36,873 nt of DNA from NCBI GenBank assembly GCA_001412365.1, contig LKUE01000198.1, positions 1 through 36,873 of the forward strand, given 5' to 3'. Under the pieces are notes generated by a model that was given only the letters and a program-made list of their open reading frames with translations, was not told where the DNA came from and searched no databases. The stretch's first letter is position 1; each line of letters starts with the position of its first letter. Below are positions 1-36,873 of the stretch, piece after piece. The position numbers and the translations under genes were made by a program. This DNA comes from Desulfuromonas sp. SDB. Lineage in GTDB: Bacteria > SDB-A.

Positions 1-322
1 AAACCAATAAATTCAACAGGGCTTTTTTTCGCTGCCGTTCCTCTTCAATTAATTTTTGATAATTTACATCTTCTCCTATAAATACTGCCGCCACCATCTG
101 TTGATCTTCCCCTATGGAAGGCAAGGCAATGATTTGTCCCAGATTTTCTATGTACTTGGATACGGGGGGAAGATTTTCTTTATCAAAAACACTCTGTACG
201 ATTTTATAAAGAGGGGTGTGGATGGAAATTTTTTCACCGGTATCCACATTCAGAAATTTTTTGTACTTCTGGTTAAAATCCAGAATTTTTCCGTTTCGAT
301 CAGCAATTAACAATTGTTGCAT
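1..322 (-). CDS. PAS-domain-like signalling protein, N-terminal part only (truncated by window edge)
   Basis: Reverse complement from ATG at 322 is open to the window edge: MQQLLIADRNGKILDFNQKYKKFLNVDTGEKISIHTPLYKIVQSVFDKENLPPVSKYIENLGQ...AAVFIGEDVNYQKLIEEERQRKKALLNLL. PAS-like with a coiled linker. Missing from the ORF track because it runs off the edge. Confidence 0.6.
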   Translation of the reverse strand, partial: MQQLLIADRNGKILDFNQKYKKFLNVDTGEKISIHTPLYKIVQSVFDKENLPPVSKYIENLGQIIALPSIGEDQQMVAAVFIGEDVNYQKLIEEERQRKKALLNLLV

Positions 323-324
323 AG

Positions 325-3300
325 TTAACTATCAATTTTAGTTAGATAAATTTTTATTATATCACCTAATGCCTCATCTTGATAACTAAACCAAGAAGAT
401 GGTTTTTCAGAAAAATCAATACTCATTCCTAAAGTTTCAGCTAGAATTAATTCCTGATAGGCTTCCGCTGCCCGTTGCCAGGGCGAAGGAACTATTAAAC
501 TTAACTTAATCCGGTCGGATACTTGAAGATTTGCCTGAGCCCGGGCATTTTGAATCTGACGAATTAATTCCCTGGCCAATCCTTCTTGTTCAAGATCAGG
601 GGTAATCTTTAAATCCAAGGATACTACTAAATCCCCCTCGGAAACACAATCTGAATCAGGTTTGGCTTCCCATTGCACCTCATATTCCTGGGGAGAAAGA
701 ACTTCTCCTAAAACTTCAACTTTATCTCCCTCTCTAAACTGAAAATCGCCCTGCTTGCCTGCTTTTATCAGTTGCTGAACTTTACCTCCCAAGCGGGGAC
801 CTACCAGTTTAGCCTGAACTTTAAGCACAGGAGTTCCTAAATTGTGCGGATCATCTTCATATTTTACCTTTTTGACATTTAACTCATCCCGGATCAAGTC
901 TTCAAACTCCAGAATAGTCTCACTATGTTCCCCTGATATGCTAATTTCAGCTAATGGCTGCCTTACTCTGATATTTTCCTTTTTTCTTAAGCTATGACCC
1001 AACCTTACAATTTTCCTAACCAATCTCATCTTTTCCAATAATTCATGGTCAAAAGGAATGCTTTGATAATCAGGCCAGAATTCCAGATGAACGCTTTGTT
1101 GAAAATCAGACTTGGGGAAAGTTAAACTCTGAAAAATATATTCAGTCAAAAAGGGAAGAAAGGGAGCACAGGTTTTTGAAAACATTATCAAAACAGTGTA
1201 AAGGGTATTATAAGCAGCCAGTTTATCCTGATCATTTTCAGATTTCCAGAACCGCCTTCTGCTCCTTCTTAAATACCAATTGGTAAGTACTTCCATAAAA
1301 GCTTTAATGTAATCAGTGGCTTCAGAAATCTCATAGTTCATCATGGCTTGTTCCACGTTATTGACTGTATTATGCAGTTCGGAAAGAATATACTGGTCTA
1401 AATGATAATCACTGGAATAATCCAACTCAGCCCGGTAACCGTCAATATTGGAATACATGGTGAAAAAATAATAAACATTCCACCAGGGAAGTAAAATATT
1501 TTTTACCACTTCTTCAATACCCGTTCCTTTATCATCAATGGCAAAATTACCCCCTTTGAGTATTGGATTATCAATCAAATACCACCTCATGGCGTCTGCA
1601 CCGTAAATATTGAACATAGCCATAGGGTCAGGATAATTTCGCAGACGTTTGGATAGCTTCCGTCCCAGCTTATCCAGAATTACTCCATGACAGATTACAT
1701 TTTTAAAGGAAGGTTTATCAAACAGGGCAACTGAAAGGACATTTAAGGTGTAAAACCATCCCCTGGTTTGTGCAATATATTCCACAATGAAGTCAGCAGG
1801 AAAATTTTCATCAAACCATTTCTTATTTTCCACCGGATAATGAACATGAGCGAAGGGCATGGATCCGGATTCAAACCAACAATCCAAAACATCCGGAACC
1901 CTGGTCAAAATCCCTGTGTGGCATTGCGTACAGGGAGCTACCAGTTCATCAATATAGGGACGGTGTAGATCTTTAACTTCAACCTTGAAAAATTCATTTA
2001 ATTGCTTAATTGCTCCAAAAACTTCCTGGTGATCGCATTTATCACATTTCCATACCGGAATGGGAGCTCCAAAATATCTGTTCCTGCTTATGGACCAATC
2101 TCTAGCCCCTTCAATCCATTTCCCAAATTGCCCATCTTTAACATGTTCAGGAATCCAGTTAATTTGCTGATTGGCATCAATCAATCTTTGTTTAAACTCA
2201 GTAACTGCCACATACCAGGAAGGTAATGCTCGGTAAACCAAAGGGGTATTGCATCTCCAGCAATGAGGGTAGTTATGTTCAATGGTTTGATGCAGCACTA
2301 ATTTATGCTCTTGTTTCAGTCTTTTGATAATAGAGCGATTTGTATCAAAAACATTTTGTCCTGAATATTCGGGGATTTGCTGGGTAAACTTTGCTTGAGC
2401 ATCAATTGGACAGACCGTTTCAATATTATTATTATTACACAAATTTTGGTCATCTTCTCCAAAACCAGGAGCTATATGCACTATTCCGGTGCCCTCATCA
2501 ATCCCTACAAAGTCAGCCAATAAAACCTTAAACGCATTGGGTATATCTTTAAAATAACTAAACAGGGGTGTATATCGAAGATCTTTCAAATCTTCTCCGG
2601 TTCCTTTCCAAACCACCTGATGATCCGGCTGAAAAATTGACTTATACAGTTCATACCGGTTTTCAGCCAGGAGGTACAACTCCCCTTGATCTAAAATTCC
2701 CCAGTACTCAATATCTTTACCTACGGCAATAGCTAAATTGCTGGGTAAGGTCCAGGGAGTGGTTGTCCACACTAAAAGATATGCGGGAAAATTTTCGAAT
2801 TTATCTTTTAATTTAAACCTTAAAGTTACTGAGGGATCCTGTCTGGATCTGGTAGCATCATCCATTCTGGTTTCAAAATTTGAAAGGGGAGTTTCACATC
2901 GGGCACAATAAGATACCACCCTTTCCTTCTGGTAGATTAAGCCCAGATCATATAAATTTTTAAATGCCCAAATCACTGATTCCATGTAAGACAAATCCAT
3001 GGTTTTATATGCTCCTGCAAAATCAACCCAACGACCCTGCCTGGTTACAAACCTTTCCCATTCATCAACATATTTTAAAACCAGTTTTTTACAACCTTCG
3101 TTAAACTTATCAATACCGTATTCTTCAATTTCTTTTTTCCCCCCCAGACCTGCTTCTTTCTCCATCTCCATCTCCGCCGGCAATCCATGACAGTCCCAGC
3201 CAAATCTCCGGGGAACCCGGTATCCTTTCATGGTAAAGAACCGGGGCACTACATCTTTGACATAACCGGTAAGTATGTGTCCGTAATGAGGAAGACCATT

Positions 3301-3468
3301 GGCAAAGGGCGGTCCATCATAAAAAACATAGTCTTTTGCATTTTGCTCTTCTCTGATTTTTATTGATTTTTCAAAAATTTTATAATCTTTCCAGAATTTA
3401 AGGATTGATTCTTCGATCTCGGGAAAATTGGGCTTGGATTTTTCCTCAGGATAAATTTTTTCGTTCAT
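325..3468 (-). CDS. ileS: Isoleucyl-tRNA synthetase (IleRS2/eukaryote-like type)
   Basis: 1047 aa; HIGH-type motif PHYGHI, KMSKS-type motif KLSKR, WDCHGLPAE, DYVFYDGPPFANGLPHYGH; RBS GGAAGGAGCAAG before ATG. Confidence 0.97.
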   Translation of the reverse strand: MNEKIYPEEKSKPNFPEIEESILKFWKDYKIFEKSIKIREEQNAKDYVFYDGPPFANGLPHYGHILTGYVKDVVPRFFTMKGYRVPRRFGWDCHGLPAEMEMEKEAGLGGKKEIEEYGIDKFNEGCKKLVLKYVDEWERFVTRQGRWVDFAGAYKTMDLSYMESVIWAFKNLYDLGLIYQKERVVSYCARCETPLSNFETRMDDATRSRQDPSVTLRFKLKDKFENFPAYLLVWTTTPWTLPSNLAIAVGKDIEYWGILDQGELYLLAENRYELYKSIFQPDHQVVWKGTGEDLKDLRYTPLFSYFKDIPNAFKVLLADFVGIDEGTGIVHIAPGFGEDDQNLCNNNNIETVCPIDAQAKFTQQIPEYSGQNVFDTNRSIIKRLKQEHKLVLHQTIEHNYPHCWRCNTPLVYRALPSWYVAVTEFKQRLIDANQQINWIPEHVKDGQFGKWIEGARDWSISRNRYFGAPIPVWKCDKCDHQEVFGAIKQLNEFFKVEVKDLHRPYIDELVAPCTQCHTGILTRVPDVLDCWFESGSMPFAHVHYPVENKKWFDENFPADFIVEYIAQTRGWFYTLNVLSVALFDKPSFKNVICHGVILDKLGRKLSKRLRNYPDPMAMFNIYGADAMRWYLIDNPILKGGNFAIDDKGTGIEEVVKNILLPWWNVYYFFTMYSNIDGYRAELDYSSDYHLDQYILSELHNTVNNVEQAMMNYEISEATDYIKAFMEVLTNWYLRRSRRRFWKSENDQDKLAAYNTLYTVLIMFSKTCAPFLPFLTEYIFQSLTFPKSDFQQSVHLEFWPDYQSIPFDHELLEKMRLVRKIVRLGHSLRKKENIRVRQPLAEISISGEHSETILEFEDLIRDELNVKKVKYEDDPHNLGTPVLKVQAKLVGPRLGGKVQQLIKAGKQGDFQFREGDKVEVLGEVLSPQEYEVQWEAKPDSDCVSEGDLVVSLDLKITPDLEQEGLARELIRQIQNARAQANLQVSDRIKLSLIVPSPWQRAAEAYQELILAETLGMSIDFSEKPSSWFSYQDEALGDIIKIYLTKIDS

Positions 3469-3559
3469 CTTGCTCCTTCCAGATCTCTTGATAATATTTA
3501 AAAATTGTAATGTATAAACTATTTATCCATAGTTTACTATTTTGTTAGTTAGAGACTAG

Positions 3560-3588
3560 ATTTTATAATCGGGAATTTAAAAAATCAA
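3560..3588 (-). promoter_or_regulatory. Putative sigma70-type promoter for ileS
   Basis: Minus strand TTGATT-17 bp-TAAAAT (forward AATCAA 3583-3588, ATTTTA 3560-3565), in the intergenic region upstream of ileS. Confidence 0.4.
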
Positions 3589-3596
3589 GCTCTTAT

Positions 3597-4721
3597 CTAA
3601 TTTACGCTACGATTAAAGTTACGCCTGATAAAATCTAACCAGGTTTCGGCATCGTTTCCCGTAATTTTCCAAAAATATTTAATCCCTGTGTTTAAATCAA
3701 CATGATGCCCACAGTAATTTATAAATTGTCGGATCCTTAAGCCGTTGAACCAAAGGTAATATCTGTTCATAAAACTTTGAGTGGTTCTGGAGTTTTTTCT
3801 GCAGGATTCAATTATTTCTTCAGCCGGCCATTGTTGCAGAAACTTTTTTATATTTACTGAAGGGAACTGCAGTTCTCCCGGATATCCGGATTCAGACCAA
3901 TTGTGCAGATAGTTAAACCACTTTTTTATTTCTTCAAATAAATGAGGAGAAGGCAGTTTATTTAAATTTATTTTACCTTCTAAATATCTGCTTAAAGCAG
4001 GTCCAGTACCAAAAGGAACTCGAGAAGATACTCTAGCTGCGGGATAAGTTCGGGTAGTGTAGATGTGTTCAATATCCCCGTGTAATTTTAATTTCTGAAG
4101 GAGATAAAAATCTTCCCCCGCTTTTTTGGCAGGAAATCCCCCTACCTTTATATAAGGATCATTGATGAAAGTTATGGAAGATCCCACTGACCAAAAAGCA
4201 TAAGGAGTGCCGGTAATCTGAACCGCCCGGTAATAATATCGGAGATACAATTCATATTTAACCATGGCGTCTCTTAACTGCACATCTTCCGGCAACTGAT
4301 GCCAGCTGTCCACAGTAATACCTGCTAAATTGCTTTGATCATATTTTCTTTGTACTTCCTGGAAATAATTTGATTCCACCAGAGTATCCGCATCCATACA
4401 AAAACAGATGGTGGGAGATGGTTGATCTTTTAATCCCTGGGAAAAGCCAATTCTTCTGATTAAACCCACACTATGCTTGTCAGCGGGTATAGCATTGGAT
4501 GATGAGAACTTGTCAATTAACTTTATTTCCGGGTAGTCCCGTTTAATTTTCTTCCAGGTCATCAGGTTGTTGTCGAAAATTATTTTCGAGCAATCCCGGG
4601 GATTATTGATCACCACAATAGTTTTAACCTGGGAATAATTTTGGGCAGACCTTAAACTGTCCAACGTTTTAAAAATCCATTGATATTCAGCCATGGCCGG
4701 AATAACTAAAAGTTTATTCAT
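3597..4721 (-). CDS. Glycosyltransferase family 2-like protein
   Basis: 374 aa; N-terminal GT-A-like fold with CMDADTLVESNYF (DxD) and KAGEDFYLLQKL (ED motif); overlaps miaA by 8 nt. Confidence 0.75.
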   Translation of the reverse strand: MNKLLVIPAMAEYQWIFKTLDSLRSAQNYSQVKTIVVINNPRDCSKIIFDNNLMTWKKIKRDYPEIKLIDKFSSSNAIPADKHSVGLIRRIGFSQGLKDQPSPTICFCMDADTLVESNYFQEVQRKYDQSNLAGITVDSWHQLPEDVQLRDAMVKYELYLRYYYRAVQITGTPYAFWSVGSSITFINDPYIKVGGFPAKKAGEDFYLLQKLKLHGDIEHIYTTRTYPAARVSSRVPFGTGPALSRYLEGKINLNKLPSPHLFEEIKKWFNYLHNWSESGYPGELQFPSVNIKKFLQQWPAEEIIESCRKNSRTTQSFMNRYYLWFNGLRIRQFINYCGHHVDLNTGIKYFWKITGNDAETWLDFIRRNFNRSVN

Positions 4722-5616
4722 TTTTACTTTTAAAATATCTGTCTAAAAATCTAAGTAAAAGATGTTCATTTTTCTGTTCAAACCAATGAATTTTATATCC
4801 TTTTCTCTCCATCCTTCTAAACCATGAATTTTGTCTTTTAGAAAAAGAGATAATTGCCCTGGATAATTCCCTAGTCATCTCTTTGTAGCTTATCCGGTCA
4901 GTAATATAGAGGGTTACCCACTTATATTCCAAGCCAATAGAAGTCAACCAGTCAATGGATAAGCCCTGATCTATTAAATCTCTTACTTCCTCAATCATCC
5001 CTTGTTCGAATCTCTGTTCCAGCCTTTTCCTTATATTTTTCTTCTGAACTGACCGGGGGGCGGTAATCCCGATTATCAGATAATCATACTGGGGGATGGT
5101 GTAGGGAGGCAACTCCGAGTTGTGCTGATATTTTTTTATTTCTATATACCGGATAATTCTGCGCTTACTGCTTCCCTGGTCATATTCAACCTGCAAGTTA
5201 TCTGCAATTTTTCTTATTTCCTCCAATGATTTGTTTTCCAGATTATTTCTAAATGAAAAATCTGGCTTCACTGCTGGTATTTTATATCCTTGCACCACTG
5301 CTTCCAGGTATAATCCAGTACCCCCACAGATAATAGGTATTTTATTCCGGGAAAGAATTTCCTGGATTGCTTTATAAGCATGATACTGGAATTGCTTTAA
5401 ACTAAATCTATTCCCCGGTTCAACTATATCAATTAAGTGATATTTAATATTTCCCAGCTGATTAAGATCTTTACCCGTGCCTACATTTAACTTGCGGTAA
5501 ACCTGCCGGGAATCAGCGGAAATTATCTCTCCCCCATACCGGTGGGCGTATGCTGCGGCTAGTGCTGTTTTGCCAACGGCAGTGGGACCTAGGACAACTA
5601 ATACTTTGGGAAGCAT
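4714..5616 (-). CDS. miaA: tRNA dimethylallyltransferase
   Basis: GPTAVGKTALA P-loop, ISADSRQVYRKLNVGTGK, GGTGLYLEAVVQG; 1-nt stop/start overlap with upstream gene. Confidence 0.96.
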   Translation of the reverse strand: MLPKVLVVLGPTAVGKTALAAAYAHRYGGEIISADSRQVYRKLNVGTGKDLNQLGNIKYHLIDIVEPGNRFSLKQFQYHAYKAIQEILSRNKIPIICGGTGLYLEAVVQGYKIPAVKPDFSFRNNLENKSLEEIRKIADNLQVEYDQGSSKRRIIRYIEIKKYQHNSELPPYTIPQYDYLIIGITAPRSVQKKNIRKRLEQRFEQGMIEEVRDLIDQGLSIDWLTSIGLEYKWVTLYITDRISYKEMTRELSRAIISFSKRQNSWFRRMERKGYKIHWFEQKNEHLLLRFLDRYFKSKNE

Positions 5617-6464
5617 TAGATTTCAAACTGTTCTAAAAATCTGGTGATAATATCAGAAATTATTACCCCTCCGCATTTTGCCGCCCGTACCACTTCCACT
5701 TCATCAATAAACGACATCACCCCGGGATCGTTTACATTGGTAATTACTGACATCCCCAAAACATTCATGCCCATATGGGCTGCCGCAATAACTTCCGGCA
5801 CGGTGGACATTCCTACCGCATCCGCCCCTAATATTTTAAGCATTCTGGTTTCTGCCCCGGTTTCAAAACTTGGTCCCACTAGTCCCGCATAAATCCCAAA
5901 ATGCAACTTAATATTAAGTTCTCGGGATATTTCATCTGCTTTTTGGATATATTTAGGAGAATAAGCATGGGCAATCATGGGGAATCTAGTCCCCAGAGTT
6001 TCCAGATTTGGTCCGATCAGAGGATTTGTGCCCATAAGGTTTAGATGATCTTCAATAACCATTACCTCCCCCGACTCCATATCCTCATTCAACCCTCCCG
6101 CCGCATTGGTAACAATCAAGGTTTTAGTTCCAAGCCAGGATATCATTCTAAGAGGGCGTACAACTTCTCTGGCTGTATATCCTTCATACAAATGCAGTCT
6201 TCCGGTCATCACCGCCACCCGATGACCGGAAAGTGTTCCAAACAGTATCTGTTTATGATGAAAAGGAGCAGAAGGCACTGAAATCCCGGGAACATCAGAC
6301 ATCTCCACGGTTATCTCAATATCCAAGTAAGGCTCAAGGCATTCTGCCAAACCCGAGCCCATTACCATCAGTATTTCTGGTTCACCCACATCCTGTTGAT
6401 CCAACCAATTGGCTCCGTTGGCAATAATCTGATATTCCCGTTTAGCTGCATTATCTATCATCAT
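5616..6464 (-). CDS. Purine nucleoside phosphorylase, trimeric type I
   Basis: MGSGLAE, GRLHLYEGY, TNAAGGLN, GPSFETGAE, MSTVPEVIAA, VITNVNDPG motifs. Confidence 0.92.
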   Translation of the reverse strand: MMIDNAAKREYQIIANGANWLDQQDVGEPEILMVMGSGLAECLEPYLDIEITVEMSDVPGISVPSAPFHHKQILFGTLSGHRVAVMTGRLHLYEGYTAREVVRPLRMISWLGTKTLIVTNAAGGLNEDMESGEVMVIEDHLNLMGTNPLIGPNLETLGTRFPMIAHAYSPKYIQKADEISRELNIKLHFGIYAGLVGPSFETGAETRMLKILGADAVGMSTVPEVIAAAHMGMNVLGMSVITNVNDPGVMSFIDEVEVVRAAKCGGVIISDIITRFLEQFEI

Positions 6465-6469
6465 AATTC

Positions 6470-9319
6470 CTAAAACATAATAAACTTGCAGTAGCTTCTC
6501 TGATCATTGTTCTTAACTACTGCAAAATAACTCCCTGCCGATACTGGATTTTGTTGTGCTCTTTGTTCCCATGTATAAGTGCCCGGTTGAATCAGGTCCG
6601 TTTCAAATATCTTTCTTCCGCTGACATCGAAAATCATCAGTTGACCGGGATTTTGGGGACTGACTCCACTCACTTCAAAAATCATCTGTTGACTTCCTAA
6701 GGTCATCACCGGTCTAATTTGTAATTTTTCTCCGGGGGGATTAACCCCAATGGGCTGTTCAACTCCCAGGGGATTATAAATTCTGATATCATCTACATAC
6801 CACCCTTCATCCACTATCATGTAATCTGAATACAATCTAAATCTAAATTGAACCGTAGTGCCGCTGGGAATAGAATTGAGATCTAAACTGGCCTGCTGCC
6901 AGCTTCCATTGGTGCCAGTTAAGCTTCTCAAACTATTCCAGTTAGAACCGTCGGTTGAATATTCCACATGAACATAATCCCATCCTGATTCCACTTCATA
7001 CCATTCCCAAAATTCAAGCACACAACCACTGGCAATTACCACCGGAGGGGTAACCAGGGAGGCATCCATGTTATTGCTGTACTGCCAACTTCCTTCATTG
7101 CCACAATACCAGCTGTGAGTGGGGGAATGGGATTTATGGGTAGTAATATGCCACAAATCATTACTTCCCGAATGAGTCCAGGAGCCCTGCCCATTTTCCA
7201 CTGAATCACAAAATTCCTGGAAACCGACAAATACACTTACAGTATCCATGATGGTAAATTCACCTGAACCGGTGATTTCCACCTCAATATCAACCAGAGT
7301 GCCCAAGGGCATGGCTGCTGAAAAAGACATAGAAAATGCAGGCAGATCAACCGTATCTCCGGAAGCTAAACTAGATATAAAATAAGAGGAATCATACAAA
7401 GTTACTCCTGAAGTCAGGGAGGTAATTGCAGTATTGACATTGGTAGCATTAGCCATTCCCACATTGCTCAGGGAAAGGAATAATTCCGCACTGTCTCCGG
7501 GATAAGGCAGCACCGGATCAAAATTATAATCTACAATGCTCACGGACGCTTCCTGGGGTCGTCCGTAGTTAACCACTCCGTCTAAATCGTAACCAGGATA
7601 ACTTCCTGAATAGGAACCGTCTCCGTCATCCACCAGCATAAGGTACCGGGCTTGGGACAAACCGGTGCCGGAGATATCAATTTCCCCAGTCCCGTTTACC
7701 ATTCCTGCAAATTCCCAGGGTCCAGACCAGGTGGGATTATTCCCCACATAAACACTGCAGGCTTCAGTGGTTCCGTCATTTCCTTCAAAGACCTTCAGGT
7801 CAAATCCGGATTTATTGAACACAGGATGAGCTGGTCCCATATCCAAGATTATCCATCCATCCCTTTGACCACTTTGGCTGGCTGCTCCCAGAGAGACAAA
7901 ATTGCCATCAGGTGCGCCTAAACTGTGGGGGGTTACCGTATGGTTCTGGTCGTTGTAATTGGGAACATTGCACAGCACCACTCTAAACCCATAAGAAGTA
8001 TCCTGGGGGGATAAAGAAACATCAACCCGGGTACAGGTATCCGCATAAGTAGTTATTCCACTGATTATTTTTTCCTGGTATCCCGGAGCGCTTACCCGGA
8101 TAGAATAGGTTCCGGGAAGGGTGTAGCGGTGATAGTCTCCGAAATTCTGATCAGTGTAGATTGGCCAGTCTTTCTCTATGACGGTTATCCTTGCCCACAG
8201 AGGATCTCCGCTAATAGAATCAGTTACATATCCGGCAATCCCCTGTCCAGCTACTCTGATCATTTCAAACATGGCGCTGTCATTTAAGGTACAGATTCCA
8301 TTTAATACATTAGCCGGAGGATTTTTAGTGCTATACACTTCCACCGTGGATCCGATACATCCGGAAATTCCGTAGTCATAATCTTTGGTGGGACCATTGA
8401 TATAGTACATGCAATGTGATCCCTGTTCATGAGGATAACCGGTAATGGCTGAATAAATTGACCACACTGCATTGTAGGCATCGTGGTCGTAAGGTCTGTC
8501 ATAATGATAGCTCCAGGCTTGTGAAATTTGTACGGTGCCGGTGTGATAAGATGCGGCTACGGTAAAATTACGGCTATCCATTAAGCTTCGCAATGCCTGT
8601 GATTCAGGCTGGGAGAAGGGATACTGGCTTCCTCCTTCCCTATCCCACATATATCCGTATTCTCTATTTAAATCAATTCCATTGGCATTATACCTGGTCA
8701 GAGATTCCCGTCCATCCGGATTTATCATCGGAGCTATCCAGATATCCCGGTTGTTTACATAACTGGTTATATAAGATATGCTCCCGTAACCCTCGCACAG
8801 TCTTTTAGCCAGCCACAGACATACTTCCGAAGCGGGGGTTTCATCACCATGATGTAAGCCGTCAAAACGCACTTCCGGCTCAAATTCATCCTGATCAGGA
8901 TTATCAGTTATCCTCATCACCTGGATTACTCTTCCCTGTACTGAATAACCCAGGGTATCCACTCTGACTATATCAGGATTGGCTTGAGCCAGACTTTCCA
9001 CAAAAGCAACGGTCTGAGCATGGTTGTGATAGGCGGCAAAATCAGGTTGGGAGAACAGTTGTCGTAAGTACTTGCTGTAGTCGGGGATAATAATTTCAAC
9101 CGGATATCCCCGGGACATTATCCGGGCGACTTCAGCTTCGGTCAGCACCACTTCTATCTGATTGGGTGAAACTACTCTATCCGGTACAATCTTAATTTCC
9201 CTGCATTCCTGCCTTATATCCGAAGAAGGTAAAGTAATCCTAACCACTTGTTCTAATCCCCAGGCAGAGGAAGAAAACAAAACAATTAGCATAACCGGTA
9301 GGATAATGATGCGTTTCAA
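6470..9319 (-). CDS. Secreted M14-family zinc carboxypeptidase with C-terminal FlgD/sorting-like domain
   Basis: HHGDETPASE (HxxE zinc ligands), NANGIDLNREY, SYHTG, GSTVEVYS; carboxypeptidase-regulatory-like, CARDB-like and jelly-roll-like modules; C-terminal MIFDVSGRKIFE...GSYFAVVKNNDQRSYCKFIMF. Start reassigned from 9400 to TTG at 9319, preceded by GGAGGGAATTAAA and followed by a signal peptide LKRIIILPVMLIVLFSSSAWG. Confidence 0.88.
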   Translation of the reverse strand: MKRIIILPVMLIVLFSSSAWGLEQVVRITLPSSDIRQECREIKIVPDRVVSPNQIEVVLTEAEVARIMSRGYPVEIIIPDYSKYLRQLFSQPDFAAYHNHAQTVAFVESLAQANPDIVRVDTLGYSVQGRVIQVMRITDNPDQDEFEPEVRFDGLHHGDETPASEVCLWLAKRLCEGYGSISYITSYVNNRDIWIAPMINPDGRESLTRYNANGIDLNREYGYMWDREGGSQYPFSQPESQALRSLMDSRNFTVAASYHTGTVQISQAWSYHYDRPYDHDAYNAVWSIYSAITGYPHEQGSHCMYYINGPTKDYDYGISGCIGSTVEVYSTKNPPANVLNGICTLNDSAMFEMIRVAGQGIAGYVTDSISGDPLWARITVIEKDWPIYTDQNFGDYHRYTLPGTYSIRVSAPGYQEKIISGITTYADTCTRVDVSLSPQDTSYGFRVVLCNVPNYNDQNHTVTPHSLGAPDGNFVSLGAASQSGQRDGWIILDMGPAHPVFNKSGFDLKVFEGNDGTTEACSVYVGNNPTWSGPWEFAGMVNGTGEIDISGTGLSQARYLMLVDDGDGSYSGSYPGYDLDGVVNYGRPQEASVSIVDYNFDPVLPYPGDSAELFLSLSNVGMANATNVNTAITSLTSGVTLYDSSYFISSLASGDTVDLPAFSMSFSAAMPLGTLVDIEVEITGSGEFTIMDTVSVFVGFQEFCDSVENGQGSWTHSGSNDLWHITTHKSHSPTHSWYCGNEGSWQYSNNMDASLVTPPVVIASGCVLEFWEWYEVESGWDYVHVEYSTDGSNWNSLRSLTGTNGSWQQASLDLNSIPSGTTVQFRFRLYSDYMIVDEGWYVDDIRIYNPLGVEQPIGVNPPGEKLQIRPVMTLGSQQMIFEVSGVSPQNPGQLMIFDVSGRKIFETDLIQPGTYTWEQRAQQNPVSAGSYFAVVKNNDQRSYCKFIMF

Positions 9320-9406
9320 TTTAATTCCCTCCGTAAAAGATGTTTTAACTAAATGAAAATTGAATTTTACAAATGATAACATAAATTTATAATTTCCCAA
9401 ATTAAA

Positions 9407-9435
9407 TTGATGTTGACGTTGCCTGATGCTATAAA
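9407..9435 (+). promoter_or_regulatory. Putative sigma70-type promoter for gcvT operon
   Basis: TTGATG (9407-9412), 17 bp, TATAAA (9430-9435), in the divergent intergenic region. Confidence 0.5.
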
Positions 9436-9483
9436 ATATCCTATATGTTATTTAACATTCACAATTAAATTTAAGGAGCATTG

Positions 9484-10581
9484 ATGTTAAAAAAAACTGC
9501 TTTTTATAATGATCACCTCAAACACGGGGCAAAAATAGTGGACTTCGCCGGTTATGAAATGCCCATCCAATACTCACAGGGAATTGTTGCAGAAACTAAA
9601 ACAGTACGTTCTGCCGCCGGATTATTCGATGTTTCCCACATGGGTGAGATTGAAATTACCGGTCCTCAAGCTCTTTCCTTTACCAACTACCTGGTAACCA
9701 ATGACATTGAGAGTCTGCAGGAAGATCAAGTTCTGTACACAGTTATGTGTCTTGAACAGGGGGGAATCATTGACGATCTTCTGGTTTACCGAAGGCCCCG
9801 GGGCTACCTTCTGGTAGTCAACGGAGCAAACCAGGATAAAGATTGGCAATGGGTGGAAGAACAGTCAAAAAAATGGGATGTTCAAGTTACAAACTTATCT
9901 GACCAAACAGCTCAGATAGCCATACAGGGTCCAATATCTGAGAAAATATTGAACAAATTAGTTGATCAACCATTGCCAAACTTAAATTACTATTTTTCCA
10001 AAGATGCTACAATTAATAATCAACCAGCCCTGATCTCCAGAACCGGTTACACCGGTGAAGACGGATTTGAAATATATCTGGATAACCGCCATGCCTCAGG
10101 ATTGTGGGACCAGGTTTTAACCTCAGGAGAAGAATTTGGTATTACTCCGGCAGGATTAGGAGCAAGAGACATCCTCCGGTTGGAGATGGGATATTGCCTC
10201 TACGGAAATGATATAACTGAACAGACCACTCCTTTAGAAGCTGGTTTGAAGTGGGTGGTTAAGATGAAAAAAAATGATTTTATAGGCAAAGAGTCATTAC
10301 AGCAGCAGATAGATGAGGGAGTGCAAAAAAAATTAGTACCTCTGGCAGTTTCCGGAAAGCAAATCCCCCGTAAAGGTTTCCCCATAATGTCAAACCGGCA
10401 AAAGGTAGGTGAAGTAACCAGCGGAGGTTGGTCACCTTCACTTGCAAAATGTATTGCTTTAGGTTATGTTAAAAAAGGACACCATAAATCCGGAACAGAA
10501 GTTGAAATTGAAGTCAGAAATCGGACAATACCTGCCCAAATTATTAAAGGGCCGTTTTACAAACAGGGAAGTCATTTATAA
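9484..10581 (+). CDS. gcvT: Glycine cleavage system T protein (aminomethyltransferase)
   Basis: DFAGYEMPIQY, LFDVSHMGEIEI, SRTGYTGEDGFEIY, GARDILRLEMGYCLYGNDI; RBS AAGGAG; ATG at 9484 preferred over TTG at 9481. Confidence 0.97.
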   Translation: MLKKTAFYNDHLKHGAKIVDFAGYEMPIQYSQGIVAETKTVRSAAGLFDVSHMGEIEITGPQALSFTNYLVTNDIESLQEDQVLYTVMCLEQGGIIDDLLVYRRPRGYLLVVNGANQDKDWQWVEEQSKKWDVQVTNLSDQTAQIAIQGPISEKILNKLVDQPLPNLNYYFSKDATINNQPALISRTGYTGEDGFEIYLDNRHASGLWDQVLTSGEEFGITPAGLGARDILRLEMGYCLYGNDITEQTTPLEAGLKWVVKMKKNDFIGKESLQQQIDEGVQKKLVPLAVSGKQIPRKGFPIMSNRQKVGEVTSGGWSPSLAKCIALGYVKKGHHKSGTEVEIEVRNRTIPAQIIKGPFYKQGSHL

Positions 10582-10609
10582 TAAAAAAAACTAAATTAAA
10601 GGAGGCATC

Positions 10610-11011
10610 ATGGCTGAGGTCAACATCCCCGAAGATCTAAAATACACTAAATCTCATGAGTGGATTAAAATTGAAGGCAACATCATCACCATTGGAATAA
10701 CTGATTTTGCCCAGCAGGAACTATCCGACATAGTATATGTGGAGTTCCAGCTTGATACAGATGATGAAATCTCCCAGGGGGATCCATTTTGTACCATAGA
10801 AGCAGTAAAAACTGCAGAAGATATTAACTCTCCCGCTGACGGTAAAATTATATCAGTCAATTCCGACCTTCCTGATGACCCTTCAGTTATCAACAAAGAT
10901 CCATACGGACAGGGGTGGCTGGCTAAAATTGAAGTAGCTGACCAGAGTTTCCAGGACAATTTAATAAGTGCTCAGGAATATCTAAAAATAACTGAACAAA
11001 GTTCTCATTGA
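10610..11011 (+). CDS. gcvH: Glycine cleavage system H protein
   Basis: KYTKSHEW...ITIGITDFAQQELSDIVYVE, lipoyl-lysine region FCTIEAVKTAEDINSP; RBS AAAGGAGG. Confidence 0.97.
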   Translation: MAEVNIPEDLKYTKSHEWIKIEGNIITIGITDFAQQELSDIVYVEFQLDTDDEISQGDPFCTIEAVKTAEDINSPADGKIISVNSDLPDDPSVINKDPYGQGWLAKIEVADQSFQDNLISAQEYLKITEQSSH

Positions 11012-11018
11012 GGTATAC

Positions 11019-12371
11019 ATGCCCTACATTCCAGTAACCGAAAAACAAAAACTTCGGATGCTGAAAACTATCGGTTTTAACAACATCCAAGAACTATTAG
11101 AAAATATTGATTCAGAATTAGTTAAACCCCGAACCTGGAATTTGCCCCCGGGATTATCAGAACAGCAGCTGGTCAACCACCTTGAGGTCATTAAAAAAAT
11201 GAACTTGGACCTTACTACTTTACAATGTTATGCGGGAGGTGGCATTTACGACCACTACATTCCTGCTGCTGTTAATCACCTGGTTTCCCGGCCTGAATTT
11301 TATACCGCTTACACTCCCTATCAGGCAGAAGTTAGTCAAGGCACCCTACAGAGCATTTTTGAATATCAATCAATGATTGCTGAATTAACTGGAATGGATG
11401 TGGCTAATGCCTCCATGTACGACGGAGCTACCGCATTTGCCGAAGCATTGATAATGTCTGCAAAAATAACTAAAAAAAATAAAATTCTCATTGCCGATTC
11501 CATTCATCCCCATGATGCTGAAGTTATCAACACCTATCTCCAGTTCCAATATTCTGTACAGCAGATACCTCATAGTGAAAAGGGTATTCTGGATGCTAAT
11601 GATTTACAAAAGCTTATTGATGACAATACTGCAGCAGTGGGCATAGCTTCTCCAAATTTTTTCGGCAACTTGGAGAATTTATCAAATTTAATTGACCTTA
11701 TTCATGATCACCATGCTCTTGCGGTGATCAAAGTCAATCCTCTCAGTTTGTCAATTTTAACCCCACCCGGTCATCTAAATGCAGATATTGTAGTGGGAGA
11801 AGGTCAAACTTTAGGTTTAAATCCCAACTTCGGAGGTCCCTTATTAGGAATCTTCGCAGCTAAACGGGATTACCTCCGTCATATGCCGGGGAGGATTATT
11901 GGAGAAACCGCAGATGCCCAGGGCAGGACAGGTTACGTAATGACCCTTCAAACCAGAGAACAGCATATTAAAAGAGAGAGAGCAACCAGTAATATTTGTA
12001 CAAATCAAGCTCTGTGTGCATTGACCTCAACAGTTTATATGGCTTTACTGGGCCGTTCCGGATTGGAAACTGCCGCCAGAAATTCCTTGATCCTGGCTCA
12101 TCAGCTTCAACAGGAACTAACTGAAATTCCCGGAGTTAGTCTTAAATTCAACAGTGATTATTTCAATGAATTTGTTGTAGAATTACCCTGTTCTGCAGAT
12201 TTAATTGTCAACTCCATGATTGGAGAAAACATCTTGGGGGGAATCTCCCTGGGGAAATATAACCGTGATTGGCAGAATTTATTAATGATTGCAGTAACTG
12301 AGAAAAGAACCCCTCAAGACTTAAAACACTATGTAGACGTTTTCAAACAATGTCTTAATACATATATTTAA
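11019..12371 (+). CDS. gcvPA: Glycine dehydrogenase (decarboxylating) subunit 1
   Basis: [17 protein letters not shown], [19 protein letters not shown], [44 protein letters not shown]. Confidence 0.96.
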
Positions 12372-12400
12372 CATACCAAATGAACGATAAAGGAGGAGAA

Positions 12401-12649
12401 ATGCCGGAAGAAACTGAACTCACCTATCCCCGAGTCGAGGTTGATTTCGATTTATGCAAAGGTTGTGGTTTATGTATCGTAACTTGTCCTGTGAAATGCC
12501 TCGAAATTTCCCCTGAACTGAACAAAAAAAGTTATCATCCCGCCAGATACAAAGGTACTGGATGCACAGGATGCGGATTATGTTTTTACACCTGTCCTGA
12601 ACCAGGAGCGATAACTGTTTTTCCTAAAGACTACAAACCGGAGGAATAA
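12401..12649 (+). CDS. 2[4Fe-4S] ferredoxin, delta-type subunit of 2-oxoacid:ferredoxin oxidoreductase
   Basis: Two cluster motifs [12 protein letters not shown] and [15 protein letters not shown] at 12401 has RBS AAGGAGGAGAA, while the ORF-track start at 12380 lies upstream of that RBS. Confidence 0.9.
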
Positions 12650-12652
12650 TAA

Positions 12653-13717
12653 ATGGCTAAAGAATTTATCAAGGGGAATTATGCAGTGGTCAAGGCTGCA
12701 ATTTTAGCAGGAGCTGAAACTTATTTCGGATATCCCATCACTCCTGCTTCTGAAATTGCGGAAGGTTCTGCATTTTATTTTCCCAAAACTGGAAGAACAT
12801 TCCTGCAGGCGGAAAGCGAAGTAGCTTCAATTAATATGCTATACGGAGCAGGAGGGGCAGGAGTAAGGACCTTAACTGCAAGTTCCAGCCCGGGAATAAG
12901 CCTGATGCAGGAAGGTATATCCTATTCAGTGGGATCGGAAGTCCCCTGTCTGATTGTAAATGTCAACCGGGGAGGTCCCGGATTGGGTAATATTGCCCCG
13001 GAACAAAGTGATTACAACCAATCCACTAAAGGAGGAGGACACGGGTCATATCATTTAATTGTACTAGCCCCCAACTCCGCCCAGGAGATGTGTGATTTTA
13101 CCATCAAAGGATTTGAACTGGCAGACCGGTACCGGACTCCCGTACTGCTGCTGACCGATGCTTTCATCGGGCAGATGATGGAACCAGTTGAATTTCCTGA
13201 ACCCATATCCAAACAAGATCTGCCTTCCAAACCCTGGGCAACCCTTGGAAATCCTCAAACCAAAAAAAGCATCATCAATTCAATATACTTAGAACCCGCT
13301 GAAATGGAACAGCATATCATCCGCTTGGAAAAGAAGATGGATGAAGTTAAGCAAAAAGAGGTTTTATTTGAAGAGTATTTAATCGAAGATGCTGAAATCA
13401 TCACGGTTGGATACGGGATCATATCCCGGGTGTTAAAGAACGTAGTGGAAGATTTAAGGGCAAAGGGAATAAAGGTAGGACTGCTCAGACCTCAGACCCT
13501 TTGGCCGTTTCCCGAAAAGAGACTAGCCCAGCTAGCTGAAAAAGTAAATAAATTTCTGGTGGTGGAGATGTCCAACGGTCAAATGATCAACGATGTTAAA
13601 TTAGCCACCAACTGCAAACCGGAGATTTATTTTTACAACCGGATGGGAGGGGTTGTCCCCACTGCTGATGAGATTATACATAAAATCGAGAATATTATGG
13701 GAGGAAATAATGGGTAA
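12653..13717 (+). CDS. 2-oxoacid:ferredoxin oxidoreductase alpha subunit (Vor/Kor type)
   Basis: [67 protein letters not shown]. Confidence 0.92.
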
Positions 13718-15128
13718 ATTACTTCAGAAACCAAAAAGTTTCTACAATGAATTTTTCCGCAGTCCCAGCCCCGACAAGCTATCTACCCATTATTGTCCAG
13801 GTTGCGGACATGGGGTAATCCACAAATATGTTGCCGAAGCTATGGACGATTTCGGCATTGCCGATAATACTATCTGGATCAGTCCGGTGGGATGCAGCGT
13901 CTTCGGTTATTACTATTTTGACTGCGGACATCAACAGGTCCCTCATGGCAGGGCTCCGGCAGTAGCCACCGGAGTAAAAAGGTCTCATCCTGAAGCCATA
14001 GTCATAAGTTATCAGGGAGATGGAGATTTAGCTGCTATCGGCGGGAACAATATAATTCAAGCAGCCAACCGGGGAGAAAACATCACGGTTATATTTGTCA
14101 ACAACAGCATCTACGGTATGACTGGCGGTCAAATGGCTCCCACCACTTTAGTAGGACAGACTACCACTACTTCTCCCTATGGCAGAAATCCAGCCAATGA
14201 AGGATATCCCATGAGAATGGCTGAGTTAATTGCTCAGTTAGAAGCACCGGTATATGTGGAAAGAGTTGCCTTGAACAATGCTCAGAACAGAAATAAAACC
14301 CGTAAAGCAATTAGAAAAGCGCTGAAAATTCAAATTGACAAGAAAGGATTTAGTTTAGTTGAAATCCTCTCTCAATGCCCTTCAGGATGGAAAGTCTCCC
14401 CGGTGGATTCTTTGAAATGGATGGAAGAAAATCAAATGCCTTATTTCCCTCTGGGGGTTTTTAAGGATGTGGTAGAACAGCGCAATCCTTTGGAGACCAA
14501 GCCCAGAATATGGGATAAGGATACAATTATCAAAATGCTGGATTTGGACCGTCAGGTTAAGGAATATGCCAAACCTAATCCCACTAAAGATATCTATGAA
14601 CAACCAAAAATTAAAGTAGCCGGATTTGGTGGACAGGGTATTTTAATGCTGGGAGTGCTTCTTTCAGAAGCAGCTATGCTCAATGGAAAACAGGTCACCT
14701 GGATACCTTCCTACGGACCGGAAATGAGAGGAGGAACGGCAAATTGCCAGGTGGTCATAAGAAATAATAAAGTGGGTAATCCCAGTGTGGATAAACCGAC
14801 TATACTCATTGCCATGAATCAGCCATCTCTGGACAGATTTGAAAAAGATGTAATTCCCGGAGGATTAATAGTGATCAATGAGACCTTGGTAACCAGCGGA
14901 GTAACCCGGGACGATGTAGATGTTCTGGCTCATCCCTTCAGTGATATTGCAGATAAACAGCTGGGGACAGTTAAAGTTCAGAACAGCTTGATTCTGGGGG
15001 CATTAATCAAACACACCAATATGCTTGATCAGCAGGCAATTTTTGACGCCCTACCCGCTCACATCAAGAAAATAGATTTAATTCCTTTAAATAAAAAGGC
15101 AATTGAATTAGGATTTAGTTTAGGTTAA
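13710..15128 (+). CDS. 2-oxoacid:ferredoxin oxidoreductase, fused beta (TPP) and gamma subunits
   Basis: ATG at 13710 after GGGAGGAAATA, 8-nt overlap with alpha gene; beta: [41 protein letters not shown]; gamma: [23 protein letters not shown]...[18 protein letters not shown]. Confidence 0.93.
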
Positions 15129-15144
15129 CTGGTATATTATTCCT

Positions 15145-15171
15145 GTCTCCGGGGATTATATCCCCGGAGAC
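15145..15171 (+). other. Intercistronic hairpin between oxoacid oxidoreductase and ptb-like gene
   Basis: GTCTCCGGGG-ATTATAT-CCCCGGAGAC: perfect 10-bp GC-rich stem, 7-nt loop, no T-run after it. Confidence 0.75.
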
Positions 15172-15210
15172 CATTCCACAGTTAAAATTGCTGATTGAAG
15201 GAGGATGGTC

Positions 15211-16107
15211 ATGATCAAAAATCTTGATCAATTAGTTTCTCAAGCTAAACAAAAAGGACCACAAACCATATCTGTAGCAGGAGCTGATGATCTAAATGTT
15301 CTGGAATCAATCAACATGTCTCACCAACAAAATCTGATTACTCCGGTACTGCTGGGCAATAAAGCAAAAATTATGCAACTTTCCTCTGAAATTGATTTCA
15401 ATGTTTCCTCTGCTGAAATTATTCACACTGAATCTCCCCAACAGTCATCACTCCAGGCAGTAAAATTAGTTAGTTCCGGTCAGGCAGATTTTTTAATGAA
15501 AGGGATGGTGCCCACTTCGACTTTCCTTAAAGCAGTGCTGGATAAAGAGATAGGCCTGGCTACCGGAAGAATTCTGAGTCATTGTGCAATTCTTTCCTTG
15601 GATACTTATCCAAAATTATTGATGATTACCGATGGAGGCATGAACGAACATCCTGATTTGCCTACTAAAATTCAAATCATCGTCAATACAATCCACCTGG
15701 CTGAAAAGCTGGGGATTAATAAACCTAAAATTGCAGCGTTAGCTGCGGTGGAGACCATTTCTCCTAAACAGCCGGAAACTATAGATGCAGCTCAGCTGTC
15801 CAAGATGAGTCAGCGGGGGCAACTGGGCAATTGTATTTTAGATGGCCCCCTGGCTATTGATGTAGCCATATCTGAAAAATCAGCCAGACATAAACAGATA
15901 ACTTCAGAGGTTGCCGGGCAGGTAGATGTATTGTTGGTTCCTTCAATGGCTGCTGGAAATATGCTGGCAAAATCATGGATATATTTAGCCAAAGCCCAGG
16001 CAGCGGGTACTATTTTAGGAACTTCCCGTCCGGTGGTAATGCTTTCCCGGTCAGATGATCCTGTAACAAAACTGCGATCCATTGCCCTGGGAGTAATGAT
16101 GTGTTAA
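15211..16107 (+). CDS. ptb: Phosphate butyryltransferase/phosphate acetyltransferase family protein
   Basis: GQADFLMKGMVPTSTFLKAVLDKEIGLATGRILSHCAI, ITDGGMNEHPDLPTK, GPLAIDVAIS; ATG 15211 with RBS GAAGGAGGATGGTC. Confidence 0.85.
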   Translation: MIKNLDQLVSQAKQKGPQTISVAGADDLNVLESINMSHQQNLITPVLLGNKAKIMQLSSEIDFNVSSAEIIHTESPQQSSLQAVKLVSSGQADFLMKGMVPTSTFLKAVLDKEIGLATGRILSHCAILSLDTYPKLLMITDGGMNEHPDLPTKIQIIVNTIHLAEKLGINKPKIAALAAVETISPKQPETIDAAQLSKMSQRGQLGNCILDGPLAIDVAISEKSARHKQITSEVAGQVDVLLVPSMAAGNMLAKSWIYLAKAQAAGTILGTSRPVVMLSRSDDPVTKLRSIALGVMMC

Positions 16108-16154
16108 ATTTAACTCAGCCAACAAATTTATAATATTTCAGTAAACATTTGCTA

Positions 16155-16169
16155 ATTGATTAAATCAAT
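16155..16169. promoter_or_regulatory. FNR-like palindrome, candidate Crp/Fnr-family binding site
   Basis: ATTGATTAAATCAAT, perfect 7+1+7 inverted repeat containing TTGAT-N3-ATCAA, upstream of a Crp/Fnr-family gene. Confidence 0.45.
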
Positions 16170-16245
16170 GTAAAATTGCATTTAAGAAAAATTACATGTT
16201 TAGAGGTAAATTTGTTCAGATTATTTAAGGTTGGAGAATAAATAT

Positions 16246-16905
16246 ATGGAAAAATCTGATCAACATACTGAATTAAAATTCAGTGATGCTGAGCTGATAT
16301 TTAAAGAAGGAGATCCTGGGGATGAAATGTATCTTATCAAAAAAGGTAATGTTAGAATATTTAAGACCTCGGGAAAAGTTGATCATACTTTAGCAATATT
16401 GCAGGAAGGTAATTTTTTTGGAGAAATGGCAATTATTGATCAATCTCCCCGTTCTGCTTCAGCAGTTGCCATTGACCAGGTGGTGTTGATAAAATTCAAC
16501 AAAGATGCCTTTCTCTCCAATATCAGGAAAAACCCTTTTATTGAATTTGTGGTATCTGAATTGATCAAAAGATTGAGAAAAACCTCTGAGCAGTTTAAAC
16601 TGCTGGCAATTCCCGATGACCGTCTCCGTTTTGCCACTATGTTGGCTCACAAAGCTAAATCCTTCTCCAAGCAGGAACAGGACGTAGTAGTCCCCATATC
16701 CGGCAACGCTCAATCCCTGGCTTCAGCATCAGGAGTTAAAGTGAATTTAGCCCAGAAATATTTAGAAGAGCTTGAAGAATCTGAATTAATAGAGTACAAA
16801 AACAGTAATTTAGTAATTAAAGATATGGAAAAATTCAATGAATATCTGAGATATTGGAAGTTGAAGACTAAATTTGAAGATGAAGATAATCTTATTGCCA
16901 ATTAG
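16246..16905 (+). CDS. Crp/Fnr-family transcriptional regulator (cNMP-binding-like domain)
   Basis: LIFKEGDPGDEMYLIKKGNVRIFK, EGNFFGEMAIIDQSPRSASAVA; C-terminal winged-HTH-like region. ATG 16246 with GGAGA upstream preferred over TTG 16231. Confidence 0.88.
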   Translation: MEKSDQHTELKFSDAELIFKEGDPGDEMYLIKKGNVRIFKTSGKVDHTLAILQEGNFFGEMAIIDQSPRSASAVAIDQVVLIKFNKDAFLSNIRKNPFIEFVVSELIKRLRKTSEQFKLLAIPDDRLRFATMLAHKAKSFSKQEQDVVVPISGNAQSLASASGVKVNLAQKYLEELEESELIEYKNSNLVIKDMEKFNEYLRYWKLKTKFEDEDNLIAN

Positions 16906-16916
16906 CTGGAGAAAAT

Positions 16917-17348
16917 ATGATAAAGAAGAAATTTATTTTTTTGATAGGAATTATAAGCATCTTGATCCTGGCTTCAGGATGCGGTGAAGATCCTCTAAAA
17001 CCTTATTTTAAACCAATAGCAGTACTTCAAGTAACTCCGGAAACAGCAATAGTTGATCTTAACCAAACCGACAGCATATTTTTTACCGCTGATCCTACCG
17101 GAAGCAGATGTGAAGATTTAAACAGCTCTCAATTATGGGCTAGACTTTGCTGGAACTCTTCAGACAGCTTGGAACCATGGGGAAACTGGCAAGGTTTAGA
17201 TAAACTCTTACAAAATCATCCGGTTTATTACTTATTTGTAGACTCCAATTTAAACCTTCCTCAAACCCGTATTGTGCTTCTGGAAGTGGCTAGCCCCGAC
17301 GGAACTTCGGATACCGCACAAGACACCATTTACATCATCAATGAGTAA
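16917..17348 (+). CDS. Hypothetical lipoprotein
   Basis: MIKKKFIFLIGIISILILASGCGED: lipobox LASGC; RBS CTGGAGAAAAT. Confidence 0.7.
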   Translation: MIKKKFIFLIGIISILILASGCGEDPLKPYFKPIAVLQVTPETAIVDLNQTDSIFFTADPTGSRCEDLNSSQLWARLCWNSSDSLEPWGNWQGLDKLLQNHPVYYLFVDSNLNLPQTRIVLLEVASPDGTSDTAQDTIYIINE

Positions 17349-18273
17349 TCTAAACAAAATTGTAAAGATTGGCGGTCAAGCCATAATTGAAGGAGTGATG
17401 ATGATCACTCCGGGCAGTTGGGCTTTAGCAGTTAGAAAACCCAATGGAGATATTGAAACCCGCAGTTGGCAGAGAACTTCCTTGATAATACGCTATCCAA
17501 TTCTCAAACTCCCCTTTATCCGGGGATTTATCACTTTAATTGAAATGATGACCTTAGGATTTAAATCACTTGATTTATCTGCCCAGCTTGCTTATGAAGA
17601 AGAATCAGGGAAATCCTGGAAAGACAATTTAATTATGATTGTCTCCCTGTTAGCGGTGGTGGCTCTATTTTTCCTATTGCCCTTTTGGGCAAGTAAAAAA
17701 TTAATTCCGGGAATTTATGCCAATAATCAGGGGTTGTTAAATATCATTATCGGTTTGGTGAGATTGTTATTATTTGTATTGTATTTATGTTTAATCTCTC
17801 TATCCAAAGAGATTCGCAGAATTTTTGAATACCACGGGGCAGAACATCAGGCAATTCACTGTTATGAATCAGGATACGAATTAAATCCTGAAAATGCGGG
17901 AAAACTGGACAAGGAACATCCCCGCTGTGGGACTAGCTTAATACTGGTAACTCTGATTTTTGCCATACTTATCTCCAGCTTGGTAGATACTTTACTGTTT
18001 AATATTTTAGGAGTTCAGAATAATCCGGTTATCAGAACTCTTGTACATCTGGCTCTGATTCCTCTGGTGGCTGGTTCAGCTTATGAATTTAATAAATTGG
18101 GATATAAATATCAAAATCATCCCATATTTAAAGTTATGATTTTCCCCGGGCTGATGTTTCAAAAAATCACCACCCGTAAACCTGATCAGCATCAACTGGA
18201 GGTCAGCATAGAGGCAATTCACGCTGCTATGGACATTCTGGAACCTTCTGAGAGTCAATCCCCGGAGGATTAA
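17341..18273 (+). CDS. DUF1385-family membrane protein
   Basis: [16 protein letters not shown]...[39 protein letters not shown]; start set to ATG 17341 (overlaps preceding stop); directly upstream of prfA. Confidence 0.88.
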
Positions 18274-18277
18274 TTCC

Positions 18278-19357
18278 ATGCTGGAAGCATTAAAATCAGC
18301 GGCTGAGCGTAGAGAGCAGATAAATCAATTAATGACAGATAACCAGGTTATAAATGATCAATCCAGGTATTTAAAACTGATCAAGGAAAAAGCTGAACTC
18401 GATCCTTTAGCGGATGGCTATGAAAATTTAATTAAATACCAAAAACAGATAGACCAGACCAAAAAGCTTCTGGAAGCTGAATCAGATCCTGAAATAGTTG
18501 AATTAGCTGAAAATGAACTTGAAGAGTTGCAGATAAAGTTTGAGCAACTGCAGCAGGAAATTAAAATCCTGATGATCCCGGATGATCCCATGGACAGCCG
18601 GAATATTATCGTTGAAATAAGAGCAGGAGCAGGAGGAGGAGAAGCTGCTCTTTTTGCCGGCGATTTATTCAGAATGTATCAAAAATATGCGGATATACAA
18701 AATTGGAAATTCGAACTTATTGATGCTCATAGAACGGAATTAGGTGGCTTTAAAGAAATAATATTTTCCATAACCGGCAATAATGTATATAAGCACATGA
18801 AGTTTGAATCAGGAGTGCACCGGGTTCAGAGGGTTCCGGTCACTGAATCGGGTGGCAGAATCCATACTTCCACAGTTACCGTGGCAATCCTGCCTGAACC
18901 GGAAGAAATCGAAGTGCAGGTTGATTTAAAAGATATAAAAATGGATTTTTTCCATTCATCGGGTCCGGGAGGACAAAACGTAAATAAACTATCCACTGCG
19001 GTAAGATTGACTCATTTACCCAGCGGCTTAGTGGTAGTATGCCAGGATGAAAGAAGTCAACTGAAAAATCGAGAAAAAGCGATGAAAGTTTTAAAGGCGA
19101 GATTATACGACCAGAAGATTACCGAAGAAGAAAATAAAATTTCTTCCCAGAGGAAAAAACAAGTGGGAACTGGAGACCGAAGTGAAAGAATCAGAACTTA
19201 CAATTTCCCCCAAAAAAGAATAACTGACCACAGAATTGAATTATCGGTGTATAAACTTGATGATTTTTTAAATGGCAGCATCGGCATAATAACGGATAAA
19301 CTTCTGGAGCAAGAACAAAACCAAAAATTGGAAAGTATTACCGAAAATCCTTCCTGA
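18278..19357 (+). CDS. prfA: Peptide chain release factor 1
   Basis: GGQ motif [20 protein letters not shown], PxT motif [19 protein letters not shown]. Confidence 0.97.
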
Positions 19358-19362
19358 AATTT

Positions 19363-20220
19363 ATGACATTAACCCAGGCAATTAAAATTGGTTCGGATAT
19401 CCTAAATTCAGCCGGCATTGAAAATCCCGAATTTAATTCCCGTTATTTATTAACAGCTCTTTTAGACAAAAATCTTCTGTATCCGGTAAGCTGCCCCCAC
19501 CACAACATAGATAAATTTGTTTTTACAAAATTCATGAGACTGGTCAGATTGAGATCAAATAATCATCCTACCCAGTATCTTATTGGCAAACAGTGGTTTA
19601 GAGAATTGCAGATTAAAGTTGGCCCGGGATGTTTCATCCCCCGTCCGGAGACTGAACTGATAGTAGAACAAGTGCTAACCGAGTTCTCTCCGGAGGATAA
19701 GGGAATAATTATTGAAATTTGCACCGGTTCCGGTGCCATTGCCATTGATCTGGCTAATAATCTTCCTCAAATGAATATCATGGCTATGGATATAAGTGCC
19801 CGGGGTTTGATTTGGGCAAAAAAAAATCAGCAAAACCTGTCCGCTTATGATAATTTAACTTTAGTCAATGCTGATTTGCTGAATTGCATAATTTCCCACC
19901 ACCACATCCGGGCGATAGTAGTCAATCCCCCTTACATTCCATCTGAGCAAATTAAATATTTATCTCTTGAAATTCAAAATCATGAACCTCATCTTGCTGT
20001 GGACGGAGGGGAAGCCGGATTGGAAGTTATCGAAGAAATTATATGCCAATGTGCGTCAATATTACCTGAAAAAGCAAGTTTATACATGGAACTAGGTCAT
20101 AACCAGCATAATGCTGTTCAGAAACTATTACTTCAACAAGGGTTTAATGATATAGTATTTTATAAAGATTTTATGCAATACAACCGGATAGTCAGAGCTA
20201 GGATAAATGAAATCATTTAG
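19363..20220 (+). CDS. prmC: Release factor glutamine methyltransferase
   Basis: CFIPRPETELIVEQ, ICTGSGAIAIDLA, NPPYIP; adjacent to prfA. Confidence 0.95.
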   Translation: MTLTQAIKIGSDILNSAGIENPEFNSRYLLTALLDKNLLYPVSCPHHNIDKFVFTKFMRLVRLRSNNHPTQYLIGKQWFRELQIKVGPGCFIPRPETELIVEQVLTEFSPEDKGIIIEICTGSGAIAIDLANNLPQMNIMAMDISARGLIWAKKNQQNLSAYDNLTLVNADLLNCIISHHHIRAIVVNPPYIPSEQIKYLSLEIQNHEPHLAVDGGEAGLEVIEEIICQCASILPEKASLYMELGHNQHNAVQKLLLQQGFNDIVFYKDFMQYNRIVRARINEII

Positions 20221-21061
20221 TAATTTTAGAATTGTTTTAAATCCCCATAAAACAAATGCTCAAACGGTTAGAAAACAAATTGAAACCTATCTGAAAAAAC
20301 ATGATAAACAGGTAATCTGCAGCGACCAGGCTGTTGACCAGGAAGATTTAGTTATTTCCCTGGGGGGTGATGGAACTTTACTTAAGGCAGCCAGATCATT
20401 AAAAAATCCCGATGTGCCCATATTAGGTATAAATCTGGGTAATCTTGGATTTCTAGCGGATATTTCTGCTCAGAAAATTGAAACCTGCCTTGACCAGATA
20501 ATCTGCGGCAATTATTATCTTGAGCCCAGAACCCAGTTAACTACCGGTAAAAATCTTCAGGCTTTAAATGATGTGGTCATCGCTTCCGGAAAAACTTTCC
20601 GGGTAATTCAGATGCTGGTGTTTATTGATGATCATTTCTTCAGTGAAATAGTAGGTGATGGTTTTATCATTTCCACTCCCACCGGTTCCACCGCTTATTC
20701 TCTATCAGTGGGAGGGCCAATTGTCTATCCCACCATGGAAGTGATAATACTAAATGCCATTTCCCCTCATATGCTGAGTCTGCGCCCATTAATTGTTCCG
20801 GGAAAATCTACCATAAAGATACAAATCTGCAGTGATCTCGCTTCGGTGGTAATTGACGGTCAGATATCTGAAAACCTTTCCAAAGGCAGCACTATCAACA
20901 TCACTCAATCCCCTCATAAGGTTAAATTATTGAAAATTAAGGGCATGGAATATTTCAATTTACTCCGAAGCAAATTAAGGCTGGGTGATCTTAAGGCAAG
21001 ACGCATCTGTGAGGATTGTGACCAGAGATTTGACTGTCCTTATCCAAAATTACCAATATGA
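20207..21061 (+). CDS. nadK: NAD kinase
   Basis: SLGGDGTLLKAAR, LGINLGNLGFLADI, STPTGSTAYSLSVGGPIV. Confidence 0.95.
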   Translation: MKSFSNFRIVLNPHKTNAQTVRKQIETYLKKHDKQVICSDQAVDQEDLVISLGGDGTLLKAARSLKNPDVPILGINLGNLGFLADISAQKIETCLDQIICGNYYLEPRTQLTTGKNLQALNDVVIASGKTFRVIQMLVFIDDHFFSEIVGDGFIISTPTGSTAYSLSVGGPIVYPTMEVIILNAISPHMLSLRPLIVPGKSTIKIQICSDLASVVIDGQISENLSKGSTINITQSPHKVKLLKIKGMEYFNLLRSKLRLGDLKARRICEDCDQRFDCPYPKLPI

Positions 21062-22704
21062 TTGAACAGCTTAAAATATCCAACTACGCAACCATAAAAG
21101 ATATTCAAATTACATTTAAACCAGGTTTAAATATAATCACCGGGGAAACCGGTTCGGGTAAGTCACTTATTGTAGATGCTATAAGCACCGTTTTGGGCAG
21201 CAAATTAGACCGGAGATCAGTTAAACCTGACCAGGGCGAAACTGAAATTAATCTGGTAATCCGCCAGAATGAATCAACTGTTTTGAGTAGAATTATTCCA
21301 AAGACCGGGAGTACTAAGAATTTTATCAACAATGAAAATGCCAAGGTTCAGCAATTAAAAAAATTTTCCGAAACTGAAGTAATGGTTTTTGGACAGCACA
21401 GCATATCTGAACTGCTGTCCCCTGAAAATTACAGTTATTATTTAGATTCTTTTGCCGGTTCCATTGATAAAACTGAAAATTTAAAACAGCTTTTAGAGAT
21501 TTATCTTGATCAAAAGAAGAAGTTAAAAAATTTAATTAATCGGCAGGCGAGATTAGCCGAACAATACCAGCTGGCAGAATATCAGCTGCAGGAAATTGAT
21601 TTACTAAATCCAGAACCACAGGAATGGGAGGAATTAAACAACCAATTATCCCGTCTTGAAAATTATGAAAAAATTAAAAGCCTGGCTGATGAAGTTGAGC
21701 AGCTGCTGGATGGAGATCAATTCAGCTTTACCCAATTATTATCTGAAATCGAACCTCGACTTGAACATCTTCAAGATTTAGATCCGGAGATGGACCAGCT
21801 CAATACCTTAAAGGATCAAATGTCAATTGCCAAAGATGAACTTAATTATCAGTTGAGGAAATTTTCAGATATTGAATTCGATGAGGAATTATTGACCGAG
21901 CTCAGGGAAAGAAAACAAGCTTTATCTAAATTAATTAAAAAGTTCGGGGGCAGTATAGAATCATTGTTGAATCATAAACATGATTTAATGGAGAAGTTGT
22001 CATCCCGAGAAAATTTCCAGACGGAAATTAAAACTATCCAGGATAATCTAATTGTCCAGGAACAAGAAATAGTTGAACTGGCTGCTGCAATTTCTGAAAT
22101 CAGAAAGAACAAATCCGGTTCTGTTGAATCCACTATTTTAAAAATGTTAGTCAACCTTGGTTTTGATCATGCAGTTTTCAAAATAGACATAAAACCAAAA
22201 AACAATGGAATGGTGGAGATCAGACAAAAATTTTTAGACTGGTCCGGTCTGGATGATATTCAATTCAAATTTACGGCAAATCCGGATATTAAACCTGCCT
22301 TACTCAGCGAAGTGGTTTCCGGGGGTGAATTATCCAGATTGGCATTAGCTTTGCAGTCAACTATCCTTAAGGAAAAATTACTTCCCACTGTAGTTTTCGA
22401 TGAAATTGACACTGGAATTTCAGGTAGAATTGCCCAGGCAGTGGGAAAATATTTAAGCAATCTGGCGGTCGATCATCAAGTAATTGTAATCACCCATCTC
22501 CCCCAAATAGCCGCTTTTGCCGATCATTACATAAAAATCAATAAACTATCCAAAGGAAAAGGTGTTTCAACTCAAGCATATTACGCCAACCAATCCCAAC
22601 AGAGAATACAAGCCATTGCGGAATTAGCGGGAGGAGAAAAAATTACCTCCCAGACCTTGGACTATGTCCGCAGTTTAATCAATACCGAGATAAAGGAGGA
22701 TTGA
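21058..22704 (+). CDS. recN: DNA repair protein RecN
   Basis: N-terminal P-loop TGETGSGKSLIVDAI, coiled-coil centre, C-terminal EVVSGGELSRLALALQ and VVFDEIDTGISGRIAQAVG. Confidence 0.96.
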   Translation: MIEQLKISNYATIKDIQITFKPGLNIITGETGSGKSLIVDAISTVLGSKLDRRSVKPDQGETEINLVIRQNESTVLSRIIPKTGSTKNFINNENAKVQQLKKFSETEVMVFGQHSISELLSPENYSYYLDSFAGSIDKTENLKQLLEIYLDQKKKLKNLINRQARLAEQYQLAEYQLQEIDLLNPEPQEWEELNNQLSRLENYEKIKSLADEVEQLLDGDQFSFTQLLSEIEPRLEHLQDLDPEMDQLNTLKDQMSIAKDELNYQLRKFSDIEFDEELLTELRERKQALSKLIKKFGGSIESLLNHKHDLMEKLSSRENFQTEIKTIQDNLIVQEQEIVELAAAISEIRKNKSGSVESTILKMLVNLGFDHAVFKIDIKPKNNGMVEIRQKFLDWSGLDDIQFKFTANPDIKPALLSEVVSGGELSRLALALQSTILKEKLLPTVVFDEIDTGISGRIAQAVGKYLSNLAVDHQVIVITHLPQIAAFADHYIKINKLSKGKGVSTQAYYANQSQQRIQAIAELAGGEKITSQTLDYVRSLINTEIKED

Positions 22705-22707
22705 ACC

Positions 22708-23193
22708 ATGGATCTCCACGCAGTTAAAGTACATAATCCTCAACAGTTAAATACCATAATCGGAATTTCCCATTTTATAATGACCTGCGAAGATATCGCA
22801 GAAGTACTGCTTAAAACCGTGCCCGGAATTAATTTTGGGCTGGCTTTTTGTGAAGCTTCTCAACAGCGACTGATAAGAACGGAAGGAAACCAACCTGAAC
22901 TAATCGAGCAAGCGGTGGTCAATGCAAAAAACATCGGAGCCGGTCATTGTTTTGTATTGATGGTCGATAATTCTTATCCCATTAATTTCCTGACCGCCCT
23001 GAAAAATTTACCGGAAATTGCCTGTATTTTATGCGCCAGCGCTAATCCTCTGGAAGTTATTATCGCCGAAACAGAACAAGGGAGAGGTATTGTGGGGATT
23101 ATTGATGGACAGACTCCTCTGGGAGTGGAAACCGAACAAGACCGGAAACAAAGATTTAAACTTCTAAGGGATATTGGGTACAAATTAAGTTAA
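22708..23193 (+). CDS. Adenosine-specific kinase family protein (COG1839/DUF355)
   Basis: GISHFIMTCEDIAEVLLKTVPGINFGLAFCEAS, GAGHCFVLM, ILCASANPLEVIIAETEQGRGIVGIIDG. Confidence 0.85.
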   Translation: MDLHAVKVHNPQQLNTIIGISHFIMTCEDIAEVLLKTVPGINFGLAFCEASQQRLIRTEGNQPELIEQAVVNAKNIGAGHCFVLMVDNSYPINFLTALKNLPEIACILCASANPLEVIIAETEQGRGIVGIIDGQTPLGVETEQDRKQRFKLLRDIGYKLS

Positions 23194-23211
23194 TCCAGGA
23201 AGGAGAGGAAT

Positions 23212-24186
23212 TTGGCAAAAATGAAGATTGGAATATTAACCAGCGGAGGCGATTCTCCGGGCATGAATGCCGCTATCAGGGCAATAGTCAATGAAGCCAT
23301 ACCTCTGCAGATTGAAATATTGGGATTCATAGAAGGATATCAGGGACTGATACAAGGGAACTGTCAGCCACTGGATAGTAAAATAGTTCAACCGGTAATA
23401 CGTTGGGGTGGCAGTATTATTAAATCCTCCCGGTGTGCTGAATTTCTTGAACGGCAAGGCAGAGACAGAGCATTTAAGACTTATCAAAATTTAAATTTAA
23501 GCGGCTTAATTGTAATAGGAGGTAATGGCACTGTAACCGGAGCGATGGAATTTTCTCAGGAAAATGAAATAAATATTATTGGTCTGCCCGGCACCATTGA
23601 TAATGATATTTCTGGCACAGACTACACCATTGGTTTTGATACTGCAGTAAACACCGCCATGCAGGCTATTGATAAAATACAGGACACCGCCAATACCATG
23701 GAAAATTTGTTCTTTGTTGAAGTTATGGGCAGACATTCCGGTGAAATCGCTTTAATGTCGGCAATTGCAGGAGGAGCTGATGCAGCTTTAATTCCTGAAG
23801 TTCCAACCGATCTGGACAATCTCATCCACCGATTATCCCAGGAATTATCCGCAGGAAAAGAAGGATTAGTAGTGGTGGTGGCAGAAGGAGATGACTTGGG
23901 GAAGGCTATTGAAATTGCAAAGAAAACCAGAAACAAGTTGAATATTACTACCAAAGTAACCGTACTTGGGCACACCCAGCGGGGAGGCAGTCCAACCGCA
24001 AGAGACAGGTATCTTTCCACATTATTAGGAGCTAAGGCGGTTCAGTTAATAGTTCAGGGCAAAACTCAGATCATGATTGGAATAAAAGAAGGAAAACTGG
24101 TAGAAGTACCGTTTACCCAGGCCAGTCAAAAAGAAAGTCATGTACAAAAAATGTTCTCACAAGGTATAATTAGGATTTTAACCTGA
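23212..24186 (+). CDS. pfkA: 6-phosphofructokinase
   Basis: TSGGDSPGMNAAIRA, GGNGTVTGA, LPGTIDNDISGTDYTIGFDTA, EVMGRHSG, VLGHTQRGGSPTARDR; TTG start with RBS GGAAGGAGAGG. Confidence 0.94.
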   Translation: MAKMKIGILTSGGDSPGMNAAIRAIVNEAIPLQIEILGFIEGYQGLIQGNCQPLDSKIVQPVIRWGGSIIKSSRCAEFLERQGRDRAFKTYQNLNLSGLIVIGGNGTVTGAMEFSQENEINIIGLPGTIDNDISGTDYTIGFDTAVNTAMQAIDKIQDTANTMENLFFVEVMGRHSGEIALMSAIAGGADAALIPEVPTDLDNLIHRLSQELSAGKEGLVVVVAEGDDLGKAIEIAKKTRNKLNITTKVTVLGHTQRGGSPTARDRYLSTLLGAKAVQLIVQGKTQIMIGIKEGKLVEVPFTQASQKESHVQKMFSQGIIRILT

Positions 24187-24196
24187 AGGAGGAAAT

Positions 24197-25618
24197 ATGT
24201 TTATATTTTTAATACTGTTGGTGACTCAATTGGCACCAGTAATCCTGCCTATTGATGTCGTAGACACCCATACCATACAAAATGATCCCATAATTTTTGA
24301 ATATAAAGCTTCATCCAAGGGATTCCTATCCGTAGTGGCAAGATGTAAACAATCCGATGGTGATATCATGATATTAGGAAGAGGTCCAAATTCAGTTTAT
24401 CTTAATTTACAGGGCGGATCAGAAGATTCTGATGTTGGAGGTAATTACGGCTTTGAGCAGACTATCTTCAATATTCCGGGGGCAGGCACCTACTATGTGA
24501 TGATAGTTCCTTATTCCAGTTTTGATCAACCTCAGTCAGTGGATGTTATGGCTTGGTTTAAAAACGATATTGAATTAATTCCAACACAATCAATCCCTAT
24601 GGTAATAAAAGAAAAAATACAAGATCTTGAAGAAGTGGAGGCACAATTAAGCGGACTTTATCCCCTGGCAGTTTACGAAATGGAAAGCTATGATAATTTT
24701 AATCACTTATTGCTGGGAAGAGTGGAAGCCAGCGAAGATGTTATTCTTGAGTTGTATTCTCCGGACAATCCTGCAGTATATGTTTATCAATCGGACTATG
24801 ATCTAGAAGGCAACGCTGGCATAGAACAGATAACCATGATGTCGGAAACTGAAAATCCAATATTTGTGATAAGACCTTACAACTTTCCTGAAAATGAGAT
24901 ATTTTACAATTTCCAGGTTGAAGCTATTCCCGCAGATATAGAATTAACTTTATCCCAGGGAAAAGCAGAAGATGAAGGATATGTGGATCCGCAAACTGGT
25001 TTGGACAGAATGCTTTATTCAGTAACCTGTCCCCAGGAAGGGATCTTAGTTGTTGATCTACATGGTGAAAACGGCGATCTAATCTTAAACGCATACTCTA
25101 TGGATACAATGATCTCATCTGATTATGATTATGAAGATGATCTGGGGAGAGAAAAGCTGGTTTTATTTCCGGGAGAATATTTACTTGAAGTCATCTCTCA
25201 GCCATCCAATATGGAACCTATTGATTACATGATCTACGCCACTGTTCACCGTGATCAAGACGCTTCTTATTCCGGGGCAGTACAGCTGGATTTAGGAGTA
25301 AAGCACCAGGACCAGATATCTGCAGCAAGCTACGATTTCCTTGATTATTATTATTTCCAGTGTCCCCAGGATGGACAGTATATTATTGAAACCATGGGAA
25401 CTGACTATATAGGTGATCTGATTCTGACTGTAGAAAATTCAGACGGCGAAATATTATCCACCTCTGATCAGGATATAAACGGAGATTACACTTACGAACA
25501 ATGTGTGGTGGATCTTAATTCCGGAGATAGAATTTACATCAAGGTCGAACCCTACTATGAGTACCAAGAAGACATACAGGATTGCCAATATAATATTACT
25601 ATTACCCGATCAGAATAG
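24197..25618 (+). CDS. Secreted repeat protein with PPC-like (pre-peptidase C-terminal) modules
   Basis: N-terminal hydrophobic signal MFIFLILLVTQLAPVILP; four degenerate modules each with an acidic S-D-x-D...G...E loop. RBS GAAGGAGGAAAT. Confidence 0.6.
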   Translation: MFIFLILLVTQLAPVILPIDVVDTHTIQNDPIIFEYKASSKGFLSVVARCKQSDGDIMILGRGPNSVYLNLQGGSEDSDVGGNYGFEQTIFNIPGAGTYYVMIVPYSSFDQPQSVDVMAWFKNDIELIPTQSIPMVIKEKIQDLEEVEAQLSGLYPLAVYEMESYDNFNHLLLGRVEASEDVILELYSPDNPAVYVYQSDYDLEGNAGIEQITMMSETENPIFVIRPYNFPENEIFYNFQVEAIPADIELTLSQGKAEDEGYVDPQTGLDRMLYSVTCPQEGILVVDLHGENGDLILNAYSMDTMISSDYDYEDDLGREKLVLFPGEYLLEVISQPSNMEPIDYMIYATVHRDQDASYSGAVQLDLGVKHQDQISAASYDFLDYYYFQCPQDGQYIIETMGTDYIGDLILTVENSDGEILSTSDQDINGDYTYEQCVVDLNSGDRIYIKVEPYYEYQEDIQDCQYNITITRSE

Positions 25619-25670
25619 ATGATATAATGACCGGTCATCTTATTGATAACATAGAATAATAAATCAACCA

Positions 25671-25743
25671 GGGGCAGTGGCTCAGCTGGTAGAGCGCCTC
25701 CCTCGCACGGAGGAGATCGGCGGTTCGACTCCGCTCTGCTCCA
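25671..25743 (+). tRNA. tRNA-Ala (anticodon CGC)
   Basis: Cloverleaf: GGGGCAG/CTGCTCC acceptor with G3:U70, anticodon stem CCTCC/GGAGG, loop CTCGCAC, T-loop TTCGACT; A73, no encoded CCA. Confidence 0.95.
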
Positions 25744-25748
25744 GATAT

Positions 25749-25848
25749 TGCGGCTGGCTCCATTAAAGGATGTGCCGACGAACCCCGTCAGGTCCGAGAG
25801 GAAGCAGCGGTAGTCAGAGCACTCCTGTTAACGGTTAAGCTGGCCGCT
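25749..25848 (+). ncRNA. ffs: Bacterial small-type signal recognition particle RNA (4.5S-like)
   Basis: Core CGAACCCCGTCAGGTCCGAGAGGAAGCAGC with a GAGA tetraloop, closed by terminal helix GCGGCTGGCT (25750-) / AGCTGGCCGC (-25847); upstream of dnaX. Confidence 0.92.
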
Positions 25849-25864
25849 AGCAAATGGATTAATT

Positions 25865-27352
25865 ATGGAAAACTATATTGTAATGGCTAGAAGATACCGC
25901 CCAGGGAACTTTGAGGAAATTATTGGGCAGCCTCATATTGTGACTACTTTAAAAAGTTCACTGGAATCGGGCAGATTAGCCCAAGCATATTTATTCACCG
26001 GACCCCGGGGAGTGGGCAAAACAACTACCGCCAGGATTTTAGCCAAAGCAATAAATTGTGAACAGGGTTTATCCTCCCATCCCTGCGGGGAATGCTCAAC
26101 TTGTCAGGCAATTACTCAATCCCGTTTTCCTGATGTTTACGAAATTGATGGAGCATCTAATCGGGGGGTTGATGATGTAAGAACTATCCGGGAAAATTTG
26201 CTTTACACTCCTGCGGCAAGAGAAAGAATATATATTATTGACGAAGTTCACATGCTGACTAAGGAAGCATTCAACGCTCTGCTGAAAACTTTAGAAGAAC
26301 CTCCTCCCCGCATAAGATTTATTTTCGCCACCACTGAACCGGAAAAAGTCCCCCAGACAATATTGTCCAGATGCCAAAGATTTGATTTCAGACTGTTAAA
26401 TGAAAATCTAATTTTTCAGCATCTTAAATCCTTAGCAGAATTAGACGATATACACATAAATGATCAAGCATTGATGATACTATCCCGCCGGGCAAGAGGA
26501 TCAGTTCGAGATGCAATTAGTCTTTTAGATCAACTCTCCGTATTCAAGCACAAGAATATTGATGAAAAATTGACTTATGAAATTCTGGGAGAAATTGATC
26601 AAAAGGTAATTATGAATTTATTGGAATTAATTGCAGATCACCAGGTTAAGGATACTTTAGATAAAGTGGAAAGTTTGTACAATAATGGATACCAGCCTGA
26701 GGAAATTGCTCAATCCCTGGCTGAAAATTTATACTATTTACTGAAAAATTTTCATTCCCAGGAGGACTGTTCAAAATTAGCCCAAAAAATTGGTTTGGAC
26801 AGGATTAGCAGATACTTAAATCTGATGGCTAATTTTTTAAATTATAAAACCAAATTATCTACTAAAATTTCATTGGAAATGAATATTACCCGGATGGTCA
26901 GAATGGTGGACACAACTTCAATTAAAGATCTGCTGCTGGAAATCAACAATCCTTCCGGTGATTTTTCCCCCTCCACCTTAAAAAAAAAAGTTAATTTAAC
27001 TGCTAAACAGACTTCCAACCATACTGAATTATGGGAAGAAGTAGTAAAATCAGTTAAACAAAAAGATAGAATTACGGGGGGGTATCTAAACAACAGCGAA
27101 CTAATCAAATTAGAGGAAGAAATACTGGTGGTGCAATTATCCAATCCCGGATTTCAAAAATTACTATCCCGGTCTAATAACAAGCAGATAGTGGAAAAAA
27201 TAGCTGGAGAGATATGGGGAAAAAATTTAACTATAAAATTTATCGCTCAACCCAACAGCAAGCCCAAACATTTAACTCAGTTTGAAAATGACAGCAATAT
27301 CAAAACTGTAAAAAACATATTTGATGCTGAAATCATTGATTCCCCGGATTAG
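25865..27352 (+). CDS. dnaX: DNA polymerase III subunit gamma/tau
   Basis: YRPGNFEEIIGQPHIVTTLKSSL, FTGPRGVGKTTTARILAKA, zinc motif CGECSTCQ, IIDEVHMLTKEAFNALLKTLEEPP. Confidence 0.97.
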   Translation: MENYIVMARRYRPGNFEEIIGQPHIVTTLKSSLESGRLAQAYLFTGPRGVGKTTTARILAKAINCEQGLSSHPCGECSTCQAITQSRFPDVYEIDGASNRGVDDVRTIRENLLYTPAARERIYIIDEVHMLTKEAFNALLKTLEEPPPRIRFIFATTEPEKVPQTILSRCQRFDFRLLNENLIFQHLKSLAELDDIHINDQALMILSRRARGSVRDAISLLDQLSVFKHKNIDEKLTYEILGEIDQKVIMNLLELIADHQVKDTLDKVESLYNNGYQPEEIAQSLAENLYYLLKNFHSQEDCSKLAQKIGLDRISRYLNLMANFLNYKTKLSTKISLEMNITRMVRMVDTTSIKDLLLEINNPSGDFSPSTLKKKVNLTAKQTSNHTELWEEVVKSVKQKDRITGGYLNNSELIKLEEEILVVQLSNPGFQKLLSRSNNKQIVEKIAGEIWGKNLTIKFIAQPNSKPKHLTQFENDSNIKTVKNIFDAEIIDSPD

Positions 27353-27360
27353 GAGGTAAA

Positions 27361-27687
27361 ATGTCTAATTTAAATAATTTATTAAAACAAGCACAACAAA
27401 TGCAGGCGGAAATGAAAAAAATCCAGGAGCAACTGGCTCAGCAGGAATTTCAAGGTGAATCAGGAGGGGGAATGGTTAAGGCAATTGTAAATGGAAAACT
27501 GGAACCAATTTCAATTAAATTTGAACCGGACATTGTCAATCCTGAAGAACTGGACATGCTCGAAGATCTAATTCTAGCTGCTTTCACTGCCGCCCAAACA
27601 AAAGCTCAACAAGAAATTAAAGACAAAATGAGTGATCTGACCGGAGGGATGTTCAATCCAATGAATTTAGGGAGTTTATTCAGTTGA
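27361..27687 (+). CDS. ybaB: YbaB/EbfC nucleoid-associated protein
   Basis: LLKQAQQMQAEMKKIQEQLAQQEFQGESGGGMVKAIVNG; between dnaX and recR; RBS AGGAGG. Confidence 0.95.
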   Translation: MSNLNNLLKQAQQMQAEMKKIQEQLAQQEFQGESGGGMVKAIVNGKLEPISIKFEPDIVNPEELDMLEDLILAAFTAAQTKAQQEIKDKMSDLTGGMFNPMNLGSLFS

Positions 27688-28301
27688 TTGGCATACCTCC
27701 CAGCCTAAAGGAATTAATCCAGAATCTAAGTTTACTGCCGGGAATCGGACCTAAAAGCGCCAGGCGGATTGCCTTCTTCTTACTGGAAAAACCCCAGTCT
27801 ACTGCGGAAAGACTTGCTGACAGTATTGGAAATTTGAAAGCGGGGGTTTCCTTCTGTCAAATATGCGGAGCTCTTACCGAACAGGACACCTGCATGATCT
27901 GTGGAGATATCTCCAGGGATATAAGCAAAATCTGCATTGTGGAAACTTTCATAGACCAAATTATATTAGAAAATCTCAACTATTATCACGGTCTTTATCA
28001 TATTTTAGGGGGCACCCTTTCCCCTCTGGACGGGAGAGGTCCGAAACAACTTCGCATTGACAGTTTACTGACCAGAATTAGACAACCAAAAGTTGAAGAA
28101 GTGATAATTGCCACCAATCCTACTCCTGAGGGGAATGCCACTGCTCTGTTTATTGTTGATCTTCTTAAAAATTATTCGGTAAACTTAACCCGGATAGGAC
28201 TGGGCATACCGGTAGGTGGAGATATTGATCTTCTCGATTCAGAAACTCTTAAATTAGCCCTGGAAGGCAGGATGAAGATAGAAAAACATGTTGACGGATA
28301 A
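27684..28301 (+). CDS. recR: Recombination protein RecR
   Basis: LIQNLSLLPGIGPKSARRIAFFLL, zinc finger CQICGALTEQDTCMIC, TOPRIM-like VVE..., HVLGG-like YHILGGTLSPLDGRGP; TTG start overlaps the ybaB stop. Confidence 0.96.
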   Translation: MIGIPPSLKELIQNLSLLPGIGPKSARRIAFFLLEKPQSTAERLADSIGNLKAGVSFCQICGALTEQDTCMICGDISRDISKICIVETFIDQIILENLNYYHGLYHILGGTLSPLDGRGPKQLRIDSLLTRIRQPKVEEVIIATNPTPEGNATALFIVDLLKNYSVNLTRIGLGIPVGGDIDLLDSETLKLALEGRMKIEKHVDG

Positions 28302-28330
28302 GTTAATATTCTTTATAAGTGATAAATCTT

Positions 28331-28828
28331 ATGGATTACGAACAAATTGACATTTTCGAAGAAGATTTTTGGAAGTTAAAGAATATTCTTACCAATCTAA
28401 AAAACATTTTAGACGCCAGAATGATTCTGTTAATTGACCGGGCTGGTCAACTAATTGCTTCCGCAGGTGATCCCGAAGATATTGATGTTATGGCATTTTC
28501 TTCATTGGTGGCTGCAGACTATGCGGCAACCAGTCACTTAGCTACTTTAATTGGTGAAGATGAATTTTCCACCCTGCATCATCAAGGTCAGCGTCATAAT
28601 ATTTTCATTCAAATTGTAAATAATAAATTTATTTTAGCAGTTATTGCCAAAGCACATTATCCCCTGGGTCGAGTGAAAGTAGAAACGCTGAGAACCAAAC
28701 AGGAATTATCTGAAGTATTTGTATCAATAACTCAAAAAATGCAGGAAGAGAAACCCGAAAAACTTCCTTCAGAGGACCTTTCCAGTGAGATTGATAACTT
28801 TTTAGAGGATTTTTTCAACAATTTATGA
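28331..28828 (+). CDS. Roadblock/LC7-domain protein (MglB-like)
   Basis: LDARMILLIDRAGQLIASAGDPEDIDVMAFSSLVAADYAATSHLATLIGEDEF...; next to an MglA-like GTPase. ATG 28331 or GTG 28319 possible as start. Confidence 0.8.
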   Translation: MDYEQIDIFEEDFWKLKNILTNLKNILDARMILLIDRAGQLIASAGDPEDIDVMAFSSLVAADYAATSHLATLIGEDEFSTLHHQGQRHNIFIQIVNNKFILAVIAKAHYPLGRVKVETLRTKQELSEVFVSITQKMQEEKPEKLPSEDLSSEIDNFLEDFFNNL

Positions 28829-28898
28829 TTTTCATAATTTTTTCAATAACCATTATCCTGATCAAGTGTAATTTAATTATGACACAACGAGGTAATCG

Positions 28899-29480
28899 GT
28901 GTCAGTAATAAACTACGCTTCCAGAGAAATAAACTGTAAAATCGTCTACTACGGACCGGGACTGGGTGGAAAGACAACCAATTTAAAGAAAGTTTACGAA
29001 AAGGTCAATCCCAGTAACCGAGGAGAGATGATATCACTGGCTACAGACATGGATAGAACTTTGTTTTTTGATTTTGTACCGGTAAACTTAGGAACGATAA
29101 GAGGTTTTAAGACCAGGTTTCATCTATATACAGTCCCCGGTCAGGTTTATTATAACGCTTCCAGAAAATTAATACTGAGGGGAGTGGATGGAGTGGTATT
29201 TGTTGCTGATTCCCAGATTGAACGATTAGATGACAATGTTGAAAGTATCAAAAATTTAATTGAAAACTTAAAGGAATATAATCTTAAGCTATCCGAAATA
29301 CCCTTTATAATTCAGTACAACAAAAGGGATCTGCCCAATATTGCTCCCCTGGATCAACTGGAGAGATTGTTGAATCCTCTGAAAGTCCCATCTTTTGAGG
29401 CAGTGGCTACTGATGGTATCGCTGTTTTTGCCACTTTAAAAGAAATCTCTAAAATGGTTCTTAAAAAACTTTCTCAATAA
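28899..29480 (+). CDS. MglA-like small Ras-family GTPase
   Basis: [22 protein letters not shown]-loop, [44 protein letters not shown] start with CGAGGT upstream. Confidence 0.93.
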
Positions 29481-29522
29481 TCTTATAACCGCCGATGTAT
29501 ATTAACACATTGAAAAAACTAT

Positions 29523-30623
29523 ATGTCATTAAATAATATTGGAAAATCCTTTTTTCATGCCCTTCACGGTATAAAAATCACTTTAAAAACTCAAAAACAC
29601 ATACATCTTCATATATTTATCTTCCTCCTGCTTATCTACGTAATAATATTCGGGGGAGTGGGCTTGGAAGATGCGCTGATTTTAGCAGGAATTTCAATAA
29701 TGGTTATCATGGCAGAAATGATTAATACTGCCATTGAATTACTCTGTGATTACGTGACCACAAAACATCAGGAATTTATCGGTATGGTTAAGGATGTAGC
29801 TGCGGGGACAGTATTAATGGCAACCCTGGCTGCCATCATCATGGGGTATATAATTCTTGCTGATCCTTTAATTGTTTCCATAATTAAATTTAAATATCTT
29901 TTAGATAAAATACCTTTACTGGTAATCTTTGTGCTGCTATTTCTATTTGGTTTATTAATAATTATTTACAACCGTCTTACCTATAATAAATATAAGTTTT
30001 CCTTCAGCGGATTGTCTTTTGGAATATCCTTTTTGGTCTGCTGGCTATTATTTGAAGCTTTTTCAATTACCTTCATTTTCATGCTGGTAGTGGGGGGAAT
30101 TATCTTAATTGAAGCAATACTTCAAAACAGCAAATCAGACCGGGTATACTTAAGTGGAATTTGGGGCATCCTGTGGGGTTTATTCATTTATAAATTATTC
30201 CATATTGAAATCAATATTGCCCTCAATCTTGCTATTTCTTCACTGCTCATTGGCGCTTGCCCCGTTTTAGGTTCGGCATTTATCGCCAATCTAGGTTTTC
30301 CTTCAACCTCTGTGGGGCTGGCAGTTGCCGGAGAATTAGTTTTCCTGACTTTTATATTAATTTGGGGAAATAGATTTAAATCGCACTTCAGCAGCAATAA
30401 TTATTCTATCTGGGTAAACAGAAAAAATCCTTTATTATTGTTAACCATACTGATTTGCTCTTCTCTTCCCCTTCCCCTGTCCGGGGCAATTGCAGGATCA
30501 GTGGTAGCCATTGCTTTTGAAGTTAATAAAAAAACCGCCTGGATTATAATTTTTATTGGCATTATCATAAAAATGACCTTAACCTATTTCTCTTTACCAC
30601 TTTACCATAGGTTAGGAGGTTGA
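29523..30623 (+). CDS. Membrane protein: DgkA/undecaprenol-kinase-like domain + degenerate PAP2-like region + COG2426/PF06695-like domain
   Basis: N-terminus SFFHALHGIKITLKTQKHIHLHI...AEMINTAIELLCDYVTTKHQEFIGMVKDVAAGTVL matches DgkA motifs; C-terminus LPLPLSGAIAGSVVAIAFEVNKKTAWIIIFIGIIIKM resembles small multi-drug-export family. Confidence 0.7.
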   Translation: MSLNNIGKSFFHALHGIKITLKTQKHIHLHIFIFLLLIYVIIFGGVGLEDALILAGISIMVIMAEMINTAIELLCDYVTTKHQEFIGMVKDVAAGTVLMATLAAIIMGYIILADPLIVSIIKFKYLLDKIPLLVIFVLLFLFGLLIIIYNRLTYNKYKFSFSGLSFGISFLVCWLLFEAFSITFIFMLVVGGIILIEAILQNSKSDRVYLSGIWGILWGLFIYKLFHIEINIALNLAISSLLIGACPVLGSAFIANLGFPSTSVGLAVAGELVFLTFILIWGNRFKSHFSSNNYSIWVNRKNPLLLLTILICSSLPLPLSGAIAGSVVAIAFEVNKKTAWIIIFIGIIIKMTLTYFSLPLYHRLGG

Positions 30624-30624
30624 G

Positions 30625-31557
30625 ATGAGGGTTGTTGTTACTGGCGGCGCCGGGTTTTTAGGAACACATCTAATCAGGGCATTACTTAATCGTGGGGATG
30701 AGGTTATCTGTGTGGATAACTTTATCACCGGCACTCAGGATAATATTAGAAATTTTAAATCTGAGAAATTTCATTTAGTTGAAGCAGATATATGCAATCA
30801 ATTTAAAATCAAAGGGACTGTGGATTTTGTTTTTCATTTAGCTTCTCCCACCAGCCCCCATGACTACTTGGAACATCCCATCTTCACGCTAAAGACGGGA
30901 GCATGGGGAACAACTAATGCTCTTAATCTCGCCTTGGACAAACAAGCCGGCTTTTTATTATCCTCAACTTCGGAGGTTTACGGAGATCCGGCGGTAAATC
31001 CCCAGCCTGAATCTTATTGGGGCAATGTCAATCCCATCGGACCCCGCTCTGTATACGATGAAGCTAAACGATATGCAGAAGCAGTAACCATGGCTTATCA
31101 CCGTAAATATAACCTAAATTCTTATATTATCAGAATATTCAACACCTACGGTCCCAGAATGAGATTAAATGACGGCAGGGCAATTCCCAATTTCTTTAAG
31201 AAAGCTTTTACCAACCAAGATATCATCATCTACGGGGATGGGCAGCAGACCAGAAGTTTCTGTTATGTTGACGACTTAATCAAGGGATTGGTAAAACTGT
31301 CCAATAGTAATTATCATCTCCCGGTTAACATCGGCAATCCCATGGAGACCTCTATTCTCAATCTAGCAAAAACAATTATCCGCTTAACTAATTCCCGGTC
31401 AAAAATAATATTTGAAAAATCACTAACCGATGATCCCAAGGTAAGAAAGCCGGATATAACAAAAGCCCGAAAGATGCTTGATTGGGAACCGGGAATTGGA
31501 TTAAACCAGGGTTTAGAATTGACCAGGGACAGTTTTATAAGGGAGCAACAAAAATGA
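30625..31557 (+). CDS. NAD-dependent epimerase/dehydratase, UDP-glucuronate decarboxylase (UXS)-like
   Basis: VTGGAGFLGTHLIRALLNRGDEVICVDNFITG, HLASPTSPHDYLEHPI, SSTSEVYGDPAVNPQPESYWGNVNPIGPRSVYDEAKRYAE (YxxxK). Confidence 0.85.
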   Translation: MRVVVTGGAGFLGTHLIRALLNRGDEVICVDNFITGTQDNIRNFKSEKFHLVEADICNQFKIKGTVDFVFHLASPTSPHDYLEHPIFTLKTGAWGTTNALNLALDKQAGFLLSSTSEVYGDPAVNPQPESYWGNVNPIGPRSVYDEAKRYAEAVTMAYHRKYNLNSYIIRIFNTYGPRMRLNDGRAIPNFFKKAFTNQDIIIYGDGQQTRSFCYVDDLIKGLVKLSNSNYHLPVNIGNPMETSILNLAKTIIRLTNSRSKIIFEKSLTDDPKVRKPDITKARKMLDWEPGIGLNQGLELTRDSFIREQQK

Positions 31558-32279
31558 AAGGAATAATATTAGCAGGGGGACTGGGCACCCGTCTTCTTCC
31601 CCTAACCAAAGTAACCAACAAACATTTACTTCCCATATACGACCGTCCCATGATTTATTACCCCATTCAGAAAATGGTAGATGCTGGAATTACTGAGATA
31701 ATTTTAGTGGTAGGGGATAAATCAGCAGGAGAATTCATCAGACTTCTGGGCAACGGCAACCACTTGGGGTTAAACCACATATATTATATTTTTCAAGACG
31801 GAGAGGGAGGAATTGCCCAAGCGCTGGGACTCTGTGAATATCTGGTAAAAAATGAAAAATTCATGGTTATTTTAGGTGACAATATTTTTCAAGACGATTT
31901 AACTTCCTTCCTCCGTCAATTTAATCAACAAAAATCTGGGGCGAGGATATTTCTGAAGGAAGTGGATGAACCTCAAAGATTTGGAGTACCCCGGATAGAA
32001 GATAATGAAATAATCACTATATTGGAAAAACCCCCAAAACCTCCCTCCAACTATGCAGTTACCGGCATCTACATGTACCCTCCCGATGTTTTTGAAATTA
32101 TCAGCCAGCTTCAACCTTCATCCCGGGGAGAACTGGAAATAACCGATGTCAACAATGCTTACGCTCAGCGCGGGGAATTGAAGTTCAATTTTTTAAAGGG
32201 ATGGTGGACTGATGCCGGCACGTTTAATTCCTACCGGCATGCCTGGGCACTGGTACTGGGAGATGAGCACATTAAATGA
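31554..32279 (+). CDS. rmlA: Sugar-1-phosphate nucleotidylyltransferase (glucose-1-phosphate thymidylyltransferase-like)
   Basis: MKGIILAGGLGTRLLPLTKVTNKHLLPIYDRPMIYYPI, LGDNIFQD, EKPPKPPSNYAVTGIYMYPP; ATG 31554 overlaps preceding TGA. Confidence 0.88.
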   Translation: MKGIILAGGLGTRLLPLTKVTNKHLLPIYDRPMIYYPIQKMVDAGITEIILVVGDKSAGEFIRLLGNGNHLGLNHIYYIFQDGEGGIAQALGLCEYLVKNEKFMVILGDNIFQDDLTSFLRQFNQQKSGARIFLKEVDEPQRFGVPRIEDNEIITILEKPPKPPSNYAVTGIYMYPPDVFEIISQLQPSSRGELEITDVNNAYAQRGELKFNFLKGWWTDAGTFNSYRHAWALVLGDEHIK

Positions 32280-33109
32280 AAATACTTATAACGGGAGGAG
32301 ATGGTCATTTAGCCAAACAGATTAGTTCTCTCCTCCATGGATACCAGGTTGCTTCTCCGGGCAAACAACAATTGGATATAACCGAGCCCCGGTCAGTGGA
32401 AAAATGGGCACAGCAATTTAAACCTGAGTTAATTATTCATAGTGCGGCAATTACCGATGTAAATTACTGTGAGCAAAATCCGGAACAGGCTTTCCTGGTG
32501 AACACCTATGGTACAATTAATCTGGTCAATCACAATCCTCATTCCCGGTTTATATTTATCAGCACTGATTACGTTTTTGACGGAGAGAAAGACAGTCCTT
32601 ATCATGAATATGATTTAACCAATCCCCTGTCCGTTTATGGAAAATCTAAATTAGCCGCAGAAAATTTCATCCAATCCCGGAGCAGAGCATATATTATCAT
32701 CAGAACTTCCTGGCTTTTTAACTCCGCTGCTGATTTCTTAACTAAAATTGCTGGTAAAATCAGACTGGGGAAGACTATTGAAATTATCGGAAATCAGTGG
32801 GGAAATCCAACCATGAATTGGGATCTGGCGGAAGCGGTGTTGAACCTGGTTGATTGTACTTACACCGGAACAGTAAATATCACTAACACCGGAACCACCA
32901 CCTGGTTTGATATTGCCCGATACTATATTGACCAGAAAAATATTAAGAATGTCGAATTGGTCAATATAAGTATTGATGATTATCCTCACCAGGCTCCCCG
33001 TCCTAAATACAGCGCTCTTTCCTCAAATCTATTCAAACATATTTTTAAATATAAATTACCTGACTGGAAAACATCAATTTTAAAACACAAGGAGTTCAAC
33101 ATTGATTGA
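32276..33109 (+). CDS. rmlD: dTDP-4-dehydrorhamnose reductase-like SDR
   Basis: ILITGGDGHLAKQI, LDITEPRSVEKW, STDYVFDGEKDSPYHEYDLTNPLSVYGKSKLAAE. Confidence 0.9.
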   Translation: MKILITGGDGHLAKQISSLLHGYQVASPGKQQLDITEPRSVEKWAQQFKPELIIHSAAITDVNYCEQNPEQAFLVNTYGTINLVNHNPHSRFIFISTDYVFDGEKDSPYHEYDLTNPLSVYGKSKLAAENFIQSRSRAYIIIRTSWLFNSAADFLTKIAGKIRLGKTIEIIGNQWGNPTMNWDLAEAVLNLVDCTYTGTVNITNTGTTTWFDIARYYIDQKNIKNVELVNISIDDYPHQAPRPKYSALSSNLFKHIFKYKLPDWKTSILKHKEFNID

Positions 33110-33557
33110 AGGGGTTATAATCAAAGAATTGAAAACTCATCCGGATGAACGGGGAAGATTAACTGAGATATTAAGAGGCGATGATGATATTTTCAATACA
33201 TTTGGACAGGTCTACTTGACCACCAATTATCCCGGAGTGGTAAAAGCCTGGCATCTTCATCATCTTCAAACTGATAATGTTTGTTGTATCCGGGGAATGA
33301 TAAAGTTAGTTCTTTTTGATCAAAGAGAACACAGCTCAACCTACCAGCAGATCCAGGAATTTTTTATCGGAGATCATCAGATGAAACTAATCTCAATCCC
33401 CCCCCAGATATTTCATGGATGGAAATGCATTTCATCAACAGAATCCATAGTAATCAATATCCCTGATAAACTTTACAATTATCAAAAACCTGATGAATAC
33501 CGGCTGCCTTTTAATACAGATCAAATCCCTTATAACTGGGATATCATGATGAAATAA
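33102..33557 (+). CDS. dTDP-4-dehydrorhamnose 3,5-epimerase-family cupin
   Basis: HPDERGRLTEILRGDD, YPGVVKAWHLHHLQTDN, IPPQIFHGWKCI, YNYQKPDEYRLPF; TTG start with AAGGAG upstream. Confidence 0.82.
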   Translation: MIEGVIIKELKTHPDERGRLTEILRGDDDIFNTFGQVYLTTNYPGVVKAWHLHHLQTDNVCCIRGMIKLVLFDQREHSSTYQQIQEFFIGDHQMKLISIPPQIFHGWKCISSTESIVINIPDKLYNYQKPDEYRLPFNTDQIPYNWDIMMK

Positions 33558-33660
33558 GGGGATTTGGTGTTCACTCTCACCCAAATCTAAAAAAGTCATC
33601 GGTTAGTGTATTTATGTCTATGAACTGATTTCAGAGTACTGATGAAGTTTATAAGTTCAG

Positions 33661-35247
33661 TCAGTTTGGTGATTGAGGTTCTTTGGGAATACCAATGGTG
33701 AAAGTTGTTCCCTTCCCTGGTTTACTGCTAACCTCAATTTCTCCTTGATGGCGTTCAATAATTTTTTTTACCACGGATAAGCCCAAACCAGATCCCTGCT
33801 TTTGACCAATTTTATCACTGAAGAATGGTTTAAATATCTTGTTGATGTTATCCGGGGATATCCCCACCCCGTTATCTTTAATATTGATGATCATCAATTT
33901 TTGATCCTGGTCCCAATGTACCTGTATCTCTATCTCTCCCCCATCAGGAAGTGCATCAATGGAGTTTAATATTAAATTTGTAAAAACCTGCTGCAGTTGA
34001 GACTGATCAACCTTGATATAAGGGAGATTGGGATCAATATTCTTCACTAAATTTATTTTATTTTTCTTAAGCAGAAAATCCATGAAACTTTCTGTATTTA
34101 CCAGGATTTCTTCAATGGTCACAAAACTCAGAGACGGGTCTTTTCCCCGGGAGATCTTGCGGAGATTGTTGACAATATTTAATATCTTCTGCAGACCTAG
34201 ATCAATGCTATGCAAAGCAGTATTCAGTTGTTCAGGGTCTTGATCCGGTGATAGCGATTTAATATACTCCATTGCCATTTGCATAGCTCCCAGAGGATTT
34301 GAAATCTCATGAGTAATAGTTGAAGCCATTTCACCAATAGTGGACTGTCTTTCTAAATCCAACACCCTCTGCTGTTGTGAATGAATTGTATTTAATGAAG
34401 ATTTCAGAGACTGAATTAACCAATGATTTTCAACAGATATGGAAACCCGGTTAGCTAATATTTGAAGGGTTTGCAAATCTTCTTTCTGGATTTGAAAATC
34501 GGGAAAAAGTACTGCTACAAATATTCCGGCTAAATATTTTTTCCGGGTCATGGATAGAGCTAGTAAAGTCATCTCATCAAGCTGTTTAACTTTATTGGGT
34601 TCAATATTATCTAAAAATTCATTTACAAATTCCTTAACTTCCTTGCTGATTGAGGTAACTAATTCCCCCTGCTGATTCTTGCTATGGATAATATTAAATG
34701 ATTTGTCCTGGGGATTTTTTTTAAGCATTACCATTACCTGTTGGGCAGGTAATAATGAAAAACAAGCATTTTCAATAATTTCTGCTATTTCCTCAAATTT
34801 CAAGGTGGAAGATATTGATTCGGAAAATTCATAAATTGTCAACATTCTCTTCAATTGAACATTTTGCTTTTTAATATCTCGGGCTTCCAACTCTTTGGTT
34901 ATAGTATTGATGATATTTTTTGGACGGAAAGGTTTGGAAATGTAACCTACTGCTCCATACTTCATTGCTTCCACCGCTGATTCAATAGATCCATAACCGG
35001 TAAGCACTATGGCAATCAGATCAGGACGAATACTCAGCGCTTGTTTTAATAAATCGATACCGTTAATTTTAGGCATTCTTAAATCAGTTAACATCACATC
35101 ATAATTATTTTCATTCAGCAAATTCACTGCTTGACCAGGATCATTGACCACCTCGGTATCAAATCCTGCTGTAGTTAAAATTTCATGAAGCAGATCAGTC
35201 ATAGAGACTTCATCATCAACTATCAGCACTTTATTCTTTTCATCCAT
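33661..35247 (-). CDS. Hybrid receiver-(GAF-like)-histidine kinase
   Basis: Receiver VLIVDDE...VMLTDLRMPKINGIDLL...SKPF; H-box STITHEISNPLGAM; N/G boxes NLILNSIDALPDGG, IKDNGVGI, GSGLGLSVVKKIIERHQG. Confidence 0.93.
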   Translation of the reverse strand: MDEKNKVLIVDDEVSMTDLLHEILTTAGFDTEVVNDPGQAVNLLNENNYDVMLTDLRMPKINGIDLLKQALSIRPDLIAIVLTGYGSIESAVEAMKYGAVGYISKPFRPKNIINTITKELEARDIKKQNVQLKRMLTIYEFSESISSTLKFEEIAEIIENACFSLLPAQQVMVMLKKNPQDKSFNIIHSKNQQGELVTSISKEVKEFVNEFLDNIEPNKVKQLDEMTLLALSMTRKKYLAGIFVAVLFPDFQIQKEDLQTLQILANRVSISVENHWLIQSLKSSLNTIHSQQQRVLDLERQSTIGEMASTITHEISNPLGAMQMAMEYIKSLSPDQDPEQLNTALHSIDLGLQKILNIVNNLRKISRGKDPSLSFVTIEEILVNTESFMDFLLKKNKINLVKNIDPNLPYIKVDQSQLQQVFTNLILNSIDALPDGGEIEIQVHWDQDQKLMIINIKDNGVGISPDNINKIFKPFFSDKIGQKQGSGLGLSVVKKIIERHQGEIEVSSKPGKGTTFTIGIPKEPQSPN

Positions 35248-35372
35248 AATTATTCCTTCTAACAGAACTGATTATTATTTTTTTATTATTCAACTTGGAA
35301 TATAGTTTATTATACAAATATTTTTTACAAATGATACGGATAAATTTTAACATAATTTTCAAGTGAGGATTA

Positions 35373-36665
35373 ATGAATAATTTGATTTTAAATCCCGAGA
35401 TTATCATTCCCAGCGCACAACAAGATCCCCTTTACAACCATTACATATTGATAACTGACGGGAAAATTGAAAAAATAAGCTCAAATCTCAACCCCGGTAT
35501 TTACCCCGGTCACAAACTAATACCCCTTCCGTCTTCCCTGGTCATTCCTGGGCTGGTAAATACCCACAGTCATATAGCCATGACTGTGTTAAGAGGAATT
35601 GCTGAAGACCTGCCTCTTGAATCCTGGCTAAATGAAAACATATTTCCCCGTGAAAAAAAATTAACCAGTGAAATAATTTATTGGGGAAGCATGTTAGGTT
35701 GTTGGGAAATGATCTCCTCGGGAATTACTTGTTTTTCGGACATGTACTTATTTGAGGATGCAGTTGCCCAAGCCACTGTAAAAAGCGGTTTAAAGGCTTT
35801 ACTGGGTGAAGGGCTATTTGATTTTCCATCTCCCAACTACGGAAACCTTGCCCAAGGATTTAAATACACCCAGTACTTATTGGAAAAATATTCAGACCAT
35901 CAACTAATAAATATTTCTGTTGATCCCCATACTTTATACACCTGCAGTTTAAATACGGTAATCAAAGCAAAAAATATGGCGGATAAATATAATGCCATGC
36001 TGTCCATACATATTTCTGAAACCAAAAATGAAAATGAACTGATATCCTCAAAATACGGTAAAACCCCTGTCCAGTTGATGTATGATAACCAACTGCTGGA
36101 TGATAGATTGCTGGCAGCTCATTGTGTTTGGATTAGTGACCGGGAAATTGAACTGCTGGCTCAAACTGAAACCAAAGTTTCCCACTGCCCGGTGAGTAAT
36201 CTTAAACTGGGATCAGGTATTGCTCCTTTAAGTAAGCTGCTAAAAAACCAAGTAACAGTTTCATTGGGAACAGATGGACCGGCAAGCAATAACCGCTTGG
36301 ATATCCTACAGGATATGAAGTTTGCGGCAATTTTAGAAAAAGGCATCCATCTCGACCCACAATATCCCAATGCCCGGACAATTTTTAAAATTGCCACTGA
36401 AAATGGAGCTCTGTGTACAGGTTTTCCTAAAAGCGGAATGATCAAACAAGGATATGATGCTGATTTAACTGTTTTAGATATCAGTCAGCCCAATGCCCTC
36501 CCTTTATATGACCCCTTTAACTATCTTATTTATGCCGCCAGCGTAAAAGATGTTACCCACACCATTGTTAACGGCAATATTTTGATGGACAACCGTAAAA
36601 TACAACATTTAGATATTGATGAAATTACCGCGAAAATAAAAGAGATTTCAAAAATTATCAGTTAA
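35373..36665 (+). CDS. mtaD: Amidohydrolase, 5-methylthioadenosine/S-adenosylhomocysteine deaminase-like
   Basis: PGLVNTHSHIAMTVLRGIAEDLPLESWL, HISETKNE, AAHCVWISDREI, SHCPVSNLKLGSGIAP, LGTDGPASNNRLD. Confidence 0.9.
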   Translation: MNNLILNPEIIIPSAQQDPLYNHYILITDGKIEKISSNLNPGIYPGHKLIPLPSSLVIPGLVNTHSHIAMTVLRGIAEDLPLESWLNENIFPREKKLTSEIIYWGSMLGCWEMISSGITCFSDMYLFEDAVAQATVKSGLKALLGEGLFDFPSPNYGNLAQGFKYTQYLLEKYSDHQLINISVDPHTLYTCSLNTVIKAKNMADKYNAMLSIHISETKNENELISSKYGKTPVQLMYDNQLLDDRLLAAHCVWISDREIELLAQTETKVSHCPVSNLKLGSGIAPLSKLLKNQVTVSLGTDGPASNNRLDILQDMKFAAILEKGIHLDPQYPNARTIFKIATENGALCTGFPKSGMIKQGYDADLTVLDISQPNALPLYDPFNYLIYAASVKDVTHTIVNGNILMDNRKIQHLDIDEITAKIKEISKIIS

Positions 36666-36719
36666 ATATCAGTTTGTGCTGACCTTTTTGTTTTTGTTTG
36701 ATTATTGCTATTTTTATCA

Positions 36720-36748
36720 TTGACAGTGCAAATATAAAAACATAATAT
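36720..36748 (+). promoter_or_regulatory. Putative promoter of tRNA-Leu
   Basis: TTGACA (36720-36725), 17 bp, TAATAT (36743-36748), about 12 nt before the mature tRNA 5' end. Confidence 0.6.
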
Positions 36749-36759
36749 TCCCTGATGAT

Positions 36760-36843
36760 GCCGGGATGGCGGAATTGGCAGACGCGCTGGATTCAGGTTC
36801 CAGTGGATGCAAATCTGTGCGGGTTCAAATCCCGCTCCCGGCA
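36760..36843 (+). tRNA. tRNA-Leu (anticodon CAG)
   Basis: GCCGGGA/TCCCGGC acceptor, CTGGA-TTCAGGT-TCCAG anticodon arm, long variable arm, T-arm GCGGG-TTCAAAT-CCCGC; A73, no encoded CCA. Confidence 0.95.
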
Positions 36844-36873
36844 TAACTGCTATGATAAAAAATTACATATACA

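Follow-up and report, generated by a model that had tools for sequence, protein, structure and literature searches.

The window, which is the whole 36,873-nucleotide stretch of Desulfuromonas sp. SDB DNA analysed here, contains a gene that joins a DgkA-type lipid kinase domain, a probable remnant of a PAP2 phosphatase and a divergent PF06695 domain in a single chain. It lies between genes resembling mglB and mglA on its 5' side and a run of NDP-sugar genes on its 3' side. The features of this region are as follows, with the supporting evidence in parentheses.

28319-28828, plus strand: mglB-like (roadblock) gene (NCBIfam MglB model, E = 2e-21, below cut-off; synteny)
28899-29480, plus strand: mglA-like small GTPase gene (TIGR00231, E = 4e-7, below cut-off)
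29523-30623, plus strand: fusion gene, DgkA kinase, probable PAP2 remnant and PF06695-like domain (366 aa reading frame; orthologues of the same length in G001-G003)
29523-29858, plus strand: DgkA-type lipid kinase domain, aa 1-112 (Pfam PF01219, alignment to E. coli DgkA, residue table)
29859-30206, plus strand: probable PAP2-derived membrane segment, predicted to be catalytically dead, aa 113-228 (hhalign, group test, residue table)
30207-30620, plus strand: divergent PF06695 (COG2426-like) domain, aa 229-366 (Pfam, hhalign, AlphaFold model of aa 223-366)
30625-31557, plus strand: NDP-sugar dehydratase/epimerase (SDR) gene (TIGR01181, E = 1e-37, below cut-off; synteny)
31554-32279, plus strand: rmlA-like nucleotidyltransferase gene (TIGR01208, E = 2e-69, below cut-off; synteny)
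32276-33109, plus strand: rmlD, dTDP-4-dehydrorhamnose reductase gene (TIGR01214, E = 6e-72, above cut-off; synteny)
33102-33557: rmlC-like gene, the end of the window's sugar operon

The fusion gene is genuine: it opens with an ATG and runs for 366 codons, and the strand opposite it is closed by many stops. The next ATG lies at 30625, leaving the single base between the fusion gene and the NDP-sugar genes that the first-pass annotation had described. We examined four genomes of the phylum, representing two genera and including that of the window, and in all four the orthologue is exactly 366 aa long and carries both the Pfam DAGK_prokar and PF06695 matches. The fusion is a real domain architecture. 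The proteins of the three relatives are 42-45% identical to that of the window, and this exact conservation of length at 42% identity, together with a fixed operon, points to a maintained protein. One of the orthologue-bearing genomes matches record JAFGIG010000140, named 'candidate division WOR-3' in GenBank, a name now placed under Caldifarciminota at NCBI. No NCBIfam model matches the fusion protein, and a full-length AlphaFold prediction with two sequences in the alignment (pLDDT 39) is not interpretable.

When the four genomes are compared, we observe a conserved gene order of ybaB, recR, mglB-like, mglA-like, fusion, NDP-sugar SDR, rmlA-like and rmlD, with a receiver-histidine-kinase gene next on the other strand after the sugar genes. 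In the three relatives, the rmlC-like gene is missing from this position, and the histidine-kinase gene directly follows rmlD. The mglA-like gene, named from its sequence and its MglB-like neighbour and 89-90% identical in the relatives, is directly 5' of the fusion gene in all four genomes. The fusion gene in the three relatives begins no more than 2 bases from the mglA stop, such that the genes abut or overlap by one base, and the SDR gene begins at the base right after it; the corresponding gaps in the window are 42 bases and 1 base. The immediate downstream position of the NDP-sugar genes, which had been reported for the window alone, therefore recurs with every orthologue, while the linkage to the mglA/mglB-like genes, which had been missed, is equally tight and conserved. 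This arrangement suggests that mglA and the fusion gene share a transcript and that their products perhaps share a complex. Among 49 loci of DgkA or DgkA-PAP2 genes from other phyla, none has mgl or rml genes within 1.5 kb. The phylum also has separate BacA, PAP2, DedA and canonical PF06695 genes, and carrier recycling would thus not depend on the fusion protein; no DUF368 was found in the phylum's genomes.

The N-terminal domain is the most readily assigned. PF01219 (DAGK_prokar) matches aa 12-112 across profile positions 2-102 of 102 (E = 1.3e-23, 83.1 bits versus a cut-off of 22.3), and as this match recurs in all four orthologues, the earlier assignment of the first ~115 residues to the DgkA family is borne out. 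Residues E65, N68, E72, D76, K90 and D91 are invariant in the orthologues and, when aligned to the solved structure, correspond at a constant offset of 4 to Glu69, Asn72, Glu76, Asp80, Lys94 and Asp95 of E. coli DgkA, which structure and mutation have tied to catalysis (PMC4703834). The equivalents of E. coli Glu28 and Glu34 are here Gln24 and His30. These are the usual residues in the 31 DgkA-PAP2 fusions that we collected for comparison, where 20 have Gln and 11 have Glu at the first position and 30 of 31 have His at the second, and they are therefore normal for the group. The invariant catalytic residues and the typical Gln24/His30 make it likely, from the predicted catalytic core, that the kinase domain is active. 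The fusion protein is the sole DgkA found in the genome; its sequence does not discriminate between undecaprenol and diacylglycerol as the substrate.

The middle segment requires a more cautious reading. It had been described as PAP2-like, which holds when the comparison is anchored on the DgkA domain: aa 1-228 align collinearly with the 31 DgkA-PAP2 fusions over 225 columns (hhalign, 99.8%, E = 9e-29), with the bulk of this score coming from the DgkA part. It does not hold for the segment alone, as Pfam PAP2 (PF01569) has no match up to E = 1 in the four orthologues, and profile-profile comparison of the isolated middle with PAP2 gives only 0.6% (hhalign). In single-sequence tests, the score gained from aa 113-228 exceeds that of most shuffles, whereas aa 160-228 perform no better than shuffled sequence. 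These three negative results would be expected if the middle were instead an unrelated four-helix spacer that resembles PAP2 through hydrophobic composition and equal length. We consider this unlikely on account of the group tests, in which 25 real PAP2 halves add a mean of 12.8 bits to the family model beyond their DgkA parts, whereas other membrane proteins add 1.3 bits, reversed halves 2.6 and 8-residue-block shuffles 7.8. A core-only model likewise gives 7.2 bits, compared with 0.8 for unrelated proteins and 3.9 for reversed sequences, and a middle-only model gives 11.1 bits for PAP2 halves, 6.1 for reversed halves and 1.0 for PF06695/DedA proteins. The median end point of the alignments between real PAP2 halves and the family model is aa 223. 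On this modest evidence, the middle probably descends from the PAP2 half of a DgkA-PAP2 fusion. Two other origins, a second DgkA copy (hhalign, 1.3%) and a duplicated half of PF06695 or DedA (0.2-1.1%), were considered and rejected.

Whatever activity a PAP2 ancestor had, its catalytic residues are not retained. In a joint alignment, the His of the SGH motif, present in 31/31 DgkA-PAP2 fusions, is Phe or Leu in the four orthologues; the Arg of SRx5H, likewise 31/31, is an invariant Glu197; and the His of SRx5H, again 31/31, is Ser, Gln, Lys or His. In an alternative hhalign alignment, the SGH segment falls opposite a gap. On either alignment, any phosphatase is predicted to be dead, and the loss of catalytic residues that the first-pass annotation had noticed extends to all four orthologues. 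The specific residue pairing given there, with SGL in place of SGH and SKSDRVYLSGI in place of SRx5H, is not reproduced by the family alignment. The best-conserved stretch of the middle, TFxFxLxxGGIILIEAxLxN....VY, argues that the PAP2 remnant is not simply decaying.

At the C-terminus, PF06695 matches aa 303-352 with an E-value of 1.8e-5 and 25.8 bits, which is under the curated cut-off of 30.7. Support comes from hhalign, where aa 223-366 match 34 PF06695 proteins at 93.7% (E = 2e-7) and reversed profiles give 0.2-0.3%. With the Pfam match present in every orthologue, the resemblance to PF06695/COG2426 proposed earlier is supported. PLPLSGA in the window's protein corresponds to the P-x-P-x-[ST]-G-A loop of PF06695; PxPxS is retained in all four orthologues, while the Gly of the loop is Ser in three. 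None of the four has the ELRG..P motif that PF06695 carries close to its start, and the alignments are gapped there. An AlphaFold model of aa 223-366 built on six sequences (pLDDT 69, pTM 0.63) contains a broken helix pair at the PLPLS loop, the form that a re-entrant loop would take, although this likeness is not independent evidence, as four viral PF06695 loci were in the model's alignment. Fold searches with the model returned no significant match, and the non-significant ones include three viral VTT-domain proteins (TM 0.32-0.44) and, among PDB matches, no DedA-like solved structure. The domain is 34-59% identical among orthologues, with invariant polar residues.

The link to DedA that had been put forward for this family is reproduced for PF06695 proteins but is not supported for the fusion's own C-terminus. 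A distant relationship between PF06695 and DedA has been published (PMC7818093), and our collected PF06695 proteins reproduce it, matching DedA at 67-86% (hhalign), whereas aa 223-366 match DedA/VTT (PF09335) at only 0.7%. BacA was also tried as a relative of the C-terminus and rejected (0.1%). Within the collected proteins, we observe a divergent PF06695 subgroup with lengths of 217-243 aa (L058-L061, from G069, G056, G040 and G047; the set comprises six loci, L058-L063). This subgroup matches DedA at 86%, compared with 67% for canonical PF06695, and on these profile comparisons it may bridge the two families.

The first-pass annotation had also called for a search for the same architecture in other genomes, and in our analysis it proved not to be common. 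A profile built from the four sequences was run on 386 genomes (E <= 1e-8) and matched 105, but only the four genomes of this phylum are matched past about aa 237. PF06695 occurs in 98/386 genomes, and in none of these does another PF06695 match share a frame with a DgkA match; the only other long PF06695 frame (503 aa) is in G220, where the DgkA match is on a different contig. The 386 genomes thus hold no second DgkA-PF06695 fusion. Scans of species-representative contigs, viral contigs and plasmids yielded no further fusion, with the contig scan using patterns from a single sequence that would miss distant relatives. The viral contigs hold only four PF06695 loci, with neither a fusion nor a DgkA-PAP2 gene, and the plasmid search returned a single partial DgkA match. 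NZ_CP154629.1, a 2.63 Mb Acetoanaerobium noterae record in the plasmid collection, carries a dgkA-like stretch and seems to be a misfiled chromosome. As far as we have searched, the fusion architecture is confined to one small, little-studied phylum, and it is apparently undescribed in the literature searched.

In this protein, then, the main DgkA catalytic residues are intact, the PAP2 residues are lost, a PF06695-like domain follows, and the place of the gene is fixed. The explanation we favor, with about even confidence, is a membrane lipid-alcohol kinase of the DgkA family that arose from a DgkA-PAP2 fusion, whose phosphatase half is dead and whose tail is a non-catalytic lipid-handling or scaffold element. 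The DgkA domain would use ATP to phosphorylate a lipid alcohol on the cytosolic side of the membrane, and conversion of undecaprenol to undecaprenyl phosphate is somewhat likelier than phosphorylation of diacylglycerol, as the gene is coupled to NDP-sugar genes. With the opposing phosphatase lost, the enzyme would be left as a kinase working in one direction. Neither the dead PAP2 helices nor the PF06695-like tail would be catalytic; they could hold the lipid phosphate or hand it on, or alternatively place the kinase in a complex. Counting against this explanation are the negative hhalign result for the middle alone and the failure of aa 160-228, in single sequences, to exceed shuffles; Gln24 and His30 in place of the two Glu residues also count against it, although they are usual in DgkA-PAP2 fusions.

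Two other functions have to be weighed against this one. If the protein served phospholipid turnover by phosphorylating diacylglycerol, and its tail were no more than structural, the rml-type neighborhood would be a coincidence of operon layout. DgkA-family sequence does not separate the two substrates, the genome's only detected DgkA is this one, and the upstream operon genes (ybaB, recR, mglB and mglA) are unrelated to sugars, all of which make this reading tenable; yet the direct junction to NDP-sugar genes in all four genomes speaks against it, the conservation of the tail, with its invariant polar residues, suggests more than a spacer, and we regard this reading as somewhat doubtful. Less probable still is the proposal of the first-pass annotation that one polypeptide serves as both carrier kinase and transporter, with DgkA making undecaprenyl phosphate and a DedA-flippase-like tail moving it across the membrane. 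Consistent with such a role are the distant relationship of PF06695 to DedA, the sugar pathway next door in all four genomes, and the known fusions of DedA or DUF368 to carrier-lipid enzymes described below. Against it, the C-terminus has no direct similarity to DedA and lacks ELRG in 4/4 orthologues, the separate DedA, BacA and canonical PF06695 proteins of the phylum make the fusion unneeded for transport, and a product that the kinase makes on the cytosolic side requires no inward flipping. We found no PF06695 protein of demonstrated function in the literature searched, and the transport claim did not gain from our analysis; a flippase role for the tail is possible but unsupported. An arrangement in which the DgkA kinase, a dead lipid-binding PAP2 and a PF06695 translocase act serially on undecaprenyl phosphate under the control of an MglA/MglB-like GTPase switch would be a very long shot.

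Under the favored kinase reading, the protein bears on two wider questions. That a PF06695-like domain occurs naturally in one chain with a kinase producing lipid phosphates points, circumstantially, to the handling of lipid phosphates by the PF06695 family. In addition, the phosphatase part of a kinase-phosphatase fusion has apparently lost its catalysis here, marked by the change of Arg to an invariant Glu, so that an enzyme which could have worked in both directions would now act as a kinase only.

Compared with known systems, the fusion protein shares its kinase domain and main catalytic residues with stand-alone DgkA/undecaprenol kinase (PF01219) but bears 250 further membrane residues. 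Its tail matches PF06695/COG2426 (Sm_multidrug_ex) by profile and retains the PxPxS loop, but falls under the Pfam cut-off and is without ELRG, whereas canonical PF06695 members are stand-alone proteins. DgkA-PAP2 fusions are common (roughly 39/290 genomes; about 235-260 aa), and we found no discussion of them in the literature searched. Those at L097-L126 have intact kinase and phosphatase motifs, and it is curious that a kinase and the phosphatase opposing it should share a chain. In these fusions, four hydrophobic segments come after the kinase, with an order and spacing that match aa 1-228 here; unlike them, the present protein is without the PAP2 catalytic residues, has an invariant Glu in place of the Arg and carries the extra PF06695-like domain. 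DedA-PAP2, DUF368-PAP2 and DUF368-BacA fusions have been described (PMC9876793, PMC10127716), and in these, too, a single polypeptide combines an enzyme acting on the carrier lipid with a membrane domain of translocase type. The present protein differs in having a DgkA kinase as its enzyme, a phosphatase predicted to be dead and, as its membrane domain, a degenerate PF06695 rather than DedA or DUF368. What appears to be new is the combination of a DgkA-PAP2-type kinase, an apparently dead phosphatase and a PF06695-like tail.
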